64,000 bases of DNA, from assembly GCF_003610535.1 (NCBI RefSeq), contig NZ_RAPN01000001.1:2405320-2469319 (forward strand), written 5' to 3'. Positions 1 to 64,000 of the stretch are shown here, in pieces. How positions within the stretch are numbered: position 1 is the first letter of the stretch; each line of letters starts with the position of its first letter. Below the pieces are notes generated by a model. That model saw nothing but the letters and a program-made list of their open reading frames with translations, was not told where the DNA came from and ran no database searches. A program made the position numbers and the translations under genes. The stretch comes from Mangrovibacterium diazotrophicum. GTDB taxonomy: Bacteria > Bacteroidota > Bacteroidia > Bacteroidales > Prolixibacteraceae.

Positions 1-1980
1 AGTATCGGAACACTTTCCGTTGTCGCTTTCATCCTGTTTAAAAAGATAGAACACTGCATACTCTTTCAGCAACTCCTCACGATAACGATCGTCGCTTTTT
101 ATACCGCCAGAATGGGCGGGCTGCTTACAAGTGGCGGCATCATCATCCTTGGAGCTGCACCCGTTTTGAAAACACTCGTTTTTAAACAACTCCGCAAAAT
201 GGTCACTGTGTACATCTACTTCCTTTGCTGTCTCACTCTTTTAGCCTTACTTGATCCCTACTTGAATGGAAAAAACCTTCTGGAACCAAGTCATAACAAA
301 TTCTTCTTTGCCCTAAACTTTGCTGTCATCATCAGCTATATTTTTCTTTTCGCAGCTTACACGCAACGCATGTTCTCAAAGCTCGAGCACAAAGAAGTTT
401 TGAGGCAGAAAGAGATTAGCGATGCTAAAACCCGACTTTACACCAACATCACACACGAATTCAGGACACCTCTGACCGTTATTCTCGGCTTGGCCGATTC
501 GATACAAAACAATGGACAAGCTGAGCTCCGGGAAAAAGCAAAAACCATCAGCCGAAACGGAGAACGATTGCTCGAGCTTGTTGACCAGTTGCTGAATTTG
601 AGCAAACTTGAAAGTGGCAACTTAGAAGTGAAAAACATTTATGGCGACATCATTCCATTTCTTCGTTACATCTTTCAGCTTCAGAAATACCACGCTGAAG
701 AGAAAAATCTGCAATTCGAGTTCCAATCGGCCAGTCAGTCGTACGAAATGGATTTCGACCCGGAAAAAGTCACCACCATTGTTTCAAACCTATTGGGCAA
801 CGCCATCAAGTTCACTCCTGAAAACGGAAAAATTTGTCTCAAGGTCAGCCGTACCGGTAACGATCTCTACATTAATGTCATCGATAACGGCATTGGCATT
901 TCGCCCGGCTTGCAGGAGAAAATATTTGAACGCTTCTACCAGGTCGACGATCGGGATACCCGCCAGACTGGTGGCGCAGGCATCGGACTTTCGCTGACCA
1001 AAGAGTTGGTTTTACTTTTGAACGGAAGTATCAGTGTAACCAGTAACCCGGGTGCTCAAACGGTATTTACAGTGCAACTGCCGATGACCTCGGCCGAGAA
1101 CAAGTCGCCGGAAATTCTTGCTTTCCTGCAACAAGAACAGCAGTCTTTAGCTGAAGACGCAGAAATTGAGAATCTCGCGGAAAACACCGGCAGTAGGAAA
1201 AGCAAAGACCTCCTGTTGCTTATCGAGGATAATCAAGATGTGGTTAGTTACATCGTTTCCTGCTACCGCGATCAATTTAAGATTGAAGTGGCACACAATG
1301 GGCAAGCCGGATTGCAGCAAGCTCTTGAATCCACTCCCGACATTATTGTCAGCGACATCATGATGCCCGGGATGGATGGTTTTGAACTGTGTCACAAATT
1401 AAAGAATGATTACCGAACCAGCCACATCCCGATCATCCTTTTAACAGCCAAAGCCGACTTACCTTCGCGGATACGAGGATTGGAAGAAGGCGCCGATGCG
1501 TTCGTTGTAAAGCCCTTCAACCAGCACGAGCTGTTTGTGCGTATTACCAAATTACTTGAGCTTCGGCGGAGACTGCGCGAACGTTATGCGGGCGGAGCAC
1601 TCCCCTCCGAAAAACATGCCTGCACTTCGATCCAGCGGGAAGATCAATTTATGAGAAAGCTAACCGAATGTATCCGAAAAAATTTACCGGATGAGAATTT
1701 CGATGTTCCTGCTTTGTGCTCCGAAATGGCCATGAGCAAATCACAGTTGTATCGAAAGTTTAAAGCACTCACCAACATGTCGGCAGCCAAATACATCCGC
1801 AAACTGCGTATGCAGCGTGCACGGCATCTTTTGTTGACGAGCTCGCTGAACATCACCGAAATTAGCTGGGAAGTGGGCATTAAAACACTATCTACATTCA
1901 GCGAAATTTTCAAAGACGAATTTGGACAGAGCCCCTCGGAATACCAGGATCATTTCAATGGCAACCTCCGCAAGAACTAA
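1..1980 (+). CDS. Membrane hybrid histidine kinase with receiver and AraC-type DNA-binding domain, 5' partial
   Basis: The reading frame is open from base 1, so the true start lies outside the window; the first ATG at 112 falls inside a membrane segment when aligned with the paralogue at 2574-4730. Domains in order: hydrophobic helices, HisKA with phospho-accepting His (codon 454-456, motif THEFRTP), HATPase with N box NLLGNAIKF, DNGIGI and GGAGIGLSLT, a receiver with acceptor Asp in SDIMMPGMDG and Lys in VVKPFN, and a C-terminal HTH_18 (KSQLYRKFKALTN). No periplasmic sensor domain is visible, so the signal is probably sensed in the membrane helices or by a partner. It probably phosphorylates itself and activates transcription as a single-protein two-component system. 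Target genes are unknown. Confidence 0.93.
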   Translation, partial: SIGTLSVVAFILFKKIEHCILFQQLLTITIVAFYTARMGGLLTSGGIIILGAAPVLKTLVFKQLRKMVTVYIYFLCCLTLLALLDPYLNGKNLLEPSHNKFFFALNFAVIISYIFLFAAYTQRMFSKLEHKEVLRQKEISDAKTRLYTNITHEFRTPLTVILGLADSIQNNGQAELREKAKTISRNGERLLELVDQLLNLSKLESGNLEVKNIYGDIIPFLRYIFQLQKYHAEEKNLQFEFQSASQSYEMDFDPEKVTTIVSNLLGNAIKFTPENGKICLKVSRTGNDLYINVIDNGIGISPGLQEKIFERFYQVDDRDTRQTGGAGIGLSLTKELVLLLNGSISVTSNPGAQTVFTVQLPMTSAENKSPEILAFLQQEQQSLAEDAEIENLAENTGSRKSKDLLLLIEDNQDVVSYIVSCYRDQFKIEVAHNGQAGLQQALESTPDIIVSDIMMPGMDGFELCHKLKNDYRTSHIPIILLTAKADLPSRIRGLEEGADAFVVKPFNQHELFVRITKLLELRRRLRERYAGGALPSEKHACTSIQREDQFMRKLTECIRKNLPDENFDVPALCSEMAMSKSQLYRKFKALTNMSAAKYIRKLRMQRARHLLLTSSLNITEISWEVGIKTLSTFSEIFKDEFGQSPSEYQDHFNGNLRKN

Positions 1981-2217
1981 GACCTCCGGTTCCATTCCTA
2001 AATCCGGACCCATGAAAAAGCCTTACTTCCGGCGCTTTTCAGAACAACCAAGCACAAAGATTCAACGTAAATGATGATGTCAGTGTCATCCAATCCATCC
2101 CTCCACCCATAGCAAAGCGTTCGCAGAAGCTCCGCCGAACAACAAGCCTTACCTGACGACGGCTCTGATTCCAACCATCGTTCCAATGATCGAGTTCAAA
2201 CCTAAATTCGTGATATT

Positions 2218-2499
2218 ATGGCTAAAATTAAATTGACACCGGAAGAAGAAGAAACCCTCGAGATCATCAAAGAAGAAGAGCAAATCGAGAAGAACAAAAT
2301 CTACAAAATACTGGTCGGAGAAGCTTATTCGGACGACTCGAATGTCATTGGGTTCTTCAAGGACAATTGGTACAGCGAGCTGGAGAAATACTATCAGCTT
2401 AAATCGGAGGGAGACATCAATTACCGTAAAAAGTTTGAGAAGCTGATTGACAAAATGGATAAGTTAATTCAAAAGCACAAGGTAAAAGACGCCTACTAA
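2218..2499 (+). CDS. Small charged helical protein, unknown
   Basis: A 93-residue protein that I do not recognise. It is very rich in Glu, Lys and Tyr and has no signal peptide or membrane segment. The N-terminal half (LTPEEEETLEIIKEEEQIEK) looks like a long acidic helix, and the C-terminal third is basic and helical. It lies between two paralogous hybrid kinases on the same strand, about 240 bp after the first and 75 bp before the second. Similar composition to its neighbours and a clean ATG suggest it is real, but no function can be assigned. A role with the flanking kinases is only a guess from position. Confidence 0.6.
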   Translation: MAKIKLTPEEEETLEIIKEEEQIEKNKIYKILVGEAYSDDSNVIGFFKDNWYSELEKYYQLKSEGDINYRKKFEKLIDKMDKLIQKHKVKDAY

Positions 2500-2573
2500 A
2501 TCCCGTTCCGGGAAAAATGTTCCTATTTGAAAATCGTTGACGCCCCCCAATTGAAAGGCTTTTATAAAATAAC

Positions 2574-4730
2574 ATGAGTTCAATCCGCACACCGCCGGGG
2601 TTTAAAGCAAAGCTAAACTATTTACTTTTCGAGCGATTTGATGCCTCGGAAAGAGAAATGCGCAAATTCCATTTTGGGACACAAATGGGATTTCTGGGAG
2701 GCATGTGTTTTTGTGTACTTGAATCCGTTATCGGCAATATTCCTGTCCTTCGACATTTTGGATTAACCGGAATTATTTATGCCTTTATCCTGCTACTCAT
2801 CTTCTTTTTCATCAAAAAAGTTCAATACCTCATTTTGACAAAAGAACTTGGATTACTCGCCATTGTGTTTTATTTCACCTATCACACCGGCGGCCTTTTA
2901 ACCTGCGGCGGAATCATTCTCGTCGGTATTGTTCCGGTTTTGGTATCACTTAGTTTTAAAAACTACCGACAAATCATTCCGGTTTTCTCTACCTACTTCC
3001 TCTCTGTCATCTATTTGGCTTTTGCCGATAAAAGCCTCCCTGGAAAAGACTTAATTCCATCGGATTGGAACCTGATTTTGTTTGCCGCAACCTTGTTGGC
3101 ATGTACCTTTGTTTTCTTCATTTTTGCCTTGCTCGCCCAACGAATTTACACCAACCTGGAACACCGGGAGGCCGAAAGGCAAAAGGAAATCAGCGATGCA
3201 AAAACCCGATTGTACACCAACATTACACATGAATTTCGGACACCACTAACTGTGATCCTGGGATTGGCGGATTCCGCCAAAAGCAACGGCCAGCAAAACA
3301 TCCCCGCGAAAATGGACACCATCATCAAAAACGGGAAAAACCTGCTTCAACTGGTTGACCAGATGCTGGATTTAAGCAAGCTGGAATCGGGCCGGATGTC
3401 GGTGAATAAGATCAGCGCCAATATCATTCCATTTCTAAAATATGTTTTTCAGTTGCAGGAATTCTACGCCGAAGCAAAAAATATCTCCATGCGGTTCTCT
3501 TCCGAAAGCCAGTCGTACGAGATTGAGTTTGATCCCGAAAAACTGGCCTCAATTGTTTCCAATCTCCTGAGCAACGCTATCAAATTCACACCTGACGATG
3601 GCCAGATCAACATGAAGGTTTACCGAAGCGACGAACATATGTGTATCGAGATTGTCGACAACGGCATTGGCATTCCGCCCGAAAAACAACAAACCATATT
3701 CGATCGGTTTTACCAGGTCGATGACGAAAGCACACGCAAACAGGGCGGTGCCGGAATAGGGCTTGCCATAACTCGGGAATTGGTCGAGCTACTGGAGGGC
3801 ACCATCGAATTACGAAGTCACACGGATATTGGCACGGCCTTTACGGTGAAACTCCCTTATACTCCGGCTCCAGAGATAGCCGTCGCGCAAATCAACACAG
3901 ATTGCGAAATTGATGTTGATGCCGATATTGACACAGATCGTCTGCTACAGAATGCTTCACCCGACCATCAACGGCTTTTAATTATTGAAGACAATCCCGA
4001 TGTGGTTGGCTACCTGAGAGCCTGCTATCAAAATCATTTTTCAATTCTTGCCGCAAAAGAAGGAAAAGAAGGTTTCCAACGCGCAGTGGAAGAAATTCCG
4101 GATATCATTATTAGCGATGTGATGATGCCCGAAATGGATGGCTTTGAGCTCTGTCGAAAACTGAAGGACGACTACCGGACCAGCCACATCCCCATCATCT
4201 TGTTAACGGCAAAAGCCGATATTCCGTCCCGGATTGAAGGTTTAGAGACCGGAGCCGACGCCTACATCGTTAAACCCTTCAACCAACGCGAGCTGCTGGT
4301 ACGCATGCAAAAATTATTGGAACTAAGAAGAAAGCTTTTCCGAAGATACAGCACCGATAAAACACGGGAACTTTCGACCGATCCAATCCTTCAGAAGGAA
4401 GATCAGTTCATTCAAAAAATAGACGAAACGATCCGCAACAATTTGGGCGATGAATTCTTCAACATCCAGGTGCTTTGCAGCGAAATGGCCATGAGTAAAT
4501 CACAACTCTACCGGAAATTCAAGGCGTTGACCAATCAATCCGCTGCGAAGCACATTCGCACAATGCGCATGGAAAAAGCAAAAGATTTACTACAATCCAC
4601 CTCTATGAATATCACCGAAGTTGGCTACGAAGTCGGCATGAAAAGTGTGTCTGCTTTCAGCCAGGTTTTCAAAGAAGAATACGGGCAAAGTCCGAGTGAT
4701 TTTGTACACCGCATGCCGGACAATCACTAA
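2574..4730 (+). CDS. Membrane hybrid histidine kinase with receiver and AraC-type DNA-binding domain
   Basis: Complete paralogue (718 aa) of the protein ending at 1980. About five or six hydrophobic helices occupy residues 38-190. HisKA follows with His219 in THEFRTP, then HATPase_c (NLLSNAIKF, DNGIGIPPE, GGAGIGLAIT), a receiver with acceptor Asp515 in SDVMMPEMDG and Lys567 in IVKPFN, and a C-terminal AraC/HTH_18 domain (KSQLYRKFKALTN, FKEEYGQSPSDF). The architecture resembles Bacteroides HTCS regulators from the kinase onward, but the large periplasmic propeller is replaced by a membrane region. Sensing and DNA binding thus sit in one membrane-anchored chain. The tandem pair looks like a gene duplication; the target operon is not evident, though the lipoprotein at 4847 is the nearest downstream gene. 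Confidence 0.95.
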   Translation: MSSIRTPPGFKAKLNYLLFERFDASEREMRKFHFGTQMGFLGGMCFCVLESVIGNIPVLRHFGLTGIIYAFILLLIFFFIKKVQYLILTKELGLLAIVFYFTYHTGGLLTCGGIILVGIVPVLVSLSFKNYRQIIPVFSTYFLSVIYLAFADKSLPGKDLIPSDWNLILFAATLLACTFVFFIFALLAQRIYTNLEHREAERQKEISDAKTRLYTNITHEFRTPLTVILGLADSAKSNGQQNIPAKMDTIIKNGKNLLQLVDQMLDLSKLESGRMSVNKISANIIPFLKYVFQLQEFYAEAKNISMRFSSESQSYEIEFDPEKLASIVSNLLSNAIKFTPDDGQINMKVYRSDEHMCIEIVDNGIGIPPEKQQTIFDRFYQVDDESTRKQGGAGIGLAITRELVELLEGTIELRSHTDIGTAFTVKLPYTPAPEIAVAQINTDCEIDVDADIDTDRLLQNASPDHQRLLIIEDNPDVVGYLRACYQNHFSILAAKEGKEGFQRAVEEIPDIIISDVMMPEMDGFELCRKLKDDYRTSHIPIILLTAKADIPSRIEGLETGADAYIVKPFNQRELLVRMQKLLELRRKLFRRYSTDKTRELSTDPILQKEDQFIQKIDETIRNNLGDEFFNIQVLCSEMAMSKSQLYRKFKALTNQSAAKHIRTMRMEKAKDLLQSTSMNITEVGYEVGMKSVSAFSQVFKEEYGQSPSDFVHRMPDNH

Positions 4731-4846
4731 AAATTGGGAGTAATTTTCAGACTGGGACGCATCCTAAAAACTCCGGGAAAATCCATAAACCCGATTCGTG
4801 GCGTTAGGGGTAAATTAGCTTGTAATAACCCAAAAAACCAAAAGCC

Positions 4847-5416
4847 ATGAAAAGAGTACTTATTTTATTAATCGGATTCCTGATGATCAATATAGCTTGT
4901 CAGGATGAGTTTGTTGAACCGGACAACGATGCGACCACAGTCACCAAAAGCGCCAAATACGAAAAAGTAAAAACCTTCCAGGTCAAGGGTCATGTCGATG
5001 CTATTCCCAATGCTGACCTTCCTTTAGTTTCGTGCACTCCGCCTGAGTATGAGGTTGCGTTACCCGGCAGTGGATGGGTAAGCGGACATAAAAGCATCTT
5101 TGGCGATTTCGTTCAGGAGAAAAGCTTTTTCAACAGGGATCTTTGCGAATTCAGCCTTACTGCGGAAGGACCGGTCATTTACAGCCATGCGAATGTTGAA
5201 ATCACGAGAGCCAATGGCGATAAAATTTTTGTCGACAGCCATTCCTGGGTCAACGCCGCTACCGGTGTGATTAGCGGCTACAATGTGATAAAAAACGGGA
5301 CAGGCCGATTTGAGGGAGCGTACGGGGAATCAGATATCGTGAATGGAACGGTAGATCCCGATACCGGAATAGCCAGTTGGGACGAAGACGGATACCTCAC
5401 GTTAGTATTGAAATAA
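4847..5416 (+). CDS. Secreted lipoprotein, unknown
   Basis: A 189-residue protein with a hydrophobic N-terminal signal ending in a Cys at residue 18 (MINIACQDEF), consistent with a signal-peptidase II lipoprotein whose lipobox is slightly atypical (Asn at -3). After the Cys comes an acidic stretch (Asp/Glu), the kind that can mark surface export in Bacteroidota. The mature part is rich in beta-prone residues with a repeated Gly-Thr-Gly pattern (KNGTGRFEGAYGESD), reminiscent of small beta-barrel or jellyroll proteins of the allene-oxide-cyclase-barrel or DUF type, but I cannot name it. An intrinsic terminator follows at 5436-5476. Confidence 0.8.
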   Translation: MKRVLILLIGFLMINIACQDEFVEPDNDATTVTKSAKYEKVKTFQVKGHVDAIPNADLPLVSCTPPEYEVALPGSGWVSGHKSIFGDFVQEKSFFNRDLCEFSLTAEGPVIYSHANVEITRANGDKIFVDSHSWVNAATGVISGYNVIKNGTGRFEGAYGESDIVNGTVDPDTGIASWDEDGYLTLVLK

Positions 5417-5435
5417 AAAGTGTGAAGAACAAACA

Positions 5436-5476
5436 TTTAGCACCGAGTTCAGTTTCGGATTCGGTGCTAAAAACTA
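5436..5476 (+). terminator. Intrinsic terminator after lipoprotein
   Basis: An inverted repeat TTTAGCACCGA / TCGGTGCTAAA (11 bp, 14-base loop) followed by an A/T-rich run, 19 bp after the lipoprotein stop. The A-rich and T-rich flanks could let it work on both strands between the convergent lipoprotein and DUF3109 genes. Confidence 0.7.
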
Positions 5477-5511
5477 AAAGGGGTGCGGGAAATCCTATAA
5501 AACAGGATCGG

Positions 5512-6090
5512 TTATTTTTGTTCCCAGGGTCGTTCTTCGGCAGCATAAGCAAGCTGCTCGTACCAAGCTTTGCCATATTTACGGATCAATGGCACTTTCA
5601 GGAATTGATACAAAGGCAACTTTTGCCCGCGACCACATTCACGGCCGGGTTTGCAAATATCCAATTCCTGGTAGTTTACGGCATCAAAGCGCTTGTATTC
5701 GGTAATCCGAATTGGGAAAAGTGCGCAGGAAACAGGTTTGCGAAATTCAACTTTCCCATCCAGATAGGCTTTTTCGATACCGCACTTCGTAATGCCTTTT
5801 TCGTCGACAAACACAAAAGCGCAGGCTTCGTTACTCATGAGTGGTGTCACCAGGTCTCCGTCGCTATCGATCACAGAAGTGCCTTTTTTTGCAACAACCT
5901 CTTTGCCTTCTTCGGTAATGTAAGGCTCGAAAACAGGATAGATTTGTTCAATAATCACTGCTTCTTCCTTGGTGAGCGGTGCTCCGGAATCTCCTTCAAC
6001 ACAGCATGCGCCTTTACACTTTAGCAAATCACACAAGAAGTGTTCTTCAACGACATCAAAACTAACGATGGTTTTTCCTATTTCGAGCAT
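5512..6090 (-). CDS. DUF3109 family Cys-rich protein
   Basis: A 192-residue cytoplasmic protein matching the DUF3109 family common in Bacteroidota. The N-terminal Cys cluster C20-x4-C25-x3-CC (FLCDLLKCKGACC) is followed by further Cys in TKCGIEK, SCALFPIR and the C-terminal DICKPGRECG. This pattern suggests a bound metal or Fe-S centre, like the related YkgJ zinc/iron-chelating group, but the function is not known. Complete with ATG start and family-typical length. It is convergent with the upstream lipoprotein gene and separated from gpmI by a 200-bp repeat-containing region. Confidence 0.85.
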   Translation of the reverse strand: MLEIGKTIVSFDVVEEHFLCDLLKCKGACCVEGDSGAPLTKEEAVIIEQIYPVFEPYITEEGKEVVAKKGTSVIDSDGDLVTPLMSNEACAFVFVDEKGITKCGIEKAYLDGKVEFRKPVSCALFPIRITEYKRFDAVNYQELDICKPGRECGRGQKLPLYQFLKVPLIRKYGKAWYEQLAYAAEERPWEQK

Positions 6091-6127
6091 GGTCCGTATA
6101 TATTCAATTTTTTCCTCTTTTCACACG

Positions 6128-6216
6128 TTGTCATTAGTGGTCATTAAATTGTCAATTGTTGTCATTGATTGTTGAAGCTCACGCCAAACCTAATGACGAT
6201 GAATGACTAATGACAA
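6128..6216. repeat. Inverted TTGTCATTAGT element between DUF3109 and gpmI
   Basis: An exact 11-bp inverted repeat, TTGTCATTAGT at 6128-6138 and ACTAATGACAA at 6206-6216, with several partial copies (GTCATTAA, GTCATTGA, AATGACGA) between and beside the arms. The same 11-mer recurs at 50321-50331 and 51787-51797 in the spacers of the RNA array, so it is a dispersed intergenic element of this genome. Confidence 0.7.
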
Positions 6217-6253
6217 TAGTGAAAGACTATAAATGACGATCTATTTTTGCATT

Positions 6254-6283
6254 AAAAAAGCCCCTCCACGAGAGGAGAGGCTC
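6254..6283 (-). terminator. Intrinsic terminator of gpmI
   Basis: On the minus strand a GC-rich stem (AGCCTCTCC / GGAGGGGCT with one G.U pair) is followed by six T residues, 20 bp after the gpmI stop codon. Confidence 0.85.
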
Positions 6284-6303
6284 ATGTTTTATTTGATTTG
6301 CGA

Positions 6304-7830
6304 CTAGCGTTCAATCAAAACTTTACCAGTCATTTCTTTCGGGATTTCGATGCCCATTTCTGACAATAAAGTTGGAGCTACGTCAGCCAAAATACCATCG
6401 TGAATCTTCAGGTTTTTGTCGTCGCTAACATAGATACAAGGAACCGGGTTCAGCGAGTGAGCTGTGTTTGGCGATCCGTCCGGGTTAACAGCGTTGTCCG
6501 CGTTACCGTGGTCGGCAATAATCAGCACGTTGTAGTTGTTTGCACGAGCAGCTTCTACTACTTCTTTCGCGCAAGCATCAACCGCTTCAACCGCTTTAAG
6601 CACTGCTTCGTAAACGCCGGTGTGACCAACCATATCACCGTTTGCAAAGTTCAAACAGATAAAATCGGCTTCACCTTTTTGCAACTCAGGAACGATGGCG
6701 TCTTTAATCATTGGAGCCGACATTTCAGGTTGGAAATCGTAAGTCGGAACTTTTGGAGAAGGACACAACAAACGTTTTTCGCCCGGGAACTCTTCCTCGC
6801 GACCTCCGCTAAAGAAGAATGTTACGTGCGCATATTTCTCCGTTTCGGCAATACGAATTTGTTTCAATCCTGCTTTCGACACAACTTCACCCATAGTATT
6901 TGTTGGGTTTTCTTTGTCGAAAATAACGTTCACGTTTTTGAAGTCTGCTTTGTAGTTGGTCATGGTGTACCATTCCAAATTCATGGTGTGCATGTCGAAC
7001 TCGTGCAAATCTTCTTGTGTAAAGGCAATTGTTGTTTGGCGTAAGCGGTCGGTGCGGAAGTTGTAGCAAATAACCACGTCACCTTCTTCGATGACAGCTA
7101 CCGGGCTTCCGTCTTCTTTAACCATGCAGATTGGCTTGATGAACTCATCGGTAACACCAGCTTCATAAGAAGCTTTTACCGAAGCCAATAAGTCGGTCGA
7201 TTTTTCACCTTCACCTTTGGTATAAAGATCGTAAGCCAGGCGCATGCGATCCCAGTTTTTGTCGCGGTCCATTCCGTAGTAACGACCGATGATTGAAGCA
7301 AACTTACCGTTTGTACCTTTCAATCCCTCCAGGTCAGATTCCAGGAATCCGTAACCTGAACGAGGGTCCGTATCACGACCGTCAGTCAAACCGTGGATGA
7401 AAACATCACTCAAACCAAGATCAGTACCCATTTGGCAAAGTGCGATCATGTGCATGCTCAGCGCATGAACCCCGCCAGGCCCAATCAAACCAATCAGGTG
7501 AACTTTTTTATTGTTGTCTTTAGCGTAATTAAAGGCTTTCAGCAGCTGTGGATTTTCCCACATTGATTTATCACGGATGGCTTTGGTAATCTTCACCATG
7601 TCCTGGTAAAGAACACGACCAGCACCAATGTTAAGGTGACCAACTTCAGAGTTACCCATCTGTCCGTCTGGCAAACCAACATTTTCTCCGGAAGTAAGCA
7701 ATTGTGAGTTCGGATATTCTTTCATTAACGAATCAATGAAAGGAGTTGAAGCCGTTGCAACAACGTCGCGTTCGGAACCATCACCAATACCCCATCCGTC
7801 GAGAATCATTAAAAGTGTTTTCTGTGCCAT
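6304..7830 (-). CDS. gpmI: 2,3-bisphosphoglycerate-independent phosphoglycerate mutase
   Basis: Interconverts 3- and 2-phosphoglycerate in glycolysis using two Mn2+ ions. The 508-residue length is typical. Metal and catalytic motifs are visible: LDGWG near the N terminus, the phosphoserine motif MGNSEVGHLNIGAGR (Ser about residue 62), GRDTDPRSG and GRYYGMDRD in the transferase domain, and ADHGNAD plus HTGVYEA in the phosphatase domain. Monocistronic: terminator at 6254-6283 and a TAATTTTG -7 box at 7873-7880, giving a leader of about 40 nt. Confidence 0.97.
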   Translation of the reverse strand: MAQKTLLMILDGWGIGDGSERDVVATASTPFIDSLMKEYPNSQLLTSGENVGLPDGQMGNSEVGHLNIGAGRVLYQDMVKITKAIRDKSMWENPQLLKAFNYAKDNNKKVHLIGLIGPGGVHALSMHMIALCQMGTDLGLSDVFIHGLTDGRDTDPRSGYGFLESDLEGLKGTNGKFASIIGRYYGMDRDKNWDRMRLAYDLYTKGEGEKSTDLLASVKASYEAGVTDEFIKPICMVKEDGSPVAVIEEGDVVICYNFRTDRLRQTTIAFTQEDLHEFDMHTMNLEWYTMTNYKADFKNVNVIFDKENPTNTMGEVVSKAGLKQIRIAETEKYAHVTFFFSGGREEEFPGEKRLLCPSPKVPTYDFQPEMSAPMIKDAIVPELQKGEADFICLNFANGDMVGHTGVYEAVLKAVEAVDACAKEVVEAARANNYNVLIIADHGNADNAVNPDGSPNTAHSLNPVPCIYVSDDKNLKIHDGILADVAPTLLSEMGIEIPKEMTGKVLIER

Positions 7831-7872
7831 AATAATTTATAATCGATTTAAACTGTTTATCATTTCGGCTCA

Positions 7873-7880
7873 CAAAATTA
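7873..7880 (-). promoter_or_regulatory. gpmI -7 promoter box
   Basis: CAAAATTA on the plus strand reads TAATTTTG on the minus strand, an exact match to the Bacteroidota -7 consensus TAnnTTTG, 43 bp upstream of the gpmI ATG. No clear -33 TTG is seen at the expected distance. Confidence 0.55.
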
Positions 7881-8084
7881 TTCTTTTTTAGGCAGCTTTG
7901 GAAATGCCTTTTACCCGTCTTGCTCAAATTAACAATTAAATAATTGGTTCATTGAGCTTCAACCGCTTTCGAATCAGTCCGACTTCACCGTACGACCTGA
8001 CAATTGGGATTTTTCGGTCTTTTTTTCAGAAAAAAACCAAAAATAAACAGCCTCCTCTCTGATATGTTCAACCGGCATAATTAA

Positions 8085-8133
8085 AATCCCTACATCTTGG
8101 GATTGATGGACCTGCTTCCTGAAAATACTTTTA
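8085..8133 (+). promoter_or_regulatory. feo operon promoter with palindromic candidate operator
   Basis: AATCCC-N8-GGGATT (8085-8104) is a perfect 6+6 inverted repeat. It is followed by TTG (8103-8105) and, 23 bp on, TACTTTTA (8126-8133), a 7-of-8 match to the TAnnTTTG -7 box, ahead of the porin ATG at 8162. The palindrome therefore overlaps the likely -33 element, the usual place for a repressor site. An iron-responsive regulator is an inference from the downstream genes; the repeat does not resemble a classical Fur box. Confidence 0.45.
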
Positions 8134-8161
8134 CAACAAAAACCAAATCACTTATTTGAGT

Positions 8162-9304
8162 ATGAAAAATCTATTATGCATCGGGATGATGGCATTGGCC
8201 CTGTTCACCACAGGCGGTGCCTTTGCGGGGGCGGATGAAGCAGAAAAGCAGCCGGCCTTAAGCTTCTATGGAGGCTACAAAGGAGACTTTGTTTCGAATT
8301 TAAATGGAGGTATCAAAACGGGATCTACCTATTTAGGACTTGCCGATTTGTTCCTCGAACTGAATACGGAGAACGCCGGCCTGTGGAAAGGCGGCACGTT
8401 TATGCTGCACGGAGCAAACACACATGGAGGAGAGCCTTCGGCTGATTTGATCGGCGATTTCCAGGTTGTTTCCAATATTGAAGCCGGAAATCACACCTTC
8501 TTATATGAACTTTGGTATTGTCAGACGTTCGGAAACTTCCACACAACAATTGGTCTTCAGGACCTGAATGCTGAATTTGCCAATAGCGAGTTTGGCGGCC
8601 TTTTCATCAACAGCTCTTTCGGAATTCACTCTATCATTGCCGACAACATTGCAGCACCTATTTTCCCGTTGACTTCACCGGGTATCACCATTTGTTGGGA
8701 GGCAACCAGCCGACTGAACCTGAAAACAGCGATTTACAAGGGCTGTCCGATTGATTTTGATGACAATCCATACAACTTGAAATGGGACTTAAATTACTCC
8801 GACGCACTTTTATGGGTTGCCGAGGCAAACTTTCATTGCAGTGCCGACGAAGATTGTGCCCAACTGATTAAAGTGGGAACCTTCTACCACCAGCACTGTG
8901 AAGACGAAACCGTTTCGGATGATTTGGAATCGGACTACGGTTTCTATGTAGTCGGCGACCACCGCGTTAGCCCGGCAAAGGAATATGGCAAAGGACTCAG
9001 CGTTTTCTACCAATTGGGAGTTAGCCCCAGGAATGACAACGTTGGCTACATCGGTACCGGTATTCACTACACCGGACTGTTCTCGCAAAAAGGCAAAGAC
9101 ACGTTTGGCCTGGCGATGGCCAAAGGCGTGATGAATAAGGATGCCGGCAAAGACGAAACGACATTTGAATTGACATATAAGTTGCAACTAAACGATTATA
9201 TCTATTTCCAACCAGACATTCAATATGTAATCAATCCGCGAGGCACTGATGCCACTCTGGATAATGCCTTGGTTGGCCTGTTTCGATTAGGACTAGAATT
9301 TTAA
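8162..9304 (+). CDS. OprB-like outer-membrane porin, first gene of feo operon
   Basis: A 380-residue protein with a cleavable signal peptide (MKNLLCIGMMALALFTTGG AFAG). The frame extends to a TTG at 8156, but ATG 8162 gives a normal signal. The mature protein resembles the carbohydrate-selective porin OprB family: alternating beta strands, an early GLADLFLELNTENAGLW segment, a GLQDLNAEFANSEFGGLFINSSFG segment, and a C-terminal strand ending in Phe (LFRLGLEF). It lies 14 bp before feoAB, so it is probably co-transcribed. Family members are annotated as sugar porins, but here the context suggests passage of Fe2+ or a small ferrous complex across the outer membrane. Several Cys pairs are present (ICWEAT, KGCPID, HCSADEDC), unusual for a porin. 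Confidence 0.8.
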   Translation: MKNLLCIGMMALALFTTGGAFAGADEAEKQPALSFYGGYKGDFVSNLNGGIKTGSTYLGLADLFLELNTENAGLWKGGTFMLHGANTHGGEPSADLIGDFQVVSNIEAGNHTFLYELWYCQTFGNFHTTIGLQDLNAEFANSEFGGLFINSSFGIHSIIADNIAAPIFPLTSPGITICWEATSRLNLKTAIYKGCPIDFDDNPYNLKWDLNYSDALLWVAEANFHCSADEDCAQLIKVGTFYHQHCEDETVSDDLESDYGFYVVGDHRVSPAKEYGKGLSVFYQLGVSPRNDNVGYIGTGIHYTGLFSQKGKDTFGLAMAKGVMNKDAGKDETTFELTYKLQLNDYIYFQPDIQYVINPRGTDATLDNALVGLFRLGLEF

Positions 9305-9318
9305 AAACCTCAGACGCT

Positions 9319-11820
9319 ATGTTTTTACAAAACTCAGATAACAACACAAAAAGGCTGGCTGGTTTAAAAACCGGCGAGGAAGCCGTCATCAAATATGTAT
9401 TTGGTCAAGGTGCCTTCCGCAAGCGGATCTCAGAAATGGGATTTGTGAAAGGGCAAAAAGTGACCGTGATCAAAAACGCCCCGATGAAGGATCCGGTGGA
9501 ATATGAGATCATGGGCTACAAAGTTTCGCTGCGCCGCAGCGAGGCTGAAATGATCGAAGTAGTTGCCGAGAATGAAGCCGCTCAAATCCTGTCGGGCAAA
9601 TTCGAGGGGACTATCGACCAGCAGCGGCTGAAAGTATCGGGAGGCAAGAAAAGCAAAAATATCTCAGTTGCCCTGGTTGGTAACCCCAACTCGGGAAAAA
9701 CAACCTTGTTCAACTATGCTTCCGGATCGAAAGAGCGGGTTGGTAACTACGCCGGTGTCACCATCGATGCTAAAGAAGGCCGCTTCCGCCAAAACGATTT
9801 TTCGTTCCGCATTTCCGACTTGCCGGGAACTTATTCCATTACCGAATACTCGCCCGAAGAACTATTCGTGCGTAACCACATTGCCGAGCGCAAACCGGAT
9901 GTTGTGGTCAATGTGGTTGATGCCTCCAACCTGGAGCGCAACCTCTACCTGACCACGCAGCTGATCGACATGAACATCAAAGTGGTCATCGCCCTCAACA
10001 TGTATGACGAACTGCAACAAAAAGATGTCAAGTTCGATTACAAACGCCTGGGTGAGATGATAGGAATTCCAATCGTTCCGACAGTTGCATCAAAAGGCAA
10101 AGGTTTGAAAGAGCTTTTCAATAAAATCATTGAAGTTCATGAAGAGCGCGACCCAATCGTTCGCCACATCCACATCAACTACGGTGCCGACATAGAGCAG
10201 GCTATTTCGACCATTCAAACCGAAATTAAAAAAGACGAGACGCGCAATAAAAATTACTCAACCCGCTACCTGTCTATTAAATTACTGGAAGACGACAAAA
10301 ACACGCAGGAATTGCTGAAAAGCAATACCAATTACGAAGACGTGTTGAAGGTTGCAAATGACGAAATCGGTCGTTTGGAGCGCCTTCTGGGTGACAAATC
10401 GGAGACACTGATCGCCGACGCCAAGTACGGTTTTATTGCCGGTGCGCTGAAACAAACGTATAAACCGGGCGCTCAAACACGTCGCGAAAATAGTCGCGAA
10501 ATCGACAAAATTCTGACACACAAATTCTGGGGATTCCCGATTTTTATTTTCTTCATCTGGGCCACCTTCCAGCTAACCTTCACCCTGGGTAGCTACCCGA
10601 TGGACTGGATGGATGCCGGTATTGGCTGGCTTGGAGAAACTGTTGGCAACCTGATGCCCGACGGTGCGCTGAAGGACCTGATCGTCGACGGAATCATCGG
10701 CGGGGTTGGTGGTGTGATCATCTTCCTGCCCAACATCCTTATTTTGTTCTTCTGTATTTCGCTGATGGAAGACTCGGGCTATATGGCTCGTGCAGCATTC
10801 ATCATGGATAAGCTGATGCACAAAATGGGACTTCACGGCAAATCGTTCATCCCGCTGATTATGGGATTCGGATGTAACGTACCTGCTGTAATGGCCACCC
10901 GCACGCTCGACAACAAAAACGACCGTTTGCTCACCATGCTCATCATTCCGTTCATGTCGTGCAGCGCGCGTCTGCCGGTTTACGTGTTGCTGATTTCAGC
11001 CTTCTTTGTTGCACACCAGGGAGCCATTTTATTCCTAATCTATTTTATCGGGATTGCCTTGGCCGTATTGGTAGGCTTGCTGTTTAAGAAGACGCTGTTC
11101 GCGAAGAAAGAAGTGCCTTTTGTGATGGAACTTCCACCCTACCGGATGCCGACCCTGAAAAATACGACCATCCACATGTGGCACAAAGGACAGCAGTACT
11201 TGCGCAAAATGGGTACGGTCATTTTGTTCGCCTCCATCATTATCTGGGCAATGGGCTACTACCCGCGCAATGTGGAATATACACAGGATTACGACCAGCA
11301 AATTGCGCAGGTTGAAAACAACACGACACTGAACGAAGACCTAAAAAGTGAACAAATCGGGCAGTTGGAGCTTTCTAAAGAAGAAGAAAGATTGGAAAAA
11401 TCATACATCGGCCAAATGGGCCATTTCATTGAACCGGTTATTCAGCCTTTGGGCTTCGACTGGAAATTGGGAATGAGCATTATTACGGGGATGGCTGCCA
11501 AAGAAATTGTTGTAAGCTCGATGGGGGTACTTTACCATGCCGGCATGGAAGCGGACGAAACGTCGCAATCGCTCATGGAAAAACTCCAAAGCCAGACGTA
11601 CACCAGCGGCCCTAAAATTGGGCAAAAAGTATTTTCCCCCCTGGTGGCCTTTGGACTGATGATTTTTGTACTGATCTACTTCCCCTGTGTTGCGGTAGTT
11701 GCTGCCATCAAGAAGGAAGCCAACTGGAAATGGGCGATCTTCACGACGGTTTACACCACGGCGATTGCCTGGATCGCAGCCTTCGGGATCTACCAGATTG
11801 GAAGTTTATTTATTGGATAA
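9319..11820 (+). CDS. feoB: Ferrous iron transporter, FeoA-FeoB fusion
   Basis: Inner-membrane GTP-dependent Fe2+ transporter of 833 residues. Residues 1-80 are an SH3-like FeoA domain (GEEAVIKYVFGQGAFRKRISEMGF), fused to FeoB. The G domain has G1 GNPNSGKTT at 121-129, the switch region NYAGVTID, G3 DLPGTYS, G4 NMYDE and a G5-like VASKG. The membrane part includes the Gate motifs IPLIMGFGCNVPAVMATRT and FMSCSARLPVYVLL, then a second Gate with GMAAKEIVVSS. Fusion of FeoA to FeoB is usual in Bacteroidota. The gene sits between the porin and a small Cys-rich protein, and the three likely form one operon. Confidence 0.97.
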   Translation: MFLQNSDNNTKRLAGLKTGEEAVIKYVFGQGAFRKRISEMGFVKGQKVTVIKNAPMKDPVEYEIMGYKVSLRRSEAEMIEVVAENEAAQILSGKFEGTIDQQRLKVSGGKKSKNISVALVGNPNSGKTTLFNYASGSKERVGNYAGVTIDAKEGRFRQNDFSFRISDLPGTYSITEYSPEELFVRNHIAERKPDVVVNVVDASNLERNLYLTTQLIDMNIKVVIALNMYDELQQKDVKFDYKRLGEMIGIPIVPTVASKGKGLKELFNKIIEVHEERDPIVRHIHINYGADIEQAISTIQTEIKKDETRNKNYSTRYLSIKLLEDDKNTQELLKSNTNYEDVLKVANDEIGRLERLLGDKSETLIADAKYGFIAGALKQTYKPGAQTRRENSREIDKILTHKFWGFPIFIFFIWATFQLTFTLGSYPMDWMDAGIGWLGETVGNLMPDGALKDLIVDGIIGGVGGVIIFLPNILILFFCISLMEDSGYMARAAFIMDKLMHKMGLHGKSFIPLIMGFGCNVPAVMATRTLDNKNDRLLTMLIIPFMSCSARLPVYVLLISAFFVAHQGAILFLIYFIGIALAVLVGLLFKKTLFAKKEVPFVMELPPYRMPTLKNTTIHMWHKGQQYLRKMGTVILFASIIIWAMGYYPRNVEYTQDYDQQIAQVENNTTLNEDLKSEQIGQLELSKEEERLEKSYIGQMGHFIEPVIQPLGFDWKLGMSIITGMAAKEIVVSSMGVLYHAGMEADETSQSLMEKLQSQTYTSGPKIGQKVFSPLVAFGLMIFVLIYFPCVAVVAAIKKEANWKWAIFTTVYTTAIAWIAAFGIYQIGSLFIG

Positions 11821-11902
11821 CCGGATGTTCGGATTGCAGGATAACCAGACCGGAAGATGTCTCAAAATCCAGTAATCCGAAAATCTAAAAATCTTGACAA
11901 AA

Positions 11903-12130
11903 ATGATTCAAAATATTATCGCTCTGATCATTGTCGCAGTCGTTGTTATTAAAGTTGGATACAACACGTACAAAGCGTTAATCACCAAAGAAAAGGGATT
12001 ATGCGGAGGGTGTGCAAGCTGCGATCTCAAACGTGAGTTAAAAAAGAAGGGAAAACTTCATCCGCTCAACCGACAGGAGTTGAAAGCTTTTAAAAAAGGT
12101 GAAATTCGTTTTGCCGGAAAGCACGACTAA
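11903..12130 (+). CDS. FeoB-associated Cys-rich membrane protein
   Basis: A 75-residue protein with one N-terminal membrane helix (IIALIIVAVVVIKVGYNTY) followed by a CxxCxxC motif (GLCGGCASC) and a basic tail. This matches the small Cys-rich protein family found next to feoB, which plays the place of FeoC in many bacteria. The likely role is to assist or regulate FeoB at the membrane through a metal or Fe-S site. ATG 11903 is preferred over the in-frame TTG at 11894. Spacing of 82 bp from feoB is filled by an ATCC-rich degenerate repeat. Confidence 0.85.
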   Translation: MIQNIIALIIVAVVVIKVGYNTYKALITKEKGLCGGCASCDLKRELKKKGKLHPLNRQELKAFKKGEIRFAGKHD

Positions 12131-12188
12131 GCATTCAGATCGATAATTCAATTCAGGCAGATTAGCTGCCAGAGGTTCAACATAGCAA

Positions 12189-12226
12189 CAGAAAGGCTGT
12201 TTCGAAAGATTCGGCCTTTCTGTTTG
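12189..12226 (+). terminator. feo operon terminator
   Basis: CAGAAAGGC / GCCTTTCTG, a 9-bp stem with a 16-base loop, followed by a short T run, 59 bp after the last feo operon gene. Confidence 0.65.
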
Positions 12227-12392
12227 ATGCAAAAATGCCTTTGCCCGAGACTAACCAAAGGTTGTGAAAGTTGAAACACGAACGACTATTCGGTTGTCAT
12301 GGTTGTCAAAAAGTTGTCGGGGTATCCTCCAATCGGTATAAACGCCTTGTTCTATCTCGTCTTTACGTCTCGGCGGGCCTAACTTTCAGTAC

Positions 12393-12424
12393 AAAAAAAG
12401 AGCCTCCGTTGCAAACGAAGGCTC
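12393..12424 (-). terminator. S9 peptidase terminator
   Basis: On the minus strand, a stem GAGCCTTCGTT / AACGGAGGCTC (one G.U pair, TTGC-type loop) is followed by seven T residues. Confidence 0.85.
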
Positions 12425-12439
12425 CTCTCAATCTTTAAC

Positions 12440-14956
12440 TCAGAACTGCTTATCCGGATACATTTCATTCCACTCATCCGGTTGGTTCTTCAGTTTTTTA
12501 TCGAACCACGACATTATCGTCTGGTGCCACTCAATCCGTTTTTTGTAATCCAGAATGTGGTGATCCTGCCCGTCAACCAGCACCATCTCCACATCTTTTC
12601 CCAAAATCTTCAGGGCTGCATAATATTGCAAACTCTCACCAACAGGCACGTTGGTATCAGAAGTTCCGTGTAACAACAGGATTGAATTCTGAAATTTATC
12701 GGCATTATAAATCGGGCTGTTGTCGACATAAATATCCTTGCGGTTCCAGGGATAGCTTCCTTTGGTTGCTCCGGCACTGTACGAATAGCCCCAATAGCCC
12801 TCGCCCCAGTAACTGGTAATGGCACTAATGCCCGCATGCGCAATGGCAGTCTTGAACAGATCAGTTCGGGTTTGCAGCAACATGGTTGTGAATCCGCCAT
12901 ACGAAGCACCGATACAGCCTACATTCTGAGCATCTGCCGAAGGGTGTGCTGCCAGGAACTTCTGCGTTCCCTCAATGATGTCGTCAATCGCGTCACGGCC
13001 CCAGCCGTTCACATGTAAAGCTGAGAAATCCTGCCCAAAGCCTGTCGCACCGCTGGGCTGCAGAATATAAACCAGGTACCCGTTGGCTGCCCAGGTATTG
13101 GCCGGGTAACGACCACCAAACGACCGACTAATCGGAGATGTTCCTCCATAATAATTCACAATCAACGGGTATTTCTTTGCCGGATCGTAATTCACCGGGT
13201 AATAGATTCGCCCATAAATAGTCGTTCCTGTTGCATTCGTAAAATTCCAATCCTCGTTCTTCCCAAACTCCACGTCAGCTAATTGCTGCTCCTTCGGGTA
13301 ATCCAACAATTCAGCTTTTCCACGTTCAAGGTTCAGCATGTACAATTTTTCAGGTGAGCTAATGCTTGTTCCCTCAAACACGGCCAGCGACTTCTCGCGG
13401 GCATAATCAATCGGGCCAAGCACATCAACCGGCAATTCAATCGGGGTATATTTTTTCGTTTTCAGGTTGAAACGGTACAAGCGAACGTAATCCTTTTCGG
13501 TTACCGACAAGTAAATATTTCCATTGGCAGACCAATAAGCATTGTTGATCGCCGGATCAAAATCGCGGCTCAACGCTTCTGCTTTTTTCGTTTCCATGTT
13601 AAAAAGATAGAGCTGGGTATCGTAACTGTTTGGGATTCTACCTTCGCTCACATTTACTCCCAAATCGCCAAAACACTCCGGACCACCGGTAACCAGCAGC
13701 TGTTTGCCATCAGGCGAATACTGACACGAACCACCGTAAGGTTTTTCGCTCCAAACAGTGTCAATCTGCATGGTTTGGACATCCATTTCGTATAAGTTTT
13801 GCTTGCTAAACGGAACCTCCGAGTAATCCATCCGTTCGGTTGAGAACAATATTTTGGTGCCATCTAGCTGGATATCCTGCAAACTGGCCGACAGATAACC
13901 TGCGGTGAGCGGACTAACAAGCCCTGATTTCAAATCCAGTAAATACAGGTAGGAACGATTACGGAAATACGGAAGGCGATCATCGTTACCGTAAACCCGC
14001 TTCAAATCACCATGCTTTTCGGCTTCGACTGACTGCGAATAAATCAAAAAGTCTTCGTTTGGCGACCATGTGACCGCCCCTAAATCCTGAATTGCGGAGG
14101 CTACTTTTTGTTCTTCTCCGGTATTCAGGTCGTAAATAAACAGGTCCGACGTACCATCTTTCGCCACTGAATAGGTCAACCGATCGGTCTTCGGCATCCA
14201 GCCGGAGCTGTAACCTTCTGCATTGCGAATCACAAATACATTCTTCTTTTGCTCCAAATCGTAAACCCGCGCATGTTTGCTCGTTTTTCCGCTCCCGGGA
14301 ATCACTTCACTGTAATTGACCAGCACATATTTCCCCGATGGTGATATTTTAGCCGATGAAATGCTTTCGCCATTCAACACATCGTAAATGGTGAATGTCC
14401 GTTTTTCGTTCGTCGTCCAGCCGAGTCGGGCTTCACTCAAATCGTTGGCCGTTGCCAAACTCGCCGCAAACTTTGTTTTGGCATCTGTGCTGATCAACTT
14501 CAGAAACAGTTGATGTTTGCCCGTCTCCAATGTCAGATCCACATCCACCGAAGTCTCGCTTAATTTCGGCTGCGACTTCAGTTTTTGTCCATCCAGATAC
14601 AGCTCGAACAAGGCATTGGTTGCAATCGTCATTTTGGCTTTCACCCAGCGGTCGGTTGTAAGGTAACCAGCCAGCTGAACCAGTTGATTTTCGCCGTCCA
14701 CGGCTGACAGCAAACTATCGCCGGCTAGTTTCAACCCTGGCCACGATTTTGTTTCAGGGCGCTCGTCCAGTTGAGCCTTTTCTAGCAAATCAGCGCGCTC
14801 GAACTTCTTACCGTCAGTTGATCCGTCGGCAGCAAAGGCGGGCAGGTACATTTGAATAAAATCCGTGGTCTTCCACTCGCTGCAACTTATTTTATTTTGA
14901 GCAAAAACAAGATTAGCTGCCCCAAAAAGCAGCAGGCCAAAAAGTAACTTTTTCAT
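12440..14956 (-). CDS. Secreted S9 family prolyl oligopeptidase-like peptidase
   Basis: Serine peptidase of 838 residues with a signal peptide (MKKLLFGLLLFGAANLVFAQ), so periplasmic or exported. A beta-propeller region of WD40/PD40-like repeats fills roughly residues 180-540, and a C-terminal alpha/beta-hydrolase domain carries the triad Ser685 (GASYGG), Asp767 (HGTSDTNVP) and His799/800 (GQDHHIL). It probably trims peptides, as DPP-IV-like or acylaminoacyl peptidases do. The frame could begin at 15013, but a TATTTTTG -7 box at 14999-15006 lies downstream of that codon, so the start at 14956 is preferred. Confidence 0.92.
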   Translation of the reverse strand: MKKLLFGLLLFGAANLVFAQNKISCSEWKTTDFIQMYLPAFAADGSTDGKKFERADLLEKAQLDERPETKSWPGLKLAGDSLLSAVDGENQLVQLAGYLTTDRWVKAKMTIATNALFELYLDGQKLKSQPKLSETSVDVDLTLETGKHQLFLKLISTDAKTKFAASLATANDLSEARLGWTTNEKRTFTIYDVLNGESISSAKISPSGKYVLVNYSEVIPGSGKTSKHARVYDLEQKKNVFVIRNAEGYSSGWMPKTDRLTYSVAKDGTSDLFIYDLNTGEEQKVASAIQDLGAVTWSPNEDFLIYSQSVEAEKHGDLKRVYGNDDRLPYFRNRSYLYLLDLKSGLVSPLTAGYLSASLQDIQLDGTKILFSTERMDYSEVPFSKQNLYEMDVQTMQIDTVWSEKPYGGSCQYSPDGKQLLVTGGPECFGDLGVNVSEGRIPNSYDTQLYLFNMETKKAEALSRDFDPAINNAYWSANGNIYLSVTEKDYVRLYRFNLKTKKYTPIELPVDVLGPIDYAREKSLAVFEGTSISSPEKLYMLNLERGKAELLDYPKEQQLADVEFGKNEDWNFTNATGTTIYGRIYYPVNYDPAKKYPLIVNYYGGTSPISRSFGGRYPANTWAANGYLVYILQPSGATGFGQDFSALHVNGWGRDAIDDIIEGTQKFLAAHPSADAQNVGCIGASYGGFTTMLLQTRTDLFKTAIAHAGISAITSYWGEGYWGYSYSAGATKGSYPWNRKDIYVDNSPIYNADKFQNSILLLHGTSDTNVPVGESLQYYAALKILGKDVEMVLVDGQDHHILDYKKRIEWHQTIMSWFDKKLKNQPDEWNEMYPDKQF

Positions 14957-14998
14957 CGGCTTTATCTTTTTTATCTGATCGATTGGAATCGAATAGTT

Positions 14999-15006
14999 CA
15001 AAAATA
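14999..15006 (-). promoter_or_regulatory. S9 peptidase -7 promoter box
   Basis: Plus-strand CAAAAATA reads TATTTTTG on the minus strand, matching TAnnTTTG, about 43 bp upstream of the chosen ATG. It decides the start codon because the longer frame would begin upstream of the transcript. Confidence 0.6.
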
Positions 15007-15151
15007 AGAACATTTAACAGCCAGCAATATGATAAAGTCCAGCAAAAAGATAAATAAACACAAACCACCCAGTTCTGCGAAACTCGTTTCTGCGATTTCA
15101 GTATAATTTATTAATTCACGACAGACACGGAAAACCTAAAACTGAAAGACG

Positions 15152-15499
15152 ATGGAACGAGAATTAAATCAAATTGAACAGGAAATTCTGGATATCCTTT
15201 ACCACGAAGGCAATCCGGCAGAGTGGTCGCTCCAGCGCGTTTTGAACGCACAAGATACCAACGGCAAACAGCGTTTGCACGATTTCAAAGGATCTGAAAT
15301 CCAGTACGCCAAGAAGAACTTGGCACGCATGGGTTTGATTGAAGTGATTGAGGCACAACGTCGGCACGATCTGGAAGAAGGAGACGGTTTTACGCGCGTT
15401 GGCGACGATGTCACCTTTTATTACTACGACCTGGACAAGAAGCTAAAAATTACGAATGAAGGCATGAACTGGTGCCAGCATCATCTCGAAAAACTGTAA
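15152..15499 (+). CDS. Small winged-helix-like protein, unknown
   Basis: A 115-residue protein I do not recognise. The start (LNQIEQEILDILYHEGNPAEWSL) and the segment KKNLARMGLIEVIEAQRRHDLEEGDGF followed by LKITNEGMNWCQHHL look like a winged helix-turn-helix with a terminal LTxxG-type helix, as in small transcriptional regulators. No signal or membrane segment. It stands alone, with its own GC-rich hairpin at 15517-15546. A DNA-binding role is inferred only from the pattern. Confidence 0.7.
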   Translation: MERELNQIEQEILDILYHEGNPAEWSLQRVLNAQDTNGKQRLHDFKGSEIQYAKKNLARMGLIEVIEAQRRHDLEEGDGFTRVGDDVTFYYYDLDKKLKITNEGMNWCQHHLEKL

Positions 15500-15516
15500 C
15501 CGAAGATCAAACATTC

Positions 15517-15546
15517 AGGGCCGGTATTTTTGCCGGCCTAATCTTT
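15517..15546 (+). terminator. Terminator after small wHTH-like gene
   Basis: GGGCCGG-TATTTTTG-CCGGCCT hairpin followed by a T-rich stretch, 18 bp after the stop codon. Confidence 0.7.
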
Positions 15547-15596
15547 TCTTTCCATTAACTGTTTATTACCAAACGACCAGCAACTGCGAATAGAAA

Positions 15597-15624
15597 TTGA
15601 GTCTGCTCAATATTCGTAACTTTG
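15597..15624 (+). promoter_or_regulatory. Promoter of ATP-grasp/gshA pair
   Basis: TTG at 15597-15599 and TAACTTTG at 15617-15624, 17 bp apart, match the Bacteroidota -33 and -7 elements. The ATG follows 23 bp downstream. Confidence 0.65.
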
Positions 15625-15646
15625 GTCGGCCAACGAGAAACAAACA

Positions 15647-16648
15647 ATGGAGAAGAGTAACTACAACTTTACACCTTTGCCCGGATACGAGCAATTTGAG
15701 GCCACTACACAAATTATTATTGCCGAGGTTTTGCGCCGGAATTTACCCCTTGAGATCATCGACGAAACCAACAACCTGATTGCCGTAACCTACGAGGGAA
15801 AAGAATACATCATTCACGAAGGCACCATTTCAGATGCCAACAGCCTGATTGCTTACTGGATTTCCAACGACAAATGGATGACCCGCCAGTTCCTGAAACG
15901 AAAAGGAATTCGCCAGGCCAACGGGGTGCTTTTGCAAAACGGGTACGATTCCGCTGTGCTAAAAACAATCAGTTTTCCGGCAGTGGTAAAACCAGCCGAC
16001 ACGGATCACGGCATCGCAGTAAGCACCAATATCCGGAATAACGACGAATTGAATGAGGCCGTTGAACGCGCCTTCCGACACTCAAAAAGGGTGATTGTAG
16101 AAGAGTATTTTGCTGGGCAGGAATACCGTTTTTTGGTGATTGATGGAAAAGTTCGGGCAATCGCTTTCCGCGAACCGGCCAACATTACCGGCGACGGCAT
16201 CCAAAGCGTTGAACAACTCATCGCTGCCAAGAACCAAGGCCGGGGAACCGACTACCGCCACCCGCTTTTACAAATCAAAGTTGACGAAGAGGTGCAGCGA
16301 CATTTGAAAGCACAGTCGATTGGAATGGACACCGTTTTAACGAAAGGTGAAAAAATCTACCTGCGGAAAAACTCGAATTTGAGCACCGGTGGCGACAGCG
16401 TTGACGTGACCGATAACATGCCCGACTTTTACAAAAATATAGCAGAGCAGGCAGCCCTGGCAGCTGACCTCAACATTGCAGGTATCGACATCATCATCGA
16501 CGACTGGACAGCCGAACCGGGCGAGGAACATTACATCGTAGTGGAGCTGAACGCACCGGCCATGCTGTCGATGCACAATTTCCCGTACATCGGTAAAAAC
16601 CGTCAGGTTGAAAAATACGTTTTAGACAGCATCCTGAGATCGAAATAA
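15647..16648 (+). CDS. ATP-grasp ligase, probable glutathione synthetase-like
   Basis: A 333-residue ATP-grasp enzyme resembling the C-terminal module of bifunctional GshF and the ATP-grasp part of cyanophycin synthetase, not the classical proteobacterial GshB. Visible motifs: lid/ATP segment FPAVVKPADTDHGIAVSTNI, VIVEEYFAGQEYRFLVIDGKV, and the metal-binding end GIDIIIDDW...VVELNAPAMLSMHNFP. Next gene on the same strand, 69 bp away, is a glutamate-cysteine ligase, so the likely reaction is addition of Gly (or another acceptor) to gamma-Glu-Cys. A small inverted repeat lies in the spacer. Product specificity cannot be read from sequence. Confidence 0.82.
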   Translation: MEKSNYNFTPLPGYEQFEATTQIIIAEVLRRNLPLEIIDETNNLIAVTYEGKEYIIHEGTISDANSLIAYWISNDKWMTRQFLKRKGIRQANGVLLQNGYDSAVLKTISFPAVVKPADTDHGIAVSTNIRNNDELNEAVERAFRHSKRVIVEEYFAGQEYRFLVIDGKVRAIAFREPANITGDGIQSVEQLIAAKNQGRGTDYRHPLLQIKVDEEVQRHLKAQSIGMDTVLTKGEKIYLRKNSNLSTGGDSVDVTDNMPDFYKNIAEQAALAADLNIAGIDIIIDDWTAEPGEEHYIVVELNAPAMLSMHNFPYIGKNRQVEKYVLDSILRSK

Positions 16649-16670
16649 CAAAGCATAAAAAAACAAATTC

Positions 16671-16692
16671 CAGGTTTCAAATTCCAAACCTG
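16671..16692. repeat. Small inverted repeat between ligase genes
   Basis: CAGGTTT-N8-AAACCTG, an exact 7-bp inverted repeat within an AAATTCCA-rich low-complexity stretch. No T run follows, so it is more likely a degenerate intergenic repeat or mRNA hairpin than a terminator. Confidence 0.5.
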
Positions 16693-16717
16693 AAACTTAG
16701 AACTTGCAACTCATCCC

Positions 16718-18088
16718 ATGACAGAAACAGAAAAACAACAAATAATCCGCAACAAAGCGCAACTGGTTGACTATTTCGAGCGGGGAAACACGCCTTTCGA
16801 CGATTGGGGAATCGGTACCGAGCACGAAAAGTTCCTCTACAAATTGGGTGACTTTAAGCGGCTACCCTACGAATCGGAAGTTGGGATCAGAACAATCCTT
16901 CAACATTTTCTGAGTGAAGGCTGGAACCCGATTATGGAAAAAGAATTCCTGATTGGCGTGAAGCAGAACGGCGCGTCCATCACACTGGAACCGGGCGGTC
17001 AGTTTGAGCTTTCTGGTAAGAATTTCAAAACCATCCATCATACATTCGTAGAAACCAGAAAGCACTTTGATGAACTAAGCTGCATTTGTCGCGACCTGGG
17101 ATTTTTTACCTTGCCGATGGGTGTTGATCCGCTGTGGAGTGTCAACGACATCTCGTGGATGCCCAAGGAGCGCTACGCCATCATGAGAAACTACATGCCC
17201 ACCAAAGGCAACCTGGGACTGCAGATGATGAGCAACACGGCAACCATTCAGGTGAACCTGGATTACGAAAGCGAGCAGGACATGATCAAAAAGATGCGCA
17301 TCGCGCAGGCGCTGCAACCTTTTGCATCGGCTATTTTTGCCAACTCCCCGTTTTCGGAGGGCAAGCCCAACGGGTATCTCAGCTACCGCACGCAAATTTG
17401 GAATGATACCGATCCTGATCGCTGTGGCTTTCAATCCTTCATTTTCGACGAAGGATTTGGAATTGAACGTTGGGTCGACTATTTGCTCGATGTGCCGATG
17501 TATTTCATCTACCGTAACGGCAAATATCACGCCTCCAATGGAATCACATTCCGTGAGTTCATGCAGGGCAAACACCAATTCGCCCCAACCATGGAAGACT
17601 GGGAAACACACGCGTCAACCGTATTCCCCGATGTTCGCTTGAAGCAATACATTGAAATGCGCGGCGCTGATGCCAGCTGTGTAAAACACATCGCAGCGCT
17701 GTCGGCTTTCTGGGTTGGATTGTTGTACGACGAACGCAGCCGGAATGAAGCTTATGAACTGATCTCCGGTTGGAACATTGACGAAATCCAGGATATTCGG
17801 GCACAGGTTCCAACAAAAGCATTGAAAGCGGCCACTAAAAATCTGGATGCCGGTAAAATTTCAAAATTGCTTTACCAGCTGGCCAGCGATGGCCTGAGCC
17901 GCAGAGCCAAACGCTGTGGCACAAACGACGAAAGCCAATACCTGAATCCGGTTCGGGAGATTACCGACAGTGGTCTAACTCAGGCAGAGCGACTGCTCAA
18001 TTGCTATCGTGACGACTTCGATTCGAACCTGATTCGCCTGCTCGAAAACTGGCGCGAAAAACAATTGCAAAGTTGCCCGGTTAAGTAA
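16718..18088 (+). CDS. gshA: Glutamate-cysteine ligase, plant/alphaproteobacterial type
   Basis: Makes gamma-glutamylcysteine from Glu and Cys with ATP, the first step of glutathione synthesis. The 456-residue length and motifs (GIGTEHEKFLY, LEPGGQFELSG, LPMGVDPLWSVNDISWMPKERY, MMSNTATIQVNLDY) match the GCS2 type of plants and alphaproteobacteria rather than the E. coli GshA type. It follows an ATP-grasp ligase, so the two probably form a two-gene thiol pathway. Complete, with family-typical length. Glutathione is not universal in Bacteroidota, so acquisition by transfer is possible. Confidence 0.9.
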   Translation: MTETEKQQIIRNKAQLVDYFERGNTPFDDWGIGTEHEKFLYKLGDFKRLPYESEVGIRTILQHFLSEGWNPIMEKEFLIGVKQNGASITLEPGGQFELSGKNFKTIHHTFVETRKHFDELSCICRDLGFFTLPMGVDPLWSVNDISWMPKERYAIMRNYMPTKGNLGLQMMSNTATIQVNLDYESEQDMIKKMRIAQALQPFASAIFANSPFSEGKPNGYLSYRTQIWNDTDPDRCGFQSFIFDEGFGIERWVDYLLDVPMYFIYRNGKYHASNGITFREFMQGKHQFAPTMEDWETHASTVFPDVRLKQYIEMRGADASCVKHIAALSAFWVGLLYDERSRNEAYELISGWNIDEIQDIRAQVPTKALKAATKNLDAGKISKLLYQLASDGLSRRAKRCGTNDESQYLNPVREITDSGLTQAERLLNCYRDDFDSNLIRLLENWREKQLQSCPVK

Positions 18089-18124
18089 TCAGGCGATTGA
18101 TTGAATCCTTCAGCCGTTAATTTG

Positions 18125-18132
18125 TAGATTTG
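18125..18132 (+). promoter_or_regulatory. ABC exporter -7 promoter box
   Basis: TAGATTTG matches TAnnTTTG, with TTG at 18101-18103 upstream, 63 bp before the first ABC gene. Confidence 0.55.
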
Positions 18133-18194
18133 CTAAGTCGTCAGTAAAAGGCCCATAATGGTAAATGGTAAATTGTTCAACTGTAAATTAATTC

Positions 18195-19940
18195 ATGTTT
18201 TCGAAATTAAAATTTGTCTTTAAATACACGCATCAATACCGCTGGTGGTACACTGGTGGAATTATCTTTTTGGCTTTAACGGTCTGGGCATCGATCACTA
18301 TCCCTGAATTTATCCAAAAGACAATCGACCTGATTGCTGCCGGAAAAGCCGGCAATGAATCGGAGTTTCAGCGGAACGTTTTAATCATTGTCGGGCTGGC
18401 TGTCACCTTGATCCTTGTTCGCTCGCTCTCGCGCATTCTGATTTTTGTTCCGGCGCGATTAATCGAGCGGAACCTCAAAGGCGAAATGTTTAAAAAACTC
18501 GCATCGTTCCCCAAAGCCTATTACGACGAAAACTCGACCGGCTCCATCATTTCCCGAATCAACAACGACATCAACGGGGTGCGCATGATCACCGGTTTCG
18601 GGATTCTTCAAATCGTCAACATCATCCTGTCGCTATCGCTGACCCCCTATAAAATGTGGCAACTGTCGCCTGCCCTCACCCTGTATTGCGTCATCCCGAT
18701 GGTCGTCATTTTCGTGACCGTGCGCGTTGGAATGGCTGTCATGGTGAAGTACACGCATTTGCGCATGGGAACCTTGCAGAGCCTTTCTGGAAAAACCATT
18801 TCATTTTTGTCGGGGAATGCCGTTATCAAAAGCTTCAACATTTATAATTATGCCGAAGAGGAAGTTCAGCACGATAACCTGAAGCTGTTTGACGAAGGCA
18901 TGAAAATTAGCTGGATTCGATCGTTCATCATGCCTCTGCTTGCTAACCTCGGACAGATCCTGAAGATCCTTGTTCTGTTAGTTGGTGGTTTGTATGTGAT
19001 CGATGCGAAGTTCACCATCGGAGAACTCACGGCCTACATTGCCTACGCCGCCCTGTTGGCGCAACCAATCATGGGACTCGGCTGGGTGCTGACCATTTTC
19101 CAGCAAGGGATGGTGGGGATAGACAGTATACAAACCATCCTGTCGCGCAAAGGTGCGGACGATGAGAGACAAAGTTTGGTGAAGGAGGAAAAAGAAAAGC
19201 TTTTCGAGTCCGAAATCAAATTTGAAAACCTGAGCTACACTTTCCACAACGCTGAAAAGCCAGCACTTGAAAATATCTCGTTCACCATAAAACCCGGACA
19301 AATCATCGGGGTTACCGGACAGGTTGGTGCCGGAAAAACAACTCTGATTAACTGCCTGAATGGCTATCTCCGCCCCGAAAAAGGCATGATTTATTTCGGG
19401 AAAAAGGACGCTGCCGAAATGAAAAGCGAAGACATTCGTTCTGTTGTGCGGACTGTGAGCCAGGAAGTGTTCCTGTTCTCAGATACCATTGAAAATAACG
19501 TTGCCTTTGGATCAGAGAAAGCAGCAACGAAAAACGAGTTCGACGAGGTTATTTTCAAAAGTGCCTTCCGCGAAGAACTGGCCCGCTTTGGCCAAAAAGA
19601 AAAAACACTGGTTGGCGAAAAAGGAATCATGCTTTCGGGCGGACAAAAACAACGACTGAGCCTGGCTCGTGCGCTTTACACGCCTTGCGAATTGCTGATT
19701 CTGGATGACGTTTTCTCGGCCGTGGACACCGACACCGAACGTTTTCTGATCAAGCAGATCGTGGAGAACAACGCGGCCAAAAGCCTGGTGATTGTTTCGA
19801 ACCGAATCAGCGTGCTGGAAAAAACAGATTATACTATTGTATTGGAAGACGGACGAATGGCTGCGCAGGGAAGACCTGATGAACTGCTGAAAACATCGGA
19901 CTTTTACCGGGAAATCGCTCAATTGCAAAAGGAAAAGTAA
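18195..19940 (+). CDS. ABC exporter half-transporter, degenerate-site subunit
   Basis: A 581-residue TMD-NBD fusion of the type I (ABCB-like) exporter family, with six membrane helices in residues 1-315. The NBD has Walker A GQVGAGKTT, signature LSGGQKQRLS and Walker B LLILDDVFSAVD. The residue after the Walker B Asp is Asp rather than catalytic Glu, and the switch position reads VSNRIS instead of the usual His. These changes mark the non-catalytic partner of a heterodimer. The partner gene begins 18 bp downstream. Substrate unknown; multidrug or lipid export is typical of the family. Confidence 0.92.
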   Translation: MFSKLKFVFKYTHQYRWWYTGGIIFLALTVWASITIPEFIQKTIDLIAAGKAGNESEFQRNVLIIVGLAVTLILVRSLSRILIFVPARLIERNLKGEMFKKLASFPKAYYDENSTGSIISRINNDINGVRMITGFGILQIVNIILSLSLTPYKMWQLSPALTLYCVIPMVVIFVTVRVGMAVMVKYTHLRMGTLQSLSGKTISFLSGNAVIKSFNIYNYAEEEVQHDNLKLFDEGMKISWIRSFIMPLLANLGQILKILVLLVGGLYVIDAKFTIGELTAYIAYAALLAQPIMGLGWVLTIFQQGMVGIDSIQTILSRKGADDERQSLVKEEKEKLFESEIKFENLSYTFHNAEKPALENISFTIKPGQIIGVTGQVGAGKTTLINCLNGYLRPEKGMIYFGKKDAAEMKSEDIRSVVRTVSQEVFLFSDTIENNVAFGSEKAATKNEFDEVIFKSAFREELARFGQKEKTLVGEKGIMLSGGQKQRLSLARALYTPCELLILDDVFSAVDTDTERFLIKQIVENNAAKSLVIVSNRISVLEKTDYTIVLEDGRMAAQGRPDELLKTSDFYREIAQLQKEK

Positions 19941-19958
19941 AAACAGGAAGAACAGATC

Positions 19959-21752
19959 ATGACGCTATTGAATACAAACTTCTTTAAATCGAAAGACTGG
20001 AACCTGATACGAAAATTCGGGCGCTACTTTGTTCCGCACAAAAAGTGGTTCGTTCTCAGTATGGTTTCGATCCCGATTACGGCCATCGCCGGCATCCTCT
20101 TCCTGTGGCTCGTTGAAAATATTATCGACCACTACATTGTGCCGGGAAACGTGGCTGGGTTGAAAATCCAGATTATACTGCTGGCCGTGGTTCTCATCCT
20201 GAACTTGCTGTTCGACGGAATTTACAGCTACTCCTTCTCCAAATCCGGCGGGCTGGCGATTGTCGATCTGCGTAAAGAACTTTTTGCCAAGTCGCTTCGG
20301 TTTCCGCTGAGCTACTTCGATAAGAAACCGATTGGTGTCACCCTATCGCGCCTGACCAGCGACATGGAGGCCATCTCCGAATCGTTTGCCGCGGGTATCC
20401 TGGGGCTATTGGCCGACAGCATTAAAACACTGGCACTGGTAGCTTACCTGTTCTACCTCAACTGGCAACTCACCCTGATTCTATTGCTGGTTGTTCCACT
20501 CATTGTTTTGGCGATGCGTTTTCTGCGAAAAAAGATCCGGCAGGCCTACGATGCTTCGCGATCCAGCTTGGCGAAATCGGCTGCCTATCTGCAGGAATCG
20601 CTGAACGGGATGAAAACGATCCAACTGTACGCTGCTGAAGGGGAAGCTTTCGAGAAATTCGACAAGCTCAATAAAGAATTTTGCGATGCCCAAAACCACT
20701 CCAACGTTTACGATTCTGCCTTATACTCTATCGTTGAAGGAATCACCTCCGTGGCTACGGCGCTGGTAATTTGGTACGGCGCCATTCAGATCTGGGACCA
20801 GGCTTTTACACTCGGGGTTCTCATCGTTTTTGTTACCACCCTCGAGCGCCTGTTTATCCCGGTGAAGCAATTTGCACAACAGATTTCCACCATCCAGCGA
20901 GCATTGTCGGCACTGGAACACGTGAGTGAGCTGCACGATCAGAAGGTGGAAGAACCGGGCACGGAAATTACATCAGAAGTTCCGGCGCCACTGGCTCTGC
21001 AGGAAATTGAATTCGACCGGGTTTTCTTCAGCTATTCAGCCGACGGTCCCGACGTGTTGCAGGACGTTTCCTTCAAACTGAAAAAAGGCGACCGACTGGC
21101 ACTTGTTGGAACAACCGGCTCGGGCAAGTCGACCATCATCAAGCTACTGGCGAAAACCTACACGGGATACCGCGGCTCCATCAAAGTAAACGGGCGGGAA
21201 TTGAAAAACATTCCATTGGCACAACTTCGTGAAACCGTTTCGGTGATGCAGCAGGATATTTTCATGTTCAACAATTCAGTGGAATTCAATATTTCGCTGG
21301 GCAGAAAAGGCCTCTCCTCAAACGAGGTGGAACAAGCGGCTTCATTTGTGTATGCCGACCGATTCATCCAGAATCTGCCGAACAAATACCAGTTCGTCAT
21401 TCAGGACAACGGCGACAACCTGTCGAAAGGCCAGGCCCAGCTGATTTCGTTTGCACGCGCTATTTGCGGCAACAGCGAACTCATCATTTTGGATGAAGCA
21501 ACCAGCGCCGTGGATTCAGTTACGGAGAAATACATTCAGCAGGCAATTGCTAATATCTTCTCCACGAAAACCGTCATTGCTGTGGCGCACCGACTAAGCA
21601 CGATTAAAAACTCGGATCTGATCCTGGTTTTGGAAGAAGGTCGAATTATTGAGCGCGGCAACCACGAACAACTGATTGAACACGGCGGAAAATACGCCCA
21701 ACTTCTGCATCATTTTGAAGAAGAAAATGAAGAAGTTCGTCTGAAAGAATAG
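19959..21752 (+). CDS. ABC exporter half-transporter, catalytic-site subunit
   Basis: A 597-residue partner of the preceding ABC half-transporter. Membrane helices occupy about residues 20-320. The NBD has Walker A GTTGSGKST, Walker B LIILDEATSAVD with the catalytic Glu, and switch His in VAHRLS, but the signature is changed to LSKGQAQ. Together with the partner's LSGGQ, this makes one catalytic and one degenerate ATP site, as known for heterodimers such as TM287/288 and BmrCD. Expressed in the same operon as its partner. Confidence 0.93.
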   Translation: MTLLNTNFFKSKDWNLIRKFGRYFVPHKKWFVLSMVSIPITAIAGILFLWLVENIIDHYIVPGNVAGLKIQIILLAVVLILNLLFDGIYSYSFSKSGGLAIVDLRKELFAKSLRFPLSYFDKKPIGVTLSRLTSDMEAISESFAAGILGLLADSIKTLALVAYLFYLNWQLTLILLLVVPLIVLAMRFLRKKIRQAYDASRSSLAKSAAYLQESLNGMKTIQLYAAEGEAFEKFDKLNKEFCDAQNHSNVYDSALYSIVEGITSVATALVIWYGAIQIWDQAFTLGVLIVFVTTLERLFIPVKQFAQQISTIQRALSALEHVSELHDQKVEEPGTEITSEVPAPLALQEIEFDRVFFSYSADGPDVLQDVSFKLKKGDRLALVGTTGSGKSTIIKLLAKTYTGYRGSIKVNGRELKNIPLAQLRETVSVMQQDIFMFNNSVEFNISLGRKGLSSNEVEQAASFVYADRFIQNLPNKYQFVIQDNGDNLSKGQAQLISFARAICGNSELIILDEATSAVDSVTEKYIQQAIANIFSTKTVIAVAHRLSTIKNSDLILVLEEGRIIERGNHEQLIEHGGKYAQLLHHFEEENEEVRLKE

Positions 21753-21809
21753 TCGGTTCAAAGCAAGATCGAAGTCATCGTCTATCCAAATAATCCGGAG
21801 ACCGGAGCG

Positions 21810-23369
21810 TTATTCTATTTCGTGATAAACCCCTGTCATCCGTCGACTAAACAAGTCGTGGTCAATTCCGACACGTTTGATATTCGGAATAGTATCCATG
21901 TAGCTCAAATCGTGATCGCGGGTTAAAACCAACACATTCTTATGCTGCGCCAAATAAGCTTCAAGCTCCTTTTCCGTCTGAAAAACAGGAATCGGACGCT
22001 GTGCATAAAAGGCAAAAGCATTGTCGAAATCCTTGTACGCAACCACATTCGGATGCGCACTAACCAACTCGTGGTACTTCTCGATGGGCGACTGGTGATT
22101 GATAATATGGAACGGTCCGCCAAAGAAGATCAAGGTTGAAACCATAAACGTCCCGGCAACCGCCAAGAGTCCCTTTTGCACGGACTGGCGCATGTAGAAA
22201 ACAGCGAAAACAGCTCCCACCGGGAAAGGCACCAGGCACCAGGCAATCCACCGCACTGTTTCGAGCGGAGGCGTATTTTCGGCGATGAAATAGACGCCCA
22301 CCGGAATGCCCAAAGCCAAAACGGCAATGATAGAAAATTCGATCAGAAGTTTCCGGTTCGAAAAACGACCTTCAATCAGATTCGAAATAAAATATCCCAA
22401 TAAAATAGCAAAGAATGGGTAGGCCGGCGACGTATAATTTATGAGCTTGGTGTGCGAAAAAGCATAAAATACGGCCACAACGCCAACCGCCACCAAGGCA
22501 AATACCAGCAAACGATCTTCCTTTCGATTCTTCCAAACCGCACGTAGCGCTCTAACAGCAAAAACCGAAAATGGCAGCATACCAGCCAATATAAAAGCCA
22601 CGGTCAGTATAAACGGGCCACCGTGCCCCTGTAACCCATTATTGAATCGATCCAGGTTGTGTTCCAGAAAAAAGCCCCTGGTCCATTGACCTCCGGTTTG
22701 CACATCAACTGCCCAATACCAAGGTAAGCTGAAGAACAGAACGATAAAGGTTCCCCACCAAGGCTTGAGTAGCACAATATTCTTCCAGTTAAATGCTTTG
22801 GTTACCAGCAGAAAGATTCCTACGGTCAGCGACGGCAAGAGCAGTCCAACCGGCCCTTTGGCCAAAATACCAAGTCCCAGGAAAACATACATTCCGGCAA
22901 ACCATTTCCATTTGCGCGAAACCCAGCCTTCGTAAAAAAGATACAGCGATAGTGTGTGACATAAAATGAGGTAGGGATCGGGCGTTGCCAGCCTGAACTG
23001 CAAAATGACGTGCAAGGACGACAACAGCACCAGCGATGCCCACAATGCAGCCTTCTCTCCCCAATGGCGGCGGGTAAACCAGAAGGTTGCCAGTACAACC
23101 AGTACACCGCACAGCGCTGAGAAAAAACGGGCCGCTGTTTCGTTCACACCAAACATCAAATAAGCGAGGATCATCCCGAAATATTCGAGGGCGGGCTTAT
23201 CGGTACGTAGCTCGCCATTAAAGGTGGGAACGACCCAATTGTCATTCTCCAGCATTTCCTTGGCACATTCAGCATTGCGGGCCTCCGCCACCTGAAATAC
23301 GGTTGTTTGTCCCAAAAAAGTGAAGAACAAAACCACACTTAACAAAAGAACCAAGACAAATTTTTTCAT
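21810..23369 (-). CDS. GT39/ArnT-like membrane glycosyltransferase
   Basis: An integral membrane protein of 519 residues with about 10-12 hydrophobic helices. The first periplasmic loop has TTVFQVAEARNAECAKEMLENDNWVVP..., the conserved EAR and DKP features of the PMT_2/ArnT family. These enzymes transfer sugars from polyprenyl-phosphate donors to lipid A, proteins or glycans on the outer face of the inner membrane. The acceptor is not identifiable. ATG 23369 is preferred to GTG 23372. Convergent with the ABC operon. Confidence 0.88.
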   Translation of the reverse strand: MKKFVLVLLLSVVLFFTFLGQTTVFQVAEARNAECAKEMLENDNWVVPTFNGELRTDKPALEYFGMILAYLMFGVNETAARFFSALCGVLVVLATFWFTRRHWGEKAALWASLVLLSSLHVILQFRLATPDPYLILCHTLSLYLFYEGWVSRKWKWFAGMYVFLGLGILAKGPVGLLLPSLTVGIFLLVTKAFNWKNIVLLKPWWGTFIVLFFSLPWYWAVDVQTGGQWTRGFFLEHNLDRFNNGLQGHGGPFILTVAFILAGMLPFSVFAVRALRAVWKNRKEDRLLVFALVAVGVVAVFYAFSHTKLINYTSPAYPFFAILLGYFISNLIEGRFSNRKLLIEFSIIAVLALGIPVGVYFIAENTPPLETVRWIAWCLVPFPVGAVFAVFYMRQSVQKGLLAVAGTFMVSTLIFFGGPFHIINHQSPIEKYHELVSAHPNVVAYKDFDNAFAFYAQRPIPVFQTEKELEAYLAQHKNVLVLTRDHDLSYMDTIPNIKRVGIDHDLFSRRMTGVYHEIE

Positions 23370-23622
23370 CACACAAGCTTTAAATCAATTCATCAAACCG
23401 GGCAAAACGCTTTTGCCGATCAGTTCAGACTTCATTCAACAAACAGTGGGGGTGGTTCGATCTGCGAATTTGCATTTTTTATTGCTTAGTCTAACATGAT
23501 TAATCAATTTTCTTGATCAATAGGGGGTTAATCAATTAACATTTTCCTTCGAAAGCGACAATCAATCCGATATCTATTAAATCTCTACTTAGGATATCCA
23601 ATGAACTTCTATTTATAAAGTT

Positions 23623-26600
23623 TTACTGTAATATAACTTTACAACTAAAATTTCGGTCTCCGTTTATCATTAACACATAGTGTCCGGAACTTAGGGATGA
23701 CAGATTAATGTTGTATTCAGCTGTTGAATTGGCAGATAATATTTTGTTATAAACAACATTCCCCTTCATGTCATATATCTCAACATTGCATTTTTTATTT
23801 TGATTGTTGTCCTGAAGTTTTAGATGTAATATTCCATTACTTGGATTAGGATAAACAATAAAAGAACCGTTTGATAAGGTGTTTACATCTGTACTTATAT
23901 CCGTTGTTGATTCTAAGGCGTAAGTCATAATTAGTCTATCAAATGCACCATGGCTGTCTGTCGCTCTGAATATTATTAATGAATCTGTTGAATAATTATC
24001 ATTCCGAGACAAAATTCCATCGTCAGTTACTGCTAGCCAATCAGGGCCTTGTTCAATCGAATATGTAATAGAATCTCCATCAGGATCTACTGCCAGCAAG
24101 GTATCCCGATAATTTGGATTAGAAAAGTTTTCTAGCTCAGGTCGTTTTACAAATAACGGAGGCTGATTAATCGACTCAGGATGTGAAAATTTAGCGACAG
24201 TGCCCACACTCCATACATAGTAATGAGTGGATGATATGTTGTTGGTATAGCCACTAACTAAAGGATTATTATTGGCATCTACTTTAATATCTGTTATTTG
24301 TAAATTCGCTGCTAACGTATCATTAATGCATTGATAACTAGTTATTGAATCACCATTGGGAGCAATTTTCATTATTGCATTATTGAAATAATTGTCTGTA
24401 AGAAGTAAATTTTGAAGACTATCTTCACAAATTAGAGTCATTTTAACTGGTGGGTACTCTTTTTGATAACAAAACTCTCTTTTATTGTTAAATCTCAAGT
24501 AAATGCTGGCATCATCCGATCCACCAAAAACAACAAGGTCTCCGGAGGGCAGATCCATCGAGTATTTACCTTCAGCAATATTGTTATCACTATGCTCCCA
24601 AAGAATTTTTCCCGTCGAGTCTATCTCAACAATCTTTATACGATCTCTGTAGCCAGACTCGATTGTGCCTGTTAAGAAGAATGTTCCTTCTTTCGTTTTT
24701 CTTACATGATTAATGCTCTCAAACTCCGATATCTCTGTTCGCGATTTAAGTATTCCGTTCTCTGAAATTTCAATAAGATCTCCGTCTTTCGAGATAAAAT
24801 CGATTTCACCATTATCTTGCTCTATGAAAAACCCCGGTTCATCTCTGTTTAGCTCTTCTTCAAAATTAAACCGCCACAACTCATTTAAATCGGAAGACAA
24901 TTTTATTATTTGTGATGGCTTGGAATAATAAGGTAAATACAAATAAATGTTGTTCTTAGAATCAATATGAATGTCTCTTACAAGTGTACCTATTTCAGTT
25001 TCTATAATATTTTTGGCAAAGAGATCTCCCTCTGGGGAAAACTTATAGACATAGATATCTAAGGATGAAAAGCCTGATAAAAGAATATTACCATCTTTAT
25101 CAAACAACAACTTCATATATTCAGATCTGTATGATAATTGTTTTGTCGTATCAGTGGAAATTCGTCTGGACCAAGCCAGATTACCTAAAGCATCAATCTT
25201 TTGTAGTAATAAATGTTGATTTTCAAAATAGCTAGTTCCTGTACCAATTGGTCCAATTTGGCTATCTCCGCATACATAGCTATTGTTGAAACGATCCGAT
25301 ATAACCTTTTCAAATTGTATATCTGAAGCCCCGGTTCCAGTATTTGTTACGCTCCACTGTTCAGTCCCTTCTTCATTATAACTGGCAACCCATTGCTCGC
25401 TATTCGTATCTTCTGGATATTGAGGTGTAACAGTATTTCGAAGCTCTCCTGTAAAAATTAGAGAATTATTCGTTTTATAGATGTTCTCTGGGTGGCATCT
25501 GTAGCCGTTAACGCCAATTTCTTTGCGATAGTCAATTTGAGATGTATTTACCAAACGCACAAGGTTTGTTCTGTAAGTTAACGAGTCAAATACATTCTCT
25601 GTAAGGTATACCGTATCATTTGAAACATTTAATGATCTAACGAGACCTCCCTGGTTGTCCGTATTATTTAAATAAATAAGGTTTTCATTTGCATTCCTAT
25701 CGTATTGAAGGATAAACGGCTTCATCGACAAGTCGTCTTCAAGTGTATAATAAACGCCACCGTTTATGTATATATTTCCGCCACACAAAGAAACGTTATG
25801 AGGATAAATGTCATCTGTCGGAATACTATTCGGTTCAATATCTGCTATCTGATTCCAGTTATTGTCAAAATAGAATATTTTTAATTTATAGTACTTTTTG
25901 CCACCATACCAATACCACAATTTACCTACAATGGCCTTTTCGCCTGTTGGAAAATTAACAAACCAAATTTTTTCATATCTCCTCGCCCCCATACCTACAT
26001 CTCCTTTGTTACCTAAATGATATTCCCTTTCAATCTCACCAATATCTGAAAAGGTGGCGATCAGGAAGGGGCCAACTTCTATATGCAAAGAAACAAAAGT
26101 GATTTTTCCATCAATAAGATCTAATTGGGCATTGCTATAATCAGTATTTTCAGGTAAATCAAAATGTGAAACGAAAATTTGATTACCCGCATTGTCATAC
26201 TTAACCAAACTATAAGCCGGACTATCAATTGGTGCGTGGGTTAATAACCATGAATTTCCTAGCGAATCAACATAGAAACCACGAAAAATATCGTCTACAG
26301 CAAAATCAATCCCCTGACGATAGAAGATATTTTTCCATAAGATATTTCCCTGCCTATCTTGTTTCATTACAGCTACATCTTGTGAAAAATAACCATTATT
26401 AAAATTCTCCTCCAAGATAACTGCACTATAAAGGTTTTCGTCTTTATCTAAATAGCTTGAAACAGGAATATCTTGTGAATTAATTCCTCCTCCATCATAA
26501 TTTAAAATAATTGTATCTGCTTCATCTTTAATTGATGAATACTGCGTTTCCCATAAAATTTTCCCGTTTTCGGATATTTTTGCTGAAATAAAATCGGTAT

Positions 26601-26808
26601 TTGTGAAACTCGCTTCTAATCTCCCGGTAAAAATAATTTCGTTGTTGCCGGTTAAAAATGATTTTAAAAGGTAATCTCTACTCGTGCGTAATCCGTCGTC
26701 ATAATGATAGTTCCAGAGTAAATCTTTTTGGGCGACAGACGTATTGATAAATACCAAACAAATAATTGAAACAAGAAAAGCGCTGCAAATGGAGGAAATC
26801 TTACACAT
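23623..26808 (-). CDS. Large T9SS-exported surface or secreted protein
   Basis: A 1061-residue protein with a signal peptide (IICLVFINTSVAQK) and a C-terminal type A sorting domain (VYPNPSNGILHLKL, VEIYDMKGNVVYN, LSSGHYVLMI) for export and anchoring by the type IX system. The middle is made of many short beta units of the form GNILWKNIF.R, typical of SBBP/propeller-like repeats, followed by a cadherin-like/putative Ig segment (NPNYRDTLLAVDPDGDSITYSIEQGPDWL). Function unknown. Its base composition is visibly more AT-rich than its neighbours and codon use differs, suggesting transfer. A TATTTTTG -7 box lies at 26837-26844. Confidence 0.85.
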   Translation of the reverse strand: MCKISSICSAFLVSIICLVFINTSVAQKDLLWNYHYDDGLRTSRDYLLKSFLTGNNEIIFTGRLEASFTNTDFISAKISENGKILWETQYSSIKDEADTIILNYDGGGINSQDIPVSSYLDKDENLYSAVILEENFNNGYFSQDVAVMKQDRQGNILWKNIFYRQGIDFAVDDIFRGFYVDSLGNSWLLTHAPIDSPAYSLVKYDNAGNQIFVSHFDLPENTDYSNAQLDLIDGKITFVSLHIEVGPFLIATFSDIGEIEREYHLGNKGDVGMGARRYEKIWFVNFPTGEKAIVGKLWYWYGGKKYYKLKIFYFDNNWNQIADIEPNSIPTDDIYPHNVSLCGGNIYINGGVYYTLEDDLSMKPFILQYDRNANENLIYLNNTDNQGGLVRSLNVSNDTVYLTENVFDSLTYRTNLVRLVNTSQIDYRKEIGVNGYRCHPENIYKTNNSLIFTGELRNTVTPQYPEDTNSEQWVASYNEEGTEQWSVTNTGTGASDIQFEKVISDRFNNSYVCGDSQIGPIGTGTSYFENQHLLLQKIDALGNLAWSRRISTDTTKQLSYRSEYMKLLFDKDGNILLSGFSSLDIYVYKFSPEGDLFAKNIIETEIGTLVRDIHIDSKNNIYLYLPYYSKPSQIIKLSSDLNELWRFNFEEELNRDEPGFFIEQDNGEIDFISKDGDLIEISENGILKSRTEISEFESINHVRKTKEGTFFLTGTIESGYRDRIKIVEIDSTGKILWEHSDNNIAEGKYSMDLPSGDLVVFGGSDDASIYLRFNNKREFCYQKEYPPVKMTLICEDSLQNLLLTDNYFNNAIMKIAPNGDSITSYQCINDTLAANLQITDIKVDANNNPLVSGYTNNISSTHYYVWSVGTVAKFSHPESINQPPLFVKRPELENFSNPNYRDTLLAVDPDGDSITYSIEQGPDWLAVTDDGILSRNDNYSTDSLIIFRATDSHGAFDRLIMTYALESTTDISTDVNTLSNGSFIVYPNPSNGILHLKLQDNNQNKKCNVEIYDMKGNVVYNKILSANSTAEYNINLSSLSSGHYVLMINGDRNFSCKVILQ

Positions 26809-26836
26809 ATTTGATAAATATTTGCACGCAATTTAA

Positions 26837-26844
26837 CAAAAATA
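26837..26844 (-). promoter_or_regulatory. -7 promoter box of the T9SS protein gene
   Basis: Plus-strand CAAAAATA reads TATTTTTG on the minus strand, 29 bp from the ATG. Confidence 0.55.
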
Positions 26845-27170
26845 GAACATCTTAAGAATCCCCCTTGCCCCTCTTTTGCCGCAAGCGAAAGAGATTTAGT
26901 ACTTATGGGGAAAATCTCTGTCGTTTTATTTTTTTCAAATCCTTGATTGGATCAATGACCAGCAGAAATGGTATAAACATTTCCGCAAATTACGTTGATG
27001 TTTTGTCTCGCGCCTTACAAAATTTGCAACATCCAGTTATTTAGTTAGTCTGTTTTTTTTCATCCAGTTATACACCTACAAAAAAACTTTGATCAAGAAT
27101 TTCCAGAAGGAATATTGGATTCTTTAAGAAAAAAAACTGTTTTATCTGTGATCTACTAAGAAGACAAAAT

Positions 27171-27203
27171 AAAAAGCCCCGCGAGTCATAACTCACAGGG
27201 CTT
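27171..27203 (-). terminator. Terminator of tRNA-Phe
   Basis: On the minus strand a 13-bp stem AAGCCCTGTGAGT / ACTCGCGGGGCTT with G.U pairs and a TATG loop is followed by five T residues, 16 bp beyond the tRNA. Confidence 0.85.
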
Positions 27204-27218
27204 AATTTTCATTTTCGG

Positions 27219-27291
27219 TGGTGCCACCAGGAATCGAACCGGGGACACATGGATTTTCAGTCCATTGCTCTACCAACTGAGCTATGGCACC
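27219..27291 (-). tRNA. tRNA-Phe(GAA)
   Basis: A 73-nt tRNA: acceptor GGTGCCA / TGGCACC with discriminator A, D-arm AGCTCAGTTGGTAGAGC, anticodon loop CTGAAAA (GAA) and T-loop GGTTCGATTCC. CCA is not fully encoded (CCG follows). Its own TATATTTG -7 box lies at 27336-27343. Confidence 0.97.
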
Positions 27292-27335
27292 GTCGGCGTT
27301 GCGTCAAAGCGTATTCTCTTTCGCAATTGCGGTCG

Positions 27336-27343
27336 CAAATATA
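27336..27343 (-). promoter_or_regulatory. tRNA-Phe -7 promoter box (copy 1)
   Basis: CAAATATA on the plus strand reads TATATTTG on the minus strand. The surrounding GCAATTGCGG block is the same as upstream of the second tRNA-Phe, so promoter and gene were duplicated together. Confidence 0.6.
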
Positions 27344-27450
27344 GTAGAAAACTTTATAGTTGCGAACAGATTTTCATTTTCCTCAAAAAATATTTTTCAG
27401 CCTCCGAAAAGACATAAAAAAAGGAAAGACATTCATCTTTCCTTTTGCAG

Positions 27451-27523
27451 TGGTGCCACCAGGAATCGAACCGGGGACACATGGATTTTCAGTCCATTGC
27501 TCTACCAACTGAGCTATGGCACC
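27451..27523 (-). tRNA. tRNA-Phe(GAA), second copy
   Basis: Identical in sequence to the tRNA at 27219-27291, with anticodon GAA. It is transcribed from its own TATATTTG box at 27561-27568 and lies about 160 bp upstream of the first copy. Confidence 0.97.
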
Positions 27524-27560
27524 GCTGGTGTGCAACTGCTGTGTTTCGCAATTGCGGTTG

Positions 27561-27590
27561 CAAATATAGGGCAAAATTTCTGACTTCAAA
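27561..27590 (-). promoter_or_regulatory. tRNA-Phe promoter (copy 2)
   Basis: On the minus strand TTTG and, 18 bp later, TATATTTG form a near-ideal Bacteroidota -33/-7 promoter, with the tRNA starting about 38 bp downstream. Confidence 0.65.
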
Positions 27591-27685
27591 ATAAAAAACA
27601 CCGTCCGGCGACATTTTTTATGATTCTTCTGTTAGAAATCTCTCTTTTTCATGAAATTATCGATTGTATTTATTTCGCGTATTTC

Positions 27686-27693
27686 TACTTTTG
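27686..27693 (+). promoter_or_regulatory. M16 protease -7 promoter box
   Basis: TACTTTTG matches TAnnTTTG, 20 bp upstream of GTG 27713. It lies downstream of the first in-frame ATG (27620), which therefore cannot be the start of the transcript from this promoter. Confidence 0.6.
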
Positions 27694-27712
27694 CACTCCA
27701 ATTAAGCAGAAA

Positions 27713-28933
27713 GTGAAAATAGATACCAGTATACTATCCAATGGAATCCGCATCATTCACCAACAGGTGGAGTCGCCCGCGGCCCATTTTGGCATTATTC
27801 TAAATACCGGCTCCCGCGACGAAGCAATCGGAGAACAGGGCATTGCGCACTTTATTGAGCACGTGATTTTTAAAGGCACAAAAAAGCGCAAAGCCTATCA
27901 TATCCTCAGTCGGATTGAAGATGTGGGCGGCGAGATTAACGCTTATACCACCAAGGAGGAAACGGCCGTTTACGCCACCTTTTTGAACGAGTACTACAGC
28001 CGCAGCATGGAGCTGATCAGCGACATCATTCGGAACAGCACCTTCCCGGCCCGCGAGATTGAGCGCGAAAAGGAAGTGATTATCGAGGAAATCAACTCAT
28101 ACAAAGACAGCCCCTCGGAACTGATTTTTGACGATTTTGACGAATTGTTGTTCGATGGTCACCCGATTGCCCGCAACATACTGGGAACACCCGAGTTGGT
28201 GAAATCATTCAAACGCGAAGATATTCTTCGCTTTATTCAGAATAACTACCACACCAGCGAAATGGTGTTGAGCTCAGTGGGAAACATTCCGTTTGAGAAA
28301 TTCCGCAATCTGGCCGAACGCTACTTTGGCGAAGTTCCGGCTGCGCCACGCCAGCACCAGCGCCAGTTGTTCGAGAATTACGTTCCCGGATTTAAGCAGG
28401 TAAAGATGGACACCTACCAAAGCCACTGCGTCATCGGGAATATTGCCTATAACGCGCAGGACGAAAAGCGGATGGGCATGGTGCTGTTGAACTCCATCTT
28501 GGGAGGTCAGTCGATGAATTCGCGCCTAAACCTGACCCTGCGCGAACGAAACGGGATGGCCTACAACGTGGAATCGAACTACACGGCTTTTTCAGATACC
28601 GGGCAATTCAACGTTTACTTTGGTACCGACCGCGAAAACCTGGAAAAGGCGATTCGTTTGGTGAAAAAAGAATTTAAGCTGATTAAAGAAAAACGCCTCG
28701 GCCAACTGCAACTGGCAAAAGCCAAAAAACAATTGATCGGGCAAATTGCGATTTCGAGCGAAAACCGCGACGACCTGATGCTGACACTGGGCAAGAGCCT
28801 TCTGCTCTATAATAAAGTGGACGACTTACCCGCGATTTACCGAAAGATTGATGAGATAACCGACATCCAGCTTCTGGAAATTGCTAATGAAGTACTGGAA
28901 GAAAGCGCGCTAAGCACCTTAATTTACGAGTAA
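27713..28933 (+). CDS. M16 family zinc peptidase
   Basis: A processing-peptidase-like (PqqL/mitochondrial processing peptidase family) protein of 406 residues. The inverted zinc motif HxxEH is seen as HFIEH near residue 50, with the distal Glu in EKEVIIEEIN. The second, inactive-like half of the M16 fold follows (MNSRLNLTLRERNGMAYNVES). The frame runs up to ATG 27620, but a TACTTTTG promoter box at 27686 and the family's usual N terminus (KIDTSILSNGIRIIHQ) favour GTG 27713. Its stop codon overlaps the start of the next gene, so the pair is translationally coupled. Confidence 0.88.
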   Translation: MKIDTSILSNGIRIIHQQVESPAAHFGIILNTGSRDEAIGEQGIAHFIEHVIFKGTKKRKAYHILSRIEDVGGEINAYTTKEETAVYATFLNEYYSRSMELISDIIRNSTFPAREIEREKEVIIEEINSYKDSPSELIFDDFDELLFDGHPIARNILGTPELVKSFKREDILRFIQNNYHTSEMVLSSVGNIPFEKFRNLAERYFGEVPAAPRQHQRQLFENYVPGFKQVKMDTYQSHCVIGNIAYNAQDEKRMGMVLLNSILGGQSMNSRLNLTLRERNGMAYNVESNYTAFSDTGQFNVYFGTDRENLEKAIRLVKKEFKLIKEKRLGQLQLAKAKKQLIGQIAISSENRDDLMLTLGKSLLLYNKVDDLPAIYRKIDEITDIQLLEIANEVLEESALSTLIYE

Positions 28934-29571
28934 TGGATCGAAATTTCGAACTGGACAAATACATTCTGGAACACAGCACGCCGGAAGACCCGGTTTTGTA
29001 CGAACTGGATCGGGAAACCAACATCAGCATCCTGCGGCCGCGCATGCTATCGGGGCACATCCAGGGCATGTTGCTGACCATGCTCAGCCAGATGATTCGC
29101 CCAAAGCGCATTTTGGAAATCGGCACCTTTACCGGCTACTCGGCTATTTGCCTGGCCAAAGGTTTGGTTGAAGACGGGAAACTGCACACCATCGAGGTGA
29201 ATGATGAACTGGAATGGATCGCGACCAAGTACATTGAAAAAGCAGGGATGCAGCAAAAAATTCAACAGCACATCGGCGATGCCTGCGAAATCATCCCCTC
29301 GCTTGACGAGACTTTCGACTTTGTTTTTCTGGATGGAAACAAACGCGAATACAGCCGCTACTACGACCTGGTTTTCGACAAAGTTCGCCCAGGCGGCTAT
29401 TTACTAGCCGACAATATCCTTTGGGATGGCAAAGTGGTAGAAGAAGTGGATCCGCGCGACGAACAAACCATCGGCATCCTCGCCTTCAACGACAAAGTAA
29501 AGAATGACCCACGGGTAACACAAGTTATCCTTCCGCTGCGGGATGGGCTGATGCTGATCCGGAAACAGTGA
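28933..29571 (+). CDS. Class I SAM-dependent O-methyltransferase
   Basis: A 212-residue cytoplasmic methyltransferase of the catechol/caffeoyl-CoA O-methyltransferase type. SAM-binding motif I is ILEIGTFTGYSAICLAKGL, followed by an acidic VNDELE, and the metal/catalytic segment FDFVFLDGNKREYSRYYD and LLADNILWDGKV. ATG overlaps the M16 stop by one base (TAATG). The methylated substrate is unknown. Confidence 0.9.
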   Translation: MDRNFELDKYILEHSTPEDPVLYELDRETNISILRPRMLSGHIQGMLLTMLSQMIRPKRILEIGTFTGYSAICLAKGLVEDGKLHTIEVNDELEWIATKYIEKAGMQQKIQQHIGDACEIIPSLDETFDFVFLDGNKREYSRYYDLVFDKVRPGGYLLADNILWDGKVVEEVDPRDEQTIGILAFNDKVKNDPRVTQVILPLRDGLMLIRKQ

Positions 29572-29640
29572 TCAGTGACCAGTCAAAATGTTCAGTTTTC
29601 AGGCCGAAGATCCGGCAATCCGACAATCCAAAAATCCTTT

Positions 29641-31077
29641 TTATTTCGACAACTCTTTCATCGAGTTAATGAAGTTCTTTTTCGCTTTGGCTGATTTGAT
29701 GTTGGCACCCGGTCCGGCAATACATCCGCCTTCGCAGGCCATTACTTCATAGAACTGGGCCGACACTTTTCCTTTTTCCATCTGCTTCATCGTACGAATC
29801 ATCGCTTTGTCGATTCCGTTAATGGTTTCTGCCTTGAAGCTTTCCAATTGCTTTTCGGCAACCACAGCGCCCAAAACACCTCCACTCTGAGCAAAACCAC
29901 GCGATTCGGCTGTGTATGATTCAACAGCGATACCTTCCATTTTGGCGGGTTGAATATCCATTCCTTCCAGCATCGAATCCAACTCTTCGAAACTCAACAC
30001 AAAATCAGCACTGTTCTGGTCACGCGCTTCTTTACGCTTTGCCACACAAGGTCCAACAAACACGAGTTTCGCGTTCGGATATTTTGCACGCAGTTCTTCA
30101 GCTGTGTAGGCCAAAGGAGATGGCGTGTGCGACACATAAGGCTCCAATCCGGGAACATGTTTCCGTACCGTTTCCACATACGAAGGACAGCAGGAAGTCG
30201 TCATAAATGGTTGCCCCTCGGCCAGCTTTTCTTTCAACTCGATGGCCTCGTGACGGGCTGTTTTTTCCGCACCGCGGGCTACCTCAACCACTTCTGAAAA
30301 ACCAATCTGCTCAATGGCAGCAAAGACCTGCGCTGGTGTTTCGGCGTACTGCGCCAGGATTGATGGTGCCACCATTGCAATCACCTGCTCTTTGCGCTCA
30401 ATTGCACGCATCACATCAATAACGGCTGAGAGTTCGAAGATGGCTCCAAACGGACAAGCAGTAATACATTTGCCACAATAAACACATTTATCCTCGTCGA
30501 TTTCCTCCTTGCCGCTCGCATTCTTTTTAATCGCACCAACCGGACAGGCTTCTTCACAGGGAATTGGCATGTAAATAATGGCATGGTAAGGACAAGCTTT
30601 TTGACACAAACCGCAGTTAACACAGGCTTCGGGTTTAATTTCTGTTTGACCGGTCGGTGTAAAACGAATCGCGTTTTTCGGACAGTTCATCACGCAGGGA
30701 CTCGCCACGCAACCACGACATAAATTGGTAACCACATAGTTAGCTTGCACACAACCGGTACAAGCTTCATCAACAACCGTCAAAATATTCTCAGGTTGCT
30801 GTTTGCGATCCATCGCCAAAGATGCATATTCGCTCAACTGGTGTAAATCGATGTCGTCATTGGGAACCTCGAAGCCCAAAAGCGGCAACATTTTGTAACG
30901 GGTGATCGCCCGTTCCTTGTAAATACAGCAACGACCCCGCGCCTGGCGCTCTTTCGGGTAAAGCTCAACAGCGAGGTTATTAATTTTCGACTCCAGTTCA
31001 CCAGCTTGAAACATGCGTACCAATCGGGCAATCAGCTCGTGACGGATAATCATTACGTTATTTACATATGCTGCCAT
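29641..31077 (-). CDS. [FeFe]-hydrogenase-like Fe-S protein, probably group B
   Basis: A 478-residue soluble protein. Residues 100-215 hold many ferredoxin-type Cys motifs (CTGC, CRGCVASPC, CVNCGLCQKAC, CEEACPV, CVYCGKCITAC), enough for three or four [4Fe-4S] clusters. The C-terminal half carries all H-cluster signatures: L1 TSCCPSY (Cys296 proton relay, Cys297 ligand), L2 VGPCVAK (Cys344), L3 MACEGGC (Cys448, Cys452). Motif variants (Tyr after TSCCPS, GPCVAK) resemble group B monomeric enzymes rather than group A. It may make or consume H2 with ferredoxin, or act as a sensor. Maturation genes hydEFG are not in the window. A TAATTTTG -7 box lies at 31098-31105. Confidence 0.87.
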   Translation of the reverse strand: MAAYVNNVMIIRHELIARLVRMFQAGELESKINNLAVELYPKERQARGRCCIYKERAITRYKMLPLLGFEVPNDDIDLHQLSEYASLAMDRKQQPENILTVVDEACTGCVQANYVVTNLCRGCVASPCVMNCPKNAIRFTPTGQTEIKPEACVNCGLCQKACPYHAIIYMPIPCEEACPVGAIKKNASGKEEIDEDKCVYCGKCITACPFGAIFELSAVIDVMRAIERKEQVIAMVAPSILAQYAETPAQVFAAIEQIGFSEVVEVARGAEKTARHEAIELKEKLAEGQPFMTTSCCPSYVETVRKHVPGLEPYVSHTPSPLAYTAEELRAKYPNAKLVFVGPCVAKRKEARDQNSADFVLSFEELDSMLEGMDIQPAKMEGIAVESYTAESRGFAQSGGVLGAVVAEKQLESFKAETINGIDKAMIRTMKQMEKGKVSAQFYEVMACEGGCIAGPGANIKSAKAKKNFINSMKELSK

Positions 31078-31097
31078 TTGTCAAAATTTTGAGGGCA

Positions 31098-31105
31098 CAA
31101 AATTA
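31098..31105 (-). promoter_or_regulatory. [FeFe]-hydrogenase -7 promoter box
   Basis: Plus-strand CAAAATTA reads TAATTTTG on the minus strand, 21 bp upstream of the ATG. Confidence 0.55.
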
Positions 31106-31209
31106 GCCAATTTTGTGTTGAAGAACATATTTGCCTCTAATTTAAAACCATTCTATTCTGCAACCAGAACAGTAGCGTCAGAAACGCCAGTCTACTGACA
31201 CGCAGCGAC

Positions 31210-31244
31210 AAAAAAAAGAAAAGGGGTAACCCACTGGCTACCCC
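31210..31244 (-). terminator. Terminator after small ORF pair
   Basis: On the minus strand GGGGTAGCC-AGTG-GGTTACCCC with one G.U pair is followed by a T-rich tract, 20 bp after the 69-aa gene. Confidence 0.8.
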
Positions 31245-31265
31245 CTCAGGCTAATTTGTGTTCAG

Positions 31266-31475
31266 TTAAACGCCCTTAATTTGCTTTAATTCTTTTTGCT
31301 TGTCGCTCCATTGTTTACAGGCAGCATACGCAGCTTCGGCAAAAGCCGGGATGTCTTCAAAGTCGGTCAGCAAACGATCTTCAATCAGGTCGTGCAATTC
31401 ACTGGCTTTTTGCCCCGCTTTGAACTTTAGTTTATTTACTTCTTTCTCCAACGTCGCGATATCTTCTGTACTCAT
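31266..31475 (-). CDS. Small helical protein, unknown
   Basis: A 69-residue protein I do not recognise, probably two or three helices (IATLEKEVNKLKFKAGQKASELHDLIEDR). No membrane segment. It has a full AGGAGG Shine-Dalgarno (31480-31485) a few bases before ATG, unusual here. It follows the 83-aa gene by 8 bp and shares its terminator. The N-terminal heptad pattern suggests a short coiled coil. Function unknown. Confidence 0.75.
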   Translation of the reverse strand: MSTEDIATLEKEVNKLKFKAGQKASELHDLIEDRLLTDFEDIPAFAEAAYAACKQWSDKQKELKQIKGV

Positions 31476-31479
31476 AGGT

Positions 31480-31485
31480 CCTCCT
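31480..31485 (-). promoter_or_regulatory. Strong Shine-Dalgarno site
   Basis: AGGAGG on the minus strand, 4 bases upstream of the ATG of the 69-aa gene. Such a site is rare in Bacteroidota, where most genes lack one. Confidence 0.7.
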
Positions 31486-31735
31486 ATTTTTCATCATTAC
31501 TTATGGTGCGGATTGAACTGATTTTTGACCAGTCGAAGTAGGTATTGCTCACCATTCCTCCGGTAGTCTCCGACACCCACAAAACAGATTCTTCGAGGAA
31601 GAAAGTTGCAGCTTCGAAAACAATACCTTCGTTAATCTGGATTTTTACTCCCTTTCGCTGTTTACGCGAAAGACTTCCGTGTAAGGGCATGGTGGCATAC
31701 TCAATCACCTTTTCCCATGTTTGTTTGATATCCAT
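31484..31735 (-). CDS. Small protein, unknown
   Basis: An 83-residue protein with a basic N-terminal half (MDIKQTWEKVIEYATMPLHGSLSRKQRKGVKIQ) and a beta-rich second half (GIVFEAATFFLEESVLWVSETTGG). I do not recognise it. The frame opens at 31771, but the methionine at 31735 gives a more usual start. Likely co-transcribed with the 69-aa gene. Confidence 0.65.
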   Translation of the reverse strand: MDIKQTWEKVIEYATMPLHGSLSRKQRKGVKIQINEGIVFEAATFFLEESVLWVSETTGGMVSNTYFDWSKISSIRTISNDEK

Positions 31736-31936
31736 CGTCAATTCATTTTTGGTTCGCCACAGGGTATGCAAGAATGATGCAAACTGAAAATAAACGCTGA
31801 AAAACAGGAACTTGACAAATGTTAAAATACAATTATGTAGGCATTCGAGAAGACCAATTACAAATATGTGGGACAGTTTGAATTACAGAGTTTTAACTCA
31901 TTAAATATGAATTTTGAAAGAATCGCTGCCTGAAAA

Positions 31937-31970
31937 CAAAAAGAGGACGCCCAAAACGGACGCCCCCTTT
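31937..31970 (-). terminator. Terminator of aldo/keto reductase gene
   Basis: On the minus strand GGGGGCG / CGTCCTC, a 7-bp stem with two G.U pairs, is followed by TTTTTG. Between it and the stop codon lies AACCTATCTCTA (plus strand 31981-31992), an exact 12-nt match to the RNA array at 50-52 kb. Confidence 0.65.
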
Positions 31971-31996
31971 AAAATGAAACAACCTATCTCTAATTC

Positions 31997-32941
31997 TTAT
32001 TTGCTCGACTGACCAAGCAATTTAAGATCTTCACTATCAAGTTTCAGTTCCGGCGCATCGAACAACGTCTGCAACTGACTTTTGCTTGTTGCACTCACAA
32101 TCGGCGCTACAAGCTGAGGCTGTGCCAGCAACCAGGCCAGGGCCACTGTTGCTTGCTTACTGTTGTGCTTTTCTGAAATCTGATCCAACGCAGCGAGAAC
32201 AGCCAAACCTTTTTCGTCCAGATATTTCTTCACACCTTCTCCGCGAACGCTTTTCCCAAGATCGGCTTCCGAGCGGTACTTACCGGTCAGGAAACCTGCA
32301 GCCAGCGACCAGTAGGGAAATACCGACAAGCCGTATTTTTCTACCAAAGGCAGATAGTTTTTTTCGTAGCCCTCGCGTTCGACCAAATTGTAATGAGGCT
32401 GAAGAGCTACATATTTTGGGAAACCGTTTTTCTCGGCTACCGCGAATGACTCCTCCAAACGGGCAGGTGAAACATTCGATGCAGCAATATAACGTAGCTT
32501 TCCGGCTTTTACTAATTCGTCGTAAGCAGACATGGTTTCTTCCACAGGCGTTTTATCATCGTCAAAGTGAGTGTAAAACAGATCGATATAGTCGACTTGC
32601 AGGCGCTGCAACGATTCGTCAACGCTTTTCAGAATCTGTTTTTTGCTGATATCCTTTGGATGCACTTTGGTTTCAGATCCAACCTTTGTGGCAATCACCA
32701 TTTTCTCGCGATTTCCGCGGGCTTTCATCCAGTTTCCGATGATGGTTTCCGACTGTCCGCCGACTCCATTCACCCACCAGGAGTAAGTATTCGCCGTATC
32801 TACAAAATTGAAACCTCCGTCAACAAAGGCATCCAAAATCTCGAACGATTGTTTTTCGTCCAGTGTCCATCCGAACACGTTACCACCGAAATTAATCGGA
32901 GCAACTTCCAGTTCGGTGTTTGCTATTTTTACTTTTTTCAT
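31997..32941 (-). CDS. Aldo/keto reductase
   Basis: A 314-residue cytoplasmic NADPH-type TIM-barrel oxidoreductase of the YajO/Kv-beta-like branch. Catalytic tetrad: Asp48 (FVDTANTY), Tyr53, Lys86 (VIATKVG), His125 (FYTHFDDD). C-terminal cofactor-binding segment LVAPIVSATSKSQL. Likely reduces an aldehyde or ketone. It is the last of four same-strand genes headed by doxX-like 35648, with a second AKR upstream at 32992. Substrate unknown. Confidence 0.92.
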   Translation of the reverse strand: MKKVKIANTELEVAPINFGGNVFGWTLDEKQSFEILDAFVDGGFNFVDTANTYSWWVNGVGGQSETIIGNWMKARGNREKMVIATKVGSETKVHPKDISKKQILKSVDESLQRLQVDYIDLFYTHFDDDKTPVEETMSAYDELVKAGKLRYIAASNVSPARLEESFAVAEKNGFPKYVALQPHYNLVEREGYEKNYLPLVEKYGLSVFPYWSLAAGFLTGKYRSEADLGKSVRGEGVKKYLDEKGLAVLAALDQISEKHNSKQATVALAWLLAQPQLVAPIVSATSKSQLQTLFDAPELKLDSEDLKLLGQSSK

Positions 32942-32991
32942 CTTAAAAACTTTTACATTAATATTTTATACTCCCTTCGGAGCATTCCTGT

Positions 32992-34107
32992 TCATACCGG
33001 CGCATTTGCATCAATCAATTTCGCCTCTTTTAATTCGACCCATAAATCGGCGGGGACTTTCACATTTGCCGACAACGAGTTTGCTACAACCTGAGTGGCG
33101 CTGCTTGCCCCGGGAATCACAGCAGCAACCGTTGGGTGTGCAGCACAGAACTGCAAAGCAACCGTACCAAGATCAAGCTGGTATTTTTTGACGATGCGAT
33201 TAAGTTCAACTCGTTTCTGCAGCATTTCCACCGGCATTTCGCCGCCATAATTAAAGCGATCGCGGTTAGCCAAAAATCCGGCATTCAAGGGGCCACCGAT
33301 AATGGCCTTCACGTTCCGCTTTTCCATCGCAGGGAAGACTTCGTTCAACGCATTCTGATGTTCGACCAATGAATATTGAATGGCAACAAGCATCACATCC
33401 GGATCAGCAACTTCCAGACAGTTCAGAATAGGTTGCGGCGTATTCACGCCCATCCCCCAGGCTTTGATAATTCCTTCTTCCCGCATTTTTGTCAATTCGG
33501 GGAAAGCTCCTTTACGGGCCATTTCAAACTGGTCGATCCAGCCACTTCCGAGGTCACCATTATCCGGAGAAAGGTCGTGCACAAAAACAACATCGATGCT
33601 CGACAGTCCCAACCGCTGCAAGCTATCCTCAACCGATTTGCGAACACCTGATGCCGTATAATCATAGCGATGACGGAAATTCAACTTCCCTTTCCACAGC
33701 AAATCCGGGTTGGGCGTAAAATCCGCATCCGGCTCCAGCACACGGCCTACTTTAGTCGACAAAATGAAATCTTCCCGCTTCTTTTCAAAAAGGAAATGCC
33801 CCAGCCGACGTTCACTTAAGCCCAAACCATACCAGGGTGAAGTGTCGAAATAACGAACACCATTGTTCCAGGCTGCCGTGAGGGCATCGGTAATTTGTTC
33901 GATCGTATTTTCATGAAACCCGTTTCCCATGGCCACTCCGCCAAGTCCCATTTTCCGATTGATCCGGATATTCTTCCCGTCAACCTGCTGGAGGATCGCT
34001 CCAAATCGGGAAAAAGAAGGGTTGGCCCCCATCCCGGAAAATGAAATCGCGGCCGTGCCTGCTGAGGCCATCGCCGTCTTTCGTATAAAATCTCTTCTTG
34101 ATGTCAT
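32992..34107 (-). CDS. Tat-exported aldo/keto reductase
   Basis: A 371-residue AKR with an N-terminal twin-arginine signal (MTSRRDFIRKTAMASAG), so likely folded with cofactor in the cytoplasm and exported to the periplasm. Tetrad Asp88 (YFDTSPWY), Tyr93, Lys119 (STKVG), His177 (VVFVHDL). It resembles D-threo-aldose/L-fucose dehydrogenases. Same strand as the PRISE-like and DoxX genes upstream. Confidence 0.9.
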   Translation of the reverse strand: MTSRRDFIRKTAMASAGTAAISFSGMGANPSFSRFGAILQQVDGKNIRINRKMGLGGVAMGNGFHENTIEQITDALTAAWNNGVRYFDTSPWYGLGLSERRLGHFLFEKKREDFILSTKVGRVLEPDADFTPNPDLLWKGKLNFRHRYDYTASGVRKSVEDSLQRLGLSSIDVVFVHDLSPDNGDLGSGWIDQFEMARKGAFPELTKMREEGIIKAWGMGVNTPQPILNCLEVADPDVMLVAIQYSLVEHQNALNEVFPAMEKRNVKAIIGGPLNAGFLANRDRFNYGGEMPVEMLQKRVELNRIVKKYQLDLGTVALQFCAAHPTVAAVIPGASSATQVVANSLSANVKVPADLWVELKEAKLIDANAPV

Positions 34108-34132
34108 TTGTTTTCTGTTTTAATTGTCTGTT

Positions 34133-35188
34133 TCATGGAATAATCTTTTCTGCTTTCAGTTGCCTGAACGTTTCCAGGAACACCCCCAGGCTGTCTCCGT
34201 TCATCTCGTGAAAACCGGCTCGGCGAGCTTTGTTTACATCCTGGAAGGCATCCGACTCAACATTAAAAATAAAATCGCCGAAACCCCACTGTACCAACCG
34301 ATCAAGCTCATACGGCTTCAAACCGTACTTTACCGTCATTTGTGCCCACAATTGCTTTTTACCCGGCATGTATTCCTGCAGCGAGAACCGCTGTGGTTCG
34401 GCTACCTCAACACCAAAGTACTCACCAAACCGGGGCCACAACTGGCTCCAACGGAAAACATCACCATTGGTCACATTGAAAATTTCATCAACGGCCTGCC
34501 CCGCATTCGCTGCCCAATCCATAGCCTTTGCCAAAACTTTCACTCCGGTAACATTCACCAAAGCCTGGTAGGCCTGTTGTGATCCCGGGAAACGCATCGG
34601 GATTCCTTCTTCTTTACACAAATTGGCATAAACCGCAATCAGGTTTGCCAGGTTCATCGGGTTGCCAATCGTAACTCCGATCACTATATCAGGCCGAATA
34701 CTGGTCCAGCTCCACTTTCGGCCTCTGCTTTCCTCCCGCAAGAAATCTTCCTGGTCGTAGTAAAAGTTTGGCGTAATCGTTCGCGGATCCGACTCGTAAG
34801 CCGGCGTTTTATAGTATCCAAGGTGAGCACCGTAAGCTTTTCCGCCTTGTATAAACAACACCCGTTGCAGGTTGGTTGCTTTTTTCTGGATAGCTAAAAC
34901 CAGGTTTTTCATCAAGCGCCCGTTGGCTTCCGACTGCTCATAGGGATCCTGCCGTTCTGTATAAGCAGCAAAGAAAACGTGGGTAATCCCGTTGAGCGTG
35001 TCCCCCATTTGCTCTTCGACGTTTGCGGCACTTAAAGCGAGTGGAATAAAATGCGCCGATGTTTCGTAATGTAATCCGGAACGGGACGTTACAAACACTT
35101 CCCACTCATTTGTTTCACACAGGTACTGTGTCAGGTTTTTCCCGACAATTCCGTTTCCACCAACAACTAATGCACTCTTTCTGGTCAT
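34133..35188 (-). CDS. PRISE-like SDR (enone reductase family)
   Basis: A 351-residue short-chain dehydrogenase/reductase. N-terminal Rossmann GGNGIVGKNL, then motifs of the progesterone 5-beta-reductase/iridoid synthase (PRISE) family: GGKAYG (Lys117), NFYYDQED (Tyr144), WTSIRPDIVIGV and TNGDVFRWSQLWPRFGEYFGVE. The family reduces activated C=C bonds of enones with NADPH. It is preceded by a strong Shine-Dalgarno AAGGAGGT at 35194-35201. The gene lies between DoxX and the Tat-type AKR, suggesting a shared pathway for small carbonyl compounds. Confidence 0.88.
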   Translation of the reverse strand: MTRKSALVVGGNGIVGKNLTQYLCETNEWEVFVTSRSGLHYETSAHFIPLALSAANVEEQMGDTLNGITHVFFAAYTERQDPYEQSEANGRLMKNLVLAIQKKATNLQRVLFIQGGKAYGAHLGYYKTPAYESDPRTITPNFYYDQEDFLREESRGRKWSWTSIRPDIVIGVTIGNPMNLANLIAVYANLCKEEGIPMRFPGSQQAYQALVNVTGVKVLAKAMDWAANAGQAVDEIFNVTNGDVFRWSQLWPRFGEYFGVEVAEPQRFSLQEYMPGKKQLWAQMTVKYGLKPYELDRLVQWGFGDFIFNVESDAFQDVNKARRAGFHEMNGDSLGVFLETFRQLKAEKIIP

Positions 35189-35193
35189 TCTGC

Positions 35194-35201
35194 ACCTCCT
35201 T
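35194..35201 (-). promoter_or_regulatory. Strong Shine-Dalgarno site of PRISE-like gene
   Basis: AAGGAGGT on the minus strand, 5 bases before the ATG; a full match to the 16S anti-Shine-Dalgarno and unusual in this window. Confidence 0.75.
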
Positions 35202-35246
35202 TAAAGTTGATATCAATCTTACGCCCGCATAAATCCCGGCGTTACT

Positions 35247-35648
35247 TCAGGCCTCCTTTCCGCGAAACCAATCCAACGAAAAACGATCGTACTGAATAAG
35301 GTAAAGCAGCGCTGTCAGATAACCGGCATGCAACAGCTCCGAAGTAATCGCTTCCCAATTTTCAATGGTCGTGTTTCCGAAGACAAACAAGGCCATCAAA
35401 GCCAGAGCAAGATAAATGGTTTGCCGGGTGTAAAAACCCACAAGCAACAATACCCCGGTTACCACTTCAACAAAGGGAACCAGGTAACTAAAACTGCGAA
35501 TCATCACCTCTGGCAAATACGAATTGGCCATAAAATTGACCATCCAGTCGCTAAATATCTGCAACTTGGGTATCCGAACCAAGCCATGCCCCAACAGGGA
35601 AAGTGCCATTGGAAGCTTCACAAAGAAATAACTGTACTTTGCATTCAT
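35247..35648 (-). CDS. DoxX family membrane protein
   Basis: A 133-residue protein with four hydrophobic helices (MALSLLGHGLVR, YLVPFVEVVTGVLLLVGFYT, LALALMALFVFG, LLHAGYLTALLYLI) matching the DoxX/DoxD-like family of small membrane proteins. Such proteins are associated with quinone or redox functions, often under stress, but the role is not settled. First gene of the cluster running to 31997. Confidence 0.85.
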   Translation of the reverse strand: MNAKYSYFFVKLPMALSLLGHGLVRIPKLQIFSDWMVNFMANSYLPEVMIRSFSYLVPFVEVVTGVLLLVGFYTRQTIYLALALMALFVFGNTTIENWEAITSELLHAGYLTALLYLIQYDRFSLDWFRGKEA

Positions 35649-35798
35649 CGTGTTTAAATTTTAACGGAGCGTATCCGGGTAAAGCAGAAGTATGTTCAGT
35701 TATTACCGGCAAGTCTGTCTGTGAAGTCTCCTACAAATTTCCCTTATATTATCCATCTTTCGTTGTACAATCCGAGGTTTCATTTGTATTTTTACGGG

Positions 35799-36641
35799 AT
35801 GGAGATTCGCAATTTACATCAACCTTTCGAGGTTGAATTTCTGACTATTGGCAAGCAATTCGAAATACCGAAGTATCGCAACACTTTTTTCGAGATGGTC
35901 TTCATTCTTGAAGGGACGGGAACTCATACGGTAAACGACCACAAACTACCTTACGCCAAAAATAAACTCTACCTTCTTTTTCCGCAGGATACTTATAGTT
36001 TTGAAGTGGAAGAGCAGACCCATTTTTGCATAATTCGCTTCAACCTCACTTATCTCCGAACACAATCGCGGGACTGGCTGCAACGCCTGGAATTTATATA
36101 TCACCAGCACAATCACATGCCAAGCTGCATCCTGAAAACCATCACCGACAAGCCTCTGGTTCGTGCGCTGGTTGAAGCACTTGAGCGGGAATACACAAGC
36201 CCTAATCCTCAGCAACAACTCGTGATACGCCAGTTGATCGATACAATTTTGACCGTGGCCAGCCGAAACCTCCTCCTAGCTACTTCGGGAGTCGACGCCA
36301 CTATTAAAACAGACAATGCAATGCTCCTGCTGAATTACGTACAACAAAATATTTACGATCCCGAGCGATTGAAAGTCGACCAGATTGCCATGGAGTTCAA
36401 TCTGTCGCCCAAATATGTAAGCGAGTATTTCAAGAACCATACCGGGCAAAGCCTGCAGGAATACATCAACACCTATCGCTACAAAATCATCGAAACGCGC
36501 CTTCGTTATACCGACATGCGCATCAACGAGATTGTGCTGGAACTGGGACTAAGCGATGCCAGCCACCTGAACCGTTTGTTTAAAAAGCATTCAGGAGTCA
36601 GCCCCAGCGATTACAAACGGTCGTTGGCAGTCGAAGCCTGA
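35799..36641 (+). CDS. AraC family transcriptional regulator
   Basis: A 280-residue regulator with an N-terminal cupin/AraC ligand domain (FFEMVFILEGTGTHTVNDHKLPY) and C-terminal HTH_18 domain (IAMEFNLSPKYVSEYFKNHTGQSLQEYI, ...DASHLNRLFKKHSGVSPSDYKRS). Divergent from the DoxX/PRISE/AKR cluster and followed by another AKR gene, so it probably controls both in response to a small compound. The frame begins at 35721, but ATG 35799 follows a TATTTTTA box and fits the domain start; 35721 remains possible. Confidence 0.88.
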   Translation: MEIRNLHQPFEVEFLTIGKQFEIPKYRNTFFEMVFILEGTGTHTVNDHKLPYAKNKLYLLFPQDTYSFEVEEQTHFCIIRFNLTYLRTQSRDWLQRLEFIYHQHNHMPSCILKTITDKPLVRALVEALEREYTSPNPQQQLVIRQLIDTILTVASRNLLLATSGVDATIKTDNAMLLLNYVQQNIYDPERLKVDQIAMEFNLSPKYVSEYFKNHTGQSLQEYINTYRYKIIETRLRYTDMRINEIVLELGLSDASHLNRLFKKHSGVSPSDYKRSLAVEA

Positions 36642-36768
36642 GATTTCTGCCGCTTGCTCTTACAAGCTCGTCACCCTGATATTCGAAAACAGACATTAGT
36701 AAAAAGTTAAGAAAGGGCCGTAATTCGACTTGGCTCAACCTTATTCCATACTTGTTGTTTTAGATCAT

Positions 36769-36776
36769 TACTTTTG
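36769..36776 (+). promoter_or_regulatory. AKR -7 promoter box
   Basis: TACTTTTG matches TAnnTTTG, with TTG at 36752-36754; it lies over the TTG (36774) that could open the frame, so ATG 36804 is the more probable start. Confidence 0.6.
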
Positions 36777-36803
36777 GTTTCGCAATTAACAAGCTTCGAA
36801 ATA

Positions 36804-37988
36804 ATGGACTTCAAGAATGTTTCGCTTTACAAGCCCAAAATGGAATACCGCCGTTTTGGAAAAACCGAGAAAAATGTCAGTGTAATTACCTTGGGTGGCA
36901 TGCGCTTCAAGCATGGCTGGACTGAACCCCGCCACGAGATCCCCCAGGATACACTGGAAGAATGCCGCGATACGGTTGAAAAAGCTCTGTACCAAGGGAT
37001 CAACCTGATTGAAACAGCTTACGGCTACGGAAAAAGCGAAACCGTTTACGGCATTGTACTGAACGATGTATTGAAAGTTCCGCGCGACTCTTACTACCTG
37101 ATGACAAAAGGGGCCTCGACAACTGCTGCCGACATGCGCAAGCTCGTTATGGAACAACTGGCAACGCTGAAGACCGACTATTTTGATTTCTATGCCTGGC
37201 ATGGCATGAACACGATGGGGTTGTTTGAAACAGCCTGCGCGCCCGGAGGCCCGGTTGAAGAGTTGCTGAAAATGAAAGAAGAAGGCCTGATCAAACATGT
37301 CGGATTCAGCACGCACGCACCTCTCGATGTTATTCTGAAAGCGATCCATACGGACTTGTTTGAATTCGTCAACCTGCACTATTACTACTTCTTCCAGCGA
37401 AACAAAGCTGCCATCGACCTGGCTGCCAGCAAAGACATGGGTGTCTTCATCATTTCGCCCAACGACAAAGGCGGCAAGCTGAGCACTCCTCCTCAAAAGT
37501 TGATTGACCTCACGGCTCCGCTTCACCCGGTGCAGTGGAATGCCCGTTTTTGTCTGAGCCACGAAACCATTCACACACTGACTTTTGGTTTGCCCGCCAC
37601 CTGCAGCTTCGATTTACTGGACGGCATTTTCCCGGCCCCTGCGCCTTTTAGCCCGGATGATGAAAAGATCAAAGAACGCATGGATGCCCAGCGCGAGCTC
37701 GATCCGTACGGCCATTACGAAGGCTACGAAATGCTGGACGATCCTTCCGGATTGAATATTCCCGAGATCCTGCGTTTCAGGATGATGCTGAAGTGTTACG
37801 ACATGCGCGAGTTTGGTTTGTACCGCTATAACATGTTCCAGGAAAAAGACCACTGGTTCCCCGGCAATTTCCCGACTGCTGAAAATATGCAAAAGATCGA
37901 CACCAAGCGTTGCCCTGCCGACGTCCCAATTGTAGAACTGATTGAAGAAACACATCGGGAACTTTATAAACCGAAAGAGAAAAAATAG
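36804..37988 (+). CDS. Aldo/keto reductase, COG1453-like without ferredoxin tail
   Basis: A 394-residue AKR. Tetrad positions: Glu70 replaces the usual Asp (INLIETAYGYGKSE), Tyr75, Lys102 (LMTKGAST), His133 (FYAWHGMN). The barrel resembles the COG1453 group, which often carries a C-terminal Fe-S module, but the C-terminal region here (LRFRMMLKCYDMREFGLYRYNMFQ...) lacks its Cys clusters. Possibly reduces sugars or aldehydes. Lies downstream of the AraC regulator on the same strand with its own promoter. Confidence 0.87.
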   Translation: MDFKNVSLYKPKMEYRRFGKTEKNVSVITLGGMRFKHGWTEPRHEIPQDTLEECRDTVEKALYQGINLIETAYGYGKSETVYGIVLNDVLKVPRDSYYLMTKGASTTAADMRKLVMEQLATLKTDYFDFYAWHGMNTMGLFETACAPGGPVEELLKMKEEGLIKHVGFSTHAPLDVILKAIHTDLFEFVNLHYYYFFQRNKAAIDLAASKDMGVFIISPNDKGGKLSTPPQKLIDLTAPLHPVQWNARFCLSHETIHTLTFGLPATCSFDLLDGIFPAPAPFSPDDEKIKERMDAQRELDPYGHYEGYEMLDDPSGLNIPEILRFRMMLKCYDMREFGLYRYNMFQEKDHWFPGNFPTAENMQKIDTKRCPADVPIVELIEETHRELYKPKEKK

Positions 37989-38426
37989 CTAAAACGAAAT
38001 TCCGGAATCGTGACACCGGACTCAATTTTTCATTCGCAAAAACATCGCGATCTGTCTTCTGACTTTCAAATATTTAGTCAATTTCAGACCGAAATCGAAA
38101 GGTATTTTTGTGCTTTTTCCATCTCCTTAGTCTATAAATCTGACGTTCAAAGGGATAATACACCGGTAGCGAGACATTCAAAAAGGGAATATTTTGCACA
38201 AAAGACAACTAAAATTCGAACTAAATTGATCATAATTTCACTAACAATTCTTACCCGAAAATCCTCCGAACTCCACCACCCATAGTCTCTTCGCACCTTT
38301 AAATACATCTCAAATAATTCTATATCAACTACATAGGTTAAAAAACATATTCTAATATTATTTTTCTCCGGTTAAAATTCATTAGCTTAATCATACTGAT
38401 TTAACTTAACCCTAAACTGAAAAATA
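37989..38426. other. Intergenic region before the adhesin gene
   Basis: A 438-bp AT-rich stretch with no supported gene. A TATTTTTC sequence near 38360 could be a degenerate -7 box for the adhesin, but this is weak. No terminator is clear. Confidence 0.5.
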
Positions 38427-41400
38427 ATGGTTAGACATTTACGTGGATTCTTTCCAGCGGGAAAGAAGTACCCTCCGCAAAGCGGATACCTATGGGGTAT
38501 TTTTCTAAGCTTATTTTTGGTACAGCTTAACACAGCGGCTTTAGCCCAAAACACCGACCCGATTGCAATTTGCAAGCCTATAACCGTTTACCTGAATTCA
38601 AACGGAACTGTCACAATCATGGCCGAAGATATCGATGATGGCTCGTATGATGCTGAAAGTGGCGTACAACTGTTTGTTGATATTGAAGAATTTGATTGCA
38701 GCGATATCGGCGATAACACCGTTCGGCTAATCGTTTTGGACGATTACGATGGAGTTGATATTTGCTTTACCACCGTTACGGTTGTTGACGACCTGCCACC
38801 AACACCGGACATCCCCGTTTTGCCGGACATCCTTGCGGAATGCTCTGTTTCAGCGTCTGACGTTATGACACCCACTGCCACCGACAATTGCTCATCAACA
38901 ATTGATGGCGTAGCTGACCTTAGTTTTCCGATTACAACACAGGGAACCACAGTAATCACCTGGACCTACACCGACGCCGGCGGAAATTCCGTCACACAAA
39001 CCCAGAATGTCATTATTGATGACACAACAGCGCCTGTTCCGGATGCCGGGACACTGGCCGATATTACCGCCCAGTGCCAGGTTGAAGCGGGCGATGTTAC
39101 TGCGCCAACAGCAACCGATAATTGCATGGGCGTGATCACCGGAACAACTGATGCGGTTTTCCCAATCTCCACGCAAGGCACAACAGTTATCACCTGGTCG
39201 CATAACGATGGAAATGGCAATACCTCAACACAGACCCAAAACATTGTCATCAGCGACACAACAGCTCCAACGGCGGATGTAGCCAACTTAGCCGACATCA
39301 CCGCCCAGTGCGAAGTGACAGAAACCGATGTAACAGCACCAACAGCAACCGACAATTGTGGCGGAACGATTACCGTAACGCACGACGCCAGCTTCCCGAT
39401 CACGACACAGGGCACAACTGTGATTAGCTGGACCTACACTGACCAGTACGGAAACAGTTCAACACAGACGCAAAATGTGGTCGTCGACGATACTACTGCT
39501 CCAACTCCGGATGCGCTAAGCTTAGACGACATTACGGCCCAATGCCAGGTAACCGAAGCCGAAGTTACCGCTCCAACTGCCACAGACAACTGCGGTGGAA
39601 TGGTTACTGTAACCAACGATGCGACCTTCCCGATCACGGCACAGGGAACAACGGTAATTACCTGGACTTACACCGACGTGAATGGCAACACTGCAACACA
39701 ACTGCAGAATGTCGTCATCGACGATACCACCGCGCCAATAGCTGACGCTGAAAGTTTGCCGGATGTAACAGCTCAATGCTCCGTTTCGGAAGCCGACCTG
39801 ACCGTTCCAACCGCCACCGACAATTGCGGAGGAACAGTAACGGTGACTAACGACGGAACTTTCCCGATCACCATGCAGGGAACAACCGAACTTACCTGGA
39901 CCTTCGAAGATGAAAACGGTAATACCGCCACACAAACGCAAAACATCATCATCGAAGATACGACTGCGCCAACACCCGATACGGAAACGCTGAGCGACAT
40001 TACAGCACAATGTGTAGTAATGGAAGCAGATGTGGCCATGCCAACCACCACCGACAATTGCGGCGGAATGGTGACGGTAACCAGCGATGCGGTTTTCCCA
40101 ATCTCTATGCAAGGCACAACGGTCATCACCTGGACTTACGAAGACGTAAACGGAAATACATCAACACAGACGCAGAACGTAGTGATCACCGATACCACAG
40201 CACCAATGGCTGACAATCCAAGCCTATTGGACATTACCGCTGAGTGTGAAGTGACCGAAAGCGATGTAACAGCACCTACTGCAACCGACAACTGCGGAGG
40301 AACGGTTACGGTAACGCACGACGCGACCTTCCCGATCAGCACACAAGGAACAACCGTGATTAGCTGGACCTACACCGATGCTGCCGGAAACAGTTCAACC
40401 CAAATGCAAAATGTGGTGATTACCGACACAACGGCACCGGTAGCCGACATTTCGACACTTGAAGATGTAACCGCACAATGCCAGGTTGCCGAAACAGACC
40501 TAACGGCACCAATGGCAACTGATAATTGTTCGGGAGCCATCACCGCTACCACCGATGCAACCTTCCCGATTACCACACAGGGAACAACGGTAATTAACTG
40601 GACCTACACGGATGCCGTTGGAAACAGTTCCACCCAGACGCAGAATATTGTCATCACCGATACAAGTTCGCCAACACCGGATGCTGAAATAATGCCCGAT
40701 GTTACCGCCCAGTGCGAAGTCGCCGAAACGGATCTTACTGCGCCGACAGCAACCGACAATTGCGGAGGAACCGTAACGGTGACCAACGACGGAACTTTCC
40801 CAATCACCATGCAGGGAACAACCCTGATCACCTGGACCTTCGAAGATGAAAACGGCAATACTGCCACACAAACGCAAAACATCGTCATCGAAGACACCAC
40901 TGCCCCACTGCCCGACGCGGAAACCCTCGCCGACATAACTGCACAGTGCTTCGTTCTTGCCAGCGATATCACGGCACCGACAGCTACCGACAACTGCGGC
41001 GGAGTCGTTAGTGTGACGAACGACGGTACTTTCCCGGTTACCACGCAAGGCACAACGGTCATCACCTGGACCTACGAAGACCAATATGGCAATACTTCAA
41101 CGCAGGAACAAAACATTATTATTGAGGATATCCTGGCTCCTGTTGCCGATGCGAGCACTCTGCCGGATCTTACAGCGGAATGTGCAATCACCGAAGCCGA
41201 TGTGCTGACACCTACGGCCTCCGACAACTGCTCGGGAATGGTAACCGTAACAAACGATGCCACGTTCCCGATCACTGCACAGGGAACCAGCGTCATTACG
41301 TGGACTTTTACCGATGAAGCAGGGAATAGTTCAACACAAACACAAAATGTTGTCCTGACCGATGTTACCGACCCGGTTCCGGATGCGAGCAGCCTGCCGG

Positions 41401-42863
41401 AAATCAACGGTATTTGCGAAGTAACAGCTAATGATGTAACGCCGCCAACAGCCTCAGACGACTGTTTGGGAACAGTTACTGTTACGCCTGATGTTACCTT
41501 CCCGCTGACAACAGCAGGCACCACCGTTGTTACCTGGACTTTCACCGATGCCGGTGGAAACACCGCGACACAAACTCAAAATATCGTCATTGAAGCGTCG
41601 CCGGTGGCCGATGTCAGCTTTACCGACGGCAGTTTCAGCTACGATGGTATGCCGCACAGCCTTGCGGTAAGCACATTGCCCGCAGGCGCATCCGTGACCT
41701 ACGAAAACAACGACCAAACGAATGCCGGTACCTACACCGTAACGGCAACGATTGATCCGGGAGTGGCAAGCTGCCCGCAAGTGCAATTGACCGCCACCCT
41801 CACCATCGACAAAGCAGCTCAAACCATCAGCTTCGACCCTATTCCGGTGAAAAACCTGGAAAACGATGCCGACTTCAGCTTAACCGCAACAGCCAGCTCC
41901 GGCCTGCCGGTGAGCTACAGCTATACCTACACCTCAGACACTACCCCTGCAACCGTAAGTCCGGAAGGCGATGTTGTTCTGTTGACTTCAGGAGTCGTTG
42001 AAATTACCGCATCACAGGAAGGCAACGACAATTACCTGCCTGCCGATCCGGTATCGCAGACGCTGACCATTGAAAGTTCGGATGCCACCATTCACTCCAT
42101 CACCATCAACGACGTAACGATTCAGAATCCGGGTAACAAGGTTTCTTACTACATCGACTGCGGCGATAATATGGACGAAATAGCTGTTTCGTACACCAAG
42201 GAGACGAATGCCAGCTCGAATATGCCCGAAAGTTTTACCATGGGTATTAGCGGAACGGGAACCTTTACCCAGGTCATTAACCTGACCTCGCAGGACGGCT
42301 GTCAAACGGCCAGTTACACGGTCGAAATCGTGAAACCGTTCAACTACCTGGCTGCAGAAGGTTTGGTGATCCAGAAATTCAACAATGTACTGCTGGTGAA
42401 CAACAACCCCGCCACGAACGGCGGCTACAACTTTGTCAGCTTTAAGTGGTACATGAATGGTAACGTAATCGGAACCGGGCAATATTATTCAGCCGGAGAC
42501 AATGCAAGCAATACCCTGAACCCAAATGCCACCTACTGGGTGGAACTAACCGACGCCAGTGGCAACCGTTACCGCTCGTGCGACTTCGACGTTTCGCTGA
42601 CAGCCACTGCTTATACCATTCAGGTTTCGCCCAACCCTGCCGCGGCTGGGACAACGGTTGACGTGAGTACCACCTACACACCGGAGATGCTGTCGAATGC
42701 CAAACTGAGTCTGAGCACCTTGTATGGCACACCGGTTTGGCAGGACGTGACCGTAACCAACGACAGCCGGATTATTCTTCCGTCGTCGCTAAGCCCGGGA
42801 ACCTACATCCTGACCTCCAAAGCGGGTGATGTGATTCTGAGCACCAAAATTATTGTGAAGTAA
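38427..42863 (+). CDS. Large T9SS adhesin with twelve 78-residue HYR-like repeats
   Basis: A 1478-residue secreted protein. The signal region is LWGIFLSLFLVQLNTAALAQ, with a long basic N-terminal part before it. Residues from about 120 hold twelve tandem Ig-like repeats of exactly 78 residues, each with two Cys (ITAQC and TDNCGG) and ending QNVVIxDTTAP, resembling HYR domains. After them come an MBG-like segment (SFSYDGMPHSLAVS), further beta domains and a C-terminal T9SS type A sorting tail (IQVSPNPAAAGTTVDVS ... LSPGTYILTSKAG). It is likely a surface filament or adhesin, exported through T9SS. The next gene, 29 bp downstream, is an outer-membrane barrel, so the two are probably co-transcribed. 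Confidence 0.9.
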   Translation: MVRHLRGFFPAGKKYPPQSGYLWGIFLSLFLVQLNTAALAQNTDPIAICKPITVYLNSNGTVTIMAEDIDDGSYDAESGVQLFVDIEEFDCSDIGDNTVRLIVLDDYDGVDICFTTVTVVDDLPPTPDIPVLPDILAECSVSASDVMTPTATDNCSSTIDGVADLSFPITTQGTTVITWTYTDAGGNSVTQTQNVIIDDTTAPVPDAGTLADITAQCQVEAGDVTAPTATDNCMGVITGTTDAVFPISTQGTTVITWSHNDGNGNTSTQTQNIVISDTTAPTADVANLADITAQCEVTETDVTAPTATDNCGGTITVTHDASFPITTQGTTVISWTYTDQYGNSSTQTQNVVVDDTTAPTPDALSLDDITAQCQVTEAEVTAPTATDNCGGMVTVTNDATFPITAQGTTVITWTYTDVNGNTATQLQNVVIDDTTAPIADAESLPDVTAQCSVSEADLTVPTATDNCGGTVTVTNDGTFPITMQGTTELTWTFEDENGNTATQTQNIIIEDTTAPTPDTETLSDITAQCVVMEADVAMPTTTDNCGGMVTVTSDAVFPISMQGTTVITWTYEDVNGNTSTQTQNVVITDTTAPMADNPSLLDITAECEVTESDVTAPTATDNCGGTVTVTHDATFPISTQGTTVISWTYTDAAGNSSTQMQNVVITDTTAPVADISTLEDVTAQCQVAETDLTAPMATDNCSGAITATTDATFPITTQGTTVINWTYTDAVGNSSTQTQNIVITDTSSPTPDAEIMPDVTAQCEVAETDLTAPTATDNCGGTVTVTNDGTFPITMQGTTLITWTFEDENGNTATQTQNIVIEDTTAPLPDAETLADITAQCFVLASDITAPTATDNCGGVVSVTNDGTFPVTTQGTTVITWTYEDQYGNTSTQEQNIIIEDILAPVADASTLPDLTAECAITEADVLTPTASDNCSGMVTVTNDATFPITAQGTSVITWTFTDEAGNSSTQTQNVVLTDVTDPVPDASSLPEINGICEVTANDVTPPTASDDCLGTVTVTPDVTFPLTTAGTTVVTWTFTDAGGNTATQTQNIVIEASPVADVSFTDGSFSYDGMPHSLAVSTLPAGASVTYENNDQTNAGTYTVTATIDPGVASCPQVQLTATLTIDKAAQTISFDPIPVKNLENDADFSLTATASSGLPVSYSYTYTSDTTPATVSPEGDVVLLTSGVVEITASQEGNDNYLPADPVSQTLTIESSDATIHSITINDVTIQNPGNKVSYYIDCGDNMDEIAVSYTKETNASSNMPESFTMGISGTGTFTQVINLTSQDGCQTASYTVEIVKPFNYLAAEGLVIQKFNNVLLVNNNPATNGGYNFVSFKWYMNGNVIGTGQYYSAGDNASNTLNPNATYWVELTDASGNRYRSCDFDVSLTATAYTIQVSPNPAAAGTTVDVSTTYTPEMLSNAKLSLSTLYGTPVWQDVTVTNDSRIILPSSLSPGTYILTSKAGDVILSTKIIVK
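38790..41597 (+). repeat. Twelve 234-bp in-frame tandem repeats
   Basis: Each repeat is 234 bp (78 codons) with no indels across twelve copies. Sequence identity between copies is high around ACxGACAAxTGxGG (TDNCGG), suggesting ongoing homogenisation by recombination. Copy number may vary between strains. Confidence 0.9.
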
Positions 42864-42892
42864 GAAGACGTTCAGATCAAAAAAATTGTCTC

Positions 42893-43810
42893 ATGCAAAA
42901 ACGAAAAAAGATGAATAAATACAGAATAAGCTGTTTCAAGCATATCGGACTCCTGGCGATGGCATTGCTGGCAGGCCTGGGACTGTTTGCCCAGGAAGTG
43001 CAGGTGCCCGAGTCCGAAATCTCCGTTTACCTGAAAGCTCCCATCTCGCACATGAGCTTCGACGTCGGTAATTACGGCGAACAAAACAACGGCTTTGGCG
43101 CCGGTATCGGCGCTCAATATGCGCACTACTTCAATTTTAACTGGAGCGTATCAGCCGGTCTCGAGTTTCAAACTTATCGCTCCGAAGCAATGTTCAACGC
43201 TTTTAGCGACAGTTACAGTACGACCGATATGGAAGGCGATAATTTCGAATACCGCTATTCGGTTGACTCCTACCACGAACGCGAATACCTGTCGTTATTG
43301 AATATCCCCATCAAAGTACAATACGAACGGGGAATTAACGAGACGCTGACATTTTTTGGTTCAGGTGGTTTCGCGATTGGTTTTCCGGTCAGTGCGAAGT
43401 ACAAAAGCCAGGTTTACAATTTAAAAACTGCCGGCTATTACCCCCAATGGGATGCCCTGCTGACCAGCCCCAAATTCATGGGCTTCGGTAGCTGGGGAAA
43501 CCGCAACACGGGAAAGATCGACATGGATACGAAAACCAGTTTCACCTTTTTGCTCGAAGCCGGGCTCAAATACAAACTGACAGCCGGAACAAATTTCTAC
43601 ATGGGCCTGTTTGCCGACATTCCGCTAAATAAGCTGAACAAGACGGATGGCGGACCGGATCCATTGGTCGAGTACAACACCAGCCAGCCAACCACACTGA
43701 TTTTTAACCCGGCGATTAATTCAGCTCCCGGGGCCGAAGGCACACCCTTTGCCGACAAGCTGAAAGTGGTCGCCTGGGGCGTGAAACTCCGCTATGCGTT
43801 CGATTTTTAG
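42893..43810 (+). CDS. Outer-membrane beta-barrel protein, adhesin partner
   Basis: A 305-residue protein with a signal peptide (LLAMALLAGLGLFAQ) and alternating amphipathic strands ending in an aromatic residue (VKLRYAFDF), typical of the small outer-membrane barrels (OMP_b-brl) of Bacteroidota. It follows the adhesin by 29 bp and may hold or display it, though it does not look like SprF/PorP. ATG 42911 is an alternative start. A bidirectional terminator follows at 43839-43873. Confidence 0.83.
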   Translation: MQKRKKMNKYRISCFKHIGLLAMALLAGLGLFAQEVQVPESEISVYLKAPISHMSFDVGNYGEQNNGFGAGIGAQYAHYFNFNWSVSAGLEFQTYRSEAMFNAFSDSYSTTDMEGDNFEYRYSVDSYHEREYLSLLNIPIKVQYERGINETLTFFGSGGFAIGFPVSAKYKSQVYNLKTAGYYPQWDALLTSPKFMGFGSWGNRNTGKIDMDTKTSFTFLLEAGLKYKLTAGTNFYMGLFADIPLNKLNKTDGGPDPLVEYNTSQPTTLIFNPAINSAPGAEGTPFADKLKVVAWGVKLRYAFDF

Positions 43811-43838
43811 GAACCTTTGCTAAATTTTCTATACCACA

Positions 43839-43873
43839 AAACGGGCAGGTACTCAGAGGAGGCTTGCCCGTTT
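43839..43873. terminator. Terminator after adhesin operon
   Basis: AAACGGGCA / TGCCCGTTT 9-bp stem, with A-rich and T-rich flanks that could work on both strands, between the adhesin operon and the convergent Nudix gene. Confidence 0.7.
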
Positions 43874-43962
43874 GCCTTCCTATTCAATTAAAAAACTGAC
43901 AATAACGGAGATGAATATCAGTCTTCTACCAGGACAGATTGAGACCACGACCTATCGGCTGC

Positions 43963-45309
43963 CTACTCTTTTGTAACCGCCATGACTGTTTTCAGGACAA
44001 GGCGTTCGCTAAAACCGGCAGCAAACGAAATCACATAGAGTAAAAAGAGATTATCCGGCTTGTTATCAAAGCCGTCCAGTTGCAAAACCAAACCTGCCTG
44101 AATAAACACATAAAGAATCAAGGCGGAAGCGCCTCCGATAAAGACTCGGATCAACGAAAGCCGCGATGCATAAACCTGTTCCGGAATGCGGCTGGAACCG
44201 CGCTCCGGAGGTATTTTCAGAAGCGTACTGAATGCACCTCCAAATATCCCGAAACCAACAACGCCGAAAATCGGCGGAAGAAACGACAGTGGCGACGAAC
44301 ACCAATGCGCATAATACAGGTAAGCAAAAACGAGAAAAGCACTAACCACGAGGCACACTAAAATTGTCGACAGATAACGTTGAAAAAGCTGATCTTTATA
44401 CGCATTATTATTGAAGTGCTCATCACGAATCTGTGCCGCCTGATACACCGATTCATTACTTAAGCCCGGAGGAATCAGCTCGCCTTTCTTTCCCAACAAT
44501 TCTTCGATTGCAGCCTGACGCCAACCTCCAATCTTTTCAGCCTCACTTCGAATCACCTTGGCCTCGGCCAGTAACGGCTCCGAATCAAGTGTCAAAATCT
44601 CCTGCCTTTGCGATTCGTGAAAACATTTCCAGGCAATGTCCAGCTCATTCCCGTTTAAGTAAAATTCAGCCGTTTTCAAAAGCTCTATCCCTTTATACAG
44701 ATGTTGCAACTTCGGCTTTAAACAGCTTTCCAACTTCGACTCCATCCGTTTCCGTGAGGTCGTTATCGAACCTTGCAAACGAGACTTCCGAATCTTGTTT
44801 CCACCCCGAAAATGCTTCATCCTACTACGCCAAGTCTGCCTTGAATCTCCTTTTGCCAAACGTACTTCCTGCGATTCGCCGACGGGAGCCCGCAAAGAAG
44901 TACCAGAGCGAACAATCAGCTTCTTCTGCTCATCGTATGTCAACAATTTCGAAGCTGCTTCAACAGGTAGCCATAACAACTGATCCGCTTCTTTATCCCT
45001 CGTCCGGACATTTTCTTCAACTAATTGCATGTGCCAGAAAAACACCAGCTTTTCCTTTTCGCCGATCTTATATTGCAGAAAATCGGCAAACGAAACAAGC
45101 TTCGCGGTACAAGCTGTTTCCTCACTCACTTCACGCAAGGCTGTTTCCTCAAGCTTCTCTCCGGGTTCTTGTTTTCCTTTCGGCAACAACCACTCGCCAC
45201 CATACCGGGTTCTGTGGATAACCGCAAGCTCGGACAAAAAAGGCTCACCGCGCCACAAAATACCGCCACCCGCCAAGACGGAGTTATTCGTTGAGTGCTC
45301 TATCAACAT
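43963..45309 (-). CDS. Nudix hydrolase fused to a four-helix membrane domain
   Basis: A 448-residue protein. Residues 10-140 are a Nudix domain with box G45-x5-E51-x7-REVSEET (residues 45-67); the Gly near the end of the box is Ala66. A basic linker (140-200) and a helical region (200-300) follow. Residues about 309-436 hold four hydrophobic helices, the last ending AAGFSERLVL. So a nucleotide-diphosphate hydrolase or sensor appears to be tethered to the membrane. The function is unknown. It might control membrane-domain activity by nucleotide level, as in some nucleotide-signalling conflict systems, but this is inference. No partner gene is evident. Confidence 0.8.
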   Translation of the reverse strand: MLIEHSTNNSVLAGGGILWRGEPFLSELAVIHRTRYGGEWLLPKGKQEPGEKLEETALREVSEETACTAKLVSFADFLQYKIGEKEKLVFFWHMQLVEENVRTRDKEADQLLWLPVEAASKLLTYDEQKKLIVRSGTSLRAPVGESQEVRLAKGDSRQTWRSRMKHFRGGNKIRKSRLQGSITTSRKRMESKLESCLKPKLQHLYKGIELLKTAEFYLNGNELDIAWKCFHESQRQEILTLDSEPLLAEAKVIRSEAEKIGGWRQAAIEELLGKKGELIPPGLSNESVYQAAQIRDEHFNNNAYKDQLFQRYLSTILVCLVVSAFLVFAYLYYAHWCSSPLSFLPPIFGVVGFGIFGGAFSTLLKIPPERGSSRIPEQVYASRLSLIRVFIGGASALILYVFIQAGLVLQLDGFDNKPDNLFLLYVISFAAGFSERLVLKTVMAVTKE

Positions 45310-45454
45310 CGCAATAAAATTTAAAATTTCGTTAGTCTGAAATATTGGAATTGAACGTAATGAGAATTCTTCAAGTTACGTGATTTCCGGCAAACTCGTC
45401 AATTTTACGTCGACCAAACGGAGGATTCGGGCAGACAATTCATTCGCTTTTCCT

Positions 45455-45462
45455 TACCTTTG
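45455..45462 (+). promoter_or_regulatory. Thioesterase -7 promoter box
   Basis: TACCTTTG matches TAnnTTTG; it overlaps the TTG at 45460 that could open the frame, so ATG 45484 is favoured. Confidence 0.6.
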
Positions 45463-45483
45463 GGCTTTCTAACAAACAAATGC

Positions 45484-45894
45484 ATGGATTTTATTTTTGA
45501 ATTGCCTTTCAAAGTTCGTGACTACGAATGCGATTTACAGGGTATTGTAAACAACTCGGTTTATCAAAACTACCTGGAACATACCCGTCACGAATTTCTG
45601 GAAAATGTTGGCTTAAACTTCGCTCAATTACACGATGAAGGAATTGATGCCGTAGTGATTCGGGTGGAAATTGACTACAAATTCCCGTTGAAAAGCGGCG
45701 ACCAATTTGTCTGCAAACTTCGGGTTGACCGCGAGGGGAAGCTAAAATATATTTTCTACCAGGATATTTACCGGCAGTCGGACGACAAACTCATCATTAA
45801 AGGGAAAGTGGTGTCAACAACAATCAATGCGCAAAGTGGCCGACCCGTTTTTTGCGAACAATTAGCCGAGATTTTCGACCGCTATATCCCTTAA
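45484..45894 (+). CDS. Acyl-CoA thioesterase, hotdog fold
   Basis: A 136-residue cytoplasmic protein of the 4-hydroxybenzoyl-CoA thioesterase/YbgC type. Visible: VRDYECDLQGIVNNSVYQNYLEHTRHEF (Asp/Gln catalytic region; hotdog helix) and VEIDYKFPLKSGDQF. Hydrolyses acyl-CoA or acyl-ACP thioesters. Stand-alone gene convergent with an alpha/beta hydrolase. Start at ATG 45484. Confidence 0.9.
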   Translation: MDFIFELPFKVRDYECDLQGIVNNSVYQNYLEHTRHEFLENVGLNFAQLHDEGIDAVVIRVEIDYKFPLKSGDQFVCKLRVDREGKLKYIFYQDIYRQSDDKLIIKGKVVSTTINAQSGRPVFCEQLAEIFDRYIP

Positions 45895-45901
45895 ATCCGG
45901 A

Positions 45902-46708
45902 TCATTTCTGAAAAAATTGGAGGACGGTCTCATTGAACAGATCGGGGTGTTGCTGACAAACGCCGTGATGTGAATCGGGGAAAATACATAAACTCGCTTT
46001 CGGGATCGACTCAAAAATCTTCACCGTGTGTGCTGTTTTAATCAGGTCGTGGTCTCCGGCCATTACTAGAACGGGGCACTGTATTTTCTTCAGCTCCCGG
46101 AATGGAATCTGCGGTTGCTCTACCATCATTCGATTCAACGTAACATCCCTTGGAGATGAAGATGGATTGTCGACAACCGCCTGCATCTCCCGAAGAACAG
46201 CTACCGGCAACGCGGTAGAATCAGGCACAACATTCGCACCCGAAACGGCCAGTCTCTTGACTTTGTCCGGATAATTCATCGCCAGCAGAATTCCGTTGAT
46301 TCCGCCATCACTCCACCCCAGTACGAAAGCCGAGTCAACTCCGAGGTAATCCAACAAGCCATTAAAATCATCAGCCATTTGCCGGTAAGAAAGCGAATCT
46401 GCAGAACCGCCTGACCTGCCCTGCAAACGACTATCAACAGCAATTACGTGATAATGCTTCTCAAAAAAAGGAATTTGAAACCGGAAAGCATCAATTGATC
46501 CACCGTTTCCGTGAAGCAGAAGCAAGGGCTCACCACTACCATATTCTTCGTAATACAGCTTTATTCCATTCACCTCCGCATAATTTCCTGCTTGCGGATT
46601 GTTTCCGTAATCGACCTGCTGCCCGAGGGCATGTTGACCACCGACGAAAGCTAAAACAAGCAATCCGAATCGAATAGCATGAACCAATTTTCTCCAAGTT
46701 TCCTGCAT
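45902..46708 (-). CDS. Secreted alpha/beta hydrolase
   Basis: A 268-residue hydrolase with a signal peptide (FGLLVLAFVGGQHALGQ). Catalytic Ser in LGWSDGG, Asp in VMAGDHDLI and His in DSHHGV, oxyanion loop LLLHGNGGSI. Substrate unknown; esterase-like enzymes of this type act on small esters or lactones. The stop codon lies 8 bp from that of the convergent thioesterase gene. Confidence 0.88.
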   Translation of the reverse strand: MQETWRKLVHAIRFGLLVLAFVGGQHALGQQVDYGNNPQAGNYAEVNGIKLYYEEYGSGEPLLLLHGNGGSIDAFRFQIPFFEKHYHVIAVDSRLQGRSGGSADSLSYRQMADDFNGLLDYLGVDSAFVLGWSDGGINGILLAMNYPDKVKRLAVSGANVVPDSTALPVAVLREMQAVVDNPSSSPRDVTLNRMMVEQPQIPFRELKKIQCPVLVMAGDHDLIKTAHTVKIFESIPKASLCIFPDSHHGVCQQHPDLFNETVLQFFQK

Positions 46709-46924
46709 GATTTCCTGATTTTATGGGGACAAGCTAAATTAAATCAATTCTGAAAAGTCACTGATAAAATAGCTGCCTTTTTATGCATAGAATTGAATAT
46801 TAATTCGCGTTGCCGTAATTTTACGACATCAAACATAAAATTCAGAAAACATCCAACGCAATAACCAGTCACATAATTGATTTCGCGTGAAAAAAATCGA
46901 TATATTTTAGTTAAAATTGAATCT

Positions 46925-47458
46925 ATGAAAAAACTTAGCCGAATTTTAATGATTCTCACGCTTGCCTTCCTGGCAGCGTGCGAAGGAGAACAGGGACCTG
47001 CCGGTGTTCCTGGGGAAGACGGATACAATATTCTCGGAACAGTGTTCGAAATTGAAGGAACGTTCAGCAATTCAAACGATTACATCCTATATGACGAATT
47101 TCCAAGCAGTTTTGAAGTTTATAACGGAGATGTGGTCATGGTGTACATCCTTTGGGAAGTGACCGACGGATTGGATGTTTGGCGTGCCCTACCCCAAACC
47201 ATCTTTTTCAACGAAGGTCCTCTGATGTACAACTTTGACTATACGCTGGTAGATTTCCAAATCTTTCTGGACGGAGCAATTGACTTCTCAAGTTTGGATG
47301 CAGCCTGGACAGACAACCAGATCTTCCGGATTGCAGTAATTCCGGCCGATTTGTGGGCACAAAACAAATCGCTGGATCTCACGGACTATAATGCGGTTAT
47401 GAAAGCACTAAATCGTCCGACCGAATCGAAAGACATGACTCAGATCGAAAAATTATAA
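46925..47458 (+). CDS. Lipoprotein with short collagen-like segment
   Basis: A 177-residue lipoprotein: MKKLSRILMILTLAFLAAC with a proper lipobox, then EGEQGPAGVPGEDG, a short Gly-x-y collagen-like stretch, followed by a beta-rich domain ending in a basic tail. Family function unknown; similar lipoproteins are common in Bacteroidota. The frame extends to 46877, but ATG 46925 gives the signal peptide. A TATATTTT box (7 of 8 of TAnnTTTG) at 46901-46908 with TTG 22 bp upstream supports this start. Confidence 0.85.
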   Translation: MKKLSRILMILTLAFLAACEGEQGPAGVPGEDGYNILGTVFEIEGTFSNSNDYILYDEFPSSFEVYNGDVVMVYILWEVTDGLDVWRALPQTIFFNEGPLMYNFDYTLVDFQIFLDGAIDFSSLDAAWTDNQIFRIAVIPADLWAQNKSLDLTDYNAVMKALNRPTESKDMTQIEKL

Positions 47459-47500
47459 AACGTATTGACGAAAACCGTTGCTTTGAGCAAGTTCGAAAAA

Positions 47501-47530
47501 GACACCTTTCTCCAGAGGTGTCTTTTTTTT
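47501..47530 (+). terminator. Lipoprotein gene terminator
   Basis: GACACCT / AGGTGTC stem followed by eight T residues, 43 bp after the stop. Confidence 0.9.
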
Positions 47531-47649
47531 GTCCTTTTCGAAGCGCTCGCCTTCAACAAAACAAATCCACTCAATCCGCCAACTATTCTGAAATTCCACC
47601 GTAGCATTCAGATATAAACATCTTTTATTATTGAAATACGTTCCCCGAT

Positions 47650-50085
47650 ATGACTCAGTTCGACATCACTCGAACACCCCTTTTATATTTTCTTTTCCTA
47701 ATCATGTTCCCTTTTTTCAGCCAGGCGCAGATACAAGGATCCGTTCGTGACTCGACCGATCTTCCGGTTGCTTTTGCCAATATCCTGTTGCTGAATGCAG
47801 CCGACTCGACGGTTGCAACCGGCGTCATGGCTACCGACGAAGGCACCTACAACATTACCGATTTTAAACCGGGCAAGTATCTTATTGGTGCCAGCCTGAT
47901 CGGCTATGATCCGGTCTATTCCAAGCCATTTACGATCAAAAGCAGCAACGAACACTTTCACCAAAATCCGCTCTACATGCGTTCAAACGCCAAGCAGATC
48001 GAAGACGTAAATGTGGTTGCGAAAAAACCAATCTACGAACTGCAAATCGACCGAATGGTGGTTAATGTTGAAAACAGTATTACATCGAGCGGAAATACAG
48101 CTCTCGAAGTACTCGAGAAATCCCCCGGTGTGATCGTCGACCGGCAAAACAACAGCATCTCGCTGGCCGGTAAAAGCGGGGTCATGATCATCCTGAACGG
48201 CAAACAAACCCGTATGCCAATCGAGGCAGCCATGCAAATGCTGGATGGGATGAACGCGGAGAATGTAAAAAAGATTGAATTGATTACCACACCGCCCGCA
48301 AAATATGAAGCCGAAGGTAATGCCGGAATTATCAACATCGTGCTGAAGAAACACGAAGATTTTGGCACCAATGGTTCTTTCTCGCTGGGCGCCGGAGTGG
48401 CCAAACGCGAGAAGATGAACGCCAGCCTCAACCTGAATCATCACGTGGAAAAAGTGAATTTCTTTGGCACCTACAATGTCAATTACAACAACCTATTTCA
48501 CCAAATCGACTCGTATCGAAGGTACCTGAAAGATGATCAGGTCAATGAATCGGAAGCAAGCAGCTACCGGGATGCTATTGTGCTGTTTCAGAATATCCGA
48601 ATGGGACTTGATTACACCATCAGTAGTAAGACGACCTTCAGTGTACTGACAAACGGCTACATCAGCAGTTGGGATATGGACGCAAGAAATGACATCCGGT
48701 ACATGACCAACGGAACAACAACCGAGACCTCGGTAATGGCCAACTCCGAAATCAACAAATGGTACCACGGCATGGGCAACCTGAACCTGCTACACCATTT
48801 CGAGGAAGCGGAAACCCTTGAATTCAACTTCGACTACCTGAACTACTACAACGACGATCCCTCCGATTACGACTCGGAAGTTACCGACAACACGGGCGCA
48901 ATGACTTCTGAAATTATCGAGATTGAAAAGACCACGCCAATTGATATCCTCGTGGGCTCGGTAGACTACTCAAACCAGGTAAACTCGGATTTTAAACTGG
49001 AAGCCGGCGCAAAGATCACGTTCACCAAGTTTAAAAATGACGTTGCTGTTCGCTACCTCGAAAACGGCGGTTGGTACTACGATCCGGAACTGACCAATAA
49101 TTACAGCATGGACGAAAACATCATGGCACTGTATGCTTCCGCAAACTACAAATTTGCGAAGAACACCAGCATTGTCGCGGGGCTCCGTTACGAATACATG
49201 AACTCGGTTCTGGATTCGGAGACCGAAAAGGGAATCGTTGATTTACATTACGGTGAATTCTTCCCCACCCTTTTCCTGTCGCAAAAATTCGATGACAACA
49301 ATACGCTGCAAGCCTCGTACAGCCGCCGGATCAACCGACCAACCTTCAACCAGCTTGCTCCATTCCTGATCCTGATCACACCCGAAAGTTTTGTGTCCGG
49401 AAATGTAAATCTACTACCCGCGTTCAGCAATATTTACAAGATCGAGTACCAGTTTAAATCGGCCATGCTCTCGGTAGCTTATACCGATACAAAAGATGCA
49501 ATTTCGCGTTTTGCCCCAACCAATAGTGCCGACGGCGACAAACAATATTTCTTTTCCCGGAATATTGATAAAAGCGAAACCTACGCAGCCACGCTGGCCA
49601 TCCCGATTACCGCTACCCCTTGGTGGAAAATGCAGAATAACCTGATCTGGACCAAGCAGAAAGTTGATACGGAATACGATGGAACGGTGTACAAAATTGA
49701 CCAGGATAATTACCGGATTACAAGTAATCAAAGCTTCACCCTCACCAAGTATTTCTCGGCCGAAATTTCCTGTTTCTACAACTCGAAATCCATTTGGGGC
49801 ATCTACGAAAGTAAAGCGTTCGGGCGCGTGGATGCCGGCGTGCAATGGAAGTTGAAAAATGAAAACAGCCGCTTTAACCTCAACGTCAGCGATATTTTCA
49901 AAACAAATATTTACCGAAGTGTCGCCAACTTACCGGAGTTGAATATTTATAACCGTTGGCGCCTGGATTTTGAGCCCCGTGTGATCCGCCTCACTTTCAC
50001 CCAAAACTTTGGGAATGGGGCAGTCAAAACAAGGCATCGAACAACTGGTTCGGAAGAAGAACAAAATCGCGTTAGTCCTCAGTAA
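47650..50085 (+). CDS. TonB-dependent receptor-like outer-membrane protein
   Basis: An 811-residue outer-membrane protein. Signal region LYFLFLIMFPFFSQAQ; N-terminal carboxypeptidase-regulatory-like domain (IQGSVRDSTDLPVAFANILL ... GKYLIGASLIGYDP); plug domain (NTALEVLEKSPGVIVDRQNNSISLAGKSGVMIILNGKQTRM) and a large C-terminal barrel with many paired aromatic strands. It belongs to the OMP_b-brl_3/TonB-receptor group, and imports an unknown ligand or acts in surface functions. No SusD partner is adjacent. The first hairpin of the RNA array (50111) follows its stop by 25 bp and may terminate it. Confidence 0.88.
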   Translation: MTQFDITRTPLLYFLFLIMFPFFSQAQIQGSVRDSTDLPVAFANILLLNAADSTVATGVMATDEGTYNITDFKPGKYLIGASLIGYDPVYSKPFTIKSSNEHFHQNPLYMRSNAKQIEDVNVVAKKPIYELQIDRMVVNVENSITSSGNTALEVLEKSPGVIVDRQNNSISLAGKSGVMIILNGKQTRMPIEAAMQMLDGMNAENVKKIELITTPPAKYEAEGNAGIINIVLKKHEDFGTNGSFSLGAGVAKREKMNASLNLNHHVEKVNFFGTYNVNYNNLFHQIDSYRRYLKDDQVNESEASSYRDAIVLFQNIRMGLDYTISSKTTFSVLTNGYISSWDMDARNDIRYMTNGTTTETSVMANSEINKWYHGMGNLNLLHHFEEAETLEFNFDYLNYYNDDPSDYDSEVTDNTGAMTSEIIEIEKTTPIDILVGSVDYSNQVNSDFKLEAGAKITFTKFKNDVAVRYLENGGWYYDPELTNNYSMDENIMALYASANYKFAKNTSIVAGLRYEYMNSVLDSETEKGIVDLHYGEFFPTLFLSQKFDDNNTLQASYSRRINRPTFNQLAPFLILITPESFVSGNVNLLPAFSNIYKIEYQFKSAMLSVAYTDTKDAISRFAPTNSADGDKQYFFSRNIDKSETYAATLAIPITATPWWKMQNNLIWTKQKVDTEYDGTVYKIDQDNYRITSNQSFTLTKYFSAEISCFYNSKSIWGIYESKAFGRVDAGVQWKLKNENSRFNLNVSDIFKTNIYRSVANLPELNIYNRWRLDFEPRVIRLTFTQNFGNGAVKTRHRTTGSEEEQNRVSPQ

Positions 50086-50110
50086 TTTAAATCATTCCTT
50101 ATTAAGGCAT

Positions 50111-50198
50111 AAAAAAAAGGATGGCCTCTACCATCCTTTTCTCACTTAACCAAACCTATCTCTATGAAAAAAACTACTTATTACTTTGCTTATTGTAC
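50111..50198 (-). ncRNA. Candidate small RNA, array copy 1 (type A)
   Basis: Minus-strand -7 box TATCTTTG at 50203-50210. Predicted start near 50198, end in the T tract at 50111-50118. The terminator is GGATGGT-AGAG-GCCATCC with a U.G pair at the closing position. It also lies 25 bp after the TonB-receptor stop and may end that transcript from the other side. Predicted length about 88 nt. No open reading frame is conserved. Confidence 0.7.
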
Positions 50199-50429
50199 GC
50201 TACAAAGATACGCCCTGCTTCAGTTAACGCCTGCCAAGGAACGTTAAAGAACTTTAGAAATGAACGAAGGCATGGGAAAGCTATCAATTTTAAGAAACCG
50301 TTGAAGATGCTGTTGTCAGGTTGTCATTAGTTATTCGGGTGCCTTCCGGCGCTGACTCGAGGCTATTTTCCACTCTGCGCCTTCGCGTCCGCGTGTGCAT
50401 TAACCAACGACTTGCTCGTTTCAGCAAAC

Positions 50430-50517
50430 AAAAAAAGGATGACCGCTGCCATCCTTTTCTCACTTAACCAAACCTATCTCTATGAAAAAAAATTACTTAT
50501 TACTTTGCTTATTGTAC
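50430..50517 (-). ncRNA. Candidate small RNA, array copy 2 (type A)
   Basis: -7 box TATCTTTG at 50522-50529 on the minus strand; terminator GGATGGC-AGCG-GTCATCC with a G.U pair, then seven T. Predicted length about 88 nt. Confidence 0.7.
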
Positions 50518-50629
50518 ACTACAAAGATACGCCGCGCTTCCGTTAACGGCTTTCAACGAACGTTAAAGAAGCTTAGAAATGAATGACATAAAATCCCGAG
50601 TGCGAAATACTCGATACAACTGAAGTCAC

Positions 50630-50717
50630 AAAAAAAGGATGGCCTACACCATCCTTTTTCCCTTCTAATCAAAACTATCTCTATGAAAAAATCTACTTAT
50701 TACTTTGCTTATTGTAC
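50630..50717 (-). ncRNA. Candidate small RNA, array copy 3 (type B)
   Basis: -7 box TATTTTTG at 50722-50729, keeping TAnnTTTG with different middle bases; terminator GGATGGT-GTAG-GCCATCC with a U.G pair. The body differs from type A, with AATCAAAACTATCTCTATG on the opposite strand. Confidence 0.68.
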
Positions 50718-50834
50718 GCTACAAAAATACGCCGCACTTCCGTTAATGCATGAAAAGGAACGTTAAAGAACCTTAGAATCGACTATACTGGAATAGAGTA
50801 AGAATAGCGCAACTGGCTGGTCGTTTCAGCAAAC

Positions 50835-50923
50835 AAAAAAAAGGATGACCGCTGCCATCCTTTTCTCACTTAACCAAACCTATCTCTATGAAAAAAACTT
50901 ACTTATTACTTTGCTTATTGTAC
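50835..50923 (-). ncRNA. Candidate small RNA, array copy 4 (type A)
   Basis: -7 box TATCTTTG at 50928-50935; terminator GGATGGC-AGCG-GTCATCC then eight T. Predicted length about 89 nt. Confidence 0.7.
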
Positions 50924-51039
50924 TCTACAAAGATACGCCGCGCTTCCGTTAACGCCTGCCAAGGAACGTTAAAGAACCTTAGAAATGACAAGACTTGAAA
51001 AAGTAAGAATAGCGCAGTTGGCTGGTTATTTCAACAGAC

Positions 51040-51127
51040 AAAAAAAGGATGACCGTTGCCATCCTTTTCTCACTTAACCAAACCTATCTCTATGAAAAAA
51101 ACTTACTTATTACTTTGCTTATTGTAC
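51040..51127 (-). ncRNA. Candidate small RNA, array copy 5 (type A)
   Basis: -7 box TATCTTTG at 51132-51139; terminator GGATGGC-AACG-GTCATCC, loop differs, stem kept. Confidence 0.7.
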
Positions 51128-51239
51128 GCTACAAAGATACACCGCGCTTCCGTTAACGGCTTTCAACGAATGTTAAAGAAGCTTAGAAATGAATGACATA
51201 AAATCCGGAGCACTAAAAACTCGATACAAATGAAGTCAC

Positions 51240-51328
51240 AAAAAAATGGATGGCCTACGCCATCCATTTTCCCTTCTAATCAAAACTATCTCAATGAAAA
51301 AATCTACCTATTACTTTGCTTATTTTAC
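51240..51328 (-). ncRNA. Candidate small RNA, array copy 6 (type B)
   Basis: -7 box TATTTTTG at 51333-51340; terminator TGGATGGC-GTAG-GCCATCCA, a perfect 8-bp stem extended by an A-T pair relative to other copies, followed by a T tract. One base of the ATG-proximal part is changed (TCTCAATG on the opposite strand). Confidence 0.68.
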
Positions 51329-51558
51329 TTTACAAAAATACGCCGCACTTCCGTTAATGCCTGAAAAGGAACGTTAAAGACCCTTAGAAATGAACGAAGG
51401 CATGGGAAAGCTACCAATTTAAGAAACCGTTGAAGATCCTGTTGTCAGGTTGTCAATAGTTATCTGGTTGTCTTCCTGCGCTGACTCGAAGCTATTTCCC
51501 CCTCTGCGCCTTTGCGTCCTTGCGTGCTTCAACCAACTACTTGCTCGTTTCAGCAAAC

Positions 51559-51646
51559 AAAAAAAGGATGACCGCTGCCATCCTTTTCTCACTTAACCAA
51601 ACCTATCTCTATGAAAAAAACTTACTTATTACTTTGCTTATTGTAC
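51559..51646 (-). ncRNA. Candidate small RNA, array copy 7 (type A)
   Basis: -7 box TATCTTTG at 51651-51658; terminator GGATGGC-AGCG-GTCATCC then seven T. Confidence 0.7.
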
Positions 51647-51895
51647 TCTACAAAGATACACCCGACTTCCGTTAACGCCTGACAACGGATGTTAAAGAAA
51701 CTTAGAAGTGATTGGAATGAAAGAAATGTTCCAAAGTCTGCGAAAGCGATAAAAATTCAGAAACCGTTGAAGATCCTGTTGTCATGTTGTCATTAGTTCT
51801 CGGCTTGTCTTCCGGCACTAGCCCGAAACTATTCTCCACTCCGCGCCTTTGTGTCTTTGCGTGCACCAACCAACAACTTACTCTTTTCACCACAC

Positions 51896-51984
51896 AAAAA
51901 AAAGGATGACCACTGCCATCCTTTTCTCACTTAACCAAACCTATCTCTATGAAAAAAACTTACTTATTACTTTGCTTATTGTAC
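51896..51984 (-). ncRNA. Candidate small RNA, array copy 8 (type A)
   Basis: -7 box TATCTTTG at 51989-51996; terminator GGATGGC-AGTG-GTCATCC then eight T. Last copy before the tRNA operon terminator. Confidence 0.7.
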
Positions 51985-52078
51985 GCTACAAAGATACACC
52001 GCGCTTCCGTTAACGCCTGCCAACGGATGTTAAAGAACCTTAGAAGTGAGATTTGGAGCGCGAAAAGTATGAAAAACG

Positions 52079-52107
52079 AAAAAAGCACCTCAGTATCCTG
52101 AAGTGCT
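52079..52107 (-). terminator. Terminator of tRNA Gly-Leu-Gly operon
   Basis: On the minus strand AGCACTTCAG-GATA-CTGAGGTGCT stem (one U.G or G.U mismatch pair) followed by five T residues, directly beyond the last tRNA. Confidence 0.85.
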
Positions 52108-52113
52108 TCTATA

Positions 52114-52189
52114 TGGAGCGAGAGACGGGATTCGAACCCGCGACCCCAACCTTGGCAAGGTTGTGCTCTACCAACTGAGCTACTCTCGC
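52114..52189 (-). tRNA. tRNA-Gly(GCC)
   Basis: A 76-nt gene with acceptor GCGAGAG / CTCTCGC, discriminator T, encoded CCA, D-arm AGCTCAGTTGGTAGAGC, anticodon loop CTTGCCAAG (GCC) and T-loop GGTTCGAATCC. Identical to the copy at 52305-52380. Confidence 0.97.
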
Positions 52190-52211
52190 AATATGTGTTT
52201 TGTTCTAAAAG

Positions 52212-52295
52212 TACCCGGAGCGGGACTTGAACCCGCACGATCGTAATGATCATTGGATTTTAAGTCCAACGTGTCTACCATTCCACCATCCGGGC
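52212..52295 (-). tRNA. tRNA-Leu(TAA)
   Basis: An 84-nt class II tRNA with long variable arm (ATGATCATTACGATCGT), anticodon loop CTTAAAATC (TAA), T-loop GGTTCAAGTCC and discriminator A. CCA is not encoded. Lies between two tRNA-Gly genes on one transcript. Confidence 0.95.
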
Positions 52296-52304
52296 ATCCT
52301 AAGA

Positions 52305-52380
52305 TGGAGCGAGAGACGGGATTCGAACCCGCGACCCCAACCTTGGCAAGGTTGTGCTCTACCAACTGAGCTACTCTCGC
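52305..52380 (-). tRNA. tRNA-Gly(GCC), second copy
   Basis: Identical to tRNA-Gly at 52114-52189, with encoded CCA, and first in the operon. A TATATTTG -7 box lies at 52437-52444. Confidence 0.97.
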
Positions 52381-52436
52381 ATTTTATACTTTCAGTATCC
52401 TTTTGAACTGTGCTACCCCTTTCGGAAACAGCGATG

Positions 52437-52444
52437 CAAATATA
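52437..52444 (-). promoter_or_regulatory. tRNA operon -7 promoter box
   Basis: CAAATATA on the plus strand reads TATATTTG on the minus strand, about 57 bp before the first tRNA-Gly. It is the same box as in the two tRNA-Phe promoters. Confidence 0.65.
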
Positions 52445-52513
52445 TTGCTAATTTTTTTTTATCCAAAAATAAATCTCAAAATTTAGAATCTATTTTTTGC
52501 CCGAATTCGGAAG

Positions 52514-55132
52514 CTACTTTAAGCCAGATAGTTTTTTAATTTCATTCAGTTTGTTCAATGCTTCAATTGGCGTCAGATTATTAATGTCGAGGGTACGAAT
52601 CTCGTCCCGAATCGACTTCAGCACCGGATCGTCCATCTGAAAAAAGCTTAATTGAAAGCCTTCACGCTTCTCGGCCATGCCGTCCAACGGCTTTGCCAGG
52701 CCGTCTTTTCGGTTGTCTCCTTCCAGTTGAACCAGAATTTCGTCGGCTCTTTTAACAACCGACGGCGGCATACCGGCCATGCGTGCCACGTGAATACCGA
52801 AACTGTGATTACTGCCTCCGCGAACCAATTTGCGCAGGAAAATGACTTTATTACCGACTTCCTTCACACTCACGTTGAAATTCTTTACGCGGGAGAAGGA
52901 TTTCTCCATTTCATTCAACTCGTGGTAGTGGGTCGCAAACAAAGTTTTCGCTTTGGCCTGTCCATGCTCATGAATGTACTCCACAATGGACCAGGCAATC
53001 GAGATCCCGTCGTAGGTTGAAGTTCCGCGTCCCAGTTCGTCCAACAGAATCAGACTTCGGTCGGAAAGGTTATTCAAAATACTGGCCGCTTCGTTCATCT
53101 CCACCATAAAGGTTGACTCGCCCAACGAAATGTTATCCGAAGCCCCGACACGGGTGAAGATTTTATCTACGTAACCGATACTGGCCGACTTGGCCGGAAC
53201 GTACGAACCCATTTGCGCCATGAGCACAATCAGGGCTGTTTGGCGCAACAAGGCCGATTTACCCGCCATGTTTGGTCCGGTAATGATGATCACCTGCTGA
53301 TCGTCGGTATCCAGAAAGACGTCGTTGCTGATGTATTCTTCGCCAATTGGCAGCTGCTGCTCAATTACGGGGTGTCGCCCTTCTTTTATTTCGATGACTT
53401 TCGTATCGTTCAGCTCGGGCTTGTTGTAGTTATTGGCCAATGCACAGCTGGCAAACGACAGCAAACAGTCCAGACGGGCAATCACCACGGCGTTCAACTG
53501 CACTGCCTGAATATATTCGGACAAAGCCAACACCAAATCGTTGAACAGTTTTCCTTCCAAAGCCAGAATCTTTTCCTCGGCTCCCAGAATTTTGCTCTCG
53601 TATTCTTTCAGTTCCTCGGTAATATAACGCTCGGCGCTGACCAGGGTTTGTTTCCGAATCCAATCAGCCGGAACCTTATCTTTGTGTGTATTTCGAACTT
53701 CAATGTAATAACCAAAAACGTTGTTGAAGGCAATCTTCAGCGACGGAATACCCGTTCGGGCCGATTCGCGCTCCTGCATCTGGGTCAGGTAATCCTTTCC
53801 CGAATACTGAATACTACGCAGCTCATCCAATTCTTCCGATACACCTTTTTTGATCACATTCCCTTTGTGCAGCAACATCGGGGGATCATTCACGATTTCC
53901 TTCTCGATCCGGTCGCGAATACTGGTACAGGGGTTCAGTTGTTCGGCAAAACGTTTTAATACCGGATGATCAACTCCTTCAGCATATCTTTTGATCGGCT
54001 CGATGGCATTCAGCGCATTTTTCAGTTGATTGACTTCACGAGGATTGATACGACCGACAGCCACCTTCGAGATGATGCGTTCCAAATCGCCAATGTGGCG
54101 AAGGTGCATTTCAAGATCTTCCTTTTCTCCCTCATTACCGGTAAAATACTCAACCACCGACAGCCGCTCGTTGATGGCATTGATCTCTTTCAACGGCAAG
54201 GCAATCCAACGTTTGAGCATCCGGGCTCCCATCGGCGAGATGGTCTTATCCAGTACCTGCACCAGTGTTTTCGCACCTTCGTTGATGATGCCAAAGAGCT
54301 CCAGGTTGCGAATGGTAAAACGGTCGAGCCAAACATATTTGTCTTCCTCGATGCGCGAGAGTGCAGTAATGTGCTGCACCTGCGTGTGTTGAGTCAAATC
54401 AAGATAATGCAGAATGACGCCCGAAGCAATCACACCGTAATTCAATTCCTGAACACCGTATCCTTTTAATGATTTGGTTTCGAAATGACGAAGCAAACGA
54501 TCGGTTGCCGCATCTTCGGTATAAGCCCAATCGTCCATGGTGTAGGTATAAAACTTGCCACCAAAGTGCTCCGAAAACTCATTCCCTTTCCCTTTTTGGT
54601 ACAAAACCTCTTTGGGTTTAAAGGAATTCAGCAGTTTATCGATGTACTCGAACCCCCCTTCTGCAGTCAGGAATTCACCGGTTGAAATATCCAGAAAAGC
54701 GACACCGGCCATTTTCTTATCGAAATGAACCGAGGCCAAAAAGTTGTTTTCCCGATGCTCAAGAATGTTGTCGTTGATGGAAACCCCGGGTGTCACCAAT
54801 TCGGTAATCCCGCGTTTAACTATCTTTTTAGTCAGCTTCGGATCTTCCAGCTGCTCGCAAATCGCCACTCGCTGACCAGCACGAACCAATTTAGGTAAAT
54901 AAGTATCCAATGCATGATGCGGGAAACCAGCCAACTCGACATAGCTGGCAGATCCGTTTGCCCGGCGGGTCAGGGTAATCCCCAGAATTTCGGCCGCTTT
55001 AATGGCATCCTCTCCAAAAGTTTCGTAAAAGTCGCCAACCCGAAACAGCAAAACAGCATCCGGATGCTTGTCCTTGATGGCATAATACTGCTTCATCAAG
55101 GGTGTTTCCACATATTTTTTTTCTTTCGACAA
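52514..55132 (-). CDS. mutS: DNA mismatch repair protein MutS
   Basis: Recognises mismatches and small loops and drives methyl-independent mismatch repair with MutL. 872 residues. Mismatch-binding F-x-E is in [11 protein letters not shown] near residue 35, the Walker A loop GPNMAGKSA near residue 619, and Walker [14 protein letters not shown]. The N terminus reads [34 protein letters not shown], as in other Bacteroidota MutS. Start is TTG at 55132; a stop codon lies two codons upstream, and an in-frame GTG is further inside. A TATCTTTG -7 box lies at 55161-55168. Confidence 0.97.
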
Positions 55133-55160
55133 ACTCTATCGTTTTTGATTGCTTAGCCAA

Positions 55161-55168
55161 CAAAGATA
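55161..55168 (-). promoter_or_regulatory. mutS -7 promoter box
   Basis: CAAAGATA on the plus strand reads TATCTTTG on the minus strand, 29 bp upstream of the TTG start. The same octamer forms the -7 box in six array units. Confidence 0.6.
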
Positions 55169-55320
55169 AAAGAAGTGTTTCCAAGATAAAAAGAGGCGGG
55201 TATCCGGAAGCCGGAAACTTTTCAACAAGTTACCACAAAAGGGAAACGACAAATGCCAAATTCCAAAATTTCAAAAGGAGCATTGAATAGAAAACCAACT
55301 CACTTCTGAGAACTTCGCAT

Positions 55321-56499
55321 CTAACTACGCATGATCACAAACCGGCTGTGCAGCAGCGAGCGAATCAACAGCATCGCTATCAACATGTAGAATCCGGGAG
55401 CAAATTCCTGAGGAAGAAACAAACTTAGAGGCAGGAACAGCAATAACCAACAAGAAAGCACCACCCAGTACCAACGCAACACGGGACGCCATTTTTTAAC
55501 CATCCACAATAGCAGGAAGGGCAAGTTAATCGCGATTGCCCACAACTGGTTGTAATTGGCTGCCATCGCGGGGTGCTCTGAATACAGGAAGAACCAAAGC
55601 AATACAAATCCGGCCAGACCATTTATAAATAAGAGAATGTAGTCAATCCAATAATTGATTTTTCCCGACTTCAACTGACGATAAGTCAACCAGAATATCG
55701 CAATCAGAATCAGCAGCAAAATAATTTCGGGGGAATGAATCGTCAGCCAGGACGCAGAAAGAGAAGGAGCCTCGTAAATAGCATTGGTCTTTTTCACCAA
55801 AGGACGCTCATTTCCATTTTTTGAGATTTTTGCGCCTGCGAAATGCTGAAACAAATAGTCGGGTAAAAACATTTCCTCGTACGCCGAAGCAACTTTATCC
55901 GAGGGACTTCCCAATACCAGGTTAATTCCGAAATTGGTCCAAGGCAATATTTTCTGATATTCATCCGCGTGTTGGCGGAACGTCATGCCTACATTTTCTG
56001 TAGGAAACTCAACTTTACCGTCTACCTGATTTTCGACCAGGTCGCGCACGCGGGTCGCACAGTTGTCGTAGAAAAAATTGTAGCGATATTCCCGATTCTC
56101 CGGCTTGGCATTATTAATTAGGAAATTCAACATTTGCTGTTTCTCCGAAAGCGTTAGATTCAAGACCTGCTCCTGAATGCTGCGCCCGTTTCGGATATAA
56201 TCGTCATAAAAGTCCTTGTAATATTCAGGAGCCAGCATGTAATTGGCATTCCCCTTGGCAAAACGATACACAAAATTAGGCTCACGAAAACTGAACACAC
56301 CGTAGTTGAACACCACATCCCAATTTCGGGCCGGGTCGTGCACCCGAACCGCTGTGTGCCCGTAAATGGCATGAATCAGATCGCTGGGGCCACAGGACAT
56401 GACACTAATTTCAGCTTGCGGACTTAAAATTATGGATTGACTGCGGACTGCCGATTGGACTCCGAAGAAAAGCAGGATTGCCAGGAGGATTTGCTTCAC
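55321..56499 (-). CDS. DUF4105/Lnb-type periplasmic-membrane protein
   Basis: A 392-residue protein with a signal peptide (AILLFFGVQSAVRSQ) and an N-terminal periplasmic domain of the DUF4105 family: SCGPSDLIHAIYGHTAVRV with conserved His and YNFFYDNCATRVRDL with conserved Cys, followed by five hydrophobic helices (residues 250-385). The family is now linked to Lnb, a lipoprotein N-acylation transferase, in which the His and Cys would be catalytic. Lipoprotein acylation is a plausible role for this gene but is inferred. Start is GTG 56499. Confidence 0.83.
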   Translation of the reverse strand: MKQILLAILLFFGVQSAVRSQSIILSPQAEISVMSCGPSDLIHAIYGHTAVRVHDPARNWDVVFNYGVFSFREPNFVYRFAKGNANYMLAPEYYKDFYDDYIRNGRSIQEQVLNLTLSEKQQMLNFLINNAKPENREYRYNFFYDNCATRVRDLVENQVDGKVEFPTENVGMTFRQHADEYQKILPWTNFGINLVLGSPSDKVASAYEEMFLPDYLFQHFAGAKISKNGNERPLVKKTNAIYEAPSLSASWLTIHSPEIILLLILIAIFWLTYRQLKSGKINYWIDYILLFINGLAGFVLLWFFLYSEHPAMAANYNQLWAIAINLPFLLLWMVKKWRPVLRWYWVVLSCWLLLFLPLSLFLPQEFAPGFYMLIAMLLIRSLLHSRFVIMRS

Positions 56500-56595
56500 A
56501 ATGTTTTTATTTCAAAAGAAATAAAAAGCAACTATAACACGAAACGGAACGATACAAAAATTCAAAACATTTAAGCTCGTTTACATCTAAAGCAT

Positions 56596-56629
56596 AAAAA
56601 AGAAAGCTACCCGGGAAAAGGTAGCTTTC
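56596..56629 (-). terminator. DUF1761 gene terminator
   Basis: On the minus strand GAAAGCTACC / GGTAGCTTTC with a short loop, then six T residues, 26 bp after the stop codon. Confidence 0.9.
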
Positions 56630-56654
56630 AAATCTATATGAACAAAAAACTCAA

Positions 56655-57080
56655 TTAGCGCCACGCGCCAACAATCGCTCCCATAACCATATACGACACC
56701 AAATCATACCCTGCATGAATCAGGAAAAGGGAAAATTTTTGTTGCTCAAACAGGATCGTGTTCAGGCGGGCAGTCGAGATCCAAAAGAGGGCAATCATGA
56801 ACCCGGAGAAAACACCAATTCCAAAATTACCGGTAGACCCCAAAAACATCGCCAGGGAAAAGGCCGCAAAGAGGGAAGCGATAAAAGAACTGCCGAAAAT
56901 AACGGGCATGGGATATACCCCTTCTTTCAACGAGTCCTCCGTAAAATCGTTTAAAATCATCCATTTTTTTCCGAAAAGAAGAGAAGAATACCACAGGCTT
57001 CCAACGACAAATGTGCTGAGTGCAGCTACAATGACAGCCCAATAGTTCACATGGGTAACCACTTCAACCAAATTCATCAT
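56655..57080 (-). CDS. DUF1761 family membrane protein
   Basis: A 141-residue protein with four hydrophobic helices (VIVAALSTFVVGSLWYSSLLFG, VIFGSSFIASLFAAFSLAMF, GIGVFSGFMIALFWIS, LFLIHAGYDLVSYMVMGAIVG). It matches the DUF1761 family; function unknown. Two Met codons begin the protein. Confidence 0.85.
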   Translation of the reverse strand: MMNLVEVVTHVNYWAVIVAALSTFVVGSLWYSSLLFGKKWMILNDFTEDSLKEGVYPMPVIFGSSFIASLFAAFSLAMFLGSTGNFGIGVFSGFMIALFWISTARLNTILFEQQKFSLFLIHAGYDLVSYMVMGAIVGAWR

Positions 57081-57183
57081 TCCTTTTTCACGAGTTTAAG
57101 TCCAATGTCTCTTCAAGTTACAACTATTTTTCATTTTTTCCTTATTTAGACTTGATTAATATAGACTAAGTTTTATTTTTAGA

Positions 57184-57191
57184 TATTTTTG
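57184..57191 (+). promoter_or_regulatory. ricT -7 promoter box
   Basis: TATTTTTG matches TAnnTTTG, 29 bp upstream of the ATG of the RicT-like gene. Confidence 0.6.
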
Positions 57192-57219
57192 TCTGAATTT
57201 CAATTTAAAGAATAAACCT

Positions 57220-58371
57220 ATGGGATGTAATGGATGTGCCATGAAAACGAGTAGTGACCGTCCGCAAATGCTGACAACTCACGATTGGTTGAAAGATTTG
57301 CCGGATACTAGTCACCTGAGCAAGATCGTGGAGGTCCGGTTCAAAGGCACGCATAAAGATTTTTACAAAAACGAAGATATGCTTTCGCTCAAAGTGGGCG
57401 ATTTAGTCGTGGTTGCTAGTAACCCCGGGCACGACGTGGGGACTGTGACACTGACCGGAACATTGGCAAAGAAACAGTTCGAGCGTAAAATTAAACGCCC
57501 CGAGCGTTATACCTGGAACAAGATTTACCGCAAAGCCAGTGATGTTGACAAGCAAAAGTGGGAAGCTGCCAAAGCGCGGGAATACGCCGTTATGGTTCGC
57601 TCTCGCCAAATAGCTGCCGAGCTGGGCTTGAATATGAAAATCGGCGATGTGGAATTCCGCGGAGACGGTTCCAAAGCCATCTTCTACTACATTGCTGACG
57701 ATCGCGTTGACTTCCGCGAATTGATTCGCCGCTATGCACGCGAGTTTCAAATCAAAGTTGAAATGAAACAAATTGGTGCCCGTCAGGAAGCCGGCTTGGT
57801 TGGCGGAATCGGATCGTGTGGACGGGAACTTTGCTGCTCCAGCTGGCGAACTGATTTCTCGAGCGTTACTTCGGATGCTGCCATGAAACAAGGGCTTTCG
57901 CCCAATGCCGAAAAAATGGCCGGGCAATGTGGAAAACTGAAATGTTGTTTGATGTATGAGTTGGACAGCTACCTGGAGGCTCAGGAAGATTTTCCTTACG
58001 AGTTGCTGAACCTCGAAACAGAAAAAGGACTGGCTAGACACTTCAAGACAGAGATTTTGAATAAAAAGATCTGGTATGTTGTTGAAGGCGCCTACTCGAA
58101 CAAGCCGATCGTCATGGATTTGAAGGATGTCAAAACAATTATCCAGCTCAATAAGCGAGGCAAAAGACCATCACTGGATCGTTACCTCGGCGAGGAAGAA
58201 AAAACGGTCAATGAGATGAACGTTGGAACTGTTGACATGGAACTGATGGAAAAGCAAAAAACGACGCACCAAAAGCGCAGGAAGCCAAACCAGAAGCGGA
58301 GAAACAACAATAACAACAACGCGAACAACAACAATCGCCCTCCACGCAACAAAAGAGCAAACGCTCAGTAA
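57220..58371 (+). CDS. PSP1/RicT-like regulatory iron-sulfur protein
   Basis: A 383-residue protein with the PSP1 C-terminal domain of RicT (YaaT), which in Bacillus works in a Fe-S Ric complex affecting sporulation, competence and mRNA decay. The conserved Cys signature GSCGRELCC...GQCGKLKCCLMYE is complete. The N terminus has an extra Cys pair (GCNGCAMK) and the C terminus a low-complexity basic tail with runs of Asn (RRNNNNNNANNNNRPPRNKR), common as disordered RNA-binding-like tails in Bacteroidota. Function outside Firmicutes is not established. Confidence 0.9.
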   Translation: MGCNGCAMKTSSDRPQMLTTHDWLKDLPDTSHLSKIVEVRFKGTHKDFYKNEDMLSLKVGDLVVVASNPGHDVGTVTLTGTLAKKQFERKIKRPERYTWNKIYRKASDVDKQKWEAAKAREYAVMVRSRQIAAELGLNMKIGDVEFRGDGSKAIFYYIADDRVDFRELIRRYAREFQIKVEMKQIGARQEAGLVGGIGSCGRELCCSSWRTDFSSVTSDAAMKQGLSPNAEKMAGQCGKLKCCLMYELDSYLEAQEDFPYELLNLETEKGLARHFKTEILNKKIWYVVEGAYSNKPIVMDLKDVKTIIQLNKRGKRPSLDRYLGEEEKTVNEMNVGTVDMELMEKQKTTHQKRRKPNQKRRNNNNNNANNNNRPPRNKRANAQ

Positions 58372-58386
58372 TATTTATAATTGAAG

Positions 58387-58437
58387 AAGTTTCCGGATTG
58401 AAGAACGTCGTTTCAGAAAATCCGGAAACTTTTTTCT
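58387..58437 (+). terminator. ricT terminator
   Basis: AAGTTTCCGGATT / AATCCGGAAACTT long stem followed by T residues. It overlaps the last codons of the convergent kinase gene on the other strand. Confidence 0.85.
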
Positions 58438-59330
58438 TTTTCGGGAAATACAGCACCAGCCGGCACAAAAGCCAATAAAAAGCCTCCGCCACCCGATCCG
58501 AGCAATTTCACCAAAATCCCTCTCGATTTTAACTCTCGGATGAATTCCAAACAGGAATCCGGAATCATTTCGCAAAGATGTTCAGATTGAATGTCATGAA
58601 GTTCCTTCAAGTGCGAGAAAAAGAAATCAGCATCGTTTTGCATAAAGGCCAACGTAGCTCCATCATTGGCGGGGACGTAGCTTTGATGGAAAATATCCTT
58701 GAACTCGTCCACTTCCATCTTTTCAATGAAAAGCTTCACCAGCGGCGAAGTCGGACTTGTAATTTCGGTATCAATCAAATAAACGCTCCAGGGTTGTTTG
58801 TGCAGTTCCAGTTCCGGCAAACTAATCTTGCCGTCTTCAACCAAAACCGGCCGATTCAGGAAAGCCACCAAAGGATCGAGACCGGAGCTCCGCCCATGAA
58901 AATAGGATTCGAGTGTAATAAAATCTTCACGCAGTTTTGGAATCAGGTCGGGATTAAATTCCGGACTGAAACCTGCAGTTGCACTAAAACTGCTGTACTG
59001 GTCGTACAAAGCAGCGCAAAGTGCACCCGAACTACCAACCCCGTATTGCAAAGGCACATCCGACTCGAAATACAGACCTTTTTTCAAATCGGCATTCAGC
59101 CGCTCCAAATCCAACGGGAAGTTCATCTTTGAGGCGATTTCTTCGGTGGCAAACCAACTGGCAAAACGCTCCAGCTCTGCTGCGCTATTTTTCTGGTAAT
59201 CCGAAGGTGAATTGGCATCAATCCAAGCAAAATAACCCGCAAATTTTGGGAACGGAATGGCCAAAGCTTTCGCTCCAAACATCAACCCGTATTCACCAAA
59301 CATCAATAATTTCGCAGGATATTTCTTCAT
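58413..59330 (-). CDS. Mevalonate kinase-like GHMP kinase
   Basis: A 305-residue GHMP-family kinase, last in the mevalonate operon. Motif 1 is KLLMFGEYGLMFGAKALAIPF, motif 2 YGVGSSGALCAAL, motif 3 KLLGSGGGGFLLAF. It probably phosphorylates mevalonate, but a phosphomevalonate kinase role is not excluded. It follows mvaD by 3 bp. The stop codon lies inside the hairpin of the convergent ricT terminator. Confidence 0.82.
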   Translation of the reverse strand: MKKYPAKLLMFGEYGLMFGAKALAIPFPKFAGYFAWIDANSPSDYQKNSAAELERFASWFATEEIASKMNFPLDLERLNADLKKGLYFESDVPLQYGVGSSGALCAALYDQYSSFSATAGFSPEFNPDLIPKLREDFITLESYFHGRSSGLDPLVAFLNRPVLVEDGKISLPELELHKQPWSVYLIDTEITSPTSPLVKLFIEKMEVDEFKDIFHQSYVPANDGATLAFMQNDADFFFSHLKELHDIQSEHLCEMIPDSCLEFIRELKSRGILVKLLGSGGGGFLLAFVPAGAVFPEKEKSFRIF

Positions 59331-59333
59331 TTC

Positions 59334-60365
59334 TTACGCTTTTACCGGACCTTCTCCCACCCGATCATCCAGCCATTCACCGTTTTCGGTGTGGTAGAGC
59401 AACTCTGTTCTAATAAACGCATGCACCGCTTCCTGGTCTTCTTTCCAGTACAACAAGTGAATATTCGGACCGGCATCAATCGTGAAACCAACGGGCAAAC
59501 CGGTTTGCTGGCGAAACTCGCGAATCTTCTCAATAATCTCCAAACTACCTGGTTTCAGCAATAAAAACGAAGGAGTCGAACTCATCATCAGCGCGTGCAG
59601 GCTCAAGGCCTCCTGCTCAACCAAATCGATAAAGGCCATCCGGTTTCCATCGGTTTTCATCAAACCAATTAATTGCTCAATCGTTTGATTTGCCTGCGCC
59701 AACCGAGCTGCCTGGTACGGGTGATTGTTCATCAAATCGTGACCAGCCGAACTAGACACTTTCTTTTTTTGAGAATCGACAAGCAAAACAGCGTCGCAAA
59801 GTGAGAAATAACTTTCGTGAATTTGATTGGAAACCGGCACTGCGTAACAATCGGTAGAACCTTTCATCGCGGCAGATTTTCCCCACCAGGCGAAACCACC
59901 GTACACCGAACGCGAAGCACTCCCGCTGCCTAAACGAGCAAGGCGCGAGGCAGTCTGAAAAAACTGGTCATCTTCGGAACTCGTTCCAGTTAATTGGCTA
60001 TTCAGATCAGCCAGGCAAAGTGCCAAAGCTCCAAAAGCTGACGCCGAAGAGGCAATTCCGGTTGAGTGCGGGAAAGTATTGGAACTCTCCATCTCGAACG
60101 AGTAGTCGTTAATCCACGGAAGATCAATTGCAAGTTTATCGAGGTACTTCCTAATCCGTGTGTCGAAAGATGATTCTTTGCCTTCAAATAAAAACAGAAG
60201 TCGTTCGGCACTTTTAGGCACGATAGCTACCGATGTGCGCGTCCTTGCCTGCTTCAAACTGAAGCTCAGCGACGGGTTCATCGGCAGTTGTTCCGGCTTT
60301 TTCCCCCAATATTTCACCAAGGCAATATTCGACGGGCAAAGCCAGCTTGATTTATAAATTGTCAT
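59334..60365 (-). CDS. mvaD: Diphosphomevalonate decarboxylase
   Basis: Converts mevalonate diphosphate to isopentenyl diphosphate with ATP. 343 residues, family length. Visible: SNIALVKYWGKKPEQLPMNPSLSFSL at the N terminus, STGIASSASAFGALAL phosphate loop, SASRSVYGGFAWW, and FTIDAGPNIHLLY at the C terminus, all typical of the family. It follows the GHMP kinase at 61307 by 6 bp. Confidence 0.95.
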   Translation of the reverse strand: MTIYKSSWLCPSNIALVKYWGKKPEQLPMNPSLSFSLKQARTRTSVAIVPKSAERLLFLFEGKESSFDTRIRKYLDKLAIDLPWINDYSFEMESSNTFPHSTGIASSASAFGALALCLADLNSQLTGTSSEDDQFFQTASRLARLGSGSASRSVYGGFAWWGKSAAMKGSTDCYAVPVSNQIHESYFSLCDAVLLVDSQKKKVSSSAGHDLMNNHPYQAARLAQANQTIEQLIGLMKTDGNRMAFIDLVEQEALSLHALMMSSTPSFLLLKPGSLEIIEKIREFRQQTGLPVGFTIDAGPNIHLLYWKEDQEAVHAFIRTELLYHTENGEWLDDRVGEGPVKA

Positions 60366-60371
60366 GTAATT

Positions 60372-61307
60372 TTATCGTTCGTTCAAAACCAGTTCTCGCC
60401 ACGGGAACACAACGCGTAACCCTTTTTGCTTGAAATAATTCAACACATCCCGGTCGTCCATAGGTGTTGCAATCAGGTAGAAATCGCCGCCCCAAGCACC
60501 CAAGGATTTCACTTCGCCGTTAAAATCGGAGAAATATTGGGACTTCACGGTCGGTATTCCCAGCAACGACGACACCATCTGTTCGTGTTCCGCAATCAAT
60601 CGCTGGAACTCTTCCAAAGTTTTTGCCGTCGCAAATGATTCCGAAAGTTCATTCATCCGCTCAACCTGTTCCTGCGTCACCGCTCCGTCATTCAGAAAGC
60701 GTTTCACTTCATTCCGGGTGCTCTTCTTGGCGCCCGAATAAATGAAGTACAACTGATCCATGAACGGATAATTCAACTCGAGTGGTTGTGGCTGCTGGCT
60801 CCGGGTGTAGAAAATCGGCCCTTTCGCCGTTGCGCAGGCAATATCGAATCCACTGCCATGGAAGACTGTCTCATTCAATTTAAAAGGATCAACCTTGGCC
60901 CATTTCGCCAGGTTGGCAATCAGCGTGCTGCTGCTTCCAAGTCCCCATTGGTTGTTGAAGTCGATGTAGGTGTGCACATCAAGCGAGCTTTCAGGTCGAA
61001 AGGCTGGGTTCATTTGCTGAATTGTGCGAAAAGTATCACGCAAAATCGCAGCTTTGTCCGCATCGGAACTGTTCACAATCTCGAAATCGGGAAGCTTCAA
61101 CTCGCAGGAAAACCAAAGTCCTTCCTGCATAAACGCCTTCCAGCTCAATATTCCATCTTCCCTGCCGGCGCTCACCTCCATGCGCTGGCCGTACTGCAAA
61201 GGCAAGGCAATTGATTTTGCGCCACGCAATACAAAGTACTCAGCAGTCAACAGCAGTTTGCCGTGTGCCTGATAGGTTTCTTTCAATGTTTTAACGTCCG
61301 GTATCAT
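60372..61307 (-). CDS. GYDIA-type GHMP kinase, candidate phosphomevalonate kinase
   Basis: A 311-residue GHMP-family protein. Motif 1 HGKLLLTAEYFVLRGAKSIALP, motif 2 WGLGSSSTLIANLA, and a conserved GSGFDIACA segment corresponding to the GYDIA signature, with GAWGGDFYLI as motif 3. The substrate of this family is not firmly known. Because the operon has mevalonate kinase-like and decarboxylase genes but no recognised phosphomevalonate kinase, this gene is a good candidate for that step. It overlaps mvaA by 17 bp. Confidence 0.85.
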   Translation of the reverse strand: MIPDVKTLKETYQAHGKLLLTAEYFVLRGAKSIALPLQYGQRMEVSAGREDGILSWKAFMQEGLWFSCELKLPDFEIVNSSDADKAAILRDTFRTIQQMNPAFRPESSLDVHTYIDFNNQWGLGSSSTLIANLAKWAKVDPFKLNETVFHGSGFDIACATAKGPIFYTRSQQPQPLELNYPFMDQLYFIYSGAKKSTRNEVKRFLNDGAVTQEQVERMNELSESFATAKTLEEFQRLIAEHEQMVSSLLGIPTVKSQYFSDFNGEVKSLGAWGGDFYLIATPMDDRDVLNYFKQKGLRVVFPWRELVLNER

Positions 61308-62616
61308 TTTTCAGGTATTGCTCTACGTCGGAAAAACTGACGTCCCGTTTCTCAAAATAAAGTTTGGCGGCCGCTTTTTGTTCATCAGTAGCCCCCAAAG
61401 TATTCAAAATATTGCTCAGGTGCATTTTCATATGCCCCTGCTGGATGCCCGTTGTCACCAGAGCGCGCACGGCCGACCAATTTGACGCCAACCCCGCAAT
61501 GGCCAGGTATTGCATCAATTCTTCTGCTGACGGGTGCTCCAGAATCTGCATCGCCAGCTTCGCCATCGGGTGCAAGGCAGTAACTCCGCCCACGACACCA
61601 ACAGCCAGCGAAAGCTCCATCGAAAAGGTGAAAATCCCATCTTCAATTTTCGCCTCACTCAGCCCTGCATATTCTCCTTTCCGTGCAGCAAACGCGTGTC
61701 CACCAGCTTCAATCGCCCGAAAATCATTTCCGGTAGCCAATGCCAGTGCATCTACTCCGTTAAAGATTCCCTTATTGTGGGTCACTGCACGCGAAACATC
61801 GTTACGCGAAATGTGAACCGCCTGCACAAACTTTTCTGCAAAATTACGAGCTGCGTCCGCATCATTCGTCTCCGAAAGCTCCTCAACAGGACATTCTACC
61901 CAAACACGCACCCGGCTATCGGGAACGTAATTGGACAAAATGGCCATAATGATTTCGGCTCGCTGTTCTGCTTCCGACCAATCATTTTGAGCTGAAAGCC
62001 AGCCCTTCAAACTTTTACCAAATTGTTCCAGGCAAGAGTTGATGAAATTCGCTCCCATCGCATCGCGGGTTTCAAAAGCTACATCCAGCTGGTAGTAATC
62101 CGGTAAAATTTCGGGTAAATATTTCAGTTCGATTGTGCTGATTCCACCACCACGCTTCTCCATTTTTTGCGTAATCGGGGCAGCGTCTGCACGCAATCGT
62201 TTTTCAATTTCGTTGAAATGCGCTTTTATTTTCTCCGGATCGCCTTTCCAAGAAAAGTGCAATTGCCCTTTCTTCTCTGTCCCCAAAATCTCGGCATGAA
62301 AGCCGCCGCGTTTTGCCCAAAAGCCGGCAGCTTTTCCCAAAGCCGCAACCACCGAGCTTTCTTCGGTTACAAAAGGCAATACACGGTATTGCCCATTCAC
62401 TAAAAAGTTGGGAGCAACCGAAAAAGGAAAATGAAAATTGGAAAGATGATTCTCGCTCAAATCAGCAATCACTGCTTGTGCCTCCGGACTTTTCGATTCA
62501 AAATCAGCCAGAAAAGAGGCCGTATCAGTAGCCAGTCCCAATTGCTGAATCAGCCATTCGGTCTTCTGGTTTTTACTGAGTTTTGAGAATCCGGATATCG
62601 GTTTATTGTCCTTCAT
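61291..62616 (-). CDS. mvaA: Hydroxymethylglutaryl-CoA reductase, class II
   Basis: Reduces HMG-CoA to mevalonate, the committing step of the mevalonate pathway. 441 residues. Class II features: FVTEESSVVAALGKAAGFW, Glu in EESS, DAMGANFINSC, HNKGIFNGVDALALATGND, and the C-terminal catalytic His in GHMKMHLSNI. The frame opens at GTG 62622, but ATG 62616 is more likely. Start and stop overlap both neighbours (fni and the GHMP kinase), showing a tightly coupled operon. Confidence 0.95.
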   Translation of the reverse strand: MKDNKPISGFSKLSKNQKTEWLIQQLGLATDTASFLADFESKSPEAQAVIADLSENHLSNFHFPFSVAPNFLVNGQYRVLPFVTEESSVVAALGKAAGFWAKRGGFHAEILGTEKKGQLHFSWKGDPEKIKAHFNEIEKRLRADAAPITQKMEKRGGGISTIELKYLPEILPDYYQLDVAFETRDAMGANFINSCLEQFGKSLKGWLSAQNDWSEAEQRAEIIMAILSNYVPDSRVRVWVECPVEELSETNDADAARNFAEKFVQAVHISRNDVSRAVTHNKGIFNGVDALALATGNDFRAIEAGGHAFAARKGEYAGLSEAKIEDGIFTFSMELSLAVGVVGGVTALHPMAKLAMQILEHPSAEELMQYLAIAGLASNWSAVRALVTTGIQQGHMKMHLSNILNTLGATDEQKAAAKLYFEKRDVSFSDVEQYLKNDTGR

Positions 62617-63613
62617 ATGCACTGTTTACACGCAAATAAGCTTCAGCCATTCGATAGGCACTCAGCAAATTTTCGATATAAATCTTTAAATCCTTGTAAT
62701 CGCCGGTGGCATGTTTCAGCACCGCCGAGGCCATGCCAAAAACAGCAGGTAATTTACTCTTCGACACCAGGTAATAACCGTCGAGGTAGTTTTTCACACC
62801 ACCAGAGATTATCAGCGAACGGCAAGCGACTTCACTTTCGTCAACCAGGCTATTCACATCCTTCAGCATTTGCTCGGCAGTTTGGCCTACAAAAGCAAAA
62901 GGTTGATGCAGGGTTTGCAAAGCTTCGTCCTCACGCATCATTTCGAGCTTCGAAAAGTTGGTGCCACCGTAAGCCGCAAATTCAATCGCTTCAATCGGCA
63001 GTTTGAGCAACTCGCGCAGGCTCTCGCGGCCCATGCCCTGCCCGACTTCTTTCACAATCAACGGAACCTGAATCCGGCTCATCAACTGCTGAATCGTTTC
63101 CAGCGGAGGCTGTGTCAGATGATCGCCCTCGGGTTGAAACCATTCCTGCAACGGGTTCACGTGCACAATCAGTCCATCTGCGTTCAGGTTGCCAATCAAA
63201 TCGACAATCGCCTGCTCTTCCTTTTTAGCCAGCAACTGTTCGACCTGAGCAACGCCCAAATTCGCCCAAAACGGCTGATCGGGACCGATCAAATCGCGCA
63301 CATCAAAATCTTCCCAATAGGTTTTATCAAAAAGAATTTTGCGACACGAGCCCAGGCCCATCCCCAAACCAAACTCACGACATGCCTGAGCCAAATTTCG
63401 GTTGATATTTTTGGCGACACCCGTGCCTCCCGTCATGCTCGACACCCACAATGGGGCGCGCATTTGCTTTCCTAAAAATGAAAACGGGTGGGAATCTTTC
63501 TCCGGATGTGCTGCCAGTAAAGGCTCGTATATAAAACGTCGATCCTGTTCCGGAAAACCAGTCTGCGAATCGAAGGCCATCTGAATGTGCTCGAGTTTTC
63601 GGTCTTTTTCCAT
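62603..63613 (-). CDS. fni: Type 2 isopentenyl-diphosphate isomerase
   Basis: FMN/NADPH-dependent isomerase converting isopentenyl and dimethylallyl diphosphate. 336 residues, first gene in the mevalonate operon. Visible: substrate segment RKLEHIQMAF, flavin segment PLWVSSMTGGTGVAKNINRNLAQ, VHVNPLQEWFQPEGD, and the Gly-rich IEFAAYGGTNF and IISGGVKNYLDGYYL. Overlaps mvaA. Its promoter box is at 63637-63644. Confidence 0.95.
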   Translation of the reverse strand: MEKDRKLEHIQMAFDSQTGFPEQDRRFIYEPLLAAHPEKDSHPFSFLGKQMRAPLWVSSMTGGTGVAKNINRNLAQACREFGLGMGLGSCRKILFDKTYWEDFDVRDLIGPDQPFWANLGVAQVEQLLAKKEEQAIVDLIGNLNADGLIVHVNPLQEWFQPEGDHLTQPPLETIQQLMSRIQVPLIVKEVGQGMGRESLRELLKLPIEAIEFAAYGGTNFSKLEMMREDEALQTLHQPFAFVGQTAEQMLKDVNSLVDESEVACRSLIISGGVKNYLDGYYLVSKSKLPAVFGMASAVLKHATGDYKDLKIYIENLLSAYRMAEAYLRVNSAYEGQ

Positions 63614-63636
63614 TAGTCGCTATAAAAGGTAACAGG

Positions 63637-63644
63637 CAAATGTA
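63637..63644 (-). promoter_or_regulatory. Mevalonate operon -7 promoter box
   Basis: CAAATGTA on the plus strand reads TACATTTG on the minus strand, 24 bp upstream of the fni ATG. Confidence 0.55.
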
Positions 63645-63697
63645 AACAATGCATTTGCCTATTCCTTCTTATTCGTTTCAAATTATCGTCTGGATCC

Positions 63698-63763
63698 GTC
63701 ATCCCGAACTTGCTTCGGGATCGCCTGCTTGATGATCAGATCCCGAACCTAGTTCGGAATGAC
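63698..63763. repeat. Inverted pair of REP-like elements
   Basis: GTCATCCCGAACTTGC... at 63698-63722 and its imperfect reverse complement at 63739-63763 (25 nt each, 3 mismatches), separated by 16 bp. Each arm also contains an internal CCGAAC / GTTCGG or CTTCGG palindrome. The layout is that of a REPIN-type element. Confidence 0.7.
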
Positions 63764-63785
63764 TTTCGTTGCAAGCGTGACAATC

Positions 63786-64000
63786 CTATTCGTCTTTCAA
63801 TACTTCGCGCGAAATTACCATGCGCAACACCTCCGATGTTCCTTCGCCAATCGACAGCAAACGCTGATCGCGGAAGAAACGTTCAATCGGGAACTCGTCG
63901 TTGCGGAAGAATCCGGCACCACCGAAAATCTGCATCGCTTCGCTGGCTACATCGCTGGCCACCTGTGCACAATACAATTTCGCCATGGCCGCCTGTTTTC
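63786..64000 (-). CDS. Acyl-CoA dehydrogenase, C-terminal part
   Basis: The frame is open to the window edge, so only about the last 70 residues are present. AMAKLYCAQVASDVASEAMQIFGGAGFFRNDEFPIERFFRD and IGEGTSEVLRMVISREVL are the usual C-terminal helices of acyl-CoA dehydrogenases, including the QIFGGAG flavin/tetramer region. Catalyses alpha,beta-desaturation of acyl-CoA in fatty-acid or amino-acid breakdown. The rest lies beyond 64000. Confidence 0.93.
   Translation of the reverse strand, partial: KQAAMAKLYCAQVASDVASEAMQIFGGAGFFRNDEFPIERFFRDQRLLSIGEGTSEVLRMVISREVLKDE

Follow-up and report, generated by a model that had tools for sequence, protein, structure and literature searches.

An array of eight candidate small RNA genes lies in tandem on the minus strand at 50111-52049 of the window, the whole 64,000-nucleotide stretch of Mangrovibacterium diazotrophicum DNA that was analysed; the bacterium is an environmental one related to the Bacteroides of the gut. 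The reading that best accounts for it, to which a probability of roughly two in three can be attached, is that the eight units are separately transcribed, trans-acting sibling RNAs related to FopS, whose seed would block the start codons of SusC-type mRNAs. FopS is a family of paralogous small RNAs of B. thetaiotaomicron described in 2025 (Rfam RF04319; PMC11697453). The array RNA looks like a distant relative of this Bacteroides family that has come under different control, and it probably switches off translation of nutrient-importer genes.

All eight copies share a single orientation, with starts spaced 200-338 nt apart (Table 1). Each consists, on the minus strand, of a -7 box of the form TAnnTTTG followed by a body and then a 14-15-pair hairpin with 7-8 T behind it, so that every one of the eight tandem units proposed in an earlier, sequence-only reading of this DNA was confirmed. 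That reading had also seen the middle bases of the box vary by subtype within the consensus, and the box is indeed TATCTTTG in six units and TATTTTTG in two, units 3 and 6, a subtype in which the 3' half of the seed is altered as well. Counted from the first nucleotide past the box up to the last T of the run, a unit measures 92-93 nt; on the assumption that transcription starts about 6 nt past the box, the RNA would be about 85-88 nt long, in line with the 85-90 nt expected beforehand. The poly-U begins 29-30 nt past the box, and in folds of the array RNAs the seed engages in weak internal pairing only. The array sits between an outer-membrane beta-barrel gene and a tRNA-Gly/Leu/Gly cluster, which mutS adjoins. 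Within the cluster, tRNA-Leu is flanked by two tRNA-Gly(GCC) genes in an 89-nt repeat that is 94% identical (window 52113-52392). At Rfam's own thresholds, only tRNAs are found in the window.

Table 1. Array units, their promoters and neighbouring landmarks in window coordinates. Units begin at the first nucleotide past the -7 box and finish with the T run, the transcript of unit 1 being taken to start about 6 nt inside its 51988 end; promoter positions are contig positions minus 2405319.
Feature	Position	Strand	Scores or match
Unit 1 RNA, seed and terminator	51896..51988	-	RF04319 36.6 bits; R1 86.5 bits
Unit 2 RNA	51559..51650	-	RF04319 37.2 bits; R1 87.1 bits
Unit 3 RNA, TATTTTTG box, altered seed 3' half	51240..51332	-	RF04319 28.9 bits; R1 63.6 bits
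Unit 4 RNA	51040..51131	-	RF04319 35.9 bits; R1 86.6 bits
Unit 5 RNA	50835..50927	-	RF04319 36.9 bits; R1 86.2 bits
Unit 6 RNA, subtype of unit 3	50630..50721	-	RF04319 28.6 bits; R1 73.3 bits
Unit 7 RNA	50430..50521	-	RF04319 32.3 bits; R1 88 bits
Unit 8 RNA	50111..50202	-	RF04319 36.8 bits; R1 86.8 bits
Promoter of unit 1, TTAAC-15-TTAAC-12-TATCTTTG	51989..52033	-	exact match
Promoter of unit 2	51651..51695	-	exact match
Promoter of unit 3	51333..51377	-	exact match
Promoter of unit 4	51132..51176	-	exact match
Promoter of unit 5	50928..50972	-	exact match
Promoter of unit 6	50722..50766	-	exact match
Promoter of unit 7	50522..50566	-	exact match
Promoter of unit 8	50203..50247	-	exact match
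tRNA-Gly, tRNA-Leu, tRNA-Gly (landmark upstream of the array, not part of the system)	52114..52380	-	
Outer-membrane beta-barrel protein, OMP_b-brl_3 (landmark converging on the array)	47650..50085	+	

Conservation was followed in alignment A1, 40 sequences picked by hand for spread (38 from loci, two from the window), which is also the basis of covariance model R1. Compensatory changes occur at eight of nine hairpin pairs and 99.2% of cells are paired, against 31-79% in slid controls, while outside the hairpin the invariant columns fall in the seed. The covariation and the invariant seed columns point to selection on the RNA, and the promoter and U run on the minus strand mark that strand as the one predicted to yield it. 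The genome holds 12 copies: the eight, a second array of three and a singleton, the last four lying outside the window and, like the conserved TTAAC boxes upstream of each unit, going beyond the sequence-only reading. R1 recovers eleven of them at E <= 0.001 (the eight, two members of the second array and the singleton); the twelfth, the strongly diverged third member of the second array, scores 33.7 bits, and its promoter matches with one mismatch. The second array is found between ClpB-like and pyruvate phosphate dikinase-like genes, so named by eye (L210 8560-9086). Two weak R1 matches in L210 (1927-2013, 30 bits; 5723-5772, 26.8 bits) were not counted, having no TTAAC-plus-box upstream.

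The candidate RNA family recurs across Prolixibacteraceae and related genera. One unit as a DNA query finds matches in 16 of 41 genomes, its own included, and a covariance-model search of relatives, suggested with the original reading, gave R1 matches at E <= 0.001 in 44 of 198 genomes of the order, most at 1e-5 or weaker. A gapped seed pattern occurs in 66 stretches of named genomes, a few of them mRNA starts, with genera that include Draconibacterium, Maribellus, Sunxiuqinia, Mariniphaga, Saccharicrinis, Labilibacter and Plebeiobacterium as well as many unnamed Prolixibacteraceae. Tandem arrays exist elsewhere too, with four R1 matches in L219 and five in L218, for instance. The proposal of a sibling small RNA family of a Bacteroidota is thus supported by sequence, conservation and covariation. 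When the 74 seed-pattern matches in the 66 stretches were inspected, TAnnTTTG lay within 75 nt at 67. The other seven comprise four that resemble mRNA starts (L102, called by eye only; L105, a lipoprotein-like ORF without an NCBIfam match; L113; and L130, where the mRNA start is not confirmed), one copy in L121 with TATCTTCG, and two family members with no recognisable promoter (L124 643-667; L151 1494-1517, the latter with a strong terminator). These two may come from the 3' ends of mRNAs, an origin reported for FopS-14. Three copies in L022 (G019) carry the anti-start seed twice in succession (TTTTTTTCATAG repeated), a natural double-seed version. A Prolixibacteraceae-type copy also turns up in L158, a contig labelled Chitinophaga pinensis MAG that is probably mis-binned.

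To compare upstream regions, candidates were gathered by rule (TAnnTTTG, TTTT[CT]ATA, hairpin, T run) into 100 rows, one of which (L161:6552-6605) is plainly outside the family, and 96 of the rows have a full, distinct upstream stretch. Relative to TAnnTTTG, these 96 regions have TTAAC boxes at distances of 17, 37 and 47 nt on the upstream side and a TT at 27, which gives the elements a 10-bp phasing. All three TTAAC places are filled, with at most one mismatch, in 83 of the 96 array-family promoters and in none of 33 at RF04319 loci; 83 is a low count, the rule having mistaken TAGATTTG nearer the seed for the box in the second copies of L101 and possibly in L157. Conversely, a dyad ATGTT..AACAT is present in 19 of the 33 RF04319-locus promoters and in none of the 96. 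In the RF04319 loci (L287-L316) it mostly lies 22-25 nt upstream of the -7 box, a possible site for a putative regulator in Bacteroides-type genes. Across the 5.8 Mb of the genome, the pattern TTAAC-15-TTAAC-12-TAnnTTTG has ten exact matches, all at genes of the RNA family, and four with one mismatch, two of them at RNA genes. Only these 14 matches, 12 of them at RNA genes, were used, because with up to two mismatches allowed the pattern gives 21 matches against 26, pooled over mismatch numbers, for its reversed control. The two at other places (L278, L279) precede coding-like sequence, as judged by eye. The TTAAC promoter thus appears almost exclusive to these RNA genes in the genome. Since the hairpin covaries across the 40 sequences and the exact matches of the promoter pattern all fall at the family's RNA genes, the array is not a product of chance. 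Phased direct repeats of this kind recall OmpR/PhoB-type sites.

The array family is very probably a distant homologue of FopS, because RF04319 is the top-scoring model over its full length and R1 in turn recovers RF04319 loci. In the comparison with Rfam that had been put forward as a check, RF04319 has the best bit score among 4227 families for all eight units (28.6-37.2 bits, E 0.0023-0.11), and none of the eight reaches its gathering threshold of 56 bits. By E-value it ranks first for seven of them; at unit 3, SQ2397 has an E of 0.067 against 0.091 for FopS, and unit 6 matches FopS at E 0.11. The alignment, shown for unit 2, spans model positions 1-71, the whole length. In the reverse search, R1 detects 30 of 30 RF04319 loci, these being the best-scoring ones rather than a random draw; the best match at each locus scores 24.0-37.7 bits, with E from 3.7e-5 to 0.02 over 90 kb. 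RF04319 exceeds its gathering threshold in none of 60 genomes of the family; at E <= 1 it matches in 56 of the 60, a figure that includes chance matches and mRNA starts, as the model also matches Bacillus subtilis at that level. Of 295 genomes across the order, RF04319 matches 61 at E <= 1e-4 and exceeds the cut-off in 55. Weak RF04319 matches elsewhere in the genome (L207-L209) were rejected, since by eye they overlie the starts of coding genes. The remaining weak Rfam matches (SQ2397, HrrF, BTnc231, L20 leader, etc.) were likewise discarded, all being far below threshold and only SQ2397 at unit 3 bettering the FopS E-value. The earlier remark that multicopy small RNAs of Bacteroidota are little described needs correcting, as the nearest relative of the array RNAs, FopS, now has an account and an Rfam entry. 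A literature search whose coverage largely excluded subscription papers and preprints found nothing on Mangrovibacterium small RNAs and nothing related for Prolixibacteraceae.

The seed of the array RNAs is the reverse complement of a Bacteroidota translation-start region, and its duplex energies favour SusC starts over those of other genes. Energies were expressed relative to shuffled seeds for 56 SusC starts of the same genome (TIGR04056) and for 240 background ORFs of at least 200 aa from 20 stretches of 20 kb. In both sets the start was taken as the first ATG of the ORF to be followed by two or more K/R within five codons, with the first ATG of all as the fallback; background starts were confined to the first quarter of the ORF, a limit not placed on SusC starts. 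Median z was -2.20 for SusC (n=56) and -0.11 for other genes (n=240), with p 1.2e-15 and, on repetition, 1.6e-15; SusC genes are paralogues, and these p values overstate their independence. One of the 240 background genes is itself a SusC gene, a flaw that if anything narrows the gap. The SusC genes at L098, L250, L264 and L074 rank as the strongest predicted targets. With the seed variant of units 3 and 6, SusC is again separated (-1.48 against 0.01, p 4e-13). With a plus-strand copy of the seed the SusC signal is absent (p 0.99), and SusC and background do not differ significantly for the seed in reverse (p 0.095). The 5' leader was considered as a further seed, one that would pair with codons of the signal peptide, and the idea was dropped because the leader gives no target signal (p 0.4). 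The pattern TAAC-2..14-ATGAAAAA is found at 9 of 56 SusC starts and 0 of 240 others. Any pairing must be imperfect, because the 25-nt anti-seed, with up to three mismatches, has no site in the genome besides ten of its own RNA genes. In a Flavobacteriaceae MAG (L113 4210-5136), the start of a SusC-family gene on the opposite strand is complementary to the RNA seed pattern.

Other readings differ on how specific such targeting would be. The RNAs could be real and yet act broadly on mRNAs for exported proteins that start with ATGAAAAAA, rather than on SusC in particular. Some non-SusC starts score as well (a lipoprotein-like gene reaches z -4.57), the lipoprotein-like ORF start in L105 is matched, and much of the SusC signal is the ATGAAAAA start itself, which 38 of 56 SusC but only 12 of 240 background genes possess; against those 12 alone, the full-seed difference is weak (p 0.034). 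When poly-U and CAU are held fixed and the rest is shuffled, however, SusC still stands apart (-0.81 against 0.11 for other genes, p 2e-8) and the 12 background genes do not (median z 0.13). Broad action is judged unlikely. It is also conceivable that the family is not homologous to FopS and has a separate origin, for instance as an antisense copy of a gene start, an account that would be compatible with the same mode of action. A short U-rich seed with a terminator arises easily, RF04319 scores under its threshold, and the upstream promoter elements differ from those of FopS loci. Against such convergence stand the full-length match, detection in both directions and the existence of short-leader forms in Labilibacter/Saccharicrinis-type loci and in the genome's own singleton, where the seed lies 7-9 nt past the -7 box as in FopS; a separate origin accordingly seems improbable.

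Two further readings carry still less weight. The array might be repetitive DNA, a set of promoter or terminator repeats or a decoy for a DNA-binding protein, its RNA functionless. Strong conservation of the TTAAC boxes, their near-absence from other loci and the inclusion of spacer DNA in the segmental repeats at the array would fit such a reading; the hairpin covariation and the invariant seed columns nonetheless indicate selection on RNA, and a singleton and other arrays exist elsewhere, which leaves the DNA-only reading very improbable. Alternatively, the plus strand could encode a peptide, since a frame beginning ATGAAAAAAACTTACTTATTACTT... that resembles a signal peptide can be read directly in the units. 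Read by eye, the frame soon runs into a stop codon in relatives (L015 and L018, for example), indels in the seed are not multiples of three, and terminator and promoter are oriented the opposite way. On account of the stops and indels in relatives this peptide was rejected, and it retains hardly any credibility.

The history of the locus can be followed within the genus. At the same position in M. lignilyticum (beta-barrel gene, tRNA-Gly/Leu/Gly, mutS) there is one copy, and two further genomes of the genus have copies at other places with no tRNA nearby. A tree was built from 27 copies selected by rule, without the weaker ones; in it the M. lignilyticum copy and those of the two further genomes group with the eight and apart from the second-array lineage (support for the split 0.79, lower within the array). 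Because a single copy occupies the same locus in M. lignilyticum and groups with the eight, the array either expanded from a single copy at this locus or was reduced to one in the relative.

Under the preferred reading of FopS-related start-codon blockers, each promoter would combine a Bacteroidota -7 box with TTAAC boxes on one face of the helix, the latter serving as sites of a putative regulator. Each RNA would have a mostly unpaired 5' part and a 3' end formed by the intrinsic terminator; the seed UUUUUUUCAUAGAGAUAGGUUUGGUUAAG, in reverse complement, reads as a translation start of the type CUUAACCAAACCUAUCUCUAUGAAAAAAA. Imperfect pairing of this seed over the start codon is predicted to exclude ribosomes from SusC-type transporter mRNAs, as demonstrated in B. 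thetaiotaomicron for FopS-10, which binds the susC start region and blocks translation, an effect relieved by the RRM protein RbpB (PMC11697453). Two RRM_1 proteins, with Gly-rich tails by eye, are encoded in the genome and may modulate the array RNAs in a similar manner, while eight copies would raise the dose and the speed of the response. A more tentative picture, short of even odds, is of an old Bacteroidales family of start-codon-blocking RNAs that kept its anti-SusC seed and swapped its control region: in Prolixibacteraceae a putative dedicated regulator would read the 10-bp-phased TTAAC boxes, its regulon would comprise little besides the RNA genes themselves, and the number of copies at the locus (1 to 8) would tune the repression of glycan importers. 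The array would mean that a recently described layer of control over glycan uptake, known from gut Bacteroides, exists in other Bacteroidales too, where Rfam at threshold does not pick it up. It also offers natural variation to work with, in the form of two seed subtypes within one array, 5' leaders that may be short or long, a locus with one copy in one genome and eight in another, and a pair of promoter designs that seem to serve one and the same RNA. Identifying the factor that recognises the TTAAC boxes would reveal the conditions under which this bacterium silences its SusC-like transporters, of which it has at least 56.

Among known systems, LhrC of Listeria and Qrr of Vibrio, to which the sequence-only reading had likened the array, come from hosts of other phyla. 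Both are named as multicopy sibling RNAs in PMC11697453, and the likeness holds for that layout and for nothing beyond it. GibS of B. thetaiotaomicron pairs with start-codon regions through an unstructured 5' seed (PMC7366714), as predicted for the array RNAs, and FopS members contain the R1 seed of GibS; it differs in being 145 nt long and in having a second seed, R2, and promoter motif PM2 (PMC7366714). The closest likeness is to FopS itself, likewise multicopy and short: it has a TAnnTTTG box and a terminator hairpin, and its 5' seed, UUUUUCAU...GGUUAA, is complementary to the start regions of susC. The array RNAs share the largely unpaired 5' seed of type UUUUUCAU...UUAGAUUUAAGGUUAA, the 3' intrinsic terminator and the many paralogues per genome. 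They are also complementary, in silico, to the regions where susC translation starts, an effect due for the most part, though not wholly, to ATGAAAAA starts. What is new relative to FopS is the tandem array, the word 'tandem' being absent from the main text of PMC11697453, a longer 5' leader, with 29-30 nt from box to poly-U compared with about 7 in RF04319 loci (the latter by eye), and a different promoter, in which 10-bp-phased TTAAC boxes take the place of the dyad seen at over half of the RF04319 promoters.
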